From: Pseudomonadota bacterium
GTDB taxonomy: Bacteria; Desulfobacterota; Desulfobulbia; Desulfobulbales; Desulfocapsaceae
DNA: 64,000 nt
Assembly (NCBI GenBank): GCA_018820855.1
Contig: JAHJNL010000042.1
Location: 1-64,000, forward strand
Direction: 5' to 3'
Of this stretch, positions 1 through 64,000 are shown piece by piece. Under the pieces are notes generated by a model, which saw only the letters and a list, made by a program, of their open reading frames with translations, made no database searches and was not told the origin of the DNA. A program made the translations under genes and the position numbers. How positions within the stretch are numbered: position 1 is the stretch's first letter; each line of letters opens with the position of its first letter.

Positions 1-2
1 GA

Positions 3-104
3 GGTTTCAAGCTGCTGGCAGAAGTGATAAGGGGGATTCAATTCAAAGATGGAGAACGAGTTGAACCATTAGAAGAAGGCGAATTCGACAGGGCGGTCAT
101 TTGA
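3..104 (+). CDS. C-terminal end of an unidentified gene (partial)
   Basis: An open frame enters from the left edge and ends at a TGA at 102-104, giving 33 residues with a basic/acidic tail (reads GFKLLAEVIRG near the edge and ends in DRAVI). Too little is left to assign a family. Its position next to transposase and integrase debris makes a mobile-element or cassette gene possible, but that is only inference from context. Confidence 0.4.
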   Translation, partial: GFKLLAEVIRGIQFKDGERVEPLEEGEFDRAVI

Positions 105-139
105 GTATGTTTTTCTCAAACACCAGAATTGACTATAAC

Positions 140-565
140 TCAGTCGTGCAATATCCGAACGTTAATTACGTTAAACAATTTCGCTAAGGATTGATCACGC
201 TCAAAAAGTTCGACTTTAATTTGTGCTCTAGCACGTATGGCTGTCGAGAAAGTGTGTATAGGCAAGCCTCCTAACTCACCAAATACAGGCATACCTAATA
301 CAAACTTAGAAGATAACTTTGATGCTAAGATGCCCCAGACAAAAACTACCGAAGTGGCGATAATATAAACAAGAATTGACCAGAATGTACTATCTAGAAG
401 CTCTCTGAGTTTTGCGCTAAAAGCCCAGCCAATCCAAAAAGTATAGATAACGCTGATGACAAGCGTGAGTAATGCGGCTATGCCAAATCCCTTTGCTACT
501 GCTAGTACAAATTTGTCGGCAAACGGATGAGTTTTTTTTATGATTTTATGGTCATCACTTGTCAT
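140..565 (-). CDS. Small two-TM membrane protein of unknown function
   Basis: The 141-residue protein is not recognised. It has a short charged N-terminus (MTSDDHKIIKK), a first hydrophobic segment at about residues 20-50 and a second at about 60-85, and then a soluble tail of about 55 residues rich in basic and hydrophobic positions ending in RILHD. This suggests an inner-membrane protein with a cytoplasmic or periplasmic tail. The start is supported by an AAAAGGAG ribosome binding site ending about 7 bases before the ATG at 565. It is convergent with the fragment at the left edge and divergent from the IS110/integrase chimera. Base composition is AT-rich compared with genes further right, which fits an accessory region. 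No function should be inferred. Confidence 0.6.
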   Translation of the reverse strand: MTSDDHKIIKKTHPFADKFVLAVAKGFGIAALLTLVISVIYTFWIGWAFSAKLRELLDSTFWSILVYIIATSVVFVWGILASKLSSKFVLGMPVFGELGGLPIHTFSTAIRARAQIKVELFERDQSLAKLFNVINVRILHD

Positions 566-639
566 ATAAAGCTCCTTTTTACATGTGATCGTTCAAAGCA
601 TCGTATAAGAGATCAGTAAGTAAATTTTAAAGTCATGGG

Positions 640-819
640 GACACACCTCCGAGCAATGTAATAGGACCAACTATTATAAAACTCATACAGAGGAGGTAGT
701 GCCCCATGAGAATCAAAGATTATGGTAGAACCCTCCGAAAACGTAAGCAATATGTTCAACAGCCTGACCTTCTGTTAGTTGGGGTAGATGTCAGCAAAGC
801 TAAGCATGATGCATGCCTT
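640..819 (+). mobile_element. IS110-family left end remnant
   Basis: A strong AGGAGG ribosome binding site at about 692-697 and the ATG at 706 lead into 37 residues typical of the N-terminus of IS110-family (DEDD) transposases, with the first catalytic motif visible as [15 protein letters not shown]. The similarity stops at about codon 37 (nt 814-819), where integron-integrase sequence begins. The upstream non-coding segment from about 640 is probably the original left end of the element, but the exact boundary cannot be fixed because this family often lacks terminal inverted repeats. Confidence 0.6.
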
Positions 820-1203
820 CAGACAAGTTATGGTGGCGTGTTCGTGCCGGGGAGTCTTGAAAAAAAATACAAAAACGCTGCCAGGGAATTTATCTGGCAA
901 TGGTTCTTTCCGGCACAGGAATTAACCCATGTTTTCGAAAGTGGTGAAAACCGCCACTTCCATATTCACGAGACATCATTGCAAAAAGCCCTGCGTAGCG
1001 CGGTCCTGAAGGCGAAAATCCCAAAGAGAATTACCTCACACACCTTTCGCCACAGTTTTGCCAGTCATTTGCTTCAAGCAAATTATGACATTCGAACGAT
1101 ACAGGAACTGCTTGGTCATACCGATGTCAGGACCACAATGATCTATACGCATACGGTGAAGAGCAGCACACTGAAAGAGGCCAAAAGCCCGTTGGATTTT
1201 TAA
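706..1203 (+). pseudogene. In-frame chimera: IS110 transposase N-terminus joined to integron integrase (IntI) C-terminus
   Basis: The 165-residue frame is open throughout but composite. Residues 1-37 are the start of an IS110-type transposase. From about residue 38 ([11 protein letters not shown]) it is the C-terminal half of an integron integrase: it carries the IntI-specific extra segment ([13 protein letters not shown], residues 58-70) that separates IntI from other tyrosine recombinases, box II with H112 and R115 (SHTFRHS), H138 in LLGH, and the nucleophile Y147 in MIYTH. The N-terminal SAM-like domain, the first catalytic arginine and the lysine strand are gone, so recombination activity is not expected. 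A deletion or one-ended IS110 event inside intI is the simplest explanation. Expression is possible because the IS110 ribosome binding site is intact. Confidence 0.8.
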
Positions 1204-1423
1204 TTTCGACGAAGAGTCTTCAATACGAGATGGATTAGAAAAAGGCAAAATAAGGCCGAAAGTCACTTGACAAAATCTGCCTGTTCAATCAAAGGGAAGT
1301 ACCATGCCAAGCCTAACAACTTGATAGCAACTGCAAATTAACTTCTTCCTGATTCCGGCAGATTCGACTGAAGCTGGCACCGGGAATTGTCAGATCAGGT
1401 CAGAGCCACTACAATTGAAGCCT
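1204..1423. other. Intergenic remnant after the integrase fragment
   Basis: About 220 bases without a credible gene. It was searched for an integron recombination site because the integrase remnant lies alongside. A single GCCTAAC core-like heptamer occurs at 1311-1317, but no partner GTTRRRY is found within the next 150 bases, so no attC or attI is called. Confidence 0.4.
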
Positions 1424-2542
1424 CTAGTGGCCGGCTGTTTTATTTTCTTCTTTTTCCCTGCTAACACAATATATTCCTTTGCCTGCAAATCCCGGATTGA
1501 AACACAAGTTATCTAATTTGCATTCTGCTTTTCGCAAATCTCCTCTTTCCCATCGATTAATCAAATCAGGCTCTCTGATAAATGGACGACTCATTGAAAT
1601 ATAATCGGCAATTCCATCACTGATAATTTTTTCTGCAACTTGGAAAGATCTCAAACCGCCGGCAAGGATCAGTGGTGTACTAATTTCTTTTTTATACCTG
1701 AAAGCATAATCTTTCAAATAAGATTCTTTATCCGCACTGCTTATATCAGCTCGACCTAAAGAGAGTTTTCCGGTCCTGATGATACCGCCAGTCATTTCTA
1801 TGGCGTCGAATCCTGTATCAGAAAACATTTTTGCAATATACAGTGAATCATCAATTGTTATTCCATCTTCTATAAAGTCCCCACAATTTATTTTTATTAC
1901 TATTGGATAAGCCTCTCCAACAAGCTTTCGTATCGACCTGTATATCATGAGGTGTATTCTTGTCCGGTTGTCAATTGAGCCCCCATATTCATCATGACGT
2001 GCATTGAATGCCGGAGATAAAAACTGGCTAAGGATGCAGTCCTGAGCTGAATGGATTTCAATGCCATCGAAACCGGCATCCTGCGCCCTTTTTGCTGCCT
2101 GAGAGTAAGAAGAAACAATACGCTGCACATCCTCGCGTGTTATTATCTTCACATATCTTTCGGTAAAATCGTCAGAAGCTGAAACAGCCAAAGCCGGTCG
2201 TCCTGTTATCCGCTCCTCGGCAAACTGTCCGGCATGGGCCAGTTGCATAATAATTTTGCAGCCATTTTCATGAACTGCTGAAGTCATCTCCTGCAATTTC
2301 GGAATAAGTTCATCCCGATAAATTCCAAGTTGCCAAGGTGCGCCCTGGCCTTCCAGCGACACATATGAATAGCTGCTGATAATTAGACCTACACCACCCT
2401 TGGCAAGTGTTGTCAGCATTTTTACTAATTCAGGAGTGACTTCACCTTCTGTGGTTGCCAGCCCTTCCCAGATTGACGCTCGCACAAATCTATTCTTTAG
2501 TACCATTCCGTTAATTGAGCTTTCTGCAAATAGTTTGCTCAT
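1424..2542 (-). CDS. NADH:flavin oxidoreductase, Old Yellow Enzyme family
   Basis: Single-domain FMN-dependent ene-reductase-type TIM barrel of 372 residues. Visible family marks are the N-terminal LKNRFVRA segment, the glycine-rich FMN and substrate loop around GFDGIEIHSAQDCILSQFLSP followed by EYGGSIDNRTR, a KINCGDF strand, and the C-terminal phosphate-binding stretch LILAGGLRS. It lacks the Fe-S and FAD/NADPH domains of the larger dienoyl-CoA reductase or trimethylamine dehydrogenase forms, so it depends on an external flavin or NAD(P)H reductant. The ATG at 2542 is chosen over one 21 codons upstream because GGAGGG sits just before it and homology begins there. The natural substrate is unknown. 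Its promoter region carries three copies of a palindrome also found in the orp-like cluster, which suggests shared regulation. Confidence 0.88.
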   Translation of the reverse strand: MSKLFAESSINGMVLKNRFVRASIWEGLATTEGEVTPELVKMLTTLAKGGVGLIISSYSYVSLEGQGAPWQLGIYRDELIPKLQEMTSAVHENGCKIIMQLAHAGQFAEERITGRPALAVSASDDFTERYVKIITREDVQRIVSSYSQAAKRAQDAGFDGIEIHSAQDCILSQFLSPAFNARHDEYGGSIDNRTRIHLMIYRSIRKLVGEAYPIVIKINCGDFIEDGITIDDSLYIAKMFSDTGFDAIEMTGGIIRTGKLSLGRADISSADKESYLKDYAFRYKKEISTPLILAGGLRSFQVAEKIISDGIADYISMSRPFIREPDLINRWERGDLRKAECKLDNLCFNPGFAGKGIYCVSREKEENKTAGH

Positions 2543-2635
2543 TGCTTCCCTCCATTTTTCACTCAACATAGCGTAGAGCTCAGGGATATCGGGATGTTTC
2601 AGCATCTGCGTGAACAGTTTTTTATGCTAAGTTAC

Positions 2636-2650
2636 TTAAGGCCACCTTAA
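2636..2650. promoter_or_regulatory. 15-bp palindrome, copy 1 (TTAAGGCCACCTTAA)
   Basis: Perfect inverted repeat TTAAGG-N3-CCTTAA, about 95 bases upstream of the Old Yellow Enzyme start. It looks like an operator for a dimeric regulator. Related copies lie at 2670, 2804 and 6216. Confidence 0.55.
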
Positions 2651-2669
2651 CTTTCAGAGCAGATTTAAC

Positions 2670-2684
2670 TTAAGGCCACCTTGC
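2670..2684. promoter_or_regulatory. 15-bp palindrome, copy 2 (TTAAGGCCACCTTGC)
   Basis: Same left arm and centre as copy 1, with the last two bases changed. The preceding bases are also shared, so ACTTAAGGCCACCTT is directly repeated at a 34-base spacing, or about three helical turns. That suits two dimers bound on the same DNA face. Confidence 0.5.
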
Positions 2685-2803
2685 AAAATTGCCTTTTCGC
2701 CCAAACGCTTCGTTATGAAATAAATTTTATCCTCGGAATATCAGATATATGCCTGCGGTAAAATTTATCTCATGCCTCGATTTTGAACGAAAATTCTAAT
2801 TTT

Positions 2804-2818
2804 TCAAGGTACCCTTAA
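2804..2818. promoter_or_regulatory. 15-bp palindrome, copy 3 (TCAAGGTACCCTTAA)
   Basis: Read on the other strand this is TTAAGGGTACCTTGA, matching the copy at 6216 in 14 of 15 positions. It lies about 260 bases upstream of the Old Yellow Enzyme gene, in a non-coding stretch. Confidence 0.5.
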
Positions 2819-3129
2819 TAAAGAGTATCAGGTATAGTTTTTCTGCTTTTGCAGAAGAATAGAGTGCAAAATCAAGGAGCAAGAAAATTACTCAATCAGA
2901 TCATCCCGATATCAGCAAGTTGGTGACCTTCAGATTTTTTCCGTTGGTATGGTAAAAACCAGGCAGGAAGTCCAACTACCTTGAATGCAGGCGAGTTTTT
3001 GGAGAAATAAGTAAGGTCGGAATGCTCCCAAAAACTGTAGTTACAGACTGGCATCGGCTAGAACGCTATCGTGTCTGGTCTTCGTGGCCATGGCCGGCAG
3101 CCACGGTATGCAAAAAACGACCTTTATCT

Positions 3130-3167
3130 GTTTCTACTGCTGGACAAAGCCTTCCAACAGTAGAAAC
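3130..3167 (-). terminator. Inverted repeat after the orp-like operon, possible terminator
   Basis: Arms GTTTCTACTGCTGG (3130-3143) and CCAACAGTAGAAAC (3154-3167) pair over 13 of 14 positions around a 10-base loop, just beyond the stop of the last operon gene at 3181. There is no immediate T run on the minus strand, though TTTTTT follows about a dozen bases later. It may act as a terminator or as a 3'-end stabiliser. Confidence 0.45.
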
Positions 3168-3180
3168 AAACCACTGTTTC

Positions 3181-3540
3181 TTACCAATGTGCAAAGGCAT
3201 TGGCAGAATCAGTGTAGGTTAAATTGCCGCTTATAAATGACTCAACGACATCCTTGACGTTACCTTCAACATCACTCACGACTTTAATACCAGCAGCGTC
3301 GACCACAGCAAACGCCTTGGGACCGCAATACCCTGTCAATAAAACTTTAGCACCTTTGTCACAGACAGTTGTCGCCGCCTGAATGCCGGCCCCCTTAAAG
3401 GCATTGGAGTTAATGCTGTTGTCTATTACTTCAAGATCAAAGGTTTCTGTGTCAACCATCAGGATATAAGCAGCACGGCCAAAGCGCGGATCTACTTCAC
3501 TGGTAAAATCGGTTCCTTTTGCTGTAATAGCAATCTTCAT
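3181..3540 (-). CDS. NifX/NifB-type dinitrogenase cofactor-binding family protein (orange-protein-like)
   Basis: 119-residue single-domain protein of the dinitrogenase iron-molybdenum cofactor family (ribonuclease-H-like fold), starting MKIAITAKG and containing the RFGRA motif near residue 20 and LLTGYCGPKAF near residue 70. In Desulfovibrio, small members of this family include the orange protein, which holds a Mo-S-Cu cluster; others bind or carry Fe-S or FeMo-co precursors. It is the last gene of the operon, 23 bases after the previous stop. The single cysteine in the GYCGPKAF loop and another near residue 60 are the only evident thiol ligands. Metal identity cannot be read from sequence. 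Confidence 0.85.
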   Translation of the reverse strand: MKIAITAKGTDFTSEVDPRFGRAAYILMVDTETFDLEVIDNSINSNAFKGAGIQAATTVCDKGAKVLLTGYCGPKAFAVVDAAGIKVVSDVEGNVKDVVESFISGNLTYTDSANAFAHW

Positions 3541-3563
3541 AAGTTACCTTCCTTGAGAATCAA

Positions 3564-3941
3564 CTATTTCCCGCCGCCACAGACATCATTTTCTGTGATT
3601 ATGGGCAGGGTACCGGCAATAAAATCTTCGACAATCGGTCTGATATCGGGTCGCACAGAGTCATGATATACATCTATGCCAACCTGTTTAAAACCATTGA
3701 GCGGGCGCATACCAATGCCTCCGACCACAAGGGCATTTACATTATTTGCGGCAAGCAGATTTACCGGCACCATGCATCCTCCCTGTACGTGTTCGATATT
3801 TGGCAATATTGTAACTTCCTTGATTTCGCCATACTCCACATCTATAAAGGTAAAGACATCACAGTGACCAAAATGACCTGCGCGTTTTCCATCTAACCCA
3901 CCATTACCCTCCGACGGGATCGCTACTCTTACTTTCGACAT
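3564..3941 (-). CDS. NifX-type cofactor-binding protein with CGGGK tail
   Basis: 125-residue member of the same cofactor family. Visible marks are the N-terminal RVAIPSEG, the GHFGHCDVFTF loop with His and Cys near residue 25, the VQGGCMVPVNLL segment and GGIGMRPLNGF near residue 78, plus a C-terminal cysteine in VCGGGK. The GHFGHC/GGIGMRP pattern is shared by stand-alone proteins paired with Mrp/MinD ATPases in sulfate reducers and methanogens, where they are thought to receive or carry metal clusters. It lies 22 bases after the MinD-type ATPase gene and 23 bases before the next NifX gene, so all three are likely cotranscribed. Confidence 0.85.
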   Translation of the reverse strand: MSKVRVAIPSEGNGGLDGKRAGHFGHCDVFTFIDVEYGEIKEVTILPNIEHVQGGCMVPVNLLAANNVNALVVGGIGMRPLNGFKQVGIDVYHDSVRPDIRPIVEDFIAGTLPIITENDVCGGGK

Positions 3942-3963
3942 AATTACTTTTTCTCCACTTTTT

Positions 3964-4869
3964 TTATTTTATAGTTGCCTTAAAATTCACAATTCCTAAC
4001 TTGTTCATAAAAGGTGACTGTATAATTTTATGCCAGATATCCCGAACCGCATTAAGGGATTCTTCCTGTTCACCGTATTCAAAAATATTCTTTCCCTGAA
4101 CCATCGATTTTGTGAACAACGGATCAAAGGGGACCCGGCCGAGGAGAGTCATATTACGCTCCTGCGCCTTCTCCTCAATCGACTTTGTCATTTGAATATT
4201 CAGATCATACTTGTTCACAATGATCATTCCAGGAATCCTAAAATAACTTGCAAGGTCTGCCACCCTGATCATGTCATGAAGCCCTGACACGCTTGGTTCC
4301 ACAACGATCACCAATACGGTGGCACCACTGATTGAAGCAATCACCGGACAGCCAATCCCCGGAGGCCCGTCTGTAAGAATAAGATCAAAACCCTTTTTCT
4401 CTGCCAGGCAACGTGCCTCTTTGCGAATAAGACTGACAAGTTTTCCGGAGTTTTCTTCGGCTATTCCCAGCCTGGCATGGACCATGGGCCCGAAACGGGT
4501 TTCTGAAACAAACCACTCACCACATTTTTGCACAGGAAATATGATGGCTTCTTCCGGGCAGATATCCACACAAAGACCGCAACCTTCACACGCCAGGCCA
4601 TCAACAACAAATGTTTTATCGATTGCATCAAACCTGCACAACTCTCTACAGAGACCGCATTGAGTGCAGGCATCAGCGACTATTTCTGCAATACTACCAC
4701 CCATGAAATCGCTACGCTGTTTCACATCGGGGTGCATAAGCAAATGAAGGTCTGCTGCGTCCACATCAGCATCGCACAGCACATTATTCTCAGCCAGCGA
4801 AGAAAAAGCTGCAGTCAGGCTGGTCTTTCCCGTTCCCCCTTTACCGCTGACAATTACTAATTCTCGCAT
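3964..4869 (-). CDS. MinD/Mrp-family ATPase with inserted 2[4Fe-4S] ferredoxin domain
   Basis: 301-residue P-loop ATPase. The deviant Walker A KGGTGKTS lies at about residues 10-17 and the switch motif at ADVDAADLH. A ferredoxin insertion at about residues 65-115 has two CxxCxxCxxxC clusters (ACTQCGLCRELC and ACEGCGLCVDIC), and a Walker B-like DGPPGIGCPV segment follows near residue 168. This layout is that of the paired MinD-like ATPases in Desulfovibrio orp operons, which form a complex with the orange protein. The role is probably ATP-dependent metal-cluster handling or spatial organisation; family members have been linked to Z-ring positioning. Its start overlaps the end of the upstream paralogue by 13 bases, indicating translational coupling. 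Confidence 0.9.
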   Translation of the reverse strand: MRELVIVSGKGGTGKTSLTAAFSSLAENNVLCDADVDAADLHLLMHPDVKQRSDFMGGSIAEIVADACTQCGLCRELCRFDAIDKTFVVDGLACEGCGLCVDICPEEAIIFPVQKCGEWFVSETRFGPMVHARLGIAEENSGKLVSLIRKEARCLAEKKGFDLILTDGPPGIGCPVIASISGATVLVIVVEPSVSGLHDMIRVADLASYFRIPGMIIVNKYDLNIQMTKSIEEKAQERNMTLLGRVPFDPLFTKSMVQGKNIFEYGEQEESLNAVRDIWHKIIQSPFMNKLGIVNFKATIK

Positions 4870-5723
4870 GAGACTCTTTTCCTCAACCCTTCGAGATGTA
4901 ATTCTATATCTCGGTATATTCCTTTAAATTTATCTTTCCATTCCGGCATCACTTCGACAATTGATTGACCACAGGAGTATGTTTCAGCAATTTTTCTATC
5001 AAACGGAATCTCTAAAAGTATCGGAAGATTCTGGCGTTCAGCATATTCGTACACCTTGCGATCACCGATGTCGCACCGGTTGATCACGAGCCCTGCCGGA
5101 ATATCCAGTATTTTCACCGCTTCCACTGCAAGCTGCAGGTCATGAAGTCCAAAAGGTGTGGGCTCCGTAACCATGAGTACAAAATCGACGCCCTTCATAG
5201 CTGCAATCACCGGACATGATGTTCCTGGAGGTGCATCAATAATTGTGAGCTCATGCGGAACTGCAGCTGCACGCACTTTTCTAATCATGGGGGGCGACAT
5301 TGCCTCACCGACACGTAGCCGACCTTGAACAAAGCGAATGGCATCCCGGTGACCGTATTCAATTGTCCCTAGTTCCCTGCCCGTTTCACTTATTGCATTC
5401 TCCGGACAGACAAACATACAGCCGCCGCAACTATGGCACAAATCTTTGAATATCATATCGTTGGTGCCAACCACGACAATGGCGTTAAAACGACAGACAT
5501 CTGAACATTTTTTACAAAAAGTACACTTTTGCTCATCTACTAATGGAACAGGTGTGCTCACCTGCTCTCTTTGTTCTATTTTGGGTTTGAGAAATAAATG
5601 GGCATTGGGTTCTTCAACATCGCAGTCAAGGAAGGTAAGCCTCTCGCCAATGGCCAATGCCATATTCGTTGAAACCATGGTTTTACCTGTCCCTCCCTTG
5701 CCGCTGGCCACGCTTACAATCAT
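4857..5723 (-). CDS. Second MinD/Mrp-family ATPase with inserted 2[4Fe-4S] ferredoxin domain
   Basis: 288 residues, paralogous to its downstream neighbour. The N-terminus is MIVSVASGKGGTGKTM with the deviant Walker A at about residues 8-16, then LDCDVEEPNAHLFL. The ferredoxin insertion at about residues 65-110 has CTFCKKCSDVC and CHSCGGCMFVC, and IDAPPGTSCPV follows near residue 163. The two ATPases are likely to heterodimerise, as expected from the invariant pairing in this gene family. Its start codon overlaps the stop of the pseudo-receiver gene by 4 bases (ATGA), and its end overlaps the next ATPase start, so three proteins are tightly coupled in translation. Confidence 0.9.
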   Translation of the reverse strand: MIVSVASGKGGTGKTMVSTNMALAIGERLTFLDCDVEEPNAHLFLKPKIEQREQVSTPVPLVDEQKCTFCKKCSDVCRFNAIVVVGTNDMIFKDLCHSCGGCMFVCPENAISETGRELGTIEYGHRDAIRFVQGRLRVGEAMSPPMIRKVRAAAVPHELTIIDAPPGTSCPVIAAMKGVDFVLMVTEPTPFGLHDLQLAVEAVKILDIPAGLVINRCDIGDRKVYEYAERQNLPILLEIPFDRKIAETYSCGQSIVEVMPEWKDKFKGIYRDIELHLEGLRKRVSCEN

Positions 5724-6124
5724 ACAGTCACCTCTTTACCTTGAGGTGATATCAGCAGATTCGCTATCTCTTCTATTTTCTGTAGCAAGTCCTCAATATC
5801 TGATTCCTGTGGCTTTACCGGTAACTGCTTCAGTATACCGAGTCCCTCAGTTTCATAATGAAAATCTTCCGGTGGCAAACCACTAACCAAAGCGGTATTA
5901 ATGAGTGCATTGACATGAATAAGGTTATTGATAAATTCAATCCCACTCATGGCACCAAGCTGTTCTGCAGCAATGACTAAATCGACATGTATTTCTTTTA
6001 CAATCTGAAGAGCAACATCTACAGTTTCTGCTTCCAAAATAGTTGTATTCCCATACCTGATCAAACAGTCCTTAACCTGCTTAAAGATAGAAGGCTTTTT
6101 GCATACTAGCAGTGTGGTCAACAT
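5720..6124 (-). CDS. Degenerate response-regulator receiver (pseudo-receiver) protein
   Basis: 134-residue stand-alone domain with the CheY-like pattern (VDLVIAAEQLGAMSGIEFI; LPVKP near the end) but without the phosphorylation chemistry. The position of the acceptor aspartate is A53, and the N-terminal acidic pair is replaced by CKKP. The lysine-proline of the last strand is kept, so the fold is probably intact. It likely acts as a protein-protein interface rather than a phospho-switch. It is inserted between the DUF5320-like gene and the two MinD-type ATPases and overlaps the first ATPase by 4 bases, suggesting that it binds these ATPases or localises them. GGAGAAAAG precedes the ATG at 6124. 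Confidence 0.75.
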   Translation of the reverse strand: MLTTLLVCKKPSIFKQVKDCLIRYGNTTILEAETVDVALQIVKEIHVDLVIAAEQLGAMSGIEFINNLIHVNALINTALVSGLPPEDFHYETEGLGILKQLPVKPQESDIEDLLQKIEEIANLLISPQGKEVTV

Positions 6125-6136
6125 CTTTTCTCCATA

Positions 6137-6175
6137 AACGATCCAGCCGTCTTTTACAGGACAGCCGGATCGTTA
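6137..6175 (-). other. Intercistronic hairpin between DUF5320-like and pseudo-receiver genes
   Basis: Near-perfect arms AACGATCCAGCCGTC and GACAGCCGGATCGTT flank a short loop directly upstream of the pseudo-receiver ribosome binding site. There is no T run on the minus strand, so it looks like an RNA processing or stability element within the operon, or a partial attenuator, rather than a full terminator. Confidence 0.4.
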
Positions 6176-6215
6176 TTATCTCTTCTGACTGTAACTCAGC
6201 GAGTTACGGCCTGAC

Positions 6216-6230
6216 TTAAGGGTACCTTAA
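6216..6230. promoter_or_regulatory. 15-bp palindrome, copy 4 (TTAAGGGTACCTTAA)
   Basis: Perfect TTAAGG-N3-CCTTAA palindrome immediately downstream of the DUF5320-like stop codon and about 92 bases upstream of the pseudo-receiver start. It is the same motif found three times upstream of the Old Yellow Enzyme gene, which points to a shared DNA-binding regulator and perhaps an internal promoter here. Confidence 0.55.
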
Positions 6231-6231
6231 C

Positions 6232-6453
6232 TTAACGGCTTGTCTTCCTGCCCATCCCGGCACCCTGACCGGCACCTCTGCCTGCCCCTCCACGACGTCG
6301 ACACCCTGCGCCACCTCTGATTCCACCTGCCGGTTGTTGTAAGGTTTCATTTTCACCTGGGGAGAGTGTCTCATTATTTGGCAGACATATTCCTCGTTGA
6401 CCTCCAGTTAGAGATCCTTGTCCTAATGGTCCTTTTTTGTTTAATCCAGGCAT
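6232..6453 (-). CDS. DUF5320-like small Gly/Arg-rich protein
   Basis: 73 residues opening MPGLNKKGPLGQGSLTGGQRGICLP, the signature of small DUF5320-type proteins (MPxxDGTGPxGxGPxTGxxxGxC) that accompany NifX-like and Mrp/MinD proteins in anaerobes. The C-terminal half is low complexity: GGIRGGAGCRRRGGAGRGAGQGAG. Two cysteines (near residues 23 and 51) could ligate metal. GGAGGATAAC before the ATG supports the start. The function is unknown; co-occurrence suggests an accessory role in the metal-cluster/ATPase complex. Confidence 0.7.
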   Translation of the reverse strand: MPGLNKKGPLGQGSLTGGQRGICLPNNETLSPGENETLQQPAGGIRGGAGCRRRGGAGRGAGQGAGMGRKTSR

Positions 6454-6609
6454 TTGTTATCCTCCAGATTATCTTATTAACAAGGCGATCCAACCTGTTA
6501 TCTCCTGAACCGTCTCCCTGTGTCTCTATCGTTTTCTTCATAGTATGTCTTCCCACAGCAGTTACTCGTTCAATCCGATATTCTTATTCTCCTCTTCTCC
6601 CCAACTCCT

Positions 6610-7008
6610 TCATCTGTGATAATTTTTTTTAATGTTAAGTGCGTTACGGATTTTTCCTCGACAACATATATTTCTACCGCATCCAGGCATTATCAGTTCC
6701 GTCCAAACAGGCTTTTCCTTGATGAAATTTTTAAGGACTTGGTTAACATCGCCAGCAATAAAAGGAATCAGCTCAAACCCTGCTGCCTCAAGTATAATTG
6801 CAGGACCTTCTGATACCGCTCCACAGATAATCGCATCCACCCCCTGTGCCCTCAACATCCTGGCAAGCTGCAAAACCATCTCCGGATCAAACTGTTGGTA
6901 ACTGATGTTCATGACCCGTGCATTTTCAATCTCTGCAATTAACAGATTCCTGGCAGAATCAAATACAGGAGATACACGATCTTCCCACACAGTAACCGCA
7001 ACTTTCAT
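6610..7008 (-). CDS. NifX-type cofactor-binding protein, first gene of the orp-like operon
   Basis: 132 residues from MKVAVTVWEDRVSPVFDSA, a classic N-terminus for this family, with ICGAVSEGP near residue 65. The C-terminal tail is cysteine-rich (MPGCGRNICCRGKIRN), with three cysteines that are plausible cluster ligands not seen in its two paralogues. A start seven codons upstream (7029) would fall on the predicted transcription start of the sigma-54 promoter at 7041-7056, so the ATG at 7008 is preferred. About 155 non-coding bases separate it from the DUF5320-like gene. Confidence 0.83.
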   Translation of the reverse strand: MKVAVTVWEDRVSPVFDSARNLLIAEIENARVMNISYQQFDPEMVLQLARMLRAQGVDAIICGAVSEGPAIILEAAGFELIPFIAGDVNQVLKNFIKEKPVWTELIMPGCGRNICCRGKIRNALNIKKNYHR

Positions 7009-7040
7009 TGCTGAGCCTTTTTCTTCCATAACAAAGCCAT

Positions 7041-7056
7041 TGCAACAGGCATGCCA
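7041..7056 (-). promoter_or_regulatory. Sigma-54 (-24/-12) promoter of the orp-like operon
   Basis: Minus-strand reading is TGGCATGCCTGTTGCA, an exact match to the TGGCAYR-N4-TTGCW consensus. The GG (-24) and GC (-12) spacing is correct and predicts transcription from about 7030. It drives the operon 7008 to 3181 and lies just downstream of a gene for a sigma-54-dependent activator. Confidence 0.85.
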
Positions 7057-7162
7057 CGTCCAGAAGAGAAAAGCACAATGCTATTTATTATATAATTCTA
7101 ATGGGTTGAGAAAACAGACAAAGTAGAGGCAGGGGAAACGACAAGCAAAGAGTAGCGCTTCG

Positions 7163-7180
7163 GCAACGGTAGACCGTCGC
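7163..7180. promoter_or_regulatory. Candidate activator-binding palindrome (UAS)
   Basis: GCAACGGT-AG-ACCGTCGC is an inverted repeat with 8-base arms and one mismatch. It is centred about 140 bases upstream of the predicted sigma-54 start site, the usual distance for an enhancer bound by an NtrC-type activator. It sits inside a larger imperfect inverted repeat (AGAGTAGC at 7149 with GCTACTCT at 7197) that reaches the activator's stop codon. Confidence 0.5.
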
Positions 7181-7197
7181 ACACAGTCGCGCTGATG

Positions 7198-8586
7198 CTA
7201 CTCTACGTTGCGTTGCAACAAGGTGGATCGACCATCAACTTCAGGAAGATTAATTTGGAATTTTTTGATTTTTCGAAACAGGGTGCTCTTATGTATACCT
7301 AGTTCCTTTGCGGCAGCGACTCGGTTAAAGCCATTGTTTTTCAAGGCAGCAAAAATAATTTCCGCCTCAGTCGATTCAACGGCAGACTGAATGGACTGAC
7401 AATCTTTTTTCACAGGAGTCGGACGAAGTTCCAGATGAGCTGGTAGATGTTGGACAGAAATCTGTCCCTGCGAGCAGAGAACAAATGCATGCTCAATGAT
7501 ATTCTCCAGTTCTCTGATATTACCTGGGTAATCATGCTGCATGAGCAGTTCCAGGCCCTGGTCATCGATGCCGGTTATAACTTTACCGCGCACTCGATTC
7601 ATTTTAGCGATGAACCGCTCAATAAGTAACGGAATATCTTCCTTGCGATCACGAAGAGCAGGCAACTGCACTCTGACAATATTGATGCGGTAGAAGAGAT
7701 CCTTGCGAAAACTGCCCTGCTCTACCAAAAGCGTTAGATTCCTGTTGGTGGCGGTTATAATACGAACATCTGCTTTTTGTTTTTCCACGCTGCCCAATGG
7801 CTGATATTCCTTTTCCTCTATGACACGAAGCAGTTTTACCTGAAAGGCCGGACTGGTTTCTCCCAGTTCATCAAAAAGGATAGTACCACCAGACGCTGCA
7901 TGAAAATATCCGGGTTTATCAGCTGTGGCATTGGTAAAAGCTCCAGCCTTATAACCGAACAACTCGGATTCCAACAGCGTATCAGGAAGTGCGCCACAGT
8001 TAATGGCAATAAAAGGTGATTCTTTTCTCAATGAGAGATTATGTATGGCCCTTGCCAAAACTTCCTTACCTGTTCCTGTCTCTCCCTCTATGAGTACAGT
8101 ACTGTAGCTCTCTGCAATCTGCGGCAGGAGTGCAAATATCCTTTGCATCAATTTGCTGCGACTTACCATATCCCCCAGGCGAAAACTGCCGCTGAGTTCA
8201 CGACGCAATTCCTCAACAACTGAATTGTCACGGAAGGTTTCCACGCCACCAAGGACTTCTCCTGCTTCATTTTTTAAAAGGGAGGTGGAAACAGAAATAG
8301 GGATTTGCTGCTTATGGCTGTTGATGATATAGGTTGAGGTGCTGACAAAAGACTTTCCGACTTTCATCGTCCTTTTCAGAGCGCAATCTTCCTCGCACAT
8401 GTTGGAACGAAAGACCTCCCAGCAATACCTGCCAATGGCCTCTTTTCTGGGGATACCGGTTATTTCTTCCGCGGCCCGGTTGAAAGATGTAATTCGCCAC
8501 TTATGATTCACAGTAAACACACCATCGGAAATGCTTTCCAGAATAGTTTCTGTGGCATTTGTGGTAACCTGCTCTTTCTTTTCCAT
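7198..8586 (-). CDS. PAS-containing sigma-54-dependent transcriptional activator (orp-type regulator)
   Basis: 462 residues: PAS domain (about 12-125), AAA+ domain (about 138-370) and Fis-type helix-turn-helix (about 415-450, RVAAAKELGIHKSTLFRKIKKF). Walker A is GETGTGKE at 168-175; Walker B is GGTILFDE at 233-240. The sigma-54 contact loop reads GAFTNA (215-220) instead of GAFTGA. The PAS domain has a clustered C55/C64/C68 set that could sense redox state or bind metal or haem. It sits immediately upstream of, and in line with, the sigma-54 promoter and NifX/MinD operon, as the activator gene does in the Desulfovibrio orp locus. Regulation of that operon is the likely job. TAG stop at 7198. 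Confidence 0.9.
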   Translation of the reverse strand: MEKKEQVTTNATETILESISDGVFTVNHKWRITSFNRAAEEITGIPRKEAIGRYCWEVFRSNMCEEDCALKRTMKVGKSFVSTSTYIINSHKQQIPISVSTSLLKNEAGEVLGGVETFRDNSVVEELRRELSGSFRLGDMVSRSKLMQRIFALLPQIAESYSTVLIEGETGTGKEVLARAIHNLSLRKESPFIAINCGALPDTLLESELFGYKAGAFTNATADKPGYFHAASGGTILFDELGETSPAFQVKLLRVIEEKEYQPLGSVEKQKADVRIITATNRNLTLLVEQGSFRKDLFYRINIVRVQLPALRDRKEDIPLLIERFIAKMNRVRGKVITGIDDQGLELLMQHDYPGNIRELENIIEHAFVLCSQGQISVQHLPAHLELRPTPVKKDCQSIQSAVESTEAEIIFAALKNNGFNRVAAAKELGIHKSTLFRKIKKFQINLPEVDGRSTLLQRNVE

Positions 8587-8971
8587 TTAATTCCAGCTTG
8601 TTATCTATTTTCTGCCAAATAATTACAGTTTTCAACAGGCAATGGAATATTTTATACCACTATTTTTATATTCATTAAAGGTTGAGAGAATAGTTGCAGG
8701 AAAAAGCGCCGGAAAAAAGGGTGGTTATCCGGAACAATAAGGCAACGGGAGGAAAGATATGAAGGCAATCAGCTTTTTATATAAAAATTGCCATACTGGA
8801 GGCTCAACTCGTCTTTTTTAGAATATTAATTACTCATTACCAAGCCCGTCCGGTCATTTAACTTGCGTTTACATAAAAAAAAAACCAACAATAAACGTTA
8901 TCATAACTCTCACTATTGTATGTCAGGTCTGAATCGATCGCTTTTTTAACATCTGATTTGCTGGAGTCTTA
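8587..8971. other. Divergent intergenic region upstream of the sigma-54 activator and beta-helix protein
   Basis: 385 AT-rich bases containing the outward promoters of both neighbours, a 10-base A run near 8875 and no recognisable gene, RNA or repeat. Confidence 0.4.
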
Positions 8972-10495
8972 GTGAAAATATCAAGAAATCTACTTATCAC
9001 ATTCGCAGCTTTTTTAGTTTCAGGACACTTTCTTTTATTTTCCGACGCTGCTGCCTCAGCTTTCAACTCCTTTGATAACTCCACATTTTCTAATTCAACA
9101 TGTGATATTTTGAAAATTGAGCAACCTCGCGGTATTTTTGCCTCACCTTCTGGCAACAGCAGTGCAACAGGAAGTTATAACGATCCCATAGACCTGCAAA
9201 CAGCCCTTTCCGTTTCCTCACCTGTTGAAGCAGGGGAAACACTCTGGCTGCTTGAAGGTACCTACAAAGGCAGCTTTGTCAGTGAGTTACGAGGAACAGA
9301 ATCAGCACACATAACAATCAAGCCCTACCCTGGAATACGTGCAATACTTGACTCCGAAATGTCACAGGGCGATTCCACCCTTACCATCAACGGTGAGTGG
9401 ACTGACTTTTTCGGACTGGAGATCCTGAGCTCTGATTCCAAGCGGGTTTCGGTTGAGTCAAGTTCAAGTCCCAGCGATATTACCCTGCTTGCAGGTGTCA
9501 CTGTTTTTGCTCCCCACACAAGAGTGATCAACTTTATTATCCATGATACTGCTGGCGGATTTTCTTTTTGGACTCCTGCACGCGACTCGGAACTTTATGG
9601 CAATATCATATATAACAACGGCTGGACTGCCCCTGATCGCGGTCATGGCCACGCGATCTACACCCAAAATGATCAAGGCTATAAAAAATTAGACAACAAT
9701 ATCATCTTCTTTGGCTTCGGCACTGGTATTCATGCCTATGGTGAAAGTGGTAAACTCAATAATTTCAGTATTGAAAAGAATGTCTGGTATATGACAGGTG
9801 CATCTGACCCCCGCGCATCACAACTCAAAGACAACTGTTTGGTTGGAGGCGCACAACCTGTGCAAAATCTCCTGTTAAAAAGCAATCTCGGTTATTCTCC
9901 CGGAAGAGGCACACGAATAGGCTATTACCCAAACGTTGCCAATGTCGATGCAACATTTATCGATAATTATCTGGTTGAATCGCTCTGGCTTTGGTCCGAC
10001 TGGCAAACGTTAAGCTTTGTCGATAACCATATCTATGGAACCCTGGATGATCAGCAAGGATATATTACTGCGAGCATACAGGAGGAAAATGACTTTCAAA
10101 ACAGCATGCCCACAAGCGGCAAGAAAGTCTTTATCCATGAAAACACATATGACCAAAGACGGGCACGCCTGGTAATATACAATTACGACGAGTCTGATCG
10201 TGTAGCAGTTGATGTAAGCTCTATCTTACAACAGGGTGAATCCTACCGTGTTCATTCTGTTTTTGATCTCTTTGGTAAGCCCATTCTCACTGGGGTATAC
10301 GGAGGAAGATCCCTTACCATACCTATGGGAACAGTCCCTCCCCCTCAACCCAATGGCTTGGTTGATGGTATCAGTGAGGATGACAATCCGAAGAAAAAAT
10401 TTGGTGTCTTCATCATCACCCATGCAGCTTGTGCCGATACCATTCCCGTTAATGGAATGAGTCCGGTTGCGGCCTGGATGTTGTTGCTTAAATAA
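8972..10495 (+). CDS. Secreted right-handed beta-helix (pectate-lyase-like) protein
   Basis: 507 residues. The N-terminal signal peptide (KISRNLLITFAAFLVSGHFLLF) has cleavage likely after the DAAASA region. A parallel beta-helix body follows, with repeated short strands such as LYGNIIYNNGWT, LDNNIIFFGFGTGIHAYG, FSIEKNVWYMTG and FIDNYLVES, and a proline-rich linker near residue 455. The PSGNSSATGSYNDPIDLQTAL entry motif and GxHxIYTQN segment are typical of extracellular polysaccharide-binding or -cleaving helices. No firm catalytic residues can be assigned. The GTG at 8972 is used as start because CTGGAG precedes it and the signal peptide begins there. The C-terminus ends with a short hydrophobic stretch (PVAAWMLLLK) that may be a sorting tail. 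Confidence 0.75.
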   Translation: MKISRNLLITFAAFLVSGHFLLFSDAAASAFNSFDNSTFSNSTCDILKIEQPRGIFASPSGNSSATGSYNDPIDLQTALSVSSPVEAGETLWLLEGTYKGSFVSELRGTESAHITIKPYPGIRAILDSEMSQGDSTLTINGEWTDFFGLEILSSDSKRVSVESSSSPSDITLLAGVTVFAPHTRVINFIIHDTAGGFSFWTPARDSELYGNIIYNNGWTAPDRGHGHAIYTQNDQGYKKLDNNIIFFGFGTGIHAYGESGKLNNFSIEKNVWYMTGASDPRASQLKDNCLVGGAQPVQNLLLKSNLGYSPGRGTRIGYYPNVANVDATFIDNYLVESLWLWSDWQTLSFVDNHIYGTLDDQQGYITASIQEENDFQNSMPTSGKKVFIHENTYDQRRARLVIYNYDESDRVAVDVSSILQQGESYRVHSVFDLFGKPILTGVYGGRSLTIPMGTVPPPQPNGLVDGISEDDNPKKKFGVFIITHAACADTIPVNGMSPVAAWMLLLK

Positions 10496-10558
10496 AAGTT
10501 GTGTTTCGTTACGGTAAAGAGAAGAAATCAACTTTTATAAAAAAACTTACTCATTCAC

Positions 10559-10600
10559 ATATTCCTTATTTGTTGACATGGTAACTAAAATAAGGAATAT
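10559..10600 (+). terminator. Terminator after the beta-helix gene
   Basis: Perfect 13-bp arms ATATTCCTTATTT (10559-10571) and AAATAAGGAATAT (10588-10600) around a 16-base loop, followed by TTTTT. The stem is AT-rich, so termination may be partial. The loop itself holds GTT/AAC pairing. Confidence 0.55.
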
Positions 10601-10642
10601 TTTTGATATCGTAGTCTGAAAATTCAGCAGGAAAAATAGCTA

Positions 10643-10744
10643 ATGAAACTCGCAGCTCCTCAGGTAACCGGTATTACTATCCTTAATGTCACTCTTGTAA
10701 GTGTCGTGGTAGTGGTGCGCGTAAACCAAGTGGGAGCGCCTTAG
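10643..10744 (+). CDS. ivbL: ilvB operon leader peptide (IvbL-like)
   Basis: A 33-codon frame starts MKLAAPQVTGITILNV and ends with a valine run (VSVVVVVRVNQVGAP). The valine-rich end resembles enterobacterial IvbL (VVVVRVVVVVGNAP). The composition (10 Val, plus Leu and Ile) is that expected for a peptide whose translation senses charged valine and leucine tRNAs. AGGA about 10 bases upstream serves as ribosome binding site. It is followed by a strong intrinsic terminator and then ilvB. Confidence 0.88.
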   Translation: MKLAAPQVTGITILNVTLVSVVVVVRVNQVGAP

Positions 10745-10778
10745 CGGGAATTAATCGAATATACATACATTCATTCAA

Positions 10779-10816
10779 CCCCCGTCGGCGTAACAACCGA
10801 CGGGGGTTTTTTTTTG
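10779..10816 (+). terminator. ilvB attenuator terminator
   Basis: Perfect 10-bp GC-rich stem CCCCCGTCGG/CCGACGGGGG with an 8-base loop followed by ten T residues, located 34 bases after the leader-peptide stop and 54 bases before the ilvB start. GCGGG at 10744-10748 could pair with CCCGT in the left arm, offering a possible but short antiterminator. Confidence 0.9.
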
Positions 10817-10870
10817 CCATATTCTCACGTATGCCAGAAAATAATCAACCAAAGCAGGAGGGAGAAAACA

Positions 10871-12556
10871 ATGTACAAGATGAACGGAGCACAGGTCATT
10901 ATCAAGATTTTGGAACGGTATGGGATTGATATCATAGCAGGAATACCAGGTGGATCCAACCTGCCATTGTATGATGCGTTGTCTCAAAGTACAACGATTC
11001 GCCACATTTTAGCCCGCCATGAGCAGGGCGCAGGCTTTATAGCTCAGGGCATAGCTCGGTCCAGTGGCAAACCTGCAGTGTGCTTTGCCACATCAGGGCC
11101 TGGGGCTACAAATATCCTGACAGCGATAGCCGATGCAAAACTTGACTCAATTCCCATTATCTGCATAACCGGACAGGTTCCTCAAGCCATGATCGGAACC
11201 GATGCCTTCCAGGAAGTTGATACCTATGGGATGAGTATCCCCATTACCAAACATAATTTCCTGGTACGAACAGCGAAAGAGATTTTAACGGTGATTCCGG
11301 ATGCCTTCCGTATTGCTACCGAGGGACGGCCTGGGCCTGTTCTTATTGATATACCAAAAGATGTCCAACTTGAGCTTGTAGAATTTGACAATTGGCCAGA
11401 AGTACCGAGGCGACCGATTCTGAAGTCATATAAAGATAAAGACATTCAGCAGGCAGCGACGATGATCAATGCAGCGGACAGGCCGATACTGTATCTCGGT
11501 GGCGGTATCATTCATGCCAACGCCAGTGGCGCCGCAACCAGGTTGGCAGAAAAAAACGCCCTTCCTGTAACCATGACTCTGCTGGGACTCGGTTCCATGC
11601 CGTCTGATCACCCTCTGACCTTGGGCATGTTAGGAATGCATGCAGCACGATATACCAATCTGGCCATTGAGGAATGCGATCTTCTCATCGTCGCCGGCGC
11701 CAGGTTTGATGATCGTGCCACCGGCAAAATTTCAGAGTTTTGCCCTGCAGCTAACGTTATCCATATCGATATTGATCCCGGAGAAATTGATAAACTTCGA
11801 ACTGCTCATGTAAAGCTGGTAGGTGATGTTGGCATGATACTCGATGAACTGCTGCCGTTTGTTAAACAACGCAAGCGAAACGAATGGCTGACAAGAATAA
11901 AGACACTGAGAGATGAGCACCCGTTTCTCAGTCCCGGCGCCCATGATCCACTTATGCCTTACGGTCTCATCAGACAGATAGCAGACATTGTTGACGACAG
12001 TGCAATTATTGCTACGGATGTAGGGAAACATCAAATGTGGGTTGCCCAGGCTTATCCTTTCCGCAGACCCCGCCAATTGCTGACTTCCGGTGGACTCGGC
12101 ACTATGGGATTCGGCTTACCTGCCGCCATTGGCGCATCGCTGGCCCATCCGCAAAGAACGGTTGTCTGTTTCAGCGGTGACGGGAGTATTCTTATGAATA
12201 TTCAGGAATTGGCAACCGCTGTAGAACAGAAGGTTAATCTGAAGTTGGTTATTTTAAACAACACATCGCTTGGCCTGGTACGTCAACAACAGGATTTGTT
12301 TTTTGGTAAACGCTACTTTGCCTGTGAGTACCAGAATCATGTTGATTTTGTAACCATTGCCAAGGGCTTCGGAATGAAGGCTTTTGATCTCAGTGAAAGC
12401 GTTACCCCTGTCGCTGCACTGCGGCAAGCAATCCTGGCCGAGGGACCATGCCTTATTCATGTGCCCATCAAAAGAAATGAAGAAGTTTATCCAATAGTAC
12501 CGCCTGGTGCATCCAATAAAGAAATGATAGGAGGTGAGAAAAATGCCGCCAATTGA
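10871..12556 (+). CDS. ilvB: Acetolactate synthase (AHAS I type), large catalytic subunit
   Basis: 561-residue ThDP-, FAD- and Mg-dependent enzyme of valine/leucine/isoleucine synthesis, condensing pyruvate with pyruvate or 2-oxobutyrate. The order of domains is standard: pyrimidine-binding domain with catalytic Glu (ARHEQGAGFIAQG, about residue 47), central FAD/DHS-like domain, and pyrophosphate domain with the GDGS...N motif (SGDGSILMNIQELATA, about 438). Start taken at 10871, where GGAGGGAGAAAACA precedes the ATG; an upstream in-frame start at 10814 would lie at the attenuator T run. It follows the leader peptide and overlaps ilvN. Similarity to the enterobacterial AHAS I arrangement is inferred from the paired short subunit and leader. 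Confidence 0.95.
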   Translation: MYKMNGAQVIIKILERYGIDIIAGIPGGSNLPLYDALSQSTTIRHILARHEQGAGFIAQGIARSSGKPAVCFATSGPGATNILTAIADAKLDSIPIICITGQVPQAMIGTDAFQEVDTYGMSIPITKHNFLVRTAKEILTVIPDAFRIATEGRPGPVLIDIPKDVQLELVEFDNWPEVPRRPILKSYKDKDIQQAATMINAADRPILYLGGGIIHANASGAATRLAEKNALPVTMTLLGLGSMPSDHPLTLGMLGMHAARYTNLAIEECDLLIVAGARFDDRATGKISEFCPAANVIHIDIDPGEIDKLRTAHVKLVGDVGMILDELLPFVKQRKRNEWLTRIKTLRDEHPFLSPGAHDPLMPYGLIRQIADIVDDSAIIATDVGKHQMWVAQAYPFRRPRQLLTSGGLGTMGFGLPAAIGASLAHPQRTVVCFSGDGSILMNIQELATAVEQKVNLKLVILNNTSLGLVRQQQDLFFGKRYFACEYQNHVDFVTIAKGFGMKAFDLSESVTPVAALRQAILAEGPCLIHVPIKRNEEVYPIVPPGASNKEMIGGEKNAAN

Positions 12557-12869
12557 ACCAGTTAAACTATCCCCTGCCCCTGACAAACCGAACAAAGCGG
12601 TATTGGAATTGACGGTCAACAACCACCCAGGAGTCATGTCCCATATCTGTAGTCTTTTTTCACACCGGGTATACAATATGGATGGGATCTTGTGTATGCC
12701 TGTTAAGGATGGGCAGATGAGCAAGATATGGATACGGATCAATGGTAATGGGCAGCTTGAACAAATTGTTAAACAACTGCAGAAATTGGAAGATGTTCAC
12801 GCCGTACGTTACCACAATGCAGGGCACGAAATCTTTATAGCACTGGAAGATTCTTTCAAGGTTATTTGA
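12543..12869 (+). CDS. ilvN: Acetolactate synthase small regulatory subunit (AHAS I type)
   Basis: 108 residues consisting of one ACT domain. LELTVNNHPGVMSHICSLFSHRVYNMDGILCMPV and the KIW segment match the short E. coli IvN-type subunit rather than the longer IlvH type of about 160 residues. It activates the catalytic subunit and confers valine feedback inhibition. The start overlaps the end of ilvB by 14 bases; AGGAGGTGAG just before the ATG at 12543 decides the start over an upstream GTG. Confidence 0.92.
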   Translation: MPPIEPVKLSPAPDKPNKAVLELTVNNHPGVMSHICSLFSHRVYNMDGILCMPVKDGQMSKIWIRINGNGQLEQIVKQLQKLEDVHAVRYHNAGHEIFIALEDSFKVI

Positions 12870-13271
12870 AATAATCTTGCACAAAGAGTGGCGTCCCTCG
12901 CCAGCGCCCCAAAATCCTTATAATTAAAAGAGGTAGCCCGGCACAGGTTTATACCATGCGCCGGGCCGCCATTTTCACCGCAAAAGATTTCTCTAAGAAT
13001 ACTTCACACTGAAATATTAAATGAGGTAACGTCCAGGACCATCTGATGATATTCCATTGAAAAGATCAGATAATCGAACGTTTTTTCAAAAAAAACTTTT
13101 CATATCCTAAAATATATGTATATAAAAAAATCATTCGTGCAGGCCATCAAACACCTGACGGTTCCGCAGAACACGAGTTAAGATTAAAATTATAAAAGCT
13201 CGTTACAATGGGACTTGTGTTTTTCTATGTAAGAGTCGATGAACAGTAACACCTTACAGTAAAGGATAATT
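12870..13271. other. Intergenic region between ilvN and sixA
   Basis: About 400 bases. Apart from the hairpin at 12936-12966 it is AT-rich with A/T runs near 13085 and 13120 and no identifiable gene or RNA. Confidence 0.4.
12936..12966 (+). terminator. Putative terminator after ilvBN
   Basis: GCCCGGC/GCCGGGC arms separated by 17 bases, which themselves can pair (GGTTTATACC), followed by a weak T-containing tract (ATTTTC). Located 67 bases after ilvN. Confidence 0.5.
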
Positions 13272-13733
13272 ATGGCCCTTTATCTCGTTCAGCATGGCCT
13301 GAGCCTACCCAAGGAACAAGATCCTGAGCAAGGTCTGTCTGAGACCGGCATCGCTGAAGTGCAGCGTATCGCAACGGTGGCCAGAGATTACCAGATACGG
13401 GTGAGTACCATTCATCATAGCGGGAAGAAACGGGCTTGCCAGACCGCAGAAATCTTTGCCGAATCATTGGCACCGGAAAACGGCATAAGAGAAGTTAACG
13501 GTCTGAAACCACTTGATAATGTTACCACCCTGGCACCATATCTCAATAGTGAGAACGATCTAATGCTGATCGGGCATCTGCCATTCATGGAAAGGCTGGT
13601 CTCTTTACTAACCAGCGGCAATAGCGAAAGAAAAGTGTTTAAATTTCAAAACGGCGGAATTGTATGTTTGGATCAAGATCCAGGGAACAGTAACTGGTAC
13701 ATCAAATGGACCTTGATGCCGAGAATTGAATGA
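13272..13733 (+). CDS. sixA: SixA-type phosphohistidine phosphatase, histidine phosphatase superfamily
   Basis: 153 residues beginning MALYLVQHGLS. The superfamily RHG motif reads QHG here, with the nucleophilic histidine (H8) kept and the adjacent arginine changed. The later conserved histidine lies in LMLIGHLPFMERL near residue 101, and the second arginine is in SGKKRACQTAE near residue 54. The length matches SixA, which dephosphorylates phosphohistidine in phosphotransfer proteins. The altered first arginine may reduce phosphate binding or define a subfamily; activity is therefore less certain. It appears to be a single gene. Confidence 0.82.
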   Translation: MALYLVQHGLSLPKEQDPEQGLSETGIAEVQRIATVARDYQIRVSTIHHSGKKRACQTAEIFAESLAPENGIREVNGLKPLDNVTTLAPYLNSENDLMLIGHLPFMERLVSLLTSGNSERKVFKFQNGGIVCLDQDPGNSNWYIKWTLMPRIE

Positions 13734-13975
13734 TCTACACAAAAAATCAAACTGTCACGCCTCTCAATTCTTCGCGGCCTATCTCTTGGTTAGAGGATCT
13801 CGATAAAGCTGATGCCAATGACATCCCCCTGTAGCAACCGAACCAATCCCCACACAAATACAACATCAAAACAGGCAGTTCATCCTAATAAATAAAACGT
13901 CTCCCCTTGAAACTATTTGCCCCGAGGTACCTCTTTTTGATAAAATAAAAGAAAAAGAATGAGGTAGTTAAGAAA

Positions 13976-14662
13976 ATGGCCAGAACCTCTGTCGACGAAA
14001 TGTTGCTAACCATTGAGTTGGAATACAGGTTTACCAAAGGGTTTACCGGAAGAGGATCATTGCCGCCGAAAATTATGAAGGCCATGAGGCAGGTTCCGCG
14101 GGATGCATTTGTGCCTGTCGATATGAAATCAATGGCCTATGCCAACACTCCCCTGCCCATCGGTAACGGCCAGACCATTTCCCAACCCTTTATCGTCGCC
14201 CTGATGACTGACATGCTTAACCCCGGCAAAGATGATGTAATCCTGGAGGTGGGCAGCGGGTGCGGATACCAGGCAGCCATACTCTCTCTACTGGCTGCCA
14301 AAGTCTACAGCATCGAAATCATCGCGGCTCTCGCGGCGCAGACAGCAGAACGTCTTGCACGATTAGGCTATAACAATGTCGAAGTGCGCCAAAGCGACGG
14401 CTATCTTGGCTGGCCGGAAAACAGCCCTTTTGACGGTATCATTGTCACAGCTGCAGCCCAACACATACCACCTCCCCTGAAAGAGCAGCTTGCCCCCGGA
14501 GGCAGACTGGTCATCCCTGTCGGTTACCAACATATGCCACAAGAACTTTTAGTTCTGGAAAAAGATAAGAACGGTCATTTCACTACCCGTGATCTCCTGT
14601 CCGTTTCCTTCGTGCCGCTTACCGGAGAAGCGCAGCTGCACAGGACAGGCAGGAGCGACTGA
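13976..14662 (+). CDS. pcm: Protein-L-isoaspartate O-methyltransferase
   Basis: 228-residue SAM-dependent repair enzyme that methylates isoaspartyl residues in damaged proteins. Family marks are RQVPRDAFVP, the NTPLPIGNGQTISQPFIVALM segment (about residues 58-80), the SAM-binding VLEVGSGCGYQAAILSLLA (about 88-107) and a late GGRLVIPVG strand. Start at 13976 follows GAGGTAG with normal spacing. The next gene begins 38 bases later, so a stress/maintenance operon pcm-hibernation factor-15252-PEBP is likely. Confidence 0.93.
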   Translation: MARTSVDEMLLTIELEYRFTKGFTGRGSLPPKIMKAMRQVPRDAFVPVDMKSMAYANTPLPIGNGQTISQPFIVALMTDMLNPGKDDVILEVGSGCGYQAAILSLLAAKVYSIEIIAALAAQTAERLARLGYNNVEVRQSDGYLGWPENSPFDGIIVTAAAQHIPPPLKEQLAPGGRLVIPVGYQHMPQELLVLEKDKNGHFTTRDLLSVSFVPLTGEAQLHRTGRSD

Positions 14663-14700
14663 TAACAATCAGTCACGTAATAACTTACAGGAGGAATGCC

Positions 14701-15252
14701 ATGCAAGTCCCCTTACAGATCACCTTTCGCAATATGGAAAGTTCATTAGCAATAGAAGCCGATATAAAGAAACGGGTCGACAAACTGAACCGGCATCATA
14801 CTGATATTATCAGCTGTCGTGTTGTTGTGGAAGCACCTCTGCAGCATAAGCAAAAGGGTGGTCTCTTCAATGTGTGTATTGACTTGACCTGTCCGCAAGG
14901 CAAGCTGGAAATCAACCGGGAGCCAGCCGCCCAGCATCACGCCCATGAAGATCTCTATGTAGTGCTACGCGATGCCTTTAATGCCGCTGACCGCAAGCTT
15001 GATGAATATAAATCTCGACGAAAGGGAGAGGTAAAGTTCCATGAGGATGCACGGCACGGCAGAATAACCTATCTCGCCCCCATGGAAGATTACGGTCTGA
15101 TAACGACTGCAGATGAGCGGGAAATTTACTTTCACCGCAACAGCATTCTCAATGCGGATCTTGATGCCTTAGAAATCGGTACACAAGTACATTTTCATGA
15201 GGAAGAAGGACATAAAGGTCCCCAGGCGAGCAGTGTGAAGGTTTTAGAATAA
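14701..15252 (+). CDS. Ribosome hibernation promoting factor-like protein fused to a cold-shock-like domain
   Basis: 183 residues. Residues 1-100 have the HPF/RaiA (sigma-54 modulation/S30EA) pattern: LQITFRNMESSLAIEADIKKRVDKLNRH and a basic, helical second half (YVVLRDAFNAADRKLDEYKSRR). Residues 115-183 form a cold-shock-type OB fold (HGRITYLAPMEDYGLITTADEREIYFHRNSIL, then LEIGTQVHFHEEEGHKGPQASSVKVL). It probably binds the 30S decoding region to store ribosomes; the extra OB domain may contact rRNA or mRNA. AGGAGGAATGCC precedes the ATG. The stop overlaps the next start (TAATG). Confidence 0.87.
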   Translation: MQVPLQITFRNMESSLAIEADIKKRVDKLNRHHTDIISCRVVVEAPLQHKQKGGLFNVCIDLTCPQGKLEINREPAAQHHAHEDLYVVLRDAFNAADRKLDEYKSRRKGEVKFHEDARHGRITYLAPMEDYGLITTADEREIYFHRNSILNADLDALEIGTQVHFHEEEGHKGPQASSVKVLE

Positions 15253-15497
15253 TGAGCGAACCCGAAAGGGTATTCACACTCCGTGTAGAATGCCACGCCG
15301 GTTACCGGGAAGAGGAGTTTCCATGCCGGTTCTTCCTGCACAGCAGAAAGATAGAGGTTGTCGAGATTCTTGATCAGTGGCTGGCACCTGACCATCGTTA
15401 CTTCAAAGTGAGAGGTGATGACGGGGCCAGTTATATCATTCGACACGAGGTGACTAGCGGTTTGTGGGAGCTGACCATGTTTGACCTGACCCGCTGA
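15252..15497 (+). CDS. Conserved small protein of unknown function (DUF6504-like)
   Basis: 81 residues. The central segment CRFFLHSRKIEVVEILDQWLAPDHRYFKVRGDDGASYIIRHE and the ending WELTMFD fit small beta-rich cytosolic proteins of the DUF6504 kind (RRxxVxEVLDxW...YFKV), for which no function is established. Its ATG overlaps the preceding stop by one base, so it is translationally coupled to the hibernation-factor fusion, hinting at a stress or translation role. Confidence 0.7.
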   Translation: MSEPERVFTLRVECHAGYREEEFPCRFFLHSRKIEVVEILDQWLAPDHRYFKVRGDDGASYIIRHEVTSGLWELTMFDLTR

Positions 15498-15525
15498 GGC
15501 GGACACCTTACAGGGAGGACTGTAG

Positions 15526-15996
15526 ATGACAATGAAACTTACATCCGACGCATTTTTCCATCGCAGCGAAATTCCTTCGCTTTATACCTGTGACGGCCTG
15601 GATATCTCGCCTCCCCTGGATTGGAGCGAGCTGCCGCCGGACACCAAAAGCATGACCCTTATTGTCTATGATCCCGATGCACCGGATCCGGCAGCCCCTC
15701 AAATGATCTGGGTTCACTGGATACTATATAACCTGCCGATCGACTGCAGCGGCCTGGAACAGGGTATCAGCAACAGCGAACTTCCACCCGGCACCAAGGA
15801 AGGGTTGAACAGTTGGTGCAATACCAACTATGGCGGCCCCTGTCCACCCATCGGTCGCCATCGCTATTTCTTCAAGCTCTCTGCCCTGGAAACAGTTTTG
15901 CCGGATCTTGACAGGCCCAACAAGACGAAACTGGAAAAATACATGCGCGGCCATGTCCTTGAGGAAACAGAGTTGATGGGTACCTATCAACGCTGA
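15526..15996 (+). CDS. YbhB/YbcL family Raf kinase inhibitor-like (PEBP) protein
   Basis: 156 residues. Phosphatidylethanolamine-binding-protein fold marks are present: SEIPSLYTCDGLDISPPLDWSELP, the DPDAPDP ligand-site motif (about residue 50), MIWVHWILYNLP, and GGPCPPIGRHRYFFKLSAL (about 103-122). The bacterial function is unclear; a cytosolic ligand-binding role is likely. It lies 28 bases after the previous gene, with GGGAGGACTG as ribosome binding site, and completes the four-gene run that starts with pcm. Confidence 0.92.
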   Translation: MTMKLTSDAFFHRSEIPSLYTCDGLDISPPLDWSELPPDTKSMTLIVYDPDAPDPAAPQMIWVHWILYNLPIDCSGLEQGISNSELPPGTKEGLNSWCNTNYGGPCPPIGRHRYFFKLSALETVLPDLDRPNKTKLEKYMRGHVLEETELMGTYQR

Positions 15997-16174
15997 CCCT
16001 GCTGCAACCAGGCCACCAACCTCTGCAGCATCAATGCATTGACCGCGGCATAACCTTTCCCCGTATAGCCGAAGCAAGCGACGCAACACAACACAGATCT
16101 GTTTTCTTCCAGTAAAAGGCACTGGAAAGAACCTGGCTTAACTCACCATACCGGGTTCCAGACCAGAACCCGGC

Positions 16175-16636
16175 TTAAATCTCCAGAGCCGTTTTTTTGC
16201 AAACCGTTCTCAGAGCAAAATTGGATTGCACCCGTGCGACATTAGGAAAACGAGAGAGATACTGCCTGTGGATTCGCTCATAGTCCTGAGTATCAGAGGC
16301 CACCACACGAATCAAATAGTCAGAGTCTCCTGACATCAAAAAACATTCCATGATCTCCGGACAGGTTTTGACAGCAGCTTCAAAAGCGTCAAAGGCCAGC
16401 TCGCTTTGACTGTTGAGGGTAATTTCCACGAATACGTTTGTTGGCTTGCCCACCGCTTCCTGGCGAATCAACATGACATAACTGTCTATAATCCCGCTTT
16501 GTTCCAGAATTTGAACGCGCCGCAGGCAGGCGGACGGGGAAAGATTGACCCTTCCGGCAAGTTCCGCGTTTGTCATACGGCCATCAAGCTGCAACAAATT
16601 AAGTATTTTTCGATCAATCTCATCCAAGGCTGTCAT
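16175..16636 (-). CDS. Lrp/AsnC-family transcriptional regulator
   Basis: 153 residues: N-terminal helix-turn-helix (LDEIDRKILNLLQLDGRMTNAELAGRVNLSPSACLRRVQILEQSGII, residues 3-50) and a C-terminal RAM ligand domain (FVEITLNSQSELAFDAFEAAVKTCPEIMECFLMSGDSDYLIRV). Such proteins form octamers and respond to amino acids. It is divergent from alanine dehydrogenase with 157 bases between starts, the classic arrangement of a regulator controlling ald in response to alanine or leucine. Confidence 0.92.
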   Translation of the reverse strand: MTALDEIDRKILNLLQLDGRMTNAELAGRVNLSPSACLRRVQILEQSGIIDSYVMLIRQEAVGKPTNVFVEITLNSQSELAFDAFEAAVKTCPEIMECFLMSGDSDYLIRVVASDTQDYERIHRQYLSRFPNVARVQSNFALRTVCKKTALEI

Positions 16637-16793
16637 TCGAATTTAATTCTCCATAATAGTCATAAATAATAATTTCATTGCGATATATACCTATTTCACC
16701 GTGACATTCGCAAGCACATTCGGTGTTTCTTCTGGTATTATATTTCTCATTAACGTTTATGAATTTACATACTAGCAACATATGGAGAAACAA

Positions 16794-17906
16794 ATGCTCA
16801 TAGGTGTTCCCAAGGAAATCAAAAATCACGAATACAGGGTGGGTATGACACCATCTGTAGTTCGAGAAGCAGTTCTTCGCGGACATGAAGTGCTGATTGA
16901 AACAACGGCTGGTCTTGGTGTCGCTCTCACTGACGACGATTACAGAAAAGCTGGTGCGGTAATCATAGCCGATGCTGCAGAGGTGTTCGCCAAGGCCGAG
17001 ATGATTGTCAAGGTAAAGGAGCCGCAGGCCATTGAGTGCCAAATGCTGCATGAAGGTCAATTACTCTTCACCTACCTGCATCTGGCACCGGATCCCGAAC
17101 AAACCAACCTTCTGCTAGAGTCTGGATGTACCGCACTCGCCTATGAAACTGTTACCGATGAGAATGGTGGGTTGCCCTTACTCGCGCCCATGAGTGAAGT
17201 AGCAGGTCGTATGTCGATCCAGGTGGGAGCCGTATCTCTGCAAAAAGCCAACGGTGGATCGGGTATGTTACTTGGTGGCGTGCCGGGGACACCACCAGCA
17301 AAGGTGACAATTATCGGTGGCGGTGTTGTCGGTACCAATGCCGCCCGCATGGCCCTTGGACTCGGTGCCGACGTGACCATCCTGGACAAATCGCTGGCAA
17401 GGTTGAAATACCTTGATGATGTATTCGGTCCCCGCCTGAAAACCATTTACGCCACCATCGATGCAACAGAGAAACTCGTACTGGACTCGGACCTTGTTGT
17501 CGGTGCCGTCCTGGTACCAGGTGCCGCCGCTCCCACGTTAGTGAAACGAAGCGATTTGTCTTACATGCAGCCCGGATCGGTTCTTGTTGATGTTTCCATC
17601 GATCAGGGAGGTTGTTTCGAAACCTCGCATGCCACAACACATGCAGACCCGACTTACATCATCGACAATGTTGTCCACTATTGCGTGGCCAACATGCCGG
17701 GTGCCGTGGCAAAAACCTCAACGTTTGCTTTAAATAATGCTACGCTGCCTTTCATCCTGGCCCTCGCCGATAAGGGATGGAGAAAGGCATGTGCCGAGGA
17801 CCCGTATTTGCGGGAAGGCCTCAATATACATGCCGGAAAGCTGACATATAGGGCGGTCGCAGAATCCCTTGATAAAGTGTTCACCCCCACGGCCGATATC
17901 CTCTGA
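16794..17906 (+). CDS. ald: Alanine dehydrogenase
   Basis: 370 residues; NAD-dependent interconversion of L-alanine and pyruvate plus ammonia, used to assimilate or release ammonium. Marks: [20 protein letters not shown] with the substrate-binding Arg15, KVKEPQ with Lys near residue 74, the [17 protein letters not shown] segment with catalytic Asp/His region (YLHLAP), and the Rossmann [26 protein letters not shown] (about 173-198). Start set to 16794 because GGAG lies 7 bases before it and MLIGVPKE is the conserved N-terminus. Probably controlled by the adjacent Lrp-type regulator. Confidence 0.95.
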
Positions 17907-17975
17907 CCTGTGCTTCCGCCTAAGTAACTGTCTGTTTTTCATTCACAAAGACAAAACAACTTGACTTTTTCAATC

Positions 17976-18014
17976 GTGAGAAGCCCCTTTTGGAGGCAAA
18001 AAGGGGATTCTCAC
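17976..18014 (+). terminator. Hairpin after ald
   Basis: Arms GTGAGAA-CCCCTTTT and AAAAGGGG-TTCTCAC pair along their length with one small bulge around a short loop, 70 bases after the ald stop. No T run follows, but the A/T block in the stem gives some termination character on both strands. Confidence 0.55.
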
Positions 18015-18368
18015 CATCAAATTTCACTATTTCTGCCGGCTTTTCTCTACCATTAAAGGGGATAACGTTGTTCTACCCAGTCGCAGGACCCTTGAAACTG
18101 GCCGAAAGAGTTCGTAGCCCGGTTTTTCAATTTACTGCCTTCGTCCCTTCACGGTCAACCTCTCAGCAACAAGCCCTTGCCTTCGATCAGCAAATTATGT
18201 TAAATTATTTACAGAAGATAGACGCTCTCATAAAGAGTTCCGACCCCATAAGTTCCCCCCATGCAAGTGCTTACCCACCCTTGCCTGCAAGCAGGAGAAA
18301 ACAGGGTTGTTCCTCATCCGCTTCCTCTATGGCTTCTGAACGGTCCATATGGTTAGGAGATAATCAAA
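18015..18368. other. Intergenic region upstream of the patatin gene
   Basis: About 350 bases with no convincing gene. The GC-rich stretch at about 18075-18125 looks structured but was not matched to any riboswitch class. AGGAG before 18369 is the patatin ribosome binding site. Confidence 0.35.
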
Positions 18369-19265
18369 ATGAATATCGGTTTGGCCCTTGGAAGTGGTTC
18401 GGCTCGTGGGTGGTCACATATCGGAATTATTCATGCCCTGGCCGATCTCGGTATCGAACCCGACATTGTTTGTGGTACCTCTATAGGTGCACTCGTTGGC
18501 GCATCATATGTATCAAACAAACTGGAAAAACTTGAAAAATGGGTTTGTTCGCTGACAAAGTTTGAAACAGCGAGATTCTTTGAGATTAACGCCCGAATGA
18601 ATGGATTTGTGAATACGGAAAGGCTTCACCATTTTCTAAAAGAATATGTCGCTGACGATGATGCCACAATTGAGGAACAGCCTAAACAGTATGCTTCCGT
18701 CGCCACAGATCTCGAAAGCGGCAGGGAAATGTGGTTAACGAAAGGTTCGATGATAGAGGCGGTCTGGTCATCAATTTCTCTACCCGGCCTATTCCCGGCA
18801 ATACGAAATAATGGTAAATGGCTTGTTGATGGCGGCTTGGTCAATCCAGTTCCTGTTTCCGTATGTCGTGCATTGGGCGCAGATATTGTCATCGCTGTTA
18901 ATTTGAATGGCGATATTGTTGGCAAACATTTCAGAAAGCCTGGGAATACGACAAAAAAGGATAATAGCGTTGTAGGTAAGCTAACTGATTTGGTTATGGA
19001 TTATACTGTTTCTGCACTAACGGCTAACAAGGTTAAAGTTCAACCACCTGGTTTATTTGAAGCAATCGCCGGATCATTCAACATTACCCAGGACAGGATC
19101 ACCAGGAGCCGTATGGCTGGAGATCCCCCGGATATTCTTCTTTCTCCCAAACTGTCACATATCGGATTGGTAGAGTTTTATCGTGCGGCTGAAGCTATAA
19201 ATGAAGGTAAGGATTGTGTACGAAGGATGTCACCTGAAATAAAATACTTGCTGGAAATGAATTAA
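18369..19265 (+). CDS. Patatin-like phospholipase (RssA/NTE family)
   Basis: 298 residues. A catalytic Ser-Asp dyad is visible: the oxyanion loop LGSGSARGW at residues 7-15, the nucleophile elbow GTSIG near residue 41, and the aspartate in VDGGLVNPVPVSV near residue 157. It is a cytosolic serine hydrolase acting on phospholipids or acyl esters; the physiological substrate is unknown. AGGAGATAATCAAA precedes the ATG. There is no signal peptide or beta-barrel domain, so it is of RssA rather than PlpD type. Confidence 0.9.
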   Translation: MNIGLALGSGSARGWSHIGIIHALADLGIEPDIVCGTSIGALVGASYVSNKLEKLEKWVCSLTKFETARFFEINARMNGFVNTERLHHFLKEYVADDDATIEEQPKQYASVATDLESGREMWLTKGSMIEAVWSSISLPGLFPAIRNNGKWLVDGGLVNPVPVSVCRALGADIVIAVNLNGDIVGKHFRKPGNTTKKDNSVVGKLTDLVMDYTVSALTANKVKVQPPGLFEAIAGSFNITQDRITRSRMAGDPPDILLSPKLSHIGLVEFYRAAEAINEGKDCVRRMSPEIKYLLEMN

Positions 19266-19425
19266 CAATATTGTTGACTCTGATACTTTTTTTTCTTCGT
19301 TTCCATCACGAGAATGCAACACATCGATTCGGAAATCTTTACTTTCTCTGCAATGAGATGCCTCTGCACTGATGCGATGGTTCGATTCAATTGCCAACCC
19401 ACGTTACAACGGTGAAATAATTACT

Positions 19426-19845
19426 ATGGAAGCACCAGGAAAACAATTTGTTTCAAAGCGAGTAATCACTTATGAAGTAATAGCCTTTACACTCATAATT
19501 CTGTTCATTTGGATTGATGAAGTAATGGATATTCCCTATTTACTCTTAGGGGCAGAAAAAACCCCCTTAAACTGGAGGGAATCATTTTTTGAAAGTGTAA
19601 GCATAGCAATTCTCGGTGCAATAATAATCAGTTACACAAATAAGATTTTTCAAAGGATGAAATATCTCGAGGGACTCCTGTCAATATGTGCATCGTGTAA
19701 AAAGATCAGGGATGAAAAGGGCAACTGGCATCAGATTGAATCTTATATTCATGCAAGGTCAGAAGCAAGATTCAGCCATGGGATTTGTCCGGATTGTGCG
19801 GAAAAATTATACCCTGAATTCAATCCATATAAGAAAAACAAATAG
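19426..19845 (+). CDS. Two-TM protein with C-terminal CxxC...CxxC tail
   Basis: 139 residues: two hydrophobic segments (about residues 13-35 and 55-75), then a short juxtamembrane helix and the tail ICASCKKIRDEKGNWHQIESYI...FSHGICPDCAEKLYPE. This tail is well known at the C-terminus of PAS/GGDEF/histidine-kinase proteins and probably binds a metal through its two CxxC pairs. Here it stands alone on a membrane anchor with no signalling domain. The ATG at 19426 is preferred to one 18 codons upstream because the latter's extension is not hydrophobic or conserved-looking; no strong ribosome binding site is seen for either. Confidence 0.65.
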   Translation: MEAPGKQFVSKRVITYEVIAFTLIILFIWIDEVMDIPYLLLGAEKTPLNWRESFFESVSIAILGAIIISYTNKIFQRMKYLEGLLSICASCKKIRDEKGNWHQIESYIHARSEARFSHGICPDCAEKLYPEFNPYKKNK

Positions 19846-19939
19846 CCAAGACATCCATGCTGGGGCCCCGTCTTCCGTGACCTTTGATTTACTATGCTTA
19901 ACAGAATCATTTCCCTAAGCACATGCGTCCTGCTTTTCG

Positions 19940-20890
19940 TCAAAATACCGGATTATAATCGAAAAAGTGCCTGGTTGTCAGATTACGGTAGGTGCGGGTC
20001 TCACTTCTGGCCACAAAGGAGTGGGTCACGGCTCCGGTTGCTGTAAATCTCACACCTTCTAAAAATTCACCATCTGTTACTCCGGTGGCAGCAAATGATA
20101 TCCTGCTGGAATTGATCATATCTTCCACTCTGAAAACCTTATCAAAGTCATGGATACCATGGCTCATGGCCTCTTGCCTATCCGAGTCATTATCATAGGA
20201 TATTTTACCTTCCATATAGCCGCCCAGGCAACTTATGGCCGCAGCAACAACGGTTCCTTCCGGGGCATAGCCATACCCCATATAGATATCGGCCTTTTCC
20301 CCGCTGATTGCCGCAAGACAGCCTGAAATTTCACCTTCTTCTATCAGTTTTATTCTTGCCCCGCAGCTTCTCACTTCATTTATCAGATCCTGATGCCGTT
20401 TCCGGTTTAGTATACAGACTGTCACATTATCGGTATATTTTCTCAAAACCCTGGCCACCCGTTTGACATTGGCAGCAGGTGACTGATTGATATCAATGAC
20501 CTCCCCACCCACTTCCGGACCGACAACTATTTTATACATCCGCAGATTAGGAATAGACTGAATGGAACCGTCCTCCGTAATGACCGTGTAGGAAGTGGCA
20601 TTGTTGCGACCGTCTGCAGCGGCATGTTGAGCCTCAAGAGCAACAATCATCAAGTCCATATCCGGCCCGCCTCCCCCAAGGGTAGTCGGCAGCTTGCAGA
20701 TTTCCTTACGGTCGGCAAAGCGATCATTAATCACAGAGCCGTTGATCATCAGCCTGTCGAGAGTCTTGACAATGGCCTTTCTTGCCTGATTCAGGATGTC
20801 ATCATGATTACCAAGGCCCTGTATTCTGGCAGCCGTGAGTGCCGCCATCTCAGTGGCCCTGACAATTTCCATCCCATAGTTCGTGTTCAT
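19940..20890 (-). CDS. GlpX-like protein with degraded catalytic motifs (class II fructose-bisphosphatase homologue)
   Basis: 316 residues, clearly homologous along its length to class II fructose-1,6-bisphosphatase GlpX. The N-terminal IVRATEMAAL, KIVVGPEVGGEVIDINQSPAANV, GYAPEGTVVAAAISCLGGYMEG and FAATGVTDGEFLEGV segments all align. The metal and catalytic sites do not: GRGDK is GLGNHD, the GEGE motif is lost (INDRFADRKE), and DPIEGT is VALEAQH. Hydrolysis by the usual Mg/Mn mechanism is therefore unlikely. It may bind a sugar phosphate as a regulator or have a new activity. An intact, unrelated class III FBPase lies immediately upstream on the same strand, so a partner or sensor role is possible. 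Confidence 0.8.
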   Translation of the reverse strand: MNTNYGMEIVRATEMAALTAARIQGLGNHDDILNQARKAIVKTLDRLMINGSVINDRFADRKEICKLPTTLGGGGPDMDLMIVALEAQHAAADGRNNATSYTVITEDGSIQSIPNLRMYKIVVGPEVGGEVIDINQSPAANVKRVARVLRKYTDNVTVCILNRKRHQDLINEVRSCGARIKLIEEGEISGCLAAISGEKADIYMGYGYAPEGTVVAAAISCLGGYMEGKISYDNDSDRQEAMSHGIHDFDKVFRVEDMINSSRISFAATGVTDGEFLEGVRFTATGAVTHSFVARSETRTYRNLTTRHFFDYNPVF

Positions 20891-21031
20891 GGTTCAATCC
20901 AAGTTAACAGTTTCATACCTAAGGAGACACGCATTGACTTCAAGCGCTGGGGCAGACAGGCCTCGCCCAAAAAGCCATTTCCTGAGAACCGACCGCGAGA
21001 CGTGGAGAGGCAGTTCTCAGTCAGTGCCGGT

Positions 21032-22831
21032 TCAAGCAAACTCTCTGATCCTGGCCAATAGAGCGTTGCTCTGTCGTTTCAAAAGGACACCTCTTGCCGT
21101 GTCTTTAATTTTCATCGGTTGCCTGAATTCATCGATAAGCTCAATGTCCAGAGGCGCAGACTCTAACTGTTCAGCTGCCTTCTGCATCTCCTCCGGAGTA
21201 GGCAGGATAATACCGAAAAGCTGATAAGGCGTATGGACCAGAGCATGGCCACGATTATAATAGGCTGCGGCAAAGCCTCCATCCACATTGATGGCCACAC
21301 CGTCAGCGGAAGCCATCTGATTACCTTTCAGATAATCAACCGGTGTGTGGCCAAAGACCACACGCTTAATCCCAAACTCGTCCTTCAATTTCTTTTTGAA
21401 GGAATCAGTCTGCAGATTTTTCTTCCAATACAAGGTCCTCTCAGTGTGGCTTTCCTTATCAAGGAGGAAATAGCGCTCAAAAGTCTTCATCGCGTGTTTA
21501 CCGAAAAATGGCGACTTGGGCCCGCACCAGAGATAAAAAAACAGCGCCTGATCTTCTTCTTCCTGTGGCTCTTCCCTCAGATATCTCAACCCAACCCGCT
21601 CTATGGTTTCCTGGACAAAGTCGAGCAAGTTTCTTCCCTGTCGTCCCAGGAATTCTTCAAACTCGCCGTCTTCCTTTGAGGGAACCAGGGCATGAATATT
21701 GAGAATATTGTTATGGATATGATACGTCTTTCCCTTTTTAAAGAAATAACTGAGCAGCCTTTTGATTTTGCTATTACCGGTAAACTGATGAGTAAGATCA
21801 TCAATAACCTCCTGCTCTTCCTCTGTAAGTTTTGTCGGGTCGTCAAGGTCGATGGTCGGAAAATGAGAGTCATTGAGACCCGCCGTGTCTCCTGTTTTCA
21901 ACATTGCAGACAGACGATCCAGCCAGAGCCTGGCTTCCATCTCATATTCCGGAAATTTTTTAATGGTCTGTTCTTCAAGTTTAAACTGGATCACTGCCAG
22001 GGCTTTTTCCATACTCTTGCCCTTTCCGGTTTTTGCCTTGAATTTCCCTGTTATTTTCTCCACAGGATAGTTTTTTTCAGCAAATGCAGCCAATTTTGAA
22101 CTGTCAAAATGAAGACGTTCCATCAGGTCAAAATGATCATAGCGGCAGGTAATGCGCATGGCCTCTGCCACCAGTGACTGATTACCCGAGACTGCTCCCA
22201 TCCACAAAATATCATGATTGCCAAAGACATAATCAACCATATCCCGGTAAGCAAAGGAAGAAAGGATGCGAATGATTTTATCAGGTTGCGCGCCACGGTC
22301 AAAGATATCACCCAATACCAGAATACGATCAAGCAAGATCTGCCTGATACTGTGGGCAAGGTGAGAGATCAATCTTTCCGAAAGCGCTTTTTCTTCAAAC
22401 ACCTGATCCGGAACAGGAAGACCTGAAATCAAGCGCTTAATGGTATTGCGAAATTCAGGAGGAAAGATATTTTTGGTCCGATGCCTGATATTGGACAAGC
22501 GGTATTTCAAGATCTGAACCAGACAAAAGATCACATCCTGGGTGTCCATCAGGATACGATCTTCTTTAACATACCGTTTTTTACGTATAATCTGAGTGAG
22601 ATATTGAACTTTATCAACACTGAAGGTCTTGGGAAGGGCTTCCCGACAAGTCTGGTATAACATACCGAAACGGCCGCGCAGGATGGCCATGAAGCGATCC
22701 CCCTCACCATGCAGATCGCTGATCCAGAGAGTTACAGGTATGTTGGAGTTAAGCTCATTTTCAATATCGAGCAACTGCTGGGCCAGTTTATCCAGCTCAC
22801 TCGTTTGCAGGCGAAAACTGTTTTCCTTCAT
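21032..22831 (-). CDS. fbp: Fructose-1,6-bisphosphatase class III
   Basis: 599-residue metallophosphoesterase-type FBPase of the kind first known in Firmicutes. The binuclear metal site is intact: [11 protein letters not shown] (D-x-H, about residue 39), GDIFDRG (about 174), [10 protein letters not shown] (about 205) and [13 protein letters not shown] (about 500). It is gluconeogenic, removing the 1-phosphate of fructose 1,6-bisphosphate. It is slightly shorter than the Bacillus enzyme. It is encoded 141 bases upstream of the GlpX-like gene in the same orientation, giving two unrelated FBPase families side by side. Confidence 0.9.
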
Positions 22832-22943
22832 TCTACGCCCTCCTCCTCATATTGAAATTTGCAAGGTAAGGTAAGAGATTGCCTGCTCCAATATCTGTCT
22901 ATACTCAACGGAAGTACCTCTTGTCTGTTTAGCCAAGGTGGTT

Positions 22944-24467
22944 TCAGAATTTTTTCCAGCTGCGCACCAGTTCGACCAGGGTCCTTACCCCGGTACCGGA
23001 TGGCCCTTTGGGAACATAAGATTTCTTGGTGAAATTCCATGCCGTTCCTGCAATGTCCATATGAGCCCATGGTGTATCTCCGACAAACTTCTGAAGATAC
23101 GCTGCAGCCGTGATTGTACCGGCAGGACGCCCTCCGGTATTCTTGATATCAGCCACATCAGACTCAATCTGTTTGGAGTACTCCTTATCCAGGGGAAGTT
23201 GCCAGAGCGGTTCCCCAACGCGTTCTCCTGCTGCCAACAGACGATCAATCAGATCCTGATTGTTGCCAAGGAGTCCTGTCCGATGATGCCCCAGACCAAG
23301 AATAACGGCTCCGGTCAGTGTTGCCAGATCAACCACACAGGCAGGCTGGTATTTTTCAATACCGTAGGCCAGGGCATCTGCAAGGATGAGTCGTCCCTCG
23401 GCATCGGTGTTGATGATCTCTGAGGTGATTCCACCGTAATGCCTTACAATGTCGCCCGGCTTCAGAGCAGAGCCGCCGGACATATTATCCGTGGAAGGAA
23501 TAATGGCAACTACATTCACTTTGGGTTTCTCGGTACCAACAACCCCCATCATGGAAAGCACTGCGGCGCCGCCGCACATGTCGTACTTCATCTCTTCCAT
23601 CCCTGCTGCCGGCTTCAGGCTGACACCTCCTGAATCAAAAGTAAGCCCCTTCCCGACAAGGAGTATGGTCTGCGCTTTTTCCGATGCACGGTATTCCAGA
23701 ATAACCATCTTCGGTGGTTCGGCAGAGCCCTGGTTAACACCGAGGATGCCTCCCATCTTCAACTCCTTCATGTCAGTTTTATCAAGGACAGTACAGTGCA
23801 TCTCATGTTTTTTGGCAAGGGTCTGTGCATATTCAGCAAAACTTGTCGGAGTCCACCCGTTTCCAGGTTCATTGGCCATGTCTCTAGCCTTACGTCCTGC
23901 CTCCGCCGCCTGTTGCCCATGCAGTATTGCACGACGCAGGCCCTTTCCACTGCTTGAGGCGCTGATCTCAATCTCCTTGATAGCCTGAAACGGCGGCTCT
24001 TTCTCGTCAGGCTTTTTATATTTCAGAAAACGATAATCTCCAAGCAGAATGCCCTCGACAAGACATTCAACGATTTCTTCTTCATTCAAACCTTGCACTT
24101 CAGGCAGGCAGAGAAAAAGCTTATTCGCCTTCAACTCAGCAGCCTTTTCGGCGATGGTTCCGCCACAACATCGACAACGTTCACGTGCTGAACTGAGTTT
24201 ATCGCTCTCTTGTTTACCGAGTCCGACAAAGAGCAGTCGTTTTGCTGACAACTTCCGTTTCTCTGAGACCTGTGGATAAAAAACCAGGGTATTGCCGTCA
24301 GTTCCTTTGAAATCACCTAAGGCAATTGCCTTTTTCAATTCATTTTCAACAGGACTGCGGTTCACTTTTATTTTTTCATTTTTGTCCTGTTCAAAACAGC
24401 AAACCAGGAGATCACCGGAAAAGGTCTCAGGTTTTTTCCGGGTCAGGGTCAGTTTAGTCGATGTCAT
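22944..24467 (-). CDS. pepA: Leucyl aminopeptidase (M17)
   Basis: 507 residues, cytosolic di-zinc/manganese hexameric aminopeptidase that removes N-terminal residues and may also bind DNA. The M17 active site is complete: LLVGKGLTFDSGGVSLKP (metal Lys and Asp), YDMCGGAAVL, and the signature NTDAEGRLILADAL near residue 350. The N-terminal half contains the less conserved macro-like domain and an unusual CRCCGG cluster near residue 100. It lies 112 bases upstream of the class III FBPase gene on the same strand. Confidence 0.94.
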   Translation of the reverse strand: MTSTKLTLTRKKPETFSGDLLVCCFEQDKNEKIKVNRSPVENELKKAIALGDFKGTDGNTLVFYPQVSEKRKLSAKRLLFVGLGKQESDKLSSARERCRCCGGTIAEKAAELKANKLFLCLPEVQGLNEEEIVECLVEGILLGDYRFLKYKKPDEKEPPFQAIKEIEISASSSGKGLRRAILHGQQAAEAGRKARDMANEPGNGWTPTSFAEYAQTLAKKHEMHCTVLDKTDMKELKMGGILGVNQGSAEPPKMVILEYRASEKAQTILLVGKGLTFDSGGVSLKPAAGMEEMKYDMCGGAAVLSMMGVVGTEKPKVNVVAIIPSTDNMSGGSALKPGDIVRHYGGITSEIINTDAEGRLILADALAYGIEKYQPACVVDLATLTGAVILGLGHHRTGLLGNNQDLIDRLLAAGERVGEPLWQLPLDKEYSKQIESDVADIKNTGGRPAGTITAAAYLQKFVGDTPWAHMDIAGTAWNFTKKSYVPKGPSGTGVRTLVELVRSWKKF

Positions 24468-24659
24468 TCAGTTACCTCCAGCAACTATCGGTATATTCAG
24501 CATAAGAATAGCGGTCACTCATTACATCACACACTATAGCCGTTCACATCTGTTTGGCAAAGAAGTAAAAGAACGGTATAGTTACTCTAATCATAAATTT
24601 TACTGTCAATACCATTTGTTTTTTGTTTTCCATTCATCCCCCAGTACAAGGAGAAGATC

Positions 24660-25706
24660 TTGACCAGTACACTCATCCTTTCAGTGACCTTTGCGGTGAC
24701 CCTTTCCGCCTTTTGCTCGATTCTGGAAGCCGTTCTCTATTCCATTTCAAACAGCCAGATTGAAATGCTGAAAAAAGCAGGGCATAAATCTGCCGGACGC
24801 CTGCAAACATTACGTGAAGACATTGACGAATCGATCACTGCTATTCTCACCCTGAACACCATCGCCAATACCCTTGGTGCAGCGGTGGCAGGAGCAGCTG
24901 CAGCGGTCGTTTTCGGCAAAGAGAATCTCTTTGTCTTTTCGGTGGTTTTCACCCTTATTATCCTTCTTTTTTCCGAAATTCTTCCCAAGACTCTCGGTGT
25001 GAGCTATGCCGTTTCACTGGCTCCCTATATTGCCTTTCCCCTGCACTGGATGATCATCCTTCTCAAACCCATTGTCAGGTTCTGTCAGATAATGACCAGA
25101 CTAATCCCTCAACCCAAAAACGCGGATAGTATTTCCGCAGAAGAACTGCAGACTATTGCTGCCCTCTCCAGACAATCGGGCCACATCGAAGCAGAACAGG
25201 AACGGGTGATCAGTAACATTCTGGTACTTGGCACCAGAAGCGTTCGTGATGTCATGACTCCGAGGACCGTCACAGTCTCACTCAATGAAGAAATGACCGT
25301 AGAAGAAGCCATGGGAAATGAGGCCCGCCTCTCCAGTCACAGTCGAGTACCGGTTTACAAAAACGAACCCGACAACGTCACAGGCATCATCCTGCGTAAG
25401 GATGTGCTGTTAGCAGCAGCCGAACAAAAAAATGCCATGCCCTTGTCTGAGCTCATGTTACCCGTGCACTTCGTGGCTGAAACCTCTCCCCTCAATCGTG
25501 TCCTCATAGAATTCTTCGACCTCCACCAACACCTCTTTGTCGTAGTTGATGAATATGGTGCGGTAACAGGAGTAATCTCCATGGAAGATATTCTCGAAGA
25601 AATCGTAGGCAGGGAAATTATGGATGAATCTGACAGGACAACAAATATGAGAGAACTTGCCAGAAAGATGAATCGAGAGATACTGAGTAAAGCCAAAAGA
25701 AAGTAA
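24660..25706 (+). CDS. CNNM/CBS-domain transporter (CorC/HlyC family)
   Basis: 348 residues. The N-terminal CNNM membrane domain (DUF21-type, about 1-170) has three to four hydrophobic segments and the marks FCSILEAVLYSISNSQIEML and FSEILPKTLG. Paired CBS domains follow (about 190-330: VRDVMTPRTVTVSL, SHSRVPVYKNEPDNVTGIILRKDVL, HLFVVVDEYGAVTGVISMEDILEEIVG). Members are linked to Mg or other divalent-cation export. The terminal CorC transporter-associated domain of longer family members is absent. A TTG start at 24660 is supported by AAGGAG at normal spacing. Confidence 0.9.
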   Translation: MTSTLILSVTFAVTLSAFCSILEAVLYSISNSQIEMLKKAGHKSAGRLQTLREDIDESITAILTLNTIANTLGAAVAGAAAAVVFGKENLFVFSVVFTLIILLFSEILPKTLGVSYAVSLAPYIAFPLHWMIILLKPIVRFCQIMTRLIPQPKNADSISAEELQTIAALSRQSGHIEAEQERVISNILVLGTRSVRDVMTPRTVTVSLNEEMTVEEAMGNEARLSSHSRVPVYKNEPDNVTGIILRKDVLLAAAEQKNAMPLSELMLPVHFVAETSPLNRVLIEFFDLHQHLFVVVDEYGAVTGVISMEDILEEIVGREIMDESDRTTNMRELARKMNREILSKAKRK

Positions 25707-25725
25707 AGCCCTGTGTGGCGTTGTA

Positions 25726-26838
25726 TCAGTTATTGAGGGCAGTCAGACGAACGGGAACATCCATGCTCGTTCCGTCTCTGACAATGGTAAGGGAGACCTC
25801 ATCTCCCACCTTGAAACGCTCGAGTTCTGTACGGACATCGTCATATGAACGAACATCGTTACCGTCTATCCTGGTAATAATATCGCCGAATATGACCTCG
25901 CTGCCAAACTGCTGGGTAGGTCTCAACCCTGCCTTGTGAGCCGGTCCTCCTGGTTCCACCCCCAGAATCAGTACACCTTCCACCCCTAACTGTTTGACCA
26001 TTCGTGCATCAGCTAAGGTGGCGGCAATGCCCGGTTTAACAAGCTTCCCGTCACGAATAAGCTGGGGGATGACTTCGTTGATCTCCCGCACCGGTACGGC
26101 AAAGCCAATCCCGGCATAGGCCCCGGAGGGGCTGAAAATGGCAGTATTCACTCCGATCAATCTTCCGGCACTATCCAGGAGCGGCCCTCCGGAATTCCCG
26201 GGATTGATTGCCGCATCAGTCTGGATCATATTACGAATCATTCGTCCGGTGATGGATTTAATCTCCCGGCCAAGTGCTGAAATGATCCCTGAAGTTATGG
26301 TTTGATCAAGACCAAAAGGATTGCCGATGGCAAATACCTTCTGTCCCACCAGCAGTTCGTTTGACTCTCCAACAGGAATAGGCCGCAGCAGTCTGGTCGG
26401 CGCATCGATCTGCAACACAGCCAGGTCCTTATCAGGAGCTGCGCCTATCAAAACAGCTTTCCACCTGCTATGGTCAGCCAAGGCCACCTCAATCCTGCCT
26501 GCATCGCTTATCACATGATAATTAGTAACGATACGCCCCTTGCTGTCCCAAACAAAACCTGATCCGGTACCCTGAGGAATTTCTACGGCATTGAGGGAAA
26601 AGAGATCCCTGCGCAGTGCAATAGTGGTGATATAGACCACTGAGGGGGAAACACTTTTAAAGAGTTCAATAGTGTTTTGCTCATCTGCGGCCAGATCACC
26701 TCTGGCAGTAACGGCCCTGGGTTCTGCTGTAGGATCAAGGCCTCTGTGTTCCAGCGGCCTGAAGAGCAGCCAGAAAGCAAGAAAAAGCAGAACAAGGATG
26801 GCAACTGGGGAATTTTTTTTGAAGGACGAACGTGCCAT
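25726..26838 (-). CDS. DegS/DegQ-like periplasmic serine protease with one PDZ domain
   Basis: 370 residues: N-terminal signal anchor (about 10-25, SPVAILVLLFLAFWLLF), trypsin-like domain with the triad His in TNYHVISD (about 110), Asp in DKDLAVLQ (about 140) and Ser in NPGNSGGPL (about 215), and one C-terminal PDZ domain (about 265-365) containing GVEPGGPAHKAGL. One PDZ plus an uncleaved anchor resembles DegS, which senses misfolded outer-membrane proteins. A RseA/RseP partner is not in the window. It follows mgtE by 17 bases and may share its transcript. Confidence 0.9.
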   Translation of the reverse strand: MARSSFKKNSPVAILVLLFLAFWLLFRPLEHRGLDPTAEPRAVTARGDLAADEQNTIELFKSVSPSVVYITTIALRRDLFSLNAVEIPQGTGSGFVWDSKGRIVTNYHVISDAGRIEVALADHSRWKAVLIGAAPDKDLAVLQIDAPTRLLRPIPVGESNELLVGQKVFAIGNPFGLDQTITSGIISALGREIKSITGRMIRNMIQTDAAINPGNSGGPLLDSAGRLIGVNTAIFSPSGAYAGIGFAVPVREINEVIPQLIRDGKLVKPGIAATLADARMVKQLGVEGVLILGVEPGGPAHKAGLRPTQQFGSEVIFGDIITRIDGNDVRSYDDVRTELERFKVGDEVSLTIVRDGTSMDVPVRLTALNN

Positions 26839-26855
26839 AACAAGAAAAAAACGAT

Positions 26856-28238
26856 TCAGAGGTTGAGAAAAAACTTGGCTATCATAAAATAGGCCAAGAC
26901 CCCGAGGATATCGATGGAAGTGGTGACAAAAGGTCCTGTGGCTATTGCCGCATCGATATCAAAACGTTTCAGGACCAGAGGAATCATGGTGCCGACTGTG
27001 GCAGCCATGACCATGGAAAAAAAGATGGAAAGGCCCACAACAACACCGAGAAGCCTGGGTTCGGCATAACCGAAATAGGCCAGAACACCCAGGAATCCAC
27101 CATACAATATGCCAAGAATCACTCCCACCCGCATCTCTTTAAAGACTAGTTTGAAGAAATCGTCCATATTGATGCGACCGGTGGCTATCCCCCGGACAAC
27201 AATGGTAGAAGACTGAGTGGCAATATTACCACCCATGCCCATTACTATAGGAATAAACGCGGCAAGAGCAAGGACTTTGCTCAGTTCCTCTTCAAAAGAA
27301 CCGATGATCAGCAGCGCCATGACACCACCAAGCCATGAGGCAAAAAGCCAGGGGGCGCGGAGCATGGCATTTTCCGTAGTGGACTTCAACAAAATCTCTC
27401 TGTCTTTACCGGCACCGGCCATTTGCAGGAAATCCTCAGTGGCCTCCTCCCGTATAACGTCAATGATATCGTCTACAGTTACGATTCCTATGAGATTATA
27501 GCTGGAATCAACAACAGGTACGGCCAGTATGTTATACTGAGAAATAACATGGGCGACCTCTTCCTGATCCATATCGGTTGTTACTGCAATCACATTGGTC
27601 CGCATGATGTTTTTCAACTGCCTGTGCGGTGGATTGGTCAGCAGTTCACGCAAAGAGACAACTCCTGCCAGTTTGCCATCTCCAAAAGTAATATAGAGAT
27701 AAAACACCATCTTCTTTTCTTCACTGCGTTTCTGCACCTTGGCGATGGCTTCACCAACACTTAACTCTTCGTTAAGGTACATAAAATCAGGAGACATGAT
27801 ACCACCAGCTGTTTCCGGGTGATACTGAAGAAGTTCGTCGACCTCTTCCCGGTCAGCCTTTTCCATGTGCTTACGGATTTCTGCAGCAAATTCAACAGGA
27901 AGGGCCTCTATGAGATCAACGGCATTATTCGAGGCCATCTTACTCAAGACATCAGCCATGAACTTGGCCGTGAGAGTCTCTACCAGAGCCACCATAATGG
28001 ACTCGTCGAGTTCACTGAGGAATTCACCTACCTGATCAGTCTGAGCCAGGATATTAAAAACCTCGAGACGTTCGGGCTCGGAAAGGTGCCTGAAGACCCA
28101 GGCCATGTCAGCCGGATGGGTTTTGACTATCAACTTAAGGATATTATCGGTGGCCTTACGACGATTTAATCTCCGGATCATATCGAGGAGAACCATTCCC
28201 TCGTTACCTATAAGTTCTTTTTTTTCAATATGTCCCAT
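26856..28238 (-). CDS. mgtE: Magnesium transporter MgtE
   Basis: 460 residues in the standard order: N-terminal superhelical domain (about 15-125), two CBS domains (MSPDFMYLNEELSVGEAI; MRTNVIAVTTDMDQEEVAHVISQYNILAVPVVDSSYNLIGIVTVDDIIDVI) and five C-terminal transmembrane helices with the pore signature FIPIVMGMGGNIATQSSTIVVRGIATG. It is a homodimeric Mg channel gated by cytosolic Mg. The ATG at 28238 is chosen because AGGGTGG lies just upstream; an in-frame TTG seven codons earlier has nothing comparable. No M-box-like leader was recognised upstream. Confidence 0.94.
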   Translation of the reverse strand: MGHIEKKELIGNEGMVLLDMIRRLNRRKATDNILKLIVKTHPADMAWVFRHLSEPERLEVFNILAQTDQVGEFLSELDESIMVALVETLTAKFMADVLSKMASNNAVDLIEALPVEFAAEIRKHMEKADREEVDELLQYHPETAGGIMSPDFMYLNEELSVGEAIAKVQKRSEEKKMVFYLYITFGDGKLAGVVSLRELLTNPPHRQLKNIMRTNVIAVTTDMDQEEVAHVISQYNILAVPVVDSSYNLIGIVTVDDIIDVIREEATEDFLQMAGAGKDREILLKSTTENAMLRAPWLFASWLGGVMALLIIGSFEEELSKVLALAAFIPIVMGMGGNIATQSSTIVVRGIATGRINMDDFFKLVFKEMRVGVILGILYGGFLGVLAYFGYAEPRLLGVVVGLSIFFSMVMAATVGTMIPLVLKRFDIDAAIATGPFVTTSIDILGVLAYFMIAKFFLNL

Positions 28239-28395
28239 AGCCGACCACCCTGTTAACAAATGCGATTCAGAAGCCCATGTGCAATGTGCATGACCTTGAC
28301 TTACTTAACGATAAACAGTACATGATACAACCTGTATGTCAATTTCGTCAATTTGTATTAACCCTTTTCCTGCTTTTCCCTGATTTTCAATTTCC

Positions 28396-29598
28396 ATGAG
28401 TAAACAAGCCCTTTCTGCCAAAGACATTGAGAAACACTTCAACCACGCCTGCCTTCTCCATGAACACGGTGATCTGCAGGAGGCGGTTAAGGAATACAAA
28501 AGTCTGCTCTCTATCCTACCCGATTTGCCCCAGCTCCATTTTAACTGTGGGCTTGCTCTCTATGAACTGGAACATTACCAGGAAGCGGAAGAACACTATC
28601 TCAGCGCCTGTACCCTTTGCCCTGAAGATCCGGACATCCATTACAATCGCGGACTCAACTTTCGACGTCTTGATCAAATCAAGGACGCTGCCGACTCTTT
28701 TGAACGTGCTTTTCAGTTAGGCGACCATGATCTCGAGACCTATTATAACTTAGGGCTCTGTTATCAGGATCTTGGCGAATTTTCTCAGGCCGCTCTTCTC
28801 TATGATTCCATCCTGAGCACAAATCCGAAACACTCCTCCACTCTCAACAATTACGCCTATCTCTGTCACAAAACAGGAGATACCCAAAAGGCCGAAGTGC
28901 TCTATCGAAGGCTCCTTGAGCTGCGCCCCGAACACCAGGCAGCCAGACATATGCTGAACTCCCTTTCCGGAGTAACTCCTGACACGGCCCCATTGGAATA
29001 TGTTGAAGCTGTTTTTGATAACTATGCACAGGACTTTGAGCACAGTTTGGTTGAACAGCTTTCTTACAAAACACCCTTAACTCTTTGGGAAAGGTACTGT
29101 GTTCTGTTTCCTCAAGATCAAAGAAAGCTATGTCTCGACCTTGGTTGCGGCACAGGGTTAGCCGGTGAACAATTCTCACCATACTGCAGGCGTATTATTG
29201 GTGTAGACATCTCCAAGGAGATGCTCACAGTTGCAGAAGAAAAAAATCTATACGACGATCTCATAAAGAGCGACATCACCAAGTACCTCAGCGAGACCAG
29301 GCACTCTCCGGATATGATAGTTGCTGCCGATGTTTTCACCTATCTGGGCAATCTTGAGACTGTGTTTCAAAAATGCTTCCTTGTCGCAGAACAGGGGGGC
29401 CTGTTTTTGTTTTCCGTGGAAGATTCCGACAACAACAAATTTGAAATCAAAGAGACTGGCCGTTTTGGTCATTCACCCGATTATATTCGGGACCTAAGTC
29501 AAAAAACAGGATGGACTCTTCGCGACCAACATCATTCCAACCTGCGCCAAGAAAAAGGAAAATGGATTTCAGGATACCTCTTTATCTTGGAAAAGTAA
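28396..29598 (+). CDS. TPR-repeat protein fused to a SAM-dependent methyltransferase
   Basis: 400 residues. Residues about 10-190 are five TPR units (LHFNCGLALYELEHYQEAEEHYLSA; DIHYNRGLNFRRLDQIKDAADSFERAF; TYYNLGLCYQDLGEFSQAALLYDSIL). Residues about 200-400 are a class I methyltransferase with the YVEAVFDNYAQDFE entry and the SAM motif CLDLGCGTGLAGEQF (about 245). This arrangement is common for proteins that methylate a partner bound by the TPR part; the substrate is unknown. The gene is monocistronic and divergent from mgtE. Confidence 0.85.
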   Translation: MSKQALSAKDIEKHFNHACLLHEHGDLQEAVKEYKSLLSILPDLPQLHFNCGLALYELEHYQEAEEHYLSACTLCPEDPDIHYNRGLNFRRLDQIKDAADSFERAFQLGDHDLETYYNLGLCYQDLGEFSQAALLYDSILSTNPKHSSTLNNYAYLCHKTGDTQKAEVLYRRLLELRPEHQAARHMLNSLSGVTPDTAPLEYVEAVFDNYAQDFEHSLVEQLSYKTPLTLWERYCVLFPQDQRKLCLDLGCGTGLAGEQFSPYCRRIIGVDISKEMLTVAEEKNLYDDLIKSDITKYLSETRHSPDMIVAADVFTYLGNLETVFQKCFLVAEQGGLFLFSVEDSDNNKFEIKETGRFGHSPDYIRDLSQKTGWTLRDQHHSNLRQEKGKWISGYLFILEK

Positions 29599-29666
29599 AA
29601 AAGTTCCCATCCAGCATTGCAACCCTCACAAAATATAAACTGCAAAATAAATAATGCCTACTTACC

Positions 29667-29867
29667 TCACTGGAAAAATCCACTGCGCTGCACGAACCAG
29701 CAGATCATCAAGCCAGATGACATGGCAAGAAGACCGAGCATCCGTAAGTGCTCTGACTTCATTTGGCTGACCTTGTTCAGCCATTCACGCATGGATTCAG
29801 GAAATGCAACATAGGGGATGCCCTCAAGTATCAGGACCATTCCCACCAACAGAAATAATATTTTCAT
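29667..29867 (-). CDS. DUF2065 (YjeT-like) small membrane protein
   Basis: 66 residues with two hydrophobic segments: KILFLLVGMVLILEGIPYVAFPE, and after RMLGLL a second helix with ICWFVQRSGFFQ. LEGIPYVAFPE and the length match DUF2065 proteins, whose function is unknown although they are often found near hflKC or purA. It is flanked by the TPR-methyltransferase and purM. Confidence 0.78.
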   Translation of the reverse strand: MKILFLLVGMVLILEGIPYVAFPESMREWLNKVSQMKSEHLRMLGLLAMSSGLMICWFVQRSGFFQ

Positions 29868-30014
29868 AACCCTTTCCCCATCAATCTGTTATTATAAAGC
29901 AAGGAATGGCATAGTCAGGAAAACTTCTGCGCTCCCCTCTTGCAATTTTACAAGACACTTACTAAAGTACAACGAATTTTTATAAACCTCTCTCGATCAG
30001 CAGACAATAAGAAA

Positions 30015-31070
30015 ATGAGCTCAACAAAACAATCAAAATATAGTGAAGCCGGGGTCGACATCGACAAAGGCAACGCTTTCGTGCAGGGAATCAAAGAAAT
30101 CGTCAGTTCAACCCATCAGCGTGGAGTTCTGAACGACATCGGCGGCTTTTCCAGCCTTTTTGCCATAGACACCAACACCTATAAGAACCCGGTTCTGGTG
30201 ACATCCACCGACGGTGTCGGGACAAAGCTGGTCATTGCCCAACTTTGCAACAAGCATGACACCATAGGTATCGATCTGGTGGCTATGTGCGTTAATGACA
30301 TCATTGTTGGCGGAGCCAAGCCACTTTGTTTTCTTGACTATTTTTCAGTCAGCAAACTGGAACTGGATGTGGCCACAGAAGTGGTAAAAGGTATTGCCGA
30401 AGGATGCAGACAATCCAAATGTTCCTTAGTTGGTGGAGAAACTGCTGAAATGCCCGGACTTTACAAGGCCGGAGATTACGACCTCGCCGGTTTCGTGGTA
30501 GGTATTGCTGACCGCGACAAAATTATCGATGGCTCCACGATCAAGGTTGGTAATAAAATTATTGGTCTCAAGTCTTCCGGTCTTCATTCCAACGGATTCT
30601 CTTTAGTCCGTAAAATATGTTTCGAGGATCATGGGTTGACTGTTGATCAGTACATAGATGAACTTGGATGTACATTAGGCGAAGAACTAATCAAGCCAAC
30701 CAGAATCTATGTTCAGTCAGTGCTTGGCGTTCTCAAGCACTATAAACTCAACGGCATGGTTCACAACACCGGCGGAGGATTTATTGATAACATTCCCCGG
30801 ATCCTGCCCAAAGGCTGCAAGGCTGAAATCAACTGCAACCGCTGGCAACCTCTCCCCATCTTCGACTTTCTTGCTGCCAAGGGAGAAGTTCCTGTAAACG
30901 AGATGTATCGCACATTCAATATGGGAATCGGCCTCATGGTCATCGTTAATGACGATTCCGTATCAGATATTATTCACCACTTCCAGGCACTTGGGGAAGA
31001 AGCTGCAATTATTGGAGAAATCACCTCTCACCGTGAAGAAGACGGAGAACAGGTAATTTTGAATTTTTAA
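30015..31070 (+). CDS. purM: Phosphoribosylformylglycinamidine cyclo-ligase
   Basis: 351 residues; ATP-dependent ring closure of FGAM to AIR, the fifth step of purine synthesis, in the cytosol. Marks: KYSEAGVDIDKGNAFV, the GGFSSLF segment, VTSTDGVGTKLVIA (about 58), DLVAMCVNDIIVGGAKPLCFLDYF (about 87-110) and SLVGGETAEMPGLY (about 130). The ATG at 30015 gives the conserved N-terminus; a TTG at 29940 would add 25 unrelated residues. The ribosome binding site is weak (ATAAGAAA). Confidence 0.95.
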   Translation: MSSTKQSKYSEAGVDIDKGNAFVQGIKEIVSSTHQRGVLNDIGGFSSLFAIDTNTYKNPVLVTSTDGVGTKLVIAQLCNKHDTIGIDLVAMCVNDIIVGGAKPLCFLDYFSVSKLELDVATEVVKGIAEGCRQSKCSLVGGETAEMPGLYKAGDYDLAGFVVGIADRDKIIDGSTIKVGNKIIGLKSSGLHSNGFSLVRKICFEDHGLTVDQYIDELGCTLGEELIKPTRIYVQSVLGVLKHYKLNGMVHNTGGGFIDNIPRILPKGCKAEINCNRWQPLPIFDFLAAKGEVPVNEMYRTFNMGIGLMVIVNDDSVSDIIHHFQALGEEAAIIGEITSHREEDGEQVILNF

Positions 31071-31096
31071 CTCTCTGATGCTCCATCTGTCAAAAC

Positions 31097-31153
31097 GCTG
31101 CACAGCAAAAAAGGCGTATGGTCTTGGACCATACGCCTTTTTTGCTGTGCAGC
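31097..31153. terminator. Bidirectional terminator between purM and mogA
   Basis: A perfect 27-bp inverted repeat around a 3-base loop (TTG). Each arm contains a six-base A or T run, so the hairpin presents a U tract to transcripts from either side. It lies between the convergent purM and mogA genes. Confidence 0.88.
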
Positions 31154-31201
31154 GGTACTCTATAGCTTACGCTTTTCCCTTCACCTCATCATTCAACCTT
31201 C

Positions 31202-31708
31202 TCAAGACCCACAATCACTGGTCCCCCCCTGAATTTTATCCAGGGCATGGGCAAGACAAGGAAGAAGCACCTCTATATTTTCCCTGGCGGCCTTCTCACT
31301 CCCGGGAAGATTGATTATCAGACTTATACCGCGAATCCCTGCCATTCCTCTGGAGAGTACTGCATTAGGCGTCTTTTTCAGACTTGCTGCACGCATGGCC
31401 TCTCCCATACCGGGAATCTCCTTTTCAATGACTTCCCGCATGGCCTCAGGAGTAACATCAGTTGGTGCAACTCCTGTACCGCCTGTGGTGACAATAAGAT
31501 CAATCTTCTCCTCATCAATCCAGGAAATTAATTTTTCTTTTATCAGATCAACCTGATCCGGAATTATAGCATAGGCCTTTGATATATACCCCTGTTGCGT
31601 CAGGAGCTGTTGGAGAAAAGGACCACTGGTGTCTTCCCGTTCTCCGCGGGCTCCTTTATCACTCATGGTCAGCACTCCAAAACAAAAACGACTGTTATCT
31701 TTATTCAT
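31202..31708 (-). CDS. mogA: Molybdopterin adenylyltransferase (MogA/MoaB family)
   Basis: 168 residues; activates molybdopterin by adenylylation for molybdenum insertion, needed for molybdo- and tungsto-enzymes such as formate dehydrogenases. Marks: GVLTMSDKGARGEREDTSGP near the start, VTTGGTGVAPTDVTPEAM (about 73-90), and RGMAGIRGISLIINLPGSEKAARE (about 120-143). It starts 15 bases after the stop of the EF-G-like gene on the same strand, so the two are probably cotranscribed. Confidence 0.94.
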   Translation of the reverse strand: MNKDNSRFCFGVLTMSDKGARGEREDTSGPFLQQLLTQQGYISKAYAIIPDQVDLIKEKLISWIDEEKIDLIVTTGGTGVAPTDVTPEAMREVIEKEIPGMGEAMRAASLKKTPNAVLSRGMAGIRGISLIINLPGSEKAARENIEVLLPCLAHALDKIQGGTSDCGS

Positions 31709-31723
31709 GATAAGCCAGATCCC

Positions 31724-33784
31724 TTATTCACTCTGAAAAGCAGCAACTATTTTTTCGGCCACCTGGGCCGGAACCTCTTCATAGTGTGAAAAGGCGGTGG
31801 TAAATGTACCTAAGCCGCCGGTCATTGCCGTCAGATCAGTGGCGTAGCGCAGGACCTCTGCCATAGGAACCTGGGCATTGATCACCTCTCGTCCCTGATC
31901 GGCGTCCATGCCCATAACCTTGCCACGCCTGGAATTGAGATCACCCATGACATCGCCGACATGTTCCTTGCCAACCTTGATGGTCATGTTCATGTAGGGC
32001 TCCAGAAGAATGAGCCCGGCTTCCTGGCAACCTTTTTTGAAAGCGAGTGATCCGGCAATCTTGAATGCCATCTCTGATGAGTCCACAGTGTGATAGGAAC
32101 CGTCAACCAGGGCAACTCTGATATCTACCATCGGATAACCGGCCAGAACACCTTTTTCCATGGCCTCAACAATACCTTTTTCTACGGCAGGACGATACTG
32201 CTGGGGAATAACTCCACCGATAATCTTGTCCTCAAACTCAAATCCATCACCATGGGGAAGCGGACTTATTTCAATAGTACAATCACCAAACTGTCCGCGA
32301 CCGCCACTCTGTTTTTTGTGTTTGCCCTGTACCCGGGCACTGCCCTTGATGGTTTCTTTGTAAGGGACTTTTGGCAGAGAAAGGTTCATTTCAACACCAA
32401 ACTTCCTCTTAATTCTGGAACCGACAACCTCAAGATGTACCTGACCAACTCCGGAAAGAAGAATCTCCCCGGTCTGCTGCTCTCTGGTAAGTCGCAAGGT
32501 AAGGTCCTCATCCAGCATTCTGGTAATTGAAGAAAACAGTTTTTCTTCCTCACCCTTAGTGCCGGTCACCGCATAGGAAATAACCGGTTCCATCAGCTTG
32601 AGATCATCATAGATAATAGGTGCAGAGGCATCACAAAGGGTATCCCCGGTGGTGGTTTCTTTGAGTTTGGCAACAGCGACAATCATCCCGGGCCCGGCAC
32701 TGTCTACAGGCCGATGCTCCTTCCCCTCCTGGATGAAAAGCTGTCCAAAACGTTCATCCGTTTCTTTGCTTGAATTATAAAAGGAATCACCGGAAAGCGT
32801 TCCTGAATAAACACGAAAAATAGTCAGTCGACCGGCATAGGGATCAGCCATGGTCTTAAATACCCGTGCTGAGAATTTTTCATCAGCTAAGGGCTTTCGT
32901 TCTATGAGTTCCCCTTTTGGATCCACTCCTATCATAGCCGGTCTGTTTTCAGGAGAAGGAAGGAAATCGTTAATGGCATCAAGGAGTGCGGTGGTTCCGA
33001 AATTTTTGGTGGCTGCGCCAATACAGATTGGAACAATTTTTCCATTGCTGATCCCGTTTTTCAGACCAATTTTCAGATCTTCAATGGAAAGTTCACCGTC
33101 TTCCAGAAATTTTTCTATCAAATCGTCATCGGTTTCAGCCACATTTTCCATCAGGCTTTCCCGGTATGTAACAGCGCTCTTGGCGAGTTCTTCCGGAACA
33201 TCGGTTTCGATAAGTGTTCCACTTCCCTTTTTATCAAAGAGATAGGCCTTTCCGCTCATAACATCCACCAAGCCACGGAAATTTTCTTCTTCTCCAATGG
33301 GAATATGCAAGACAACAGGAGTAACGGGAAGGGATTCGGCTATCTGGCCAATGGTCCGTTCAAAATCGGCTCGTTCACGGTCCAGCTTGTTGATCATGAT
33401 GAGAGCAGGAAGAGATCTTTCAGCGATAAAATCAGCAAATTTGATTGTCTGGCCCTTTACTCCAAGAACGGCACCAACGATAAAAACAGCCCCATCAACC
33501 ACCTGGGTGGCGATAAAAGTTTCGTTGATAAAATTGTCGTCACCCGGGGTGTCCATGAGAAAAACATCATGCTTTTTCCAGGTGTAATTATGAAAAGAAG
33601 TATTTATGGAAACATTACGCTGTATCTCTTCTTCTTCAAAATCGAGCACCGAACTTCCATCATCTACCTTACCTAAGCGCTTGATCTTTCCGGCTGTATA
33701 CAGCATGGCTTCTGCCAAAGAGGTTTTCCCACAACTTCCGTGTCCAATGATCGCTATGTTTCTCAGCTTACTGAAATCCTGCAT
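31724..33784 (-). CDS. EF-G-like translational GTPase (EF-G2 type)
   Basis: 686 residues with complete EF-G architecture: G domain with P-loop GHGSCGKTSL (about 14-23), DTPGDDNF switch II (about 77) and NKLDRERADF; domain II; and domains III-V ending in the LNSRRGKVMGM motif near residue 625. The P-loop serine-cysteine, the D-D-N-F switch II in place of D-H-V-D-F, and the short spacing mark the EF-G-2 paralogue group rather than the main translocase. The role is poorly defined: ribosome-dependent GTPase, possibly in recycling or stress. Operon with mogA downstream. Confidence 0.87.
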   Translation of the reverse strand: MQDFSKLRNIAIIGHGSCGKTSLAEAMLYTAGKIKRLGKVDDGSSVLDFEEEEIQRNVSINTSFHNYTWKKHDVFLMDTPGDDNFINETFIATQVVDGAVFIVGAVLGVKGQTIKFADFIAERSLPALIMINKLDRERADFERTIGQIAESLPVTPVVLHIPIGEEENFRGLVDVMSGKAYLFDKKGSGTLIETDVPEELAKSAVTYRESLMENVAETDDDLIEKFLEDGELSIEDLKIGLKNGISNGKIVPICIGAATKNFGTTALLDAINDFLPSPENRPAMIGVDPKGELIERKPLADEKFSARVFKTMADPYAGRLTIFRVYSGTLSGDSFYNSSKETDERFGQLFIQEGKEHRPVDSAGPGMIVAVAKLKETTTGDTLCDASAPIIYDDLKLMEPVISYAVTGTKGEEEKLFSSITRMLDEDLTLRLTREQQTGEILLSGVGQVHLEVVGSRIKRKFGVEMNLSLPKVPYKETIKGSARVQGKHKKQSGGRGQFGDCTIEISPLPHGDGFEFEDKIIGGVIPQQYRPAVEKGIVEAMEKGVLAGYPMVDIRVALVDGSYHTVDSSEMAFKIAGSLAFKKGCQEAGLILLEPYMNMTIKVGKEHVGDVMGDLNSRRGKVMGMDADQGREVINAQVPMAEVLRYATDLTAMTGGLGTFTTAFSHYEEVPAQVAEKIVAAFQSE

Positions 33785-34119
33785 GCATACCTCCTTGAAG
33801 AAAACGGTTGTGCCAGACTTTCACCGATACAAAATACATATATATTTTCAACAGAGGGACAATTCTCCTAACCCTCTTTTCTCATCAAGAAATGAACCAT
33901 TACTCATATATTCAATATTTCCCCTGAAAGTCAAGCGTGTTCGCTAATGTAGAGAACATTCCCGACAATCCATCCGGAAAGAACAGGATATAAAGAAAGG
34001 ACAGGGGTTTCAGTGGTAAATACCCACCATAACCTGTATACTCGACCGGTTATCCTCTTGTTTCAGGAATATGACCTAACAGGGAATTTCTTTTTTTTGG
34101 TAATTCTATCGGATCAGCA
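33785..34119. other. Divergent promoter region of EF-G2 and murJ
   Basis: 335 bases without a gene. Carries the two outward promoters; nothing else recognised. Confidence 0.35.
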
Positions 34120-35709
34120 GTGAAGAAAAGAGCTCAACAGAGTCATAAAATTGCCAAATCGGCAGGTACAGTCTCCATTGCAGTGATGTGCAGTCGTGTT
34201 CTCGGTCTCATCAGGGAACAGATCTTTGCCGGAATGTTCGGGGCCGGATTGGCCTACGATGCCTTTGTCATCGCCTTTCGTGTCCCCAATCTCCTCCGTG
34301 ATCTTTTTGCAGAAGGTGCCCTGTCAGCCGCATTCATCACCGTATTTACCGACTATGATACCAACAGGACAAAAGAAGAGACCTGGATGCTGGCCTCCAA
34401 TGTTCTTGTTTTTTTCGGCATCCTGCTCTCACTTGTCAGCCTCTGCATCATCTTTTTTGCTGATCCTCTGATCAATCTCTTAGCCGCAGATTTCTCAAAG
34501 ATTCATGGAAAAATAGAACTCACCATTCTGCTTTCCAGGATCATGACCCCCTTCCTTGTTTTTATTTCTCTATCTGCTGTGGTCATGGGAATTCTCAACT
34601 CCAGAGGAAAATTTTTCGTCCCGGCCATTGCCTCTGCCTTTTTCAACATGGGCTCCATTATCGGCGGAGTCTGTCTGGCCCTGATCCTGCCCCGCTTCGG
34701 TCAACCCGCCATAGTAGGAATGGCCATCGGCACCCTGCTTGGTGGTTTGCTGCAGCTGGCCGTCCAGTTACCCACTCTTGCCAGGATCGGTTTTCGCTTT
34801 ACTCCCCGCCTGCGCTTGAAAGACCCAGGTCTGAAACGCATCATTACCCTCATGATTCCCGCAATTATCGGTCTGTCTCCTACCCAGATCAATATCTTTA
34901 TCAACGCCGGCTTCGCCTCTTCCTGTGCCGAGGGTTCCGTTTCCTGGTTAAACTATGCCTTTCGCCTGGTTCAACTTCCTATAGGACTTTTTGGTGTAGC
35001 ACTTTCCATAGCAGCCATGCCTGTTCTGGCCAAACATGCCGCGAAAAAAGATATTCAAGGAATGAAGGAAACCATGGTTTCTTCTCTCACCATGGTCTTC
35101 AGCCTGACTATCCCTGCGACCCTGGGACTTATGCTTCTTTCGGAACCGGTTATTCGTATCATCTTTGAGCGGGGTGCCTTTACAGGCTTTGATACCATTG
35201 CAACCGCCAACACCCTCACCTTATATGCCGTTGGCCTTTTTGCTTATTCCTCAAACAAAATTCTGGTTCCTGTCTTCTATGCCCTGGAAGACACGAAATA
35301 TCCTTTAATTGCCTCCTTTTTAGCAGTCGGCAGCAACATCCTTATCATCAACCTGACCATCGACTCTCTGCAGCACCTGGCCATTGCCCTTTCCACCTCC
35401 TGCTCCATGATTCTTAATTTCATTTTTTTAAGTATCGTTCTCTACTGGAAAACTGGCGGCTATTCGGTTTCCTATCTGTTTAAAGGGCTGCTCAAAATAG
35501 CAGTTGCTGGAACAGCAATGGCAGCCTTTCTCCTCGTTGGCAGGACTTTCTTAACAGACTGGCTAAGCGGCACTCTTCTTCAGGAGTCTTGTTCGCTCCT
35601 GTTTTTAATTGCCTCAGCAGCCTTACTTTATGGCTTACTCCTCCAAATGCTTGGCCTTCAGGAGCTCACAGCTGTCACAGCTAAAATAAAAGAAAAATTT
35701 AGCCGCTGA
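34120..35709 (+). CDS. murJ: Lipid II flippase MurJ
   Basis: 529 residues with about 14 hydrophobic segments of the MOP/MATE-like superfamily; moves lipid II across the inner membrane for peptidoglycan synthesis. Marks: SVMC-type start SIAVMCSRVLGLIREQIFAGMFG, FRVPNLLRDLFAEGALSAAFITVF (about 50-75) with the charged residues lining the cavity, and GLSPTQINIFINAGFASSCAEGSVSWLNYAFRLVQLPIGLFGVALS near the middle. GTG start at 34120, with only a weak GGAT upstream. Confidence 0.94.
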   Translation: MKKRAQQSHKIAKSAGTVSIAVMCSRVLGLIREQIFAGMFGAGLAYDAFVIAFRVPNLLRDLFAEGALSAAFITVFTDYDTNRTKEETWMLASNVLVFFGILLSLVSLCIIFFADPLINLLAADFSKIHGKIELTILLSRIMTPFLVFISLSAVVMGILNSRGKFFVPAIASAFFNMGSIIGGVCLALILPRFGQPAIVGMAIGTLLGGLLQLAVQLPTLARIGFRFTPRLRLKDPGLKRIITLMIPAIIGLSPTQINIFINAGFASSCAEGSVSWLNYAFRLVQLPIGLFGVALSIAAMPVLAKHAAKKDIQGMKETMVSSLTMVFSLTIPATLGLMLLSEPVIRIIFERGAFTGFDTIATANTLTLYAVGLFAYSSNKILVPVFYALEDTKYPLIASFLAVGSNILIINLTIDSLQHLAIALSTSCSMILNFIFLSIVLYWKTGGYSVSYLFKGLLKIAVAGTAMAAFLLVGRTFLTDWLSGTLLQESCSLLFLIASAALLYGLLLQMLGLQELTAVTAKIKEKFSR

Positions 35710-35899
35710 GCAGACGCAGTAGTCTTACTTGAGACGCAACAACTCAACTCTTACAGAAACTGCTGTATGCACGACTCCAGAGAGACGCGTGAGAAGGGAA
35801 AAGGCTCGAGAAAAAGTGAAGCACTTGAAATTAATCTGACCGTTACAACTTGAAAAATTACTGCCTGTCAAATCCGGTCTGAACCACTACACCTGAGTA

Positions 35900-36952
35900 T
35901 TACGAAGATAAATTACGATCAACCGTATCGAAAAATGCGGCAGCCCTGTCAGATGCCTCTTCCAGGGAATTACTGTTCTGCACTGCTGATGCGAGATGAT
36001 GTCCGAAACGAAAGTTCTGTGCATAATAATAGGTAAATTGTTTTAAACGTCCGAGGCGTCTTTCTGGAAAAAAACGTTCGGTTAACAGGCCTATAAAACG
36101 CAAATAAATTTCTCGCATGGAAGGCTCTGGCACAATATCGATCCCATACAGTGAGCGGGCTATATCTGCAAAGAGCCAGGGTCTGCATACCGCCCCCCTG
36201 CCAATCATAAGTCCATCGGCACCAGACTGATCAAGACATTTACGGGCATCCTCAACTGTAAAGATACCTCCGTTGGCAAGCACTGGTATCTCTACTGCCC
36301 TTTTCACCTTTCCGATCCAGTCCCAACGCGCCTTTCTGCAAAATTTCTCCCCCTGCAGACGTCCGTGAACGGTGAGCAGATCGACACCTTCATCTTCTAA
36401 CATTCTGCAGAAAGCGACCAATGCTTTTTCATCCAGCATTTTCCCAAGTCTAATTTTTGCACTGACGGGAAGACTGGTTGCCTGCCTCAGACAAGCAACA
36501 GTCTTCTTAATGAAATCCAGTGACATGTAGGATCCTGCTCCCTGTTTGCGCAATACAGGGGCAGGACAGCCCAGATTCAGATCAATCCCCTGCGCATTAA
36601 GAGCGTGCAGACGGTCGACGGCCGGAAGAATATCCTGTCCAGGAGCAACAAAAATTTGATAAAAGAAAGGAGATTCGGCCTTTGTTCTACAGAGAAAGGG
36701 GGAGACAGTCTCATTTTCAATGGGTAATCTGGTCACTGACAGCATCTCACTGAAAAACAGGCCTATGCCACCCAGCTCAAGGATCAGCAGACGCAATGCA
36801 CTATGAGAGAGGCCGACCATAGGTGCAAGCGCCAGCGGCGGACGGCATTGCAAAACAGTTGCGGTTGTATCCCTTCGCATAACGCGTGAGGGTATTGAAA
36901 GGGCAACTGCCTTTGTCTCCTCAGACAGGGGAAAAGCCACGGATGCACACAT
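35900..36952 (-). CDS. dus: tRNA-dihydrouridine synthase
   Basis: 350-residue FMN enzyme reducing uridine in the tRNA D-loop. Marks: LALAPMVGLSHSALRLL, the catalytic loop LNLGCPAPVLRKQGAGSYM (Cys near residue 130), a KIRLGK strand, LLTVHGRLQGEKF, VLANGGIFTVEDA and DGLMIGRGAVCRPWLF. It carries about 35 extra N-terminal residues. The start overlaps the stop of the upstream HEAT/cNMP/PilZ gene by one base (TAATG), so translation of the two is coupled. Confidence 0.92.
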   Translation of the reverse strand: MCASVAFPLSEETKAVALSIPSRVMRRDTTATVLQCRPPLALAPMVGLSHSALRLLILELGGIGLFFSEMLSVTRLPIENETVSPFLCRTKAESPFFYQIFVAPGQDILPAVDRLHALNAQGIDLNLGCPAPVLRKQGAGSYMSLDFIKKTVACLRQATSLPVSAKIRLGKMLDEKALVAFCRMLEDEGVDLLTVHGRLQGEKFCRKARWDWIGKVKRAVEIPVLANGGIFTVEDARKCLDQSGADGLMIGRGAVCRPWLFADIARSLYGIDIVPEPSMREIYLRFIGLLTERFFPERRLGRLKQFTYYYAQNFRFGHHLASAVQNSNSLEEASDRAAAFFDTVDRNLSS

Positions 36953-39339
36953 TAATCTAGTTTTTTTTGCTTGTGCATTCGTACAATTTGCTTAATCGTT
37001 CCGGTTTCAATAGGTTCTTTGAACTGAACGTGAACAGAATAATCACTCTCGACATATTGCTGAAAACGTACTGCGACAATATGGCCGATGCAGTTCACGA
37101 CCTCTCCTTGATCAAGGGTGATACTTGTCTTAATCATTCTCCCAAGAAGAAGTCTGGCATTTTCCTTACGGGAAATACGAATGAAAAAGGAAAGTCCTCC
37201 TGTGGAAATATCAGCAAGTTCTCCCTTAAAACTTCGCTTACCGAGATTGCCATACTTATCAAGCAGGGTATGCTTAACAAACAATGACAACGGATACCGT
37301 GCTGCTTGCCTGCGATCCGCCCCCGACATCTTTACCAATTCCGGTACGGTATCCAATCGAGTACAATAATCGTGTAGGCAGGATTCCAAACCGGGAAATT
37401 GCTCTAGTAGTTCAAGGAATTTATCCCGTTCCAATACGTGTACCTGGGTTTCTGTAAGTGCAGTCAGAGTAACAGTCCAGACAGATACGTTAAAAAATGG
37501 TGAGGCCCCGATGATTTCACCAGGATTTACTCTTTTGAGAAATATTTCATCCCTGCCATGCAGACAGGAGAGTCTTACCTGGCCTGAATTAATGAAATAA
37601 AGACAGGAGGTTGCCATACCCTGCTCAACGATAGTATCTCCTGGCGGATAGTTTTTCTCCTGAAGAATATAATAGAGGGCATTAAACTCCTCTGTTGTCA
37701 GAGCATCATACAGATCTTGCCAGATACTGAGATGGTGGCTGGATATTGCAGAGGAACGCTCTTCTTCAATGCACTCGCCGGCTCTTATTACCTCTGTCAA
37801 GGCATTGGGATCAACCTCCAATATCCTATCTCTAAGCATTTCAGCACTGTCAAAATCCTTTTCTTTGGCCGCCTCTATGCTTTTTTCATAAAGCAATAGA
37901 CTGGCTTCGCTGACTTTTCCCTTGCCAAGGAGGATAGTGACCTCTTCGTTCACTCGCTGTAGATTTCTCTTGGCCAGATTCCTGCTGACAGGATCGTTTT
38001 CAAAAGCAATTATTTTCTCAACTTCCTCCTCAACCACCTCAACTTGCTCTTCGACTTCCTCCCGGCCAAAGCGCGGGTTAAGGATATGTAAGGTCTGCCT
38101 GGCCACCTTAACCACCGAATCTGAATTCGGATTATAAATCTCTTTGCGCTCCTCGACAAACATGTTCAAAAGATTAACAGCCCTGATAGAATTGCTCAAA
38201 CGGAGATTGATTATAATTTTTTTCAGCAGTTCGTCACGAACATGTGGGGCAAAAGAATCACGATTGGCAAAAAGATCAAGAAAGACTTCGGAGGTGTCTC
38301 CGCCTCCCAGTTGGCCAAGCTGAACGACCAACTGTTCCTTCAACTCATCACTCACAATTGGAAGTGCAGAGAGGAGATAATTTTTCTTGTTTTCCCCGCC
38401 GACCTCAAGGATACAATCAATAACCTGCTGCTGCACACGAATATCCTTATTTTCCAGGCAGGGCATAGTCAGTGGAATTAAATCCGGATCATTTATTGCT
38501 GTGATCATGAGAATGATATTCCGGATACCGTACCAGGGAAGATCTTTTTTCAAATATTCCTTCAGTAGGGGTACAGCGACATATCCTGTGGCAGGGATAA
38601 GACCGATCAGTCGCAGTCTGTTTTCCTTTTCTTTACAGGAAAGCAGGTGTTCCAGAAGATGCGTGGCAGCCTTGCGGCCAAGGTGGATGAGAATTTTTTC
38701 CGCATTTTGTCGCCGCTCACCCCTCCCCCGCAGACAGACCAGAGTCAACTCCTCCAAAATATAATCGGCAGCCATTGCCTCCTGCGCCCTGCTCACCACG
38801 CTGCGGATGGCATTACTCTTTCCCAGACGTCCGGATTGAATCTGATAAAAGGTCTCCAGAAGATAATCACACTCTTTCCATCGCCCTTCCTGTAACATTC
38901 TAATGCCATTTTCCTGTAATTGTCTGCAGACAGTGTTACAGGAGGACAGGAAGGTGGTTTCCACTCGAAGCCAGCGAACAAGAATTCGGGTTACCTCATC
39001 CATGAGACCGCATTGATCAGTATGAAAGAGCAGTTCCGAACAGAGACTGAGGGCCATGACAGCACGCTCACGCAGTTCAGGTTTCTCACTGCAGGCAGAT
39101 TCCCCGAGTTTATCAAAAAGCAGTTTCACATGATCGCGATCATCTGCACGGCAAAGCTCTTCTATAATTTGCGGAAGATGTTCTAAAAACTCATTATTCA
39201 GAAGAACGTCACTACGCCCCTGTTCAAGGTCAAGGATAAGCTTTGATAAGCGGCGCTGTACCCTGATTCTTTCCTGCTGTTTCAACAGAGCTTTGGCTTT
39301 CTCCTGAGCAGCTTTTTGCTTTTCTATATTAATTTCCAT
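36952..39339 (-). CDS. HEAT-repeat, cyclic-nucleotide-binding and PilZ multidomain protein
   Basis: 795 residues, cytosolic. The N-terminal coiled coil (about 1-40) is followed by helical HEAT-like repeats (about 45-470; for example AEKILIHLGRKAATHLLEHLL and VQQQVIDCILEVGGENKK). An acidic helix and TPR-like segment lie at about 440-520, a Crp-type cNMP-binding barrel at about 545-665 (YPPGDTIVEQGMATSCLYFINSGQVRL, NPGEIIGASPFF), and a C-terminal PilZ domain at about 680-790 with the RRQAAR and DISTGG c-di-GMP motifs intact. It could integrate cyclic nucleotide and c-di-GMP levels. A class III adenylate cyclase is encoded about 4 kb upstream. Output and partners are unknown. Confidence 0.85.
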   Translation of the reverse strand: MEINIEKQKAAQEKAKALLKQQERIRVQRRLSKLILDLEQGRSDVLLNNEFLEHLPQIIEELCRADDRDHVKLLFDKLGESACSEKPELRERAVMALSLCSELLFHTDQCGLMDEVTRILVRWLRVETTFLSSCNTVCRQLQENGIRMLQEGRWKECDYLLETFYQIQSGRLGKSNAIRSVVSRAQEAMAADYILEELTLVCLRGRGERRQNAEKILIHLGRKAATHLLEHLLSCKEKENRLRLIGLIPATGYVAVPLLKEYLKKDLPWYGIRNIILMITAINDPDLIPLTMPCLENKDIRVQQQVIDCILEVGGENKKNYLLSALPIVSDELKEQLVVQLGQLGGGDTSEVFLDLFANRDSFAPHVRDELLKKIIINLRLSNSIRAVNLLNMFVEERKEIYNPNSDSVVKVARQTLHILNPRFGREEVEEQVEVVEEEVEKIIAFENDPVSRNLAKRNLQRVNEEVTILLGKGKVSEASLLLYEKSIEAAKEKDFDSAEMLRDRILEVDPNALTEVIRAGECIEEERSSAISSHHLSIWQDLYDALTTEEFNALYYILQEKNYPPGDTIVEQGMATSCLYFINSGQVRLSCLHGRDEIFLKRVNPGEIIGASPFFNVSVWTVTLTALTETQVHVLERDKFLELLEQFPGLESCLHDYCTRLDTVPELVKMSGADRRQAARYPLSLFVKHTLLDKYGNLGKRSFKGELADISTGGLSFFIRISRKENARLLLGRMIKTSITLDQGEVVNCIGHIVAVRFQQYVESDYSVHVQFKEPIETGTIKQIVRMHKQKKLD

Positions 39340-39501
39340 GAGTACGAAAAATCCGAGGCAAACGGGCGTTCAATGCTCTATCATTATCAATCTGGCTCTC
39401 AGCAAAACAAATCAAAAGAAAAAAGATATTTTCCAATGCAGTAACTAATCTTTATTATTAGGTGATATCACAAGAAAATAAAGAAAAAAAGAAGATAACT
39501 T

Positions 39502-40068
39502 TCAATTACAGTGCCTTTTCTCCTGCAGAAAACATTTTTGTTTCTCTTTCAAAACATTGATATCCAGCGAATCAACTGTCATCAATAGCTTTGTATACTC
39601 TTCCTCAGAGTCAGGATAAGCTTGTTCAGCGGCTAATCCAAGCCAGGCAAGAGCCATGATAATACTCTGTTGCACCCCCTTCCCTTCTCTATACAATCGA
39701 GCAAGAAAAAACTGTGCCGCAGGCCAATCCTGCCGCGCTGCACACTCATACCAACGAGCTGCTGTGTTATAATCCTGTTTGACACCACTTCCATTTTCAA
39801 ATTTTATTCCAAGATACAGACAGGCTCCGGCAACGTCTGCACGGGCGGCCTTTTCGAACCAAATTAACGACTGTTCCTGGTCACGCATAATTCCTTCCCC
39901 TCCATACTCATAAAGGAGAGCAAGGGCAAACTGTGACTCACTATCACCCGCATCAGCAAATATTCTCACCTCAGAGATATAACTGTCTTCAGCGCCTAGA
40001 GTTTGTAACGGAAACATGGCCATAAGCAAAAAATAAAAAATAACAATCGGGAGATTTAGCTGGTTCAT
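39502..40068 (-). CDS. Exported Sel1-repeat protein
   Basis: 188 residues: signal peptide (LPIVIFYFLLMAMFPLQTLG) followed by three Sel1-like repeats (SQFALALLYEYGGEGIMRDQEQSLIWFEKAA; ACLYLGIKFENGSGVKQDYNTAARWYECAA; AQFFLARLYREGKGVQQSIIMALAWLGLAA). Periplasmic helical scaffolds of this type mediate protein-protein contacts. Ends in a basic, Cys- and His-containing tail. The specific partner is unknown. Confidence 0.8.
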   Translation of the reverse strand: MNQLNLPIVIFYFLLMAMFPLQTLGAEDSYISEVRIFADAGDSESQFALALLYEYGGEGIMRDQEQSLIWFEKAARADVAGACLYLGIKFENGSGVKQDYNTAARWYECAARQDWPAAQFFLARLYREGKGVQQSIIMALAWLGLAAEQAYPDSEEEYTKLLMTVDSLDINVLKEKQKCFLQEKRHCN

Positions 40069-40116
40069 TATTTATTCGCGACTTCGAGGAGAACCTGAGA
40101 ACTTTTAATACTTCGC

Positions 40117-40158
40117 AAAAAAAACAGCCGTTACCTCTTAGAGAAGAGATAACGGCTG
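40117..40158 (-). terminator. Terminator of the lipoprotein gene
   Basis: Hairpin with arms CAGCCGTTACCTCTT and AAGAGATAACGGCTG (one mismatch); on the minus strand it is followed by eight T residues. It lies 60 bases after the lipoprotein stop. Confidence 0.9.
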
Positions 40159-40217
40159 AAACAACACCAAAACAGGGTTAAATTCCGTTCATTCCCTGCA
40201 GAAAACAAGTTTCGCAG

Positions 40218-40718
40218 TTATTCGATGGGTTCACCAAATGCATTCAATGACTTAGCTGCAGCGACATCCACAGTAACATACAAGGTTACCGTGGTATCAG
40301 ACAGGGGTCCGTTATTTTCGATATTCATCATACAGGTCCTGTTGGGTTTGGTAAAAGCAAGAATCACATTCTGATAGGATACTTCACCGACAAGTTTCCA
40401 CTTCTTTTGCTTCATGGAAGCAATAACAAAATTTTTCAAAGAATTAATTTCCACCCTTCCTGAGTAGTGGAGAATCCCTCCCCTGAATGAGTCAGTTGAG
40501 ATTGACATGCTTTTCTTTGTGTCAATTTTCATCTCCGCCGGGAGCTCAATGTCATCATAATTTGCTACGGCGCTGGTTACTGACGGGAGATCCTCAAGAG
40601 GTGCTCCCATAGGAGCTGTACTTGTAGTAGTACCCGGTATACAGCCACCCAGTACCACGAGCCAGGCTGCAATCAGACAAAAAGTAATCCTTCGTTTCGG
40701 TAAAAAAACATCTTTCAT
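40218..40718 (-). CDS. Lipoprotein of unknown function
   Basis: 166 residues with a lipobox (VVLGGC, Cys26) after a hydrophobic signal, then a Thr/Pro-rich linker. A compact alpha/beta domain follows (ISTDSFRGGILHYSGRVEINSLKNFVIASMKQKKWKLVGEVSYQNVILAFTKPNRTCMMNIE) resembling small periplasmic domains in which one helix packs on a sheet. Position +2 after the Cys is Ile/Pro, so outer-membrane sorting is likely by the usual rule. No function is assigned. Confidence 0.75.
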   Translation of the reverse strand: MKDVFLPKRRITFCLIAAWLVVLGGCIPGTTTSTAPMGAPLEDLPSVTSAVANYDDIELPAEMKIDTKKSMSISTDSFRGGILHYSGRVEINSLKNFVIASMKQKKWKLVGEVSYQNVILAFTKPNRTCMMNIENNGPLSDTTVTLYVTVDVAAAKSLNAFGEPIE

Positions 40719-40981
40719 AGTATTTTCTCCATCTTTTTCTAATAGTTAATAATTCTAAAACGCTAAAGACAGCTTTCAACACCCCGTAAGGAAGGGAAAC
40801 TGCCTCTAAAATAATTTCGAGAATTTAGTTTTTGTCATAAAAAGCAAAGAAACTATTTGAAAGGCACTTACCACTTAAAAGTTCAGCTTTTCAAAACAGA
40901 AACAAGAAAAGAATCGACATTACCAGTAGATAGTTCAGAAGATAATATTTGTCGAGATTTTTTTCGCTTTTGCATTATGCC

Positions 40982-42433
40982 TCAGGACAGACCTCCGACA
41001 CACATGTATTTTATTTCCAGATATTCATCTATGCCATACATGGAACCCTCTCTTCCTATCCCTGATTCTTTCATTCCTCCAAAAGGAGCTGATTCCGAAG
41101 AAAGAACTCCGGTGTTAACACCAACCATACCATATTCCAGAGCCTCTGTAATTCTCCAGCAACGCGCCATATCACGACTGTAAAAATACGATGCCAATCC
41201 ATATTGAGAATCATTGGCCATGGCAACGGCATCTTCCTCTTTTTGAAATACAAAGAGTGGGGCCACAGGGCCAAACGTCTCTTCTCTGGCAATCTTCATG
41301 TCACTGGTTACATCCAGAAGGATAGTGGGTTCAAAGAAGAATCCTGTATTCCCTGACCGTTTCCCCCCGACAACAATCCTTGCTCCTTTTTCACAGGCAT
41401 CCCTGATCTGCTCTTCAACCTTGAGAACGGCATTCAAGTCTATCAACGGGCCCTGATTCGTATCCGTCTGAAATCCTGATCCGGTATGCAACTGCGACTC
41501 AACTGCAGCAGCCAGTTTCTCAGCGAAGGCCTCATACACTCCCTCTTGAACGATGAAACGGTTGGCACAAACACAGGTCTGGCCGGCATTTCTGTACTTT
41601 GAAGCCATAGCACCGGCTACTGCTGCATCAATATCGGCATCATCAAAGACGATAAATGGAGCATGGCCACCAAGTTCCAGAGAAATTTTTTTAACAGTGT
41701 CGCTGCAGGCAGCCATCAGCTGTTTTCCCACTGGAGTGGAACCAGTAAAACTCAATTTACGGACAATAGGATTTGCGGTTAGTTCTGCACCGATCTCTTG
41801 TGCCGGGCCTGTGAGTACATTAAAAACTCCTGGTGGAATTCCAGCACGGTGGGCAAGTTCAGCCAGGGCAAGGGCTGAAAAAGGTGTCTGGGCAGCCGGC
41901 TTTACGACTACAGTACAACCCGCAGCAAGGGCAGGTGCAGCTTTTCTGGTAATCATAGCGGAAGGAAAATTCCAGGGAGTGATCGCCGCACAGACCCCCA
42001 CAGGTTCCTTGAGCACCACGATCCGTTTGTCTTTCTGAGCCATGGGAATGGTGTTGCCGTAGACTCTTTTAGCCTCTTCGGCAAACCATTCAACATAAGC
42101 TGCCCCATACAAGATCTCCCCTTCTGCCTCTGCTATGGGTTTCCCCTGTTCGCTGGTCATAATGATGGCCAGATCTTTCTTATGACTCACAATAAGATCA
42201 AACCATTTCTTCAGATACCCGGAACGTTCCTTGGCAGTCAGATTTCTCCATGGCAGATAGGCCCGCTGAGCAGCTTCAATGGCTGCCCTTGTCTCGGTAG
42301 TCCCAAGTGCAGGAACAGAACCAATGACACTGCTATCCGCTGGATTTGACACCTCAATTCTCTTCTCGGAATTAACCCAATTGCCATCGATATAACATTC
42401 CTGCCTGAAAAGAGCAGGATCTTCTATCTTCAT
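40982..42433 (-). CDS. gabD: NAD(P)-dependent succinate-semialdehyde dehydrogenase family protein
   Basis: 483 residues of the aldehyde dehydrogenase superfamily: ITPWNFPSAMITRKAAPALAAGC (cofactor site, about 150-172), FTGSTPVGKQL (about 228), catalytic Glu in LELGGHAPFIVFDDAD (about 250), the nucleophile in AGQTCVCANRFIV (about 285) and the EETFGPVAPLF segment. The overall pattern matches GabD: oxidation of succinate semialdehyde or a similar short aldehyde. The ATG at 42433 with AGGTG upstream is preferred over an in-frame TTG five codons earlier. Substrate assignment is by family only. Confidence 0.88.
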   Translation of the reverse strand: MKIEDPALFRQECYIDGNWVNSEKRIEVSNPADSSVIGSVPALGTTETRAAIEAAQRAYLPWRNLTAKERSGYLKKWFDLIVSHKKDLAIIMTSEQGKPIAEAEGEILYGAAYVEWFAEEAKRVYGNTIPMAQKDKRIVVLKEPVGVCAAITPWNFPSAMITRKAAPALAAGCTVVVKPAAQTPFSALALAELAHRAGIPPGVFNVLTGPAQEIGAELTANPIVRKLSFTGSTPVGKQLMAACSDTVKKISLELGGHAPFIVFDDADIDAAVAGAMASKYRNAGQTCVCANRFIVQEGVYEAFAEKLAAAVESQLHTGSGFQTDTNQGPLIDLNAVLKVEEQIRDACEKGARIVVGGKRSGNTGFFFEPTILLDVTSDMKIAREETFGPVAPLFVFQKEEDAVAMANDSQYGLASYFYSRDMARCWRITEALEYGMVGVNTGVLSSESAPFGGMKESGIGREGSMYGIDEYLEIKYMCVGGLS

Positions 42434-42448
42434 CTCACACCTCAACAA

Positions 42449-42777
42449 AAGAAAAACAGATCAAAAAAAAAGCCACTTAATTTGGGTTCATTTCCGGCCA
42501 ATATTCCAGTACAGAGCGCACTCTTGCTCATTGTACCTTGCAGCAATGCTAACATAAGAAGTTTTATAAATCATCTAACACCGTTACACCAATCATTTTT
42601 TTCTTTTCAGGTCAGCATCCTTTGCTACTCGACACTGATGCTCGCGTAGTTTACAATAGAAATGCAATTGCTTTGCAGATACAATATTACGAAACAATGA
42701 CGCGTGCACTCTATCTGAAGAAGTAGCCAGAAAGATAGCTCACGCCAGAATATTCACGACAACAACGGAATAATAGC
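42449..42777. other. Divergent intergenic region
   Basis: 329 bases between the dehydrogenase and the S4-domain gene; no gene, repeat or hairpin of note. Confidence 0.35.
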
Positions 42778-43035
42778 TTGCCGGCACTCGAAAAAGACAC
42801 TCAAGTAGCACAAAAACAGACACCCGTTTTCATATCTCGTGAGCCGATTCGGCTTGGCCAGTTTTTAAAGCTGGCCGATACTGTGCAAGATGGATTAGAG
42901 GCAAAGATACGAATAGCCAACGGCGATATCCAGGTCAACGGCCAAATAGAAACGCGGCGGGGAAAAAAACTGATCCATGGTGATATGGTAAAAATAGACG
43001 ACCTTCTTCTGCTGGTGACAAGCAAAGAAAAATGA
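42778..43035 (+). CDS. Small S4-domain RNA-binding protein (YbcJ-like)
   Basis: 85 residues comprising one S4 RNA-binding domain: EPIRLGQFLKLADTVQDGLEAKIRIANGDIQVNGQIETRRGKKLIHGDMVKIDD. Stand-alone S4 proteins of this size (YbcJ/RqcP-like) bind rRNA or tRNA; the specific target is unknown. The start is TTG at 42778 with a weak GGA; an alternative start inside would cut the domain. It may be monocistronic. Confidence 0.83.
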   Translation: MPALEKDTQVAQKQTPVFISREPIRLGQFLKLADTVQDGLEAKIRIANGDIQVNGQIETRRGKKLIHGDMVKIDDLLLLVTSKEK

Positions 43036-43144
43036 TACCAGTCTCCTCGTGTGCCGTACGGGTCTGAGGACACTGAGAAGAATCGGTTTTGGATCATTGG
43101 AGGACAGCTCCAATGATGCACTTACATGATCTTAAAGAAAAGTC

Positions 43145-44716
43145 CTATTTTTTCCAAGCATCCTTTATCTCATCCGAGCGGATCGAATAAAGTTTTGTCA
43201 CCTTTTCCAGTCCCCGGAGCTGCCTGGCTTTTTCTTCCTGCATTGGAAACGCTCCCACCACATCCCTGTATACCGACTCAGTGATCAAAATCTGCCCCGA
43301 CTCGGTATCAGATGCCAATCGTTGAGCGATGTTTACATCAGTTCCGATAACCGTATAGTCCAATCTTCTGGAAGAGCCAACATTTCCGTGAAAAACCTCT
43401 CCTCGGCTTATCCCTATCCCCAGACCTAACTGTTCAAAAATATCTGATTTCTGGAACCATTTGTGCCGCAACTTATCAAACGCCTGAGTAAGTTCAATGG
43501 CCGTAGACACAGCTGCCTTAGAAGGATCTTCCAGGGCTATTGGAGCACCGTAGGCAACGAGAGCGGCATCACCCATAAATTTATCCAATGTCCCTTTCCA
43601 GGAAAAAACAATCTCAGAAAACAGATCAAAAAATTCAGTGAGAAAAAGCCTGAGTTCATGGTGAGACAGGTGCTGCACTGCCAGAGTAAAATTTCTGATA
43701 TCTGCAAAAAGGATGGTAATCTCTTTGACTCCACCTATTTCCATGGGATTTTGCGTAGAGTTCAACAGTATTTCAGCAATCTCCGGAGCAACATATTGTT
43801 CAAAGAGGGCCTTTGTCCGGGCATTCTGCTCTCGCTCTTCCATATAGGCAACATTATGAATAGCCATAACTGCCTGCCCGCAGATCACCGACAACATCTC
43901 GATATCAGACTGACTATATTCCACTTCCTTGACGGTCTGACTGATATTTATAACTCCAAGCACCTTTCCCCTTCCGGAAAGTGGAAAAGAGATTGAGGCC
44001 GTGATATCATCGCGATGCAGAAAACTTTTAAATGGCGATTGAGCCTGAGTCTGCTTGTTCAAAATAACAGGTTTACCATGTTTATAAACCCAGCCCGCAA
44101 TTTTTTCGCCGGACTTCACAGCAATGGAGGAAGCCAACTCCTTATCCATGCCCCTGGATGCCACCACCTTTAAACAATTTTCCTGTTCCACAAACATCAT
44201 CAACGAAACACAAGGAACACTGATCTGCATGCAGACAGCCTCCAGGAGTTCTTCATAGACTTCCTGATAAGAAGCGGCAGAAAGAAATTTTTCACCAAGC
44301 TTATAGAGTGGGAGCAAGGTTTTCAGACGGGTATTTTCTTCACGGAGGCGGCCAAGGGCGAGGGCTTCCTGAACGGCCTTGACCAACTCGCCTGTATCAA
44401 GAGGTTTTCCCAAAACACGACTGAACCCCTTGTTCATAGCCTCTACGACCATATCCATATTGGCATGACCAGTAACAAGAATGCCAATGATCCCGGGATT
44501 CGTCTGACGAATTATGTCAAAAGTTTCCATGCCACTCATCCCTGGAAGCATAGCGTCTACAATGGCAAGATCGAAATGCGATTCCATGGCCAGCTCAACA
44601 GCCTGTTCTCCACTGTAGGCACAGAAAACATCATGGCCGATATCGCCAAGGGCAATTCTACTCATATCGGCAATAAATGCCTCATCATCTACAACTAGGA
44701 TTTTATGTGCAACCAT
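43145..44716 (-). CDS. Receiver-GAF-class III adenylate cyclase
   Basis: 523 residues. Receiver domain (1-120) with phosphoacceptor D54 (AIVDAML) and intact acidic pair (VVDDE) and KP; GAF domain (about 135-290) and a class III cyclase catalytic domain (about 335-510). The catalytic set is visible: metal Asp in FADIRNFT, the second Asp in LDKFMGDAALVAYG with the purine-specifying Lys, and VIGTDVNIAQRL with the transition-state Asn and Arg. The Lys and the RRLDYTVIG segment favour ATP over GTP, giving cAMP. Activity would be set by phosphorylation from an unlinked kinase and by a GAF ligand. A cNMP-binding HEAT/PilZ protein is encoded about 4 kb away and could be a cAMP effector. Confidence 0.9.
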   Translation of the reverse strand: MVAHKILVVDDEAFIADMSRIALGDIGHDVFCAYSGEQAVELAMESHFDLAIVDAMLPGMSGMETFDIIRQTNPGIIGILVTGHANMDMVVEAMNKGFSRVLGKPLDTGELVKAVQEALALGRLREENTRLKTLLPLYKLGEKFLSAASYQEVYEELLEAVCMQISVPCVSLMMFVEQENCLKVVASRGMDKELASSIAVKSGEKIAGWVYKHGKPVILNKQTQAQSPFKSFLHRDDITASISFPLSGRGKVLGVINISQTVKEVEYSQSDIEMLSVICGQAVMAIHNVAYMEEREQNARTKALFEQYVAPEIAEILLNSTQNPMEIGGVKEITILFADIRNFTLAVQHLSHHELRLFLTEFFDLFSEIVFSWKGTLDKFMGDAALVAYGAPIALEDPSKAAVSTAIELTQAFDKLRHKWFQKSDIFEQLGLGIGISRGEVFHGNVGSSRRLDYTVIGTDVNIAQRLASDTESGQILITESVYRDVVGAFPMQEEKARQLRGLEKVTKLYSIRSDEIKDAWKK

Positions 44717-45141
44717 CGACTATTCTTTGTCTCTCGACAGGATAAGGTATATTAGGAATTCTCGGACAATAGGCAGTATCACCAGTAACTACAACAAAAG
44801 AATACTACCATCCAGCTTCTCTGGTTTCAAGTGATAGCCTTGACCTTTTATTATTATTTGCTTCATAAAAAAAAAACAGGTACTTTTTATAGACTGATCG
44901 AGTAACTTTCTTGCTTTTTATGATAAAAGATTCAAAGCTGAATCAGCTAATACCTTATAAGGTACCCGTCTGCTATTAAGGGATATGCACGCCCCTCAGG
45001 GGTACTGAAGAGAGTCCTTTAGACTCAGTAAACAATACCTGATCGTTACATTGGAAATGAATTCTGCTTTCTGCTCAAAAATAAAGCAAGTAAGATAACT
45101 CCATTGCCATTGTTTTACACCATCCTTATTACCGGATAACC
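44717..45141. other. 425-bp intergenic region with nested palindromes
   Basis: No gene. Contains a perfect 14-bp palindrome TACCTTATAAGGTA at 44951-44964, then CCCCTCAGGGG near 44993, then ACTGA-AGA-GAGTC...GACTC-AGT near 45004-45028. The three symmetric elements within 80 bases look like operators or a structured leader upstream of rarA; no known riboswitch was recognised. Confidence 0.4.
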
Positions 45142-46482
45142 ATGCAGAAGACTACAAACAGCCAGCCCCCCCTTGCAGAACGGATGCGCCCGCAATCCCT
45201 CCAGGAATTTATTGGCCAGGAAAAACTCCTGGGTAAAGGAAAACTCCTGGAAAGTATGCTGGGGTCCGGCATACTGCCTTCTCTCATCCTCTGGGGTCCG
45301 CCTGGAACTGGAAAAACAACACTTGCCAGGATTCTGGCACGATCCACTGCTGCTGATTTTGTCTATTTCTCTGCCGTCCTTTCCGGAGTGAAAGAGGTAA
45401 GAAAAATTGTTGAGCAGGCGGAAAAACTCAGGGACACTGAGAACAGAGGGACCATCTTTTTTATTGATGAGATTCACCGATTCAACAAAAGTCAACAGGA
45501 TGCATTTCTTCCGCATGTGGAGAATGGTCTGTTCACCTTGATAGGTGCCACTACTGAGAATCCTTCTTTCCAGGTGATTGCCCCTCTTCTCTCAAGATGC
45601 CGAGTTCTCGTTCTGAGCCCACTTTCCACTGAGAACCTTAAAACTATCTTACAGAAAGCACTCTTTGATCGTAATCATGGTCTCGGTGGCCATGAACTGA
45701 CCTTTGCTGAAAACAGCATCGAACTCCTTGTCGCATTGGCTGACGGTGATGCCAGGAAGGGGCTTAACACTCTCGAAATCGCAGCGACAATTGCACTTCA
45801 TCGCTTAAAGGTTAAGGGTGAACACGAAAGAATTATTACTCTTGAGGATATCAAAGAAGCCAGTCAGCAGACTGTTCTTCGTTATGATAAAGGCGGAGAG
45901 GAACATTACAATCTGATTTCCGCTCTACACAAAAGCCTTCGAGATTCTGATCCAGACGGCAGCCTATACTGGTTCTACCGCATGCTTGAATCCGGAGAGG
46001 ACCCTCTCTATATCTGCCGAAGACTGATTCGCTTTGCCTCTGAAGATATCGGCCTGGCTGATCCTCAAGCACTGATTCATACGATATCCTGTAGAGATGC
46101 CTATCATAGCCTGGGGCTCCCGGAAGGTGGTTTGGCCATTGCCCAGGCAGTGGTCTATCTGGCCACGGCCCCCAAAAGCAATAGCCTTTATCAAAGCGAA
46201 AAAGTTGTAAAAAAGACCATTGACCGCAGCGGTTCACTCCCTGTCCCTCTTCATCTGCGCAATGCCCCCACCGCCCTGATGAAAAAGCTCGACTACGGTA
46301 AGGGCTACCAGTATGCCCATAATGCCGAACAGACCCTGGTGAGCCAGGAGCACCTCCCTCAAGAACTCAAGGGAGAGCGTTTTTATTCCCCCACGACTCG
46401 TGGGTATGAAGCCCTAATCAAAGACCGCCTTGAAAAATGGCGAGTCATCCTTCAACAGAGAAAGAACAATGCAGAGATTTAA
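45142..46482 (+). CDS. rarA: Replication-associated recombination protein A (MgsA/RarA AAA+ ATPase)
   Basis: 446 residues of the clamp-loader-related AAA+ family that acts at stalled replication forks. Marks: RMRPQSLQEFIGQEKLLG, Walker A WGPPGTGKTTLAR (about 52-64), Walker B FIDEIHRFNKSQQDAFLP (about 108-125), sensor TLIGATTENPSF and the C-terminal GEDPLYICRRLIRFASEDIGLADPQAL tetramerisation region. Its last 14 bases overlap the start of the selenoprotein cytochrome gene. Confidence 0.95.
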   Translation: MQKTTNSQPPLAERMRPQSLQEFIGQEKLLGKGKLLESMLGSGILPSLILWGPPGTGKTTLARILARSTAADFVYFSAVLSGVKEVRKIVEQAEKLRDTENRGTIFFIDEIHRFNKSQQDAFLPHVENGLFTLIGATTENPSFQVIAPLLSRCRVLVLSPLSTENLKTILQKALFDRNHGLGGHELTFAENSIELLVALADGDARKGLNTLEIAATIALHRLKVKGEHERIITLEDIKEASQQTVLRYDKGGEEHYNLISALHKSLRDSDPDGSLYWFYRMLESGEDPLYICRRLIRFASEDIGLADPQALIHTISCRDAYHSLGLPEGGLAIAQAVVYLATAPKSNSLYQSEKVVKKTIDRSGSLPVPLHLRNAPTALMKKLDYGKGYQYAHNAEQTLVSQEHLPQELKGERFYSPTTRGYEALIKDRLEKWRVILQQRKNNAEI

Positions 46483-48094
46483 TATATTCTCCAAGCCTAA
46501 GCGCCGGTTTTGCTGGCTGTCACTTTTTTTACTCCTGGGCCTGAGCAGCAGCCTTTATGGCGCCGTCCCTGCGCCTGCACTTCTTTTCTTTTCTGACAAC
46601 CTCCAGGGCGAAACAGAACCGTGTGGTTGAAAATCCAAACAATTGGGCGGTCTGTCCAAAAAAATATTTCAGATTCAAACAATCAGTGATCAGAGTAAAC
46701 AGGAAAGACTTCTGCTTGATTCCGGCAACCTTCTTTTTAAACGTCAAAGTGTAGCCGCTGGTCCGAACCAGGAACGGCTCACAGCAGCAGCCATCATGCA
46801 GATTTACCAAAAAATTGGTTATGATGCAGTGGGGATAGGTCCCTTGGATATGGCCGCTGGTATGGATTTCCTCCAGACCGGCGTAGCTGAAGACTTTCCC
46901 TGGATCTCAGCCAACATTTCAGACGACCGTGACAAACCACTCTTTCGTCAATGGATCAGCAAAGAGATTCAGGGTGTTCAGGTGGTAATCACTTCTCTTT
47001 CCGCCCCGCCGACAACGTTACCCCCATCCATAAAAGTTGCTCCCTGGGAATCAATTCTACCGGAACTCCTGCCACGAATGACGAAGGACAGAAATAATCC
47101 ATTCATCATTCTTCTTTCCACTCTCAGCACAGAAGAAAACCGTCTCATTGCAGAACAGTATCCCGCGATTAACCTCCTGTTGGGTGCAGGTCAACATCTG
47201 AGAAACGCATCTCCACAACTCATCAACAACACCCTTGTTACCCAAACGGACAAACAGGGGCAATATCAAGGACTCCTGGAAATAAGTTTCGGTAAACAAA
47301 GAACCTGGGGACAAAACAGGGAAAAACAACTCGCTGACCTGCAAAACAGGCTGGGATCACTGAACTGGCAACTTCAGCGGCTGGAAAAAAAATCAGCCGG
47401 GAATACGTCCAAAGAAAAATACTCCGGCACCATCGCACGATTGCACAAAGATCGAGATACAATCAATGCCCAGATCGCCTCGTTACAAGATACTATTACA
47501 AAAGAACAATCTCCTGACATGTTCACCGATCAGTATCAATACCGTTTCATTGGCCTGGAAAGCAATATGCCCGATGATAGCTCCACCGACAACATTCTCA
47601 AGGACCTTAATCGACAGATTAGACAGTTACACAAAAAACCATCCAAAGCCAAAAAGACAACAGATACCATGACGCTTTTTTCCCCATGGCGTGATCTTGT
47701 CGGCTTCCGGGTCTGCGAAAGCTGTCATGTTCTCCAGACAGAGTTCTGGCAAACTACCCAGCACGCAAGGGCATATACTACCCTGGCGGTAAAAGAGAAA
47801 AACCTGGATCTCGAATGCCTTCCCTGTCATGTGACAACAGATCTATTCACCACCAGTCTTCAAAACCTGCCTAAAGAGCATCTCCTTACTTTACCCAGGG
47901 AGTTGCAATCGGTCGGCTGTGAAAGTTGCCATGGGTCAGGAAAAACCCACAGCGTCGACCCTGAACGATTTAAAATGGTACGCCTGCCCGGGAAGAACAT
48001 CTGCCTTAATTGTCACACGCCTGAACACGATGACAATTTTGACTACGAAACAAAACTTGTTCCGATCTCCTGTCCTGCAGAACTAAACAAATAA
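46469..48094 (+). CDS. Candidate selenoprotein: phosphoesterase-like N-domain with tetrahaem cytochrome c domain (in-frame TGA at 46628-46630)
   Basis: Read through the TGA, this is a 541-residue exported protein. After a signal peptide (about 12-31) comes LLFFSDNLQGETEPCG, then the TGA as residue 54, then KSKQLGGLSKK and LLLDSGNLLF. In related 5'-nucleotidase/metallophosphatase-like and multihaem proteins this motif reads EPCGC...QLGGL, so TGA stands at the second Cys of a CGC pair. A hairpin with the SelB-binding GGTCT loop starts 12 bases after the TGA, with the loop 18 bases after it, as in E. coli fdhF. A central coiled coil (about 290-350) precedes a C-terminal cytochrome c554-like domain with four CxxCH motifs at 416, 450, 484 and 512. 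Both halves are in the same frame and both are well conserved, which argues against a decayed gene. A periplasmic redox role is likely; the exact reaction is unknown. Confidence 0.82.
46643..46659 (+). promoter_or_regulatory. Bacterial SECIS-like hairpin
   Basis: TTGGGC-GGTCT-GTCCAA forms a 6-bp stem (one G-U pair) with an apical GGTCT loop. The loop begins exactly 18 bases after the TGA at 46628-46630, the same distance and loop sequence as in the E. coli formate dehydrogenase H SECIS. Confidence 0.78.
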
Positions 48095-48143
48095 GAGGAG
48101 AAATGGATTAATATATTCCAGCCCCCCTCCCCCCCCAAAAAAA

Positions 48144-48175
48144 AAGGTGTCTTTGGAAGAATCCAAAGACACCTT
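48144..48175 (-). terminator. Terminator of ppaC
   Basis: Perfect 14-bp stem (AAGGTGTCTTTGGA paired with its complement) and 4-base loop; on the minus strand it runs into about nine T residues followed by a G run. It lies between the convergent cytochrome and ppaC genes. Confidence 0.9.
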
Positions 48176-48210
48176 GTACAAACAGCTATCTGAAAGAAAT
48201 CAGATCAGAC

Positions 48211-49140
48211 TTAGCAGCCAAAAGCTTTCTGCAAATTAGGAACGGTCTGTTTTTTACGACTCATCATGCCATCAATCCACATGGAGACACCCTCGAGTTT
48301 TCCGCCAAAAGCTTTCTCGATCAGAGCTACATCATCAGAAATAACAACGAGGTCGGTACCTTCTTTGACAACATCGGTAAGCATGAGAAGAACAGAATGA
48401 CGTCCGTCAGCTTTCACTTCCTTCATGGCACCAAGCAGATCGTCACGAATGGCAGCTACCTGATCAAGGGTAGCAAGCTCGAGCTGGCCAACACCTACTT
48501 TATGTCCCTTCATATCAAAATCTTTGTAGTCGCGGAAAAGCAGATCTTTTGCAGGAACTCCAGCAACTGCTGATTTGGCCTTCAGCATATCCATGAACAG
48601 GCTGTCGGTATCATCAACACCGGCGATGGTCTTGAGCTCAGCAACAGCAGCCTTATCATCGTCAGTACAGGTGGGGGATTTAAAGTTTACGGTATCGGAA
48701 AGAATTGCACAAAGCATTCCACCAGCTACATCTTTAGGAATAGCAACACCAGCATCCTTGTACATCTTGTTCAGTACGGTTCCGGTACAGCCAACAGGCT
48801 CGGCACGGAAGAAGATAGGCTGATTGGTGGTAATATCACCAATTTTGTGATGATCAACGATTGAGACCACTTCAGCCTCAGTAATACCTGCAGGGGCCTG
48901 GCCAATATCGCTGAAATCAACAAGAGCGACAGTTTTTCCTGCCACATCATTCATTTCCTCTGGGGCAGTCAGACCAAAACGCTCAAGAACCACGGTAGAC
49001 TCGGGGTTGAGCTTATCAAGAGAAGTCTGCATACAAGCTTTGGCATCCCGGCCCTGGGCATTCAGAAGAGTTGCCAGCCCAATGGCTGCGGTTACTGAAT
49101 CGGTATCAGGGTTAGAATGACCTGTAACGTAAATTGTCAT
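48211..49140 (-). CDS. ppaC: Manganese-dependent inorganic pyrophosphatase (family II)
   Basis: 309-residue DHH-family enzyme hydrolysing pyrophosphate in the cytosol. Active-site marks are complete: VTGHSNPDTDS (His and Asp ligands, 6-16), VDFSD (75-79), the DHH motif in VDHHKIGD (about 97), AILSDTVNFKSPTCT (about 150) and the C-terminal SRKKQTVPNL loop. Regulatory CBS domains are absent. In sulfate reducers this enzyme pulls the ATP sulfurylase reaction forward, which fits the proposed lifestyle. Confidence 0.95.
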   Translation of the reverse strand: MTIYVTGHSNPDTDSVTAAIGLATLLNAQGRDAKACMQTSLDKLNPESTVVLERFGLTAPEEMNDVAGKTVALVDFSDIGQAPAGITEAEVVSIVDHHKIGDITTNQPIFFRAEPVGCTGTVLNKMYKDAGVAIPKDVAGGMLCAILSDTVNFKSPTCTDDDKAAVAELKTIAGVDDTDSLFMDMLKAKSAVAGVPAKDLLFRDYKDFDMKGHKVGVGQLELATLDQVAAIRDDLLGAMKEVKADGRHSVLLMLTDVVKEGTDLVVISDDVALIEKAFGGKLEGVSMWIDGMMSRKKQTVPNLQKAFGC

Positions 49141-49565
49141 GACGTTTTCCTCCGTAACTATTTATTATGTTTTGCCAGTCCCCGAAAGGTCTTCCTATAC
49201 AAGAGAACAAGCAGTTTCTATGAATCTTAAATTGTGGCGAACAATAGTGCTTTAGCTTGAACGAGTCAAGAAGAAAAAATGGCACAGTACTTGTTTCTGA
49301 GAAGAGAGGAAAGATGGCTAACAACCCTGAAATCTTGACTTATTTGCTTCATTATGAACGTTGCCTCATTCAGTTACAAAAAGATTAGCCCTCTGTTAGA
49401 ACATTCTCCATTCATTTTTTTTAACGCTTTCGTCCATTGTTATCATCGAATCTTCCTCACCCGAAAACGGATCGAATTCCCCCGTGACTTTCACTAGAAG
49501 CTACTGTATATTAGCTTCTAATCAAATCATGAACCTTACCCCTTACTCTTTCTATATGGTTTTAC
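49141..49565. other. Divergent intergenic region with an operator-like palindrome
   Basis: 425 bases containing the ppaC and 49566 promoters. The one notable element is the perfect inverted repeat at 49495-49520. Confidence 0.4.
49495..49520. promoter_or_regulatory. Inverted repeat TAGAAGCTA-N8-TAGCTTCTA
   Basis: Perfect 9-bp arms with an 8-base spacer, ending 46 bases before the start at 49566. Spacing and symmetry suit a dimeric repressor or activator site. Confidence 0.45.
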
Positions 49566-50618
49566 ATGGATCCTTCCGACGAAAACAATCATAATTCCTC
49601 CTCGTCCAGGAATTCATCTAACTTTCTCCCGGCTGTTATAGTTTTTCTCGTTCTTGTTATCATCGGGGGAATCTTCTTTTATTTCAAATCAGAATCGAAT
49701 TTATCCCTCTTTGACACGCCAGGCTCTGTCCTCCCCCCCCAAACTAACAGCTCTTCTTCTGAAAAACCGGCTGCCGCCAGCAGCACTGACAGGGCAGATA
49801 GCTCCGCGGAACAGCCTCTCACTGTTGTTAAAACAAAACAAGAAACAGCAAACGAGGCAGACGAACTGCTTTCCAATGCAGAAATCGCTCAAAACGGACT
49901 AGAAGGAAATACAGTTTCTGCACCCGTTCCCCAAGGAACAATGCAAGAAACTCTCTCTCCCACCTCACCAGAAGCCGCTATCCCGAACGTATCAATGCAA
50001 TGTGAGGAGACTACGGAAGGCATAGACCATTTCTATCAGCATCTTGACCGGCAGCAATACATGGCAACCTATGGGTTGACCACATCGAGCAAAATTCATT
50101 TTACCAACCTCATCGAGAAACTGCTGGCCAATCCGCCACAAGTGACTCGAGAGACGGACGATTTGTATACAATCCTGAAAAATACTGCTCATTTCTTCAG
50201 GATTTCCGGAAAAGACAATATCCTGATGCTGAAAGGCATTCTCGACAGTGAAAGAGACAGTCTTGAAAATATTCTAGCCGATTACTACTTTCTCATTTCT
50301 TGCCCTGATTGCAGCGACACCCCGTATGTCATGAATGTTGACCGACAGGCGCTGTATGAATACGCCTGTTTCTTTCTCAATACAATGGGTGGCAGACTTT
50401 ATCTTTTCAGGAGAGATGCCCTGTCACGTATGGTGGTCACCTATTACGCAATCTTACTCATCAATCAGGCCAACGATCAAAATAATAATTTACACGGCAT
50501 AGACTTAAAACCTTCCATTGACATGCTCATTGCAGAAATGGAAGGAGGAGGTTCCGCTTTAAAAAAACAAGCATCTTACCTCGATACACTTTATACGCTT
50601 AAACAAAAGTATCAATAA
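49566..50618 (+). CDS. Membrane-anchored protein of unknown function
   Basis: 350 residues: an Asn/Ser-rich cytosolic N-terminus (about 1-22), one transmembrane helix ([21 protein letters not shown]), a long low-complexity Ser/Thr/Pro/Glu linker (about 50-150) and a helical periplasmic domain (about 155-350) with [17 protein letters not shown] and [15 protein letters not shown], the latter carrying a CxxC pair. The layout resembles envelope proteins with a domain held off the membrane by a flexible tether. No family recognised. Confidence 0.7.
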
Positions 50619-50677
50619 GCCTAAAAACAATTCTCCCTACATATTCAATCTTTCTTTTTTTGCCCCGGAGGAAAATT

Positions 50678-51685
50678 ATGCAATCCTGGTATGTCGCCGT
50701 AAATGGTCAGCAACTGGGTCCATTTGATCAACAGCAGATCCAACAGGCATTCAGAGCCGGCCAATATAATCTGAACACTTTGGTTTGGAAAAATGGTTTT
50801 AGCGACTGGACCCCAATCGCTCAGGTCCCAGAGCTGCAACATTCTTCCGCTGCCATGGCCCCTCCGCCGCCCGCATCATCAGCTCTGCATGCACACGAGA
50901 TTGACTATGAAATATTCGGCAATGAAATGCAGTTTGTGGAAATAGAACTGGATCCCCAGGAAAGTGCCGTGGCGGAAGCAGGGGCGATGATGTACATGTC
51001 GAATGGCATTCAGATGGAAACCGTATTCGGTGACGGCAGCCAAGCCTCCGCACAGGGCGGCTTCCTGGATAAAATGCTCGGGGCCGGGAAACGATTAATC
51101 ACGGGTGAAAGTCTTTTTACCACTGTCTTCACGTTCATGGGCCAGGGCAAAGGAAAGGTCGCCTTTGCCTCTCCCTATCCTGGAAAAATCATCCCCCTTG
51201 ATTTAAAAGACTATGGCGGGAAGCTTATCTGCCAGAAGGATGCCTTTCTCTGTGCCGCTAAAGGCGTATCTTTAGGAATTGCCTTTCAGCAAAAAATAGG
51301 TACTGCCCTCTTTGGCGGAGAAGGGTTTATCATGCAGAAACTAGAAGGAGACGGTCTGACCTTTGTCCATGCCGGGGGAACCATTGTGGAAAAAGAACTT
51401 GCGGCCGGTGAGACTATCCGGGTAGATACAGGTTGCCTTGTCGCTTTGACACAGACCGTTGACTATAACATAGAATTTGTCGGTGGAATTAAATCTGCAA
51501 TTTTTGGCGGAGAAGGGTTCTTCTTTACCACCCTCACCGGTCCAGGTCATGTCTGGCTGCAGTCATTACCGTTTTCTCGTCTGGCAGGAAAAATCCACGA
51601 AGCAGCCCCACAGAATAATGCTGGGTTTTCCACACAAGGAGAAGGTTCTGTCCTGGGAGGGCTGGGAAGCCTGTTTCAGAAATAA
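50678..51685 (+). CDS. GYF_2-domain plus AIM24/TIGR00266-family protein
   Basis: 335 residues. Residues 1-50 are a GYF_2 domain ([22 protein letters not shown] and [15 protein letters not shown]), a membrane-associated peptide-binding module. Residues about 75-320 are an AIM24-type double beta-helix ([74 protein letters not shown]). The function of bacterial AIM24 proteins is not settled. GGAGGAAAATT before 50678 fixes the start over an ATG six codons earlier. Confidence 0.85.
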
Positions 51686-51751
51686 ACCATATGAAAGGGA
51701 GGCTGTCACACAGGCATCCTCCCCCCCATATCGGTTCTGCAAGTTGCCGTT

Positions 51752-52441
51752 TCAGTCACCCAACTGTTCTTCAATAAATCTTTGCATGGAAGGGCTGATA
51801 AACAGTGCGACTGCCAGGCTATCCAACCACTGCCTTTCCGCACCGGAATCAACGACAACTGTAGAGCTAGCCAGAGTATAGGCCAGTTGCCTAAGCTGTG
51901 GGGTGGAAAGGCCTTCAGACAACACTTCAACACTCTTTGGAGAATGCAGCTCGGCTAAGATATAGTTTTTTTCTTCACGGCTGAGCCCCTGATCCTGCAT
52001 ACGGGCTAATATCTGCTTTTCTTCAAGCTCATCCATCCTGCCGTCTGCATAGGCAGAAGCAATCATAATCTGTATAAATCGCCTGGCCAGTGCCTGTTCT
52101 CCGCCAGGAAAGGGCAAAGGCTGTTTTTTCCCGGCTACATCACCCTGAACAGGCAAAGGCGGAGGCGCGGCTGCAACAGGTAAAGAAGCGGCAAGATGCG
52201 AAGGCGGAGGCATATTTAAAGCTGGTGGAATCTGACCGCTCGATGTCTGCCGGGGTATCGTCTGTTTAGATTTTAAAATTTCATAGGCACCAATTCCAAG
52301 CCCGATTACAGTGAGCAGCCCTTTCCCTGATGTCAATTGTGCCCCTACCGAATCAAATAAATCTCTTTTTTTTCTGTTTTTGCCAGTGCCTCCCATGGCA
52401 CCCGACAACACTTTCCCCAACAGCTTTTCTGCATTAAACAT
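51752..52441 (-). CDS. DUF533/TerB-like inner-membrane-associated protein (YebE-like)
   Basis: 229 residues: N-terminal MFNAEKLLGKVLSGAMGG, a short hydrophobic stretch (GKGLLTVIGLGIGAYEILKS), a Pro/Ala-rich linker (about 70-110) and a C-terminal TerB-like helical domain (FIQIMIASAYADGRMDELEEKQILARMQDQGLS, then QRFIEEQL) as in DUF533. These proteins are stress-induced in enterobacteria; the biochemical role is unknown. Convergent with the GYF/AIM24 gene. Confidence 0.82.
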   Translation of the reverse strand: MFNAEKLLGKVLSGAMGGTGKNRKKRDLFDSVGAQLTSGKGLLTVIGLGIGAYEILKSKQTIPRQTSSGQIPPALNMPPPSHLAASLPVAAAPPPLPVQGDVAGKKQPLPFPGGEQALARRFIQIMIASAYADGRMDELEEKQILARMQDQGLSREEKNYILAELHSPKSVEVLSEGLSTPQLRQLAYTLASSTVVVDSGAERQWLDSLAVALFISPSMQRFIEEQLGD

Positions 52442-52704
52442 TCGTTATAACCTCACTCATTGAAATAACTAACAAGGACTCACCGTTAAAAAAAGAGTTG
52501 TCCCGACTAGATTTGATTTTTTTGGCTATCATTAGTATAATATATTATGATATTTTAAGTTAAGGACCTTTTAAAATACACCTTTACAGGGTGCATGTAT
52601 CTTAACAACTAGCAGATAACTCTAAAAAGTATTTTTTTATTTGTATCATAAAACAAGAAACAGACTGTTAACATACTAAAATCTTTCACCTCTCTTTTGA
52701 GATT

Positions 52705-53475
52705 ATGGCAGCTGTCACCCAATCATACAGTACGCAGGCGTACACAGGTGTACAACGCTCTCACCCTTTTTTTGGTGGTGATAAGTCTGTCAGCAGCATC
52801 AACTCAACCTCCTCAAACTCCCAAAACACCGATTCCCTCACTCTCTCTGCTGAAGGGCAAGAACTTTCCCGCAACTCTTCGACAATGCCTGTTACTGAGG
52901 AGAAGGAAAATCTGACAGATACAGAAGGACAACAAGCTGACGAGAAAAACCTTTCGGAAGAACAAGTCAGGCAAATTTCTGAATTAAAAAGACGAGATAG
53001 TGAAGTAAAGGCCCACGAACAGGCGCATCTTGCAGCTGCTGGCCAATACGCTGCCGGCGGCGCCTCTTTTTCTTACCAGACTGGGCCTGATGGAAAACGC
53101 TATGCAACTGGCGGCGAAGTGCCCATTGATATTGGCAAAGAGAGCAGTCCTGAAGCCACCATCCAAAAAATGCGCACAGTCAAACGAGCGGCCCTGGCTC
53201 CTGCAAGCCCATCATCAGCTGACCGCAGCATCGCAGCCCAGGTAACCTCCATAGAAGCCCAGGCCATGAGTGAACTCCTGAGCAACGTAAGAGTAAAATC
53301 CGCACAGGAACCTCTTTCTAAAACCGACAAAGGTGATGACAGCCGCGAAACAGAAACTTCTGCCAGAGCACCAGTAAATGTTCAGAATGACAGCCCATCA
53401 ACATCTCCTTTTTCTGAATTAACTCGCAGAACTATGAATGCTGCCTATCAGACCATGGCTGACATGGCAACCTGA
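52705..53475 (+). CDS. SprA-related putative metalloprotease
   Basis: 256 residues. The conserved core at about 95-200 carries the HExxH zinc motif (EVKAHEQAHLAAAGQYA) followed by GGASFSYQTGPDGKRYATGGEVPIDIGKESSPEATIQKMRTVKRAALAPASPSSADRSIAAQ, the hallmark of the SprA-related family. The flanks are low-complexity Ser/Thr/Glu. No signal peptide is evident, and the substrate is unknown. Upstream non-coding DNA (52442-52704) is AT-rich with no feature called. Confidence 0.87.
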   Translation: MAAVTQSYSTQAYTGVQRSHPFFGGDKSVSSINSTSSNSQNTDSLTLSAEGQELSRNSSTMPVTEEKENLTDTEGQQADEKNLSEEQVRQISELKRRDSEVKAHEQAHLAAAGQYAAGGASFSYQTGPDGKRYATGGEVPIDIGKESSPEATIQKMRTVKRAALAPASPSSADRSIAAQVTSIEAQAMSELLSNVRVKSAQEPLSKTDKGDDSRETETSARAPVNVQNDSPSTSPFSELTRRTMNAAYQTMADMAT

Positions 53476-53525
53476 TTGTTCTTAAAAGCTTTCCTCTAAC
53501 CAATCTTCTCTGCCGGCAACACACA

Positions 53526-54839
53526 ATGCAACAGGAACAATTCAACAAACAGCTTTTTGATTTTCTGCATCAAGCATCCACTCCATTCCATGCTGCTGAG
53601 TATCTTGCCGATCATTTCCACCAGGCTGGCTTTCAACGTCTCCTGGAAACAGAAAACTGGAATACCGAACCGGGAAAAGGATATTATTCTATTCGGGACA
53701 ACGGTACTCTTCTTGCCTTCAGGATAGCTGACGAACCTTGTGAATTCACACCATGGAGAATGACTGGAGCCCATACGGACAGCCCTGCCCTGCAACTCAA
53801 GCCGCTTCCGGACAGGAGTGGCAATTCATATACACAACTTGGCGTCGAGGTGTATGGAGGCCCCCTGCTCGCCACCTGGTTCGATCGCGATCTTGGGATA
53901 GGCGGGCGTGTCACAATCATTGACGAAAACGACACCATCAAAATTCGACTTTTGGACTTCCGGAGACCGGTTGTCACTATTCCCAGCCTTGCCATTCACC
54001 TGGACAGAAAGACAAATGAAGAGCATACAATAGACCGGCAGAATCATCTCTACCCTCTCTTTAGCCAAGCTCTTCATAATGATGCTTCTTCACCTTTCAG
54101 CGCTATCATCCGACAACAGTTGCAAAAACAATACCCCGACCTATCGTTGCGGGAAATACTGGGATTTGATCTTTTCTGCTACGATACGCAGCCTCCAACC
54201 TTTCTCGGGATTAAGGGTGAATTCATATCAGCCTCCCGCCTCGACAATCTGGTCAGCTGCTTTGTCGGAGCCCAGGCCCTTCTTCAAGACAAGGTATTCG
54301 ACAATTGCCTGCTGTTGTGCAGTAACCATGAGGAGATTGGTTCTTCCAGTGTTGCCGGGGCCCACGGAAATTTTCTCCAGACCGCACTAGAACGTTTGCT
54401 GCCAAACGCTCCTTCCCGGCAGACGACCCTAAACCGTTCTTTTTTACTCTCCCTCGATAACGCCCATGCACTACATCCCAATTTTGTGGAAAAGCATGAC
54501 CCTCAACATCTTCCTCTGCTCAATCATGGACCTGTAATCAAATATAATGCCAATCAACGCTACGCGACAACCGGCCGTTCTGCTGCCCTGTACAAAACAC
54601 TGGCCCATGAGGCAGGAGTCTTTCCACAGGAATTTGTTATGAAAAACGATATGGCCTGCGGCAGCACCATCGGCCCCATTACCGCAACCAACCTGGGAAT
54701 ACAGACAGTAGATCTTGGAATTCCAAGCCTTGCCATGCATTCCATTCGTGAAATTACCGGAGCCAAGGACCCCTATTTGCTCTTCAAAACCATTGCCCAC
54801 TTTTACAGCCGGCCACAACTTCCACAATACGAGGAGTAA
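53526..54839 (+). CDS. apeB: M18 family aminopeptidase
   Basis: 437 residues; cytosolic di-metal aminopeptidase preferring acidic or neutral N-termini. Metal-binding and catalytic marks: TGAHTDSPALQLKP (His, about 80), SRLDNLVSCF with the bridging Asp (about 240), CSNHEEIGSSSVAGAHG with the catalytic Glu pair (about 262-275), LSLDNAHALHPNF and MKNDMACGSTIGPITA. The length is typical. It follows the SprA-related gene by 50 bases and may share its transcript. Confidence 0.93.
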   Translation: MQQEQFNKQLFDFLHQASTPFHAAEYLADHFHQAGFQRLLETENWNTEPGKGYYSIRDNGTLLAFRIADEPCEFTPWRMTGAHTDSPALQLKPLPDRSGNSYTQLGVEVYGGPLLATWFDRDLGIGGRVTIIDENDTIKIRLLDFRRPVVTIPSLAIHLDRKTNEEHTIDRQNHLYPLFSQALHNDASSPFSAIIRQQLQKQYPDLSLREILGFDLFCYDTQPPTFLGIKGEFISASRLDNLVSCFVGAQALLQDKVFDNCLLLCSNHEEIGSSSVAGAHGNFLQTALERLLPNAPSRQTTLNRSFLLSLDNAHALHPNFVEKHDPQHLPLLNHGPVIKYNANQRYATTGRSAALYKTLAHEAGVFPQEFVMKNDMACGSTIGPITATNLGIQTVDLGIPSLAMHSIREITGAKDPYLLFKTIAHFYSRPQLPQYEE

Positions 54840-54971
54840 CCTAATTCACTCTTTTCAGCACCCCTTGAGGGGCACAGATGCCTTAGTGGTTGCCAGTATG
54901 GGCAGAGGAGGTATATTGTTTTACAACTTTATTGCAAATGATATGTAAATTAATCAGTCCCAAGGCACTAC

Positions 54972-55619
54972 ATGCTCCGATATCTTCTTTTGATCGCTAC
55001 ACTCCTCTCTTGCAGTTCTCTGCTATTCCCTGCGGAGAGCGATGCGACTCAATTGCAGCATGCACTGAACAAGTATAAAAACACCGGGGTTCCAAGTCAG
55101 TCACTTAAACGCTTATCACCTTACAATCGTTTAATTAATTACTACTCTCACTTTACTTTTTTCCGTCCACGTCACAAAGTCAGTCCCGACTTTATCAGGG
55201 CTTTGATCCTGGCTGAATCAAGTGCTGATCCTCTTGCGGTTTCAACAAAGGGTGCCATCGGCTTAGGGCAGATCATTTACTCCACAGGGAAACAAGCAGC
55301 AAAAGAGCTCTCCTCTTCGCAATTCACGTTTCGTCATGTCAGCCGAAATACTCTTGCACACCTTACAGAAGAAGACCTTTTTGACCCTGCAGTCAATATC
55401 CTTCTTACCTGTTATCTTATTTCTAAATACAATTACAAATTTAACGGCAGGATAGAGCTGGTGATATCGGCATGGAATGCTGGGGAAAATCTTGTCATTC
55501 TAAAAAAAGGACACCCTGCACCCTACCAGGAAACATACAATCTCATCGGCAAGGTAAACAGCTACTATATCGACCTGATACAAAAACGTAAGCGAAAATC
55601 CACTTATCGAAAAAGATAA
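54972..55619 (+). CDS. Lytic transglycosylase (SLT domain)
   Basis: 215 residues: signal peptide (YLLLIATLLSCSSLLFPAES), then an SLT goose-type lysozyme domain with the catalytic Glu in FIRALILAESSADPLAVST (about 80), KGAIGLGQII and the AWNAGE motif (about 172). It cleaves peptidoglycan glycan strands in the periplasm. The CSS near the signal-peptide end could be a lipobox (LLSC), making it a possible lipoprotein. The C-terminus is strongly basic. Confidence 0.9.
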   Translation: MLRYLLLIATLLSCSSLLFPAESDATQLQHALNKYKNTGVPSQSLKRLSPYNRLINYYSHFTFFRPRHKVSPDFIRALILAESSADPLAVSTKGAIGLGQIIYSTGKQAAKELSSSQFTFRHVSRNTLAHLTEEDLFDPAVNILLTCYLISKYNYKFNGRIELVISAWNAGENLVILKKGHPAPYQETYNLIGKVNSYYIDLIQKRKRKSTYRKR

Positions 55620-56063
55620 GTTTTGCAATCGCACCTTTTTTCTTTCATTAATAAATCAAGCCCTTCATCAATAGCATTCCTTCTCCCTTAACACACCAAG
55701 ACTGTCTCTTATTCCCAACTACTAATTATGTTTTCATAATAACGACCTTTCTCCTCCCATCATTCATCAATATTTATAATAAAATTCAGCAAGCAACCAT
55801 GCTTACAAAAAAACAACCTTCAAGAGAAACAGAACGTCCTCCCGGCCCAAAAAGAAATTCATTATCGTAACAAATTATTTGACCTTCTTTTTCATTCATG
55901 ACAAACTTACCATAAGTTCTTTATATATTATTTTAACTAACATTTATCATTTTTGGAGAGGCACTGCTGTCCGGACGCAACAACTTAATTCAAAAATATT
56001 TTATTGGGACGTCAGGCACAGCACAAAAGAAGATCAAGCAATTATCAACTCAAGGAGAGTCCT
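55620..56063. other. AT-rich intergenic region upstream of tolC
   Basis: 444 bases with no gene. Holds the tolC promoter; AAGGAG at about 56052 is its ribosome binding site. Confidence 0.4.
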
Positions 56064-57425
56064 ATGAAATGGTCACAACTTTCCAGTGCTGTCGCGGTTG
56101 GGGGTATTTTATTTTTAGGATATTATAACCTTCAGGCTGAAACACTTACTGAAGCGGTTGACGAAGTTATTCAGACCAACCCTGAAATTCGAACAATCGC
56201 TCATAATCGTCTGGCAAGAGACCAGGAAGTAAGACAGGCTCGGTCCGGCTATATGCCGAGATTAGATGTAAATGCAGGAATTGGTACTCAAGAAATATAC
56301 GAACCCGAAGACAACAGTCTGACTCCCAGCCAGGTTCAACTCAGTCTCAGACAAAATATCTTTGCCGGATTTGCAGATATGAATGAGGTGGACCGACAAG
56401 AAGCGAGGGTTCGCTCAGCGGCCTATCATCTTCAGGGGACCACCGAAAATATAGCGCTGAAGGCCGCAAAGGTTTATATCGATGTTCTCAGAAACCAGGA
56501 GCTTCTTGCCCTGTCTCAACAAAATCTTGAAACCCATCTGAGAATTTCAGACCAGATCGGCCTGCGCAGCGACTCCGGAATCGGCAGCAGAGCAGACAGT
56601 GATCAGGCCTTGGGACGTGTAGCCCTTGCGCAATCCAATGTTGTCGTAACCCAAACAAACCTTATTGATGCAAAAAGCAACTACCTGGCAGTGGTAGGCC
56701 ACTTACCCGGCGAACTGCAGAAACCGACATCACCCGATGAGCTGATACCGGTATCTCTTGAGCAGGCGGAACAGATTGCCTTGGAAAAACACCCTACCCT
56801 CAAGTCAGCTGAGGCCGACATAGAGGCAAGAAGAGAACAGTATGAAGTAGCTAAGGCGCCGTATATGCCTATCATCGATGTTGAAGTCGACCAAACCTGG
56901 GAAGAAGATTATGACCGGCTTGAAGGAAGGGATGAAGATCTCACGGCTATGATCAGACTCCGCTACAATCTCTTTCAGGGCTTCAAGGATCAAGCCCGTA
57001 AGGTGGAAACGACTCAGCAGATAAGTGAAGCACAAGAGATCCGCAACAACACCCACAGACAAGTTGTCGAATCAATAAGGCTTTCCTGGATGGCCCTGCA
57101 AGCTGTTATGGATAGCGTACCATACCGAGAGGAAAGGGTGAGAGCAACCTTGGCCACCGCTGAAGCCTACACGAAACAATTTAATCTTGGCAAGCGCACA
57201 CTGCTTGATGTTCTCGATACAGAAGCAGAATTAATTAACGCCAAAAAAGATCTGGTCAACACCCATTACGATGGCCTCTATGCACAATACCGTATTCTCA
57301 ATGGTACAGGTCAACTTGTCACCGCTCTTTCTCTGGAGTGGCCTGAAGAGAGTCGTGTAGACACCAACGATCAAAGCGAACGCACCCCCATCAAAGAACA
57401 AGCAGTGACTGCACAAACGGAATAG
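56064..57425 (+). CDS. tolC: TolC-family outer-membrane efflux/secretion protein (LapE-like)
   Basis: 453 residues: signal peptide (SAVAVGGILFLGYYNLQAET), then two OEP repeats of long coiled-coil helices (LTEAVDEVIQTNPEI, RQARSGYMPRLDVNAGIG, QVQLSLRQNIFAGF; second repeat at APYMPIIDVEVDQTW, IRLRYNLFQGFKDQARK). It forms a trimeric outer-membrane channel for type I secretion. It stands just before lapG and lapD genes, so it probably exports their adhesin substrate, as LapE does in Pseudomonas. ABC transporter and membrane-fusion partners are not in the window. Start fixed by AAGGAG before 56064. Confidence 0.9.
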   Translation: MKWSQLSSAVAVGGILFLGYYNLQAETLTEAVDEVIQTNPEIRTIAHNRLARDQEVRQARSGYMPRLDVNAGIGTQEIYEPEDNSLTPSQVQLSLRQNIFAGFADMNEVDRQEARVRSAAYHLQGTTENIALKAAKVYIDVLRNQELLALSQQNLETHLRISDQIGLRSDSGIGSRADSDQALGRVALAQSNVVVTQTNLIDAKSNYLAVVGHLPGELQKPTSPDELIPVSLEQAEQIALEKHPTLKSAEADIEARREQYEVAKAPYMPIIDVEVDQTWEEDYDRLEGRDEDLTAMIRLRYNLFQGFKDQARKVETTQQISEAQEIRNNTHRQVVESIRLSWMALQAVMDSVPYREERVRATLATAEAYTKQFNLGKRTLLDVLDTEAELINAKKDLVNTHYDGLYAQYRILNGTGQLVTALSLEWPEESRVDTNDQSERTPIKEQAVTAQTE

Positions 57426-57449
57426 TTTTCGTCACATTGCTCACAACTC

Positions 57450-57486
57450 AAACGGGACAGAATTTTATATTCTGTCCCGTTTTTTC
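57450..57486 (+). terminator. Terminator after tolC
   Basis: Perfect 13-bp stem AACGGGACAGAAT/ATTCTGTCCCGTT with a 5-base loop followed by a T run, 25 bases after tolC. It separates tolC from lapG transcriptionally. Confidence 0.92.
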
Positions 57487-57780
57487 TTTCACCCCACTCC
57501 CCTGTTTTTTTTATACCCCTCCAACAGATTCAGCTCATCCCCGCTCTTTTGGATGATATCGCTGCTGACCTCCCTGCAACAGTTCTTCATACAACTCATT
57601 TCTTGTAATTTTACTGTCATAATTTTCAGTTAATTACCTTTCGCACCAAATCTATTTTCATTTACTCTAAAATCTCCTTCAGTTTTCTGTTTTAGCGACT
57701 ACAATAAGTTGCAGAGCTAAAGTAATCTTACAATCATCCAAACATCCCCCCTCTTCCATTATGCTGATTTTTGTTTTTGA
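57487..57780. other. Intergenic region upstream of lapG
   Basis: About 295 AT-rich bases with no gene or repeat of note; presumably the lapGD promoter. Confidence 0.35.
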
Positions 57781-58494
57781 ATGGCACCAGATTTGAAGTT
57801 ACTCTCTGGGTACATATTTTGTTTTGCCAATCCACAGCGCTGGATCCTTTTGGCCCTCTGTTTTTTCATAGTTGCAATTGTTGCCTTTCCGGGCACAGCT
57901 TTGTCAGCCGGCGACTTTACTCTGGACCAGTCCATACTGAATGCTGCTGAGAAAAAATATAATCATATGGCCGTTAAACGACTTCTCGCCTGGCAGGATC
58001 TTATTCGCAACAACCAATCAATCAGTGAAACCAAGAAACTGGAAAAAGTGAATCACTTTTTTAATTCTATTGATTTTGTCGAAGATGCCATACACTGGAA
58101 ACAAAAAGATTACTGGGCGACTCCTGTTGAATTCATTGCCAGTGACGGAGGTGATTGTGAAGATTTTTCCCTTGCAAAATACTTTACATTAAAGGCCCTC
58201 GGGGTATCAGAAAAAAAACTTAACCTCACCTACGTCAAGGCTCTGGAACTCAACCAGGCACATATGGTATTAACTTATTATTCCTCTCCAGCTGCAGAAC
58301 CATTGATTCTCGACAACTTGATTCAGGAAATCCGCCCAGCATCTCAGCGGAAAGACCTGATGCCGGTATACAGCTTTAATGGGTTAGGCCTGTGGATAGC
58401 CAAAGAAAGAGGGCAAGGACAGATGGTCGGTTCCAGCGACAGGTTAACGAAATGGCAAGGTGTTCTTCAACGCATGCCTGACGGACTTCAATAA
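57781..58494 (+). CDS. lapG: LapG-type periplasmic cysteine protease (bacterial transglutaminase-like, BTLCP)
   Basis: 237 residues. Hydrophobic signal segment (about 20-42), then the BTLCP fold with the catalytic Cys in GGDCEDFS (about 125), His in LNQAHMVLTYY (about 160) and Asp in ILDNLI. The acidic residues flanking the Cys (D-C-E) are the calcium-binding pair of LapG. LapG cuts the N-terminal tether of giant adhesins at a double-alanine site to release biofilm. The gene is followed 16 bases later by lapD, which would sequester it at high c-di-GMP. No clear ribosome binding site precedes the ATG, so the start is less certain. Confidence 0.9.
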   Translation: MAPDLKLLSGYIFCFANPQRWILLALCFFIVAIVAFPGTALSAGDFTLDQSILNAAEKKYNHMAVKRLLAWQDLIRNNQSISETKKLEKVNHFFNSIDFVEDAIHWKQKDYWATPVEFIASDGGDCEDFSLAKYFTLKALGVSEKKLNLTYVKALELNQAHMVLTYYSSPAAEPLILDNLIQEIRPASQRKDLMPVYSFNGLGLWIAKERGQGQMVGSSDRLTKWQGVLQRMPDGLQ

Positions 58495-58510
58495 TTATAA
58501 GGTAGTTTCT

Positions 58511-60478
58511 ATGACCCTTTACAGGCAACTCCTGATTTTCATGCTGTCACTTTTTTTCATTCTCTATATCGGAACATGGTACGCCAAGTTACAGTCCACT
58601 CGCAATTTCCTTGTCAACCAGCTGGAATCTCACGCTCAGGACACCGCCACGTCCCTCGGTCTCTCCATCTCCCCGCATATAGCAGCCGATGACATGGTAA
58701 CTGTAGAAACCATGATCAGTGCCGTATTTGACCGTGGGTATTACCGGATTATCAGACTCCAGGATATAGAAAACAACCCACGATATGAACAAACGCTGGA
58801 AATCAAAATCCAAGGCGTTCCTCTCTGGTTTATCCATATGATCCCCCTGGAAGCCCCAGGAGCAAAAGCCATAGTCATGTCCGGCTGGAATCAGGCCGGA
58901 ACAATTTATGTGGAGAGCCATACCGGGTATGCCTACAAGACACTCTGGGACACCACCGTGAAAACGGCTATCTGTTTTGTAATTGCAGGCATAGCCGTTA
59001 TGATTCTGGGCTCCATTGGTATTGCCATCCTGCTCCGACCGTTGCGGCGTGTAGAACAGCAGGCTGAAGCCCTCTGTCGCAAGGAATATCAGATCCAAGA
59101 TCCATTGCCCAAGACAAGAGAGCTGAGACAGGTTGTATCAACGATGAACAAGATGACCACAAGGGTCAAAAGCATGTTTGAAGAACAGGCAGCAATTGCC
59201 GAAAACTTCAGAAAAAATGCCTATAGTGATATGTTGACCGGGCTTGGCAACCGGAGATATATTGAAGGCCAGGTAACAGCCCGCGTAGATCGAAAAGGCG
59301 TAATTCTAAAAGGCGCATTTCTCCTGGTACAGATCCACAATCTCCAAAAACTCAACCAGGACAAAGGATTTGAGGCAGGCGACAACCTGATCAAACGAGT
59401 TGCAGAAATCTTGTGTAACGCGACCAAGCAAACAGTAACCAACAATGCCATTGCCAGACTCACCGGTGGTGATTTTGTCATTTTCCTACCGGATGTAGCC
59501 ATGGAAGACGCCGAAGCTCTAGCAGAAACTGTTACCAGAGACTTAGCCCGACTGGCCGACGAACATCTCACCGGCAATGCGAATATTGGCCACATAGGAG
59601 GAGTGGCATATGACCACTCCTGCTCTTTCAGCCAACTTGTGGCAGAGGCAGATGCAGTGCTTCGCTCAGCACAGCAACAGGGCGCCAACAGTTGGGAAAT
59701 TCACTTCTTGTCCGAAACAACAGATAAAGTTCCCCAAGGTGAACAGGAATGGAAAACGACCTTTTCATCGGTCCTGACAAGTAAAAAGCTGTTGCTTGTC
59801 GGCCAACCCGTTGTCACTGCAGACAATAAAAGGAGTCCTCTACAGATAGAATTTTTTGCACGCATTCCTCTTCCCGACAGTGAGAAAATAATCTGCGCCG
59901 GCGTATTCATGCCCATTGCCGAACGCCTCGACCTTGTCTCTTCTTTTGACCGAATTATCCTGGAAAAAGTTCTGCTGATCGATGCAGACGAGTATGATTT
60001 CAAAGAAATTGCTGTCAATATCTCTCCAGCCTCTCTACGGGATACTTCTTTTATCCAATGGATCCTAACGGAACTCAAAAAGGGCCGTTCTCACCTGCCC
60101 AAACTCATATTTGAATTCGCCGAATTTACTGCCGTACAACACCTGGAGGAGTTACGTCACTTTTCTGCAGAAGTTAAAAAGCTTGGCCACGATATCGGTC
60201 TTGACCATTTTGGTCAAAGTTTTACCAATTTCGGATATCTTAAATCGTTGCAGCCTGCGTATGTCAAAATTGACAGGGCCTACACGAATGAACTCGGTAA
60301 TGAACAAAGCGATTCCTACTTTTTTATCGCTTCCCTCTGCTCCGTTGCTCATAGTCTCGACATTCTGGTTGTCGCCGAGGGAGTGGAAGAAGAAAAACAG
60401 TTTCAGATGCTGTGCAGCTTAAATCTCGACGGAGTCCAAGGATATTTTATTGCCAAACCCACTACAATATTATCGTGA
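58511..60478 (+). CDS. lapD: LapD-type c-di-GMP receptor with degenerate GGDEF and EAL domains
   Basis: 655 residues: TM1 (about 8-24), periplasmic LapD_MoxY domain (about 25-150) that binds LapG, TM2 (about 155-178), a HAMP-like helix with RPLRRVEQQAEAL, GGDEF domain (about 235-390) and EAL domain (about 420-655). The catalytic motifs are changed as in receptor LapD proteins: TGGDF for GGDEF, EFFARI for the EAL segment and LDHFGQSF for DDFGTGY, while NISP, VKIDRAY and AEGVE are kept. It should bind c-di-GMP without making or breaking it and signal inside-out to LapG. Start at 58511 follows AAGGTAG; an upstream start inside lapG is less likely. Confidence 0.9.
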   Translation: MTLYRQLLIFMLSLFFILYIGTWYAKLQSTRNFLVNQLESHAQDTATSLGLSISPHIAADDMVTVETMISAVFDRGYYRIIRLQDIENNPRYEQTLEIKIQGVPLWFIHMIPLEAPGAKAIVMSGWNQAGTIYVESHTGYAYKTLWDTTVKTAICFVIAGIAVMILGSIGIAILLRPLRRVEQQAEALCRKEYQIQDPLPKTRELRQVVSTMNKMTTRVKSMFEEQAAIAENFRKNAYSDMLTGLGNRRYIEGQVTARVDRKGVILKGAFLLVQIHNLQKLNQDKGFEAGDNLIKRVAEILCNATKQTVTNNAIARLTGGDFVIFLPDVAMEDAEALAETVTRDLARLADEHLTGNANIGHIGGVAYDHSCSFSQLVAEADAVLRSAQQQGANSWEIHFLSETTDKVPQGEQEWKTTFSSVLTSKKLLLVGQPVVTADNKRSPLQIEFFARIPLPDSEKIICAGVFMPIAERLDLVSSFDRIILEKVLLIDADEYDFKEIAVNISPASLRDTSFIQWILTELKKGRSHLPKLIFEFAEFTAVQHLEELRHFSAEVKKLGHDIGLDHFGQSFTNFGYLKSLQPAYVKIDRAYTNELGNEQSDSYFFIASLCSVAHSLDILVVAEGVEEEKQFQMLCSLNLDGVQGYFIAKPTTILS

Positions 60479-60513
60479 AACAAAAGAAAGGTAGCAGTTG
60501 GCACCGTTCCCTT

Positions 60514-60843
60514 TCAGATGATATCGTCGACAACCAAAGATTCGGTTCCCATCTGCTGCCGCACTTTTTTTCTTTCCCGAATCTTCTCCTGAGCATCTTC
60601 AGGTAAGTCCGTATACATAATGAGATTCTTTGCGACAAGAAGATCAACAAGATCTTCCAGAATACGAATAATCCCCAGATCCGAAACCGATAGTATTTTT
60701 ACCCATAAATCAGAATCTCCGTTTTCTGCCAAAAACTGCAGAATCTCCTCATCTATAGCCGACTTTAATTCTGTACCTTCTTTATCACCCCGCTTAGAAA
60801 CTGCGACAATTTTCCCCTCACTGTTTCTTTCAATATAGAGCAC
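60514..60843 (-). CDS. Conserved hypothetical protein ("tryptophan synthase beta-like" small protein)
   Basis: 109 residues: MLYIERNSEGKIVAVSKRGD at the start, EEILQFLAENGDS in the middle and DLGIIRILEDLVDLLVAKNLIMYTDLPEDAQEKIRERKKVR in the second half. This matches a widespread proteobacterial family misleadingly annotated as tryptophan-synthase-beta-like, for which no enzymatic function is shown. The fold is probably helical and cytosolic. Convergent with lapD. Confidence 0.75.
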   Translation of the reverse strand: MLYIERNSEGKIVAVSKRGDKEGTELKSAIDEEILQFLAENGDSDLWVKILSVSDLGIIRILEDLVDLLVAKNLIMYTDLPEDAQEKIRERKKVRQQMGTESLVVDDII

Positions 60844-61475
60844 GTTTCACCCCTTTCTTCTCTGATATTACTATCTGTTAACTGTATAGAAAAAAGTAAC
60901 CTGGCATATGGATCTTCATGGCCAATAGCGCATAACCTATTTTCATCATATATTGACAACACAAGTATATCCAGAAACAAAACTGACCCTGCTATTAAAT
61001 AGTGAGCACTCAATTAAGTCATTTTTAAAAAAACAATGGCAGGTGAAAAAATGCGTGTTTGTCTACTATAAACATCATATTGATTTCAAACATAATACTG
61101 TCAGGTTATCGGAGCGGCTTTCCTTTAATATACGAGCCAGCACAGGCAAAAAAGTGACGTGGTAGAATATATTGGAACTCAAAAAGATATCTATGGATGG
61201 TACGTTAATGTTTCCAGACTGCAGGAAAACTGATTTTTGCTGCTGCGACATATAAAGATACTCTTTTTTTTTTGTTCCTTGACAATAGTGACCCCTCTAA
61301 ATGTTATACTACACATGGCTACTCCTCCTTCGCTATGCGATATTATCAATGTAGTACATGTTGATTATGTGATATATTGTTACAAGTTGTGAGAGTTAGC
61401 CTTTTCTTCATAGCTTATCCTCCTTCAAGTTCTGAACAGGAAAAAGAAGATGAAATCTCAGAGGGGACAGTCATA
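60844..61475. other. 632-bp AT-rich intergenic region
   Basis: No credible gene. TTGACA at 61279-61284 and TATACT at 61305-61310 resemble promoter elements, but the 20-base spacing is too long for a standard sigma-70 promoter, so none is called. GAGGGGA at about 61461 is the next gene's ribosome binding site. Confidence 0.4.
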
Positions 61476-63152
61476 ATGATAAAAAACAAAAGACATCACA
61501 GGGCGAATTATAACTGTTCCCTCAGCCGAATAACCTGGACACTGTTGCTGTTCATCCTGTTGAGCGGAGGGGCCAATGCAGCCGAACAGGATGAATGGAC
61601 TTACTCTATGGTTCGTGGGGATAACCTGTGGAATATAACCGAGCGTTATCTTGATGGAGATTTTCGCTACTGGAACTCGTTGATACGCCTGAACAAGGTC
61701 ACTGATCCTAAGCATATGCCACCGGGGTCCAAGGTTCGTATTCCCTTGCGCTGGTTAAAAATTGATCCTGCCACAGTGCAGGTTCTCGATATACATGGCA
61801 AAGTACAGTATATCGAAGCGCAACAGGCAGAAGCCAGGGATCTTACAGCCAGTACGCACCTCAAAGATGGTGATCAGGTCATGGTTGATGAAGGTGCGAA
61901 CGTTGTTCTGCAATTTGTCGATCAATCAAGACTTTTCCTGGGAAGCGGCAGCCGCGTGGAATTGGATCGGGTAAGGAAATTTTCGAACAGCGGACTGGCT
62001 GATAGTAAAGTGGATCTTCAGAAAGGTCGAAGTGAAAGTAAGGTAAAGACCAGGAATAGTCGTTTTCAAATCAAGACCCCCTCTGCAAATACCGCAGTTC
62101 GCGGGACTGATTTTCGCGTTACTGTGGATCAGGAAGATCCCAATCTCTCAAGAATAGAGGTATTGGGCGGTATTGTCAAAACCAGCAACAGCGACGGAGC
62201 ACGTGATGTCACGGCCGGATTTGGCACTACCGTAACCAAGGGTGAAGGCCCCGGTTCCCTCGTAAGATTATTATCAACTCCGGAGATCCTGTCGCCACCC
62301 AATTACAGCCGAAAGTTGCCAGTGGACATTAAATGGCAAAAAGTTGACGGTGCCGAAAAGTATCGAGTACAGATTCACAGTGCCGAAGGAGAGCAAACAC
62401 TGCTGGTTGATGAAGTCCTCTCAATTCCCCGCTTCAATAGCAGTGCATTGGAGGATGGCGACTATATTATCGGGGTGCGGGCCATTGATGCCAATGGTCT
62501 GGAGGGTAAGAACGCTGAACGGATATTGAAACTGGATGCAAGACCTCAGCCGCCACTGGCCATCAGCCCCAAAGACGGTGAGATTGTACGTACGGTTTTG
62601 CCGACATTTGAATGGTCAACTCCCACCGGAGGCACAGGCTATCATTTCCAGTTGTCCGAATATCCTGACCTCAGTTCACCTGTAATCGACAGCACAGAAG
62701 TTACCGGAACCCGTCTTAACCCTGAACAGCTTTCGCCTGGCACCTATTATTGGCATCTGGCCACCTTTGCCGATACCAAGAAAGGGCCTTTTAGTCCGAT
62801 CTGGAATTTCATCTTGCGTCCTGCTCCCAAGGCACCTGATTTATCTGAAATGTCTACCGAGGAAAACGAAACCAATATTACCCTGCACTGGCAGGCAGGA
62901 ACCACGGGACAGCAGTACAAAATACAACTGGCAGAGGATCCTGGCTTTCAAAAAATACTTCAAGCAGAACAATTGTTACAACCTGAACTGGCCATGGAAC
63001 GACCTGCGAACCTGGTCTATTTCCGGGTAAAGGTCATTGATATTGACGGATTTGAAGGAGATTGGAGTCCTGCGCAGCAAATAAAACCACCGCCAGCTCC
63101 CTGGTATTACGTTATTATGCCGATTATTCCTTTCCTTTTCCTTGCATTGTAA
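61476..63152 (+). CDS. Exported LysM/FecR-domain protein
   Basis: 558 residues: signal or anchor segment (about 16-36), LysM domain (about 42-95: YSMVRGDNLWNITERYLDGDFRYWNSLIRLNKV), FecR-like domain (about 105-235 with RFQIKTPSANTAVRGTDFRV), then two fibronectin-like repeats (about 255-350 and 360-460: PVDIKWQKVDGAEKYRVQI; TFEWSTPTGGTGYHFQLSE) and a third weaker one. It ends in a hydrophobic segment (WYYVIMPIIPFLFLAL), probably a C-terminal membrane anchor. It may bind peptidoglycan. The stop overlaps the CHASE2 start (TAATG). LysM-FecR next to CHASE2 sensors is a recurring pair of unknown purpose. Confidence 0.85.
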   Translation: MIKNKRHHRANYNCSLSRITWTLLLFILLSGGANAAEQDEWTYSMVRGDNLWNITERYLDGDFRYWNSLIRLNKVTDPKHMPPGSKVRIPLRWLKIDPATVQVLDIHGKVQYIEAQQAEARDLTASTHLKDGDQVMVDEGANVVLQFVDQSRLFLGSGSRVELDRVRKFSNSGLADSKVDLQKGRSESKVKTRNSRFQIKTPSANTAVRGTDFRVTVDQEDPNLSRIEVLGGIVKTSNSDGARDVTAGFGTTVTKGEGPGSLVRLLSTPEILSPPNYSRKLPVDIKWQKVDGAEKYRVQIHSAEGEQTLLVDEVLSIPRFNSSALEDGDYIIGVRAIDANGLEGKNAERILKLDARPQPPLAISPKDGEIVRTVLPTFEWSTPTGGTGYHFQLSEYPDLSSPVIDSTEVTGTRLNPEQLSPGTYYWHLATFADTKKGPFSPIWNFILRPAPKAPDLSEMSTEENETNITLHWQAGTTGQQYKIQLAEDPGFQKILQAEQLLQPELAMERPANLVYFRVKVIDIDGFEGDWSPAQQIKPPPAPWYYVIMPIIPFLFLAL

Positions 63153-64000
63153 TGTCATTTCCGTGGCTACAAGCAGTTAAGCGATACGGTTTCGGAACTC
63201 TTTTGATATTGGTTGCCATTGTTTTTACCCAGACAGGGCTGCTCACCGGTTTCAGTCGGATATTCTATGACCAGTTCATCCGCTTTTCCACTCAACCGCC
63301 AGCGGAAGACATTATTATTGTGGCTATTGATCAGCACAGCCTGGATAAACTCGGCCGCTGGCCCTGGCCACGCCGCCTGCATGCAGAATTACTGGACAAA
63401 CTTGCCTCATTTAAACCAAAGGTTGTTACATTCGATATCATCTTTGCAGAGCCGGACACCGAGGCATCCCACGATGATGATGTGCTTGCTGAAAGTATTG
63501 CCCAGAACGGGCCGGTTGTTTTACCGATTATGCTTGAAAAACCACGGTCAGCACCGTTGCAGGAAACATTACCTTTGGCTAAATTCAGCGTCGTCGCCGC
63601 AGGACTTGGACATGTCGACACGGAATTAGACAGTGACGGTATTGCCAGATCAGCCTTTCTAAAAGCCGGTCTCGGCAAACCATACTGGCCCACACTGGCA
63701 TTGGCCACTTTACTGGCATCCGGCAGTAACATTCCGGATACTGCATTACCCGGCGAGAGAAACCCTCAACAAACTGTCGTGGACAGCGATTTATGGGTTA
63801 GAGATTTCCGTATTTTTGTCCCTTTCTCCGGCCCTGCCGACCACTTCCAACAGGTTTCCTATGTTGATGTCCTTTCCGGTCATGTCAACCCGTCATCGTT
63901 TACAAACAAGTATGTATTGGTTGGTGCCACGGCAACAGGTCTCGGAGATACTGTCCCCACGCCTGTATCCGCATTAGGTCGTCCAATACCTGGGGTCGAA
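63152..64000 (+). CDS. CHASE2-domain sensor (partial, runs off the right edge)
   Basis: 283 codons are visible. An N-terminal transmembrane segment (about 10-28) is followed by a CHASE2 extracytoplasmic domain: IIIVAIDQHSLDKLGRWPWPRRLHAELLDKL, VVTFDIIFAEPD, GLGHVDTELDSDGIARSAFL and YVDVLSGHV...YVLVGATATGLGDTVPTP. The output domain lies beyond the window; in this family it is often an adenylate cyclase, GGDEF or histidine kinase. Start overlaps the FecR/LysM stop by one base, so the two proteins are made together and may work as ligand-binding and signalling partners. Confidence 0.88.
   Translation, partial: MSFPWLQAVKRYGFGTLLILVAIVFTQTGLLTGFSRIFYDQFIRFSTQPPAEDIIIVAIDQHSLDKLGRWPWPRRLHAELLDKLASFKPKVVTFDIIFAEPDTEASHDDDVLAESIAQNGPVVLPIMLEKPRSAPLQETLPLAKFSVVAAGLGHVDTELDSDGIARSAFLKAGLGKPYWPTLALATLLASGSNIPDTALPGERNPQQTVVDSDLWVRDFRIFVPFSGPADHFQQVSYVDVLSGHVNPSSFTNKYVLVGATATGLGDTVPTPVSALGRPIPGVE

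Follow-up and report, generated by a model that had tools for sequence, protein, structure and literature searches.

The question raised by this locus is whether a TGA codon inside a long reading frame ends a gene or specifies selenocysteine (Sec), and what kind of protein the frame then encodes. The locus lies in a stretch of 64,000 nucleotides that was analysed as a whole and is referred to here as the window. On its plus strand, a 541-residue frame (46469-48094) is interrupted by a single in-frame TGA at residue 54 (46628-46630), and the surrounding peptide reads ETEPCG-TGA-KSKQLGGL. A list of open reading frames made with translation table 11 (at least 80 residues) contains the part after the TGA alone, starting from a TTG at 46643. 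An earlier note on this DNA had joined the two parts into one gene and proposed a new, exported selenoprotein with a phosphoesterase-like fold and four haem motifs. Its reasoning, made from the letters only, was sound; the outcome is a member of a family already catalogued. The features of the locus are collected in Table 1.

Table 1. Features of the selenoprotein locus and its neighbours (positions in the window)
Feature	Position	Strand	Remarks
RarA/MgsA-like AAA ATPase gene (presumed), upstream neighbour	45142-46482	+	
UshA-like (seleno)protein gene, NF041198 family	46469-48094	+	541 residues when one TGA is read through
Probable signal peptide (hydrophobic segment near the N terminus, residues ~15-31)	46511-46561	+	Suggested by sequence and by model helix 10-26
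Cys52-Gly53-Sec54 (TGT GGT TGA), CxU motif	46622-46630	+	Sequence; 65-sequence comparison
SECIS hairpin, 6-bp stem, loop GGTCT	46643-46659	+	Loop starts 18 bases past the TGA
5'-nucleotidase/SoxB (metallophosphatase) fold domain, residues ~35-390	46571-47638	+	Fold comparison; approximate boundaries
Two long helices, residues 284-346, apparent helical hairpin inside the fold domain	47318-47506	+	Model helices 284-310 and 315-346
Haem motif 1, CESCH, residues 416-420	47714-47728	+	
Haem motif 2, CLPCH, residues 450-454	47816-47830	+	
Haem motif 3, CESCH, residues 484-488	47918-47932	+	
Haem motif 4, CLNCH, residues 512-516	48002-48016	+	
Manganese-dependent inorganic pyrophosphatase-like gene (presumed), downstream neighbour	48211-49140	-	

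Read through the TGA, the frame matches the NCBIfam profile NF041198, 'UshA-like (seleno)protein', with 493.1 bits against a curated cut-off of 275, and the match extends over positions 10-519 of 519. The short name of the profile, UshA_like_PCGU, agrees with the EPCG-TGA motif of the window protein; the PCGU/PCGC motif that we used as a criterion was taken from this name and from the CxU listing described below. Since the protein shares nearly the whole profile, the PCGU motif and the haem region, and no difference was found, it is a member, and we are confident that the gene encodes a selenoprotein of this known UshA-like family.

The selenoprotein, including its Cys-Gly-Sec motif, is already named and catalogued and is not a discovery, because NF041198 is curated and UshA-like CxU selenoproteins have been in print since 2008. 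In the relevant passages of the 2008 Global Ocean Sampling paper (PMC2398784), UshA-like proteins (COG0737, CxU, 76 selenoproteins) are discussed among previously characterised families and are placed apart from those with known Cys-based redox motifs. They have the same fold family and CxU motif as the window protein; those passages mention no haem domain, and the group is presumably that of NF041198, to judge by name and motif. A UshA-like CxU entry also appears in a 2022 review (PMC9312934), which cites the 2008 paper as its source, and an entry of a 2026 review (PMC13188914) gives NF041198 with CxU, alongside a family 2, NF049981, with CxxU. None of the relevant passages in the three papers takes up the lost metal ligands or the haem fusion. 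The main text of PMC12013277 contains no word beginning 'UshA'. Given the profile match and these three papers, the proposals of a new selenoprotein and of a new redox motif were both abandoned.

Two other families were compared. The UshA-like domain of NF049981 is related, but the window protein reaches only 36 bits against a cut-off of 140, and it has CxU where the family 2 entry has CxxU. ExtKL, listed as NF040886 in the same 2026 review (PMC13188914), is likewise a multihaem c-type cytochrome among selenoproteins; it is a different family, absent from the NCBIfam matches of the window protein, and was rejected as its identity because the profile match was to NF041198 instead. The genome encodes a second UshA-like gene (L094; G000:C73:109826-110551) that has no TGA and a weak, below-cut-off likeness to NF049981.

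Relatives provide stronger evidence on the TGA than folding energy does. After removal of five duplicate loci, we compared 65 distinct sequences including that of the window. Of these, 53 have TGA at the position and 12 encode Cys there (TGC in 11, TGT in one), a ratio biased by the choice of loci, namely the best-scoring matches, selected relatives and all 12 stop-free matches among those listed for the order. Position 54 is thus always TGA or Cys, and Cys52, Gly53 and the Gln and both Gly residues of QLGGL are invariant. This bears out the earlier view that the TGA stands where a CGC motif would have its second Cys, and homologues with neither Cys nor TGA, which would have counted against it, are absent from the set. 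One further locus (L067), missed by the motif search as it has LGSL for LGGL and lying outside the 65, carries TGA at the same place. Alignments used 37 of the 65 sequences (A1) and 35 of the 53 with TGA (A2).

The alternative is that the TGA is a true stop, leaving either a broken gene or two proteins, from 46469-46630 and 46643-48094, and an open reading frame caller using table 11 does divide the frame there. Against this, 53 of 65 sequences share one TGA at this codon and the other 12 have Cys there. The pattern across the order also speaks against it: matches above the NF041198 cut-off occur in 190 of 257 genomes and, among the 150 matches listed, 137 contain exactly one TGA, 12 contain no stop and one (G169) contains TGA and TAG. 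Moreover, the downstream part on its own would begin MGGLSKK, without a hydrophobic leader. The additional TAG in G169 would favour a true stop; the earlier note had held that other stops in the same gene of close relatives would weigh against Sec, and such stops do occur but are rare, at one in the 150 listed for the order (G169, a genome of the same taxonomic family). In this relative (L070; G169:C40) the TAG follows the Sec-site TGA and lies just ahead of the haem region, and more haem-region fragments are found about 2.4 kb further on. An even sample of the phylum gave matches above the cut-off in 69 of 395 genomes; among those listed, further stops were seen in G065 (two TGA), G275 and G507 (TGA and TAG) and G420 (two TGA and TAG). 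In 14 control genomes there was no match over the NF041198 cut-off, and a plasmid search with the selenoprotein sequence returned no match.

Downstream of the TGA, the letters TTGGGC / GGTCT / GTCCAA form a hairpin of six base pairs. The distance from the TGA to the GGTCT loop, 18 bases, is the same in fdhF of E. coli MG1655, so the likeness to fdhF that the earlier note drew is exact in loop spacing. Folding energy gives a divided picture: folded by itself, the hairpin outperforms most shuffles (z = -2.52, equalled by 4 of 200), whereas within a 46-base context it is not unusually stable (z = -0.50, equalled by 59 of 200). Support for the hairpin is therefore drawn from conservation, not from energy. 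In a crude scan of the window for TGA followed by a GGNCT-loop hairpin with at least five pairs, two places were found on the plus strand and none on the minus strand; the other match, at 9394, has just two open codons after it. The same scan of 20 mononucleotide shuffles yielded no match with at least 100 open codons downstream.

Conservation of the hairpin differs between the two forms of the gene. In the 53 TGA genes the hairpin codons are fixed as GGC and CTG (53 of 53 each) and as TCC or CCC (53 of 53), although elsewhere in these genes GGC accounts for 39% of Gly codons and CTG for 33% of Leu codons. The Cys genes are looser, with GGC in 7 of 12, CTG in 7 of 12 and TCC in 5 of 12. Likewise, all six stem pairs form in 38 TGA genes and five of six in the remaining 15, against two to six pairs in the Cys genes, a difference that speaks against a true stop. 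The loop of the 53 TGA genes is always GG-any-CT (GGTCT in 44, GGGCT in six, GGACT in three). Part of this conservation arises because the QLGGL peptide is itself conserved. Across the 35 aligned TGA sequences, 95.2% of stem cells are paired, compared with 92.8% when shuffled and 25 to 58% when the stem is slid along the alignment; the outermost pair is UA in 14, CG in 11 and unpaired in 10, and variation on both sides (11 of 35) is limited to this pair. Two Cys genes (L072 and L075) still form all six stem pairs, which would fit a recent change from Sec to Cys.

The genome (4.82 Mb, completeness 100) also encodes the machinery for Sec, which the earlier note had asked to be looked for. The bit scores exceed the cut-offs for selA (609.5 against 267.9), selB (367.7 against 242.25), selC (73.4 against 47) and selD (366.6 against 125); a lack of selB or selC, which would have spoken against Sec, is thus not the case. 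The selC gene is sited elsewhere in the genome, outside the window, where ARAGORN found no tRNA and Rfam at gathering thresholds gave no match. The selD gene (L050; G000:C91:9507-10448) contains one in-frame TGA itself, and Sec-containing SelD proteins are known. Taken together, the four sel genes, the TGA/Cys column and hairpin codons that are fixed in TGA genes but looser in Cys genes make it very likely that the TGA at residue 54 is read as Sec, so the earlier description of a probable selenoprotein stands. The presence of all four sel genes also speaks against a true stop, which we consider very improbable. An open frame through the TGA would equally suit a genome in which this codon had come to specify some amino acid other than Sec; with Sec machinery and a SECIS hairpin both present, we regard reassignment as even more improbable than a stop.

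The TGA and Cys forms differ in their surroundings. The upstream neighbour, which we take to be a RarA/MgsA-like AAA ATPase gene, overlaps the start of the selenoprotein gene with its last 14 bases, and on the strength of this overlap the two may be co-transcribed. Among 53 distinct TGA loci, 45 have a rarA-like gene directly upstream and 35 have in their flank a counterpart of the downstream gene, presumably for a manganese-dependent inorganic pyrophosphatase-like protein; for the Cys loci both figures are 0 of 12. These tallies are lower bounds, as many flanks span only 1.5 kb, and they count repeated loci once, include L067 and leave out the window. The complete lack of the rarA-like gene from the Cys flanks indicates that the Cys copies are located elsewhere. 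At five of the 12 Cys-form loci (L025, L028, L074, L077 and L080) the gene is adjoined by one for a conserved membrane protein in which several CxxCH motifs look haem-like; this neighbour was not found at any TGA locus searched. The neighbour genes offer no clear functional clue.

The protein consists of an N-terminal UshA-like domain and a C-terminal haem region. The hydrophobic stretch near the N terminus is probably a signal peptide, and the selenoprotein would accordingly be exported. Foldseek and sequence profiles concur on a UshA/5'-nucleotidase/SoxB fold for the N-terminal domain, and the structure model (mean pLDDT 83) superposes on UshA (2ush_B; Z = 30.4, 278 residues aligned, r.m.s.d. 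= 2.5) and on SoxB (2wdc; Z = 29.7, 279 residues aligned, r.m.s.d. = 3.7), in agreement with the phosphoesterase-like fold first proposed. The limits of the domain were taken from structural-comparison rows that end at residue 390. Within it, the modelled pair of long helices may be an insert. Residues 55-59, directly after Sec, have pLDDT below 50, so the model does not fix the position of Sec relative to the cleft.

The C-terminal region matches the Pfam family Cytochrome_C554 (PF13435) with 45 bits against a cut-off of 20.8. The likeness to cytochrome c554 (1bvb) is confined to this haem region, and the window protein differs in having the domain fused to the UshA-like domain. All four CxxCH motifs read by the earlier note are present, and four are found in 64 of the 65 sequences, the window's included; the exception is L070, with none ahead of its TAG. 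These motifs suggest that four c-type haems are attached to the protein.

The active site of the fold domain is less well preserved than its fold. For mapping, we took the metal and catalytic ligands of UshA to be D41, H43, D84, N116, H117, H217, H252 and Q254. The window protein has Asn, Gln, Pro, Leu and Thr at D41, H43, N116, H117 and H217. Across the 65 sequences, Asn is never kept at N116 nor His at H217, His is kept at H117 in eight and at H43 in nine, and Asp is kept at D41 in 41. The alignment of D84, H252 and Q254 is uncertain: D84 maps to Ser94 with MAFFT or to Asn87 with hhalign (a column with Asp in 3 of 65), and the window protein has His at H252. Most mapped residues thus appear to be replaced, and the two-metal site and NHE motif of UshA-type metallophosphoesterases are not found in the window protein. 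Loss of every ligand throughout the family is not proved, because Asp at D41 and His at H43 persist in some members, the window protein has His at H252 and the placement of D84 depends on the aligner. With the mapped residues mostly replaced, the window protein is unlikely to be a classical two-metal phosphoesterase. It shares its fold with E. coli UshA and Thermus SoxB (Z of about 30) but not most of their active-site residues, and to our knowledge neither UshA nor SoxB has a haem domain or CGU.

What might such a protein do? Tentatively, and with somewhat less than even confidence, we propose a periplasmic redox enzyme whose substrate reacts at Cys-Gly-Sec and whose tetrahaem domain conducts electrons. 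Having given up its usual two-metal site, the metallophosphatase fold would serve as a binding cleft; Cys52-Gly53-Sec54, placed beside this cleft and near the haems, would be the redox-active centre; and the cytochrome c554-like domain would move electrons to or from it. The substrate might be a compound of sulfur or selenium, or some other molecule that can be oxidised or reduced. The motif, the fold, the haem motifs and their conservation are observed features on which this proposal builds. Alternatively, Sec may be inserted into a protein that is still a metal-dependent phosphoesterase, with Cys-Gly-Sec as a metal ligand or structural element. The UshA- and SoxB-like fold and the Asp at the D41 equivalent in most of the 65 sequences would suit such an enzyme, but the near-complete loss of the residues at N116, H117 and H217, and the Asn and Gln that the window protein has at D41 and H43, argue against it, and we consider it unlikely.

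Metal ligands that have been replaced, together with a constant fusion to a tetrahaem domain, make the redox proposal a concrete and testable hypothesis. The family may, if the proposal is right, represent a class of periplasmic Cys-Gly-Sec redox selenoenzymes with a tetrahaem domain, derived from a phosphatase fold by loss of the metals; in the sulfur-metabolising bacteria that have them, their substrates could be compounds of sulfur or selenium.
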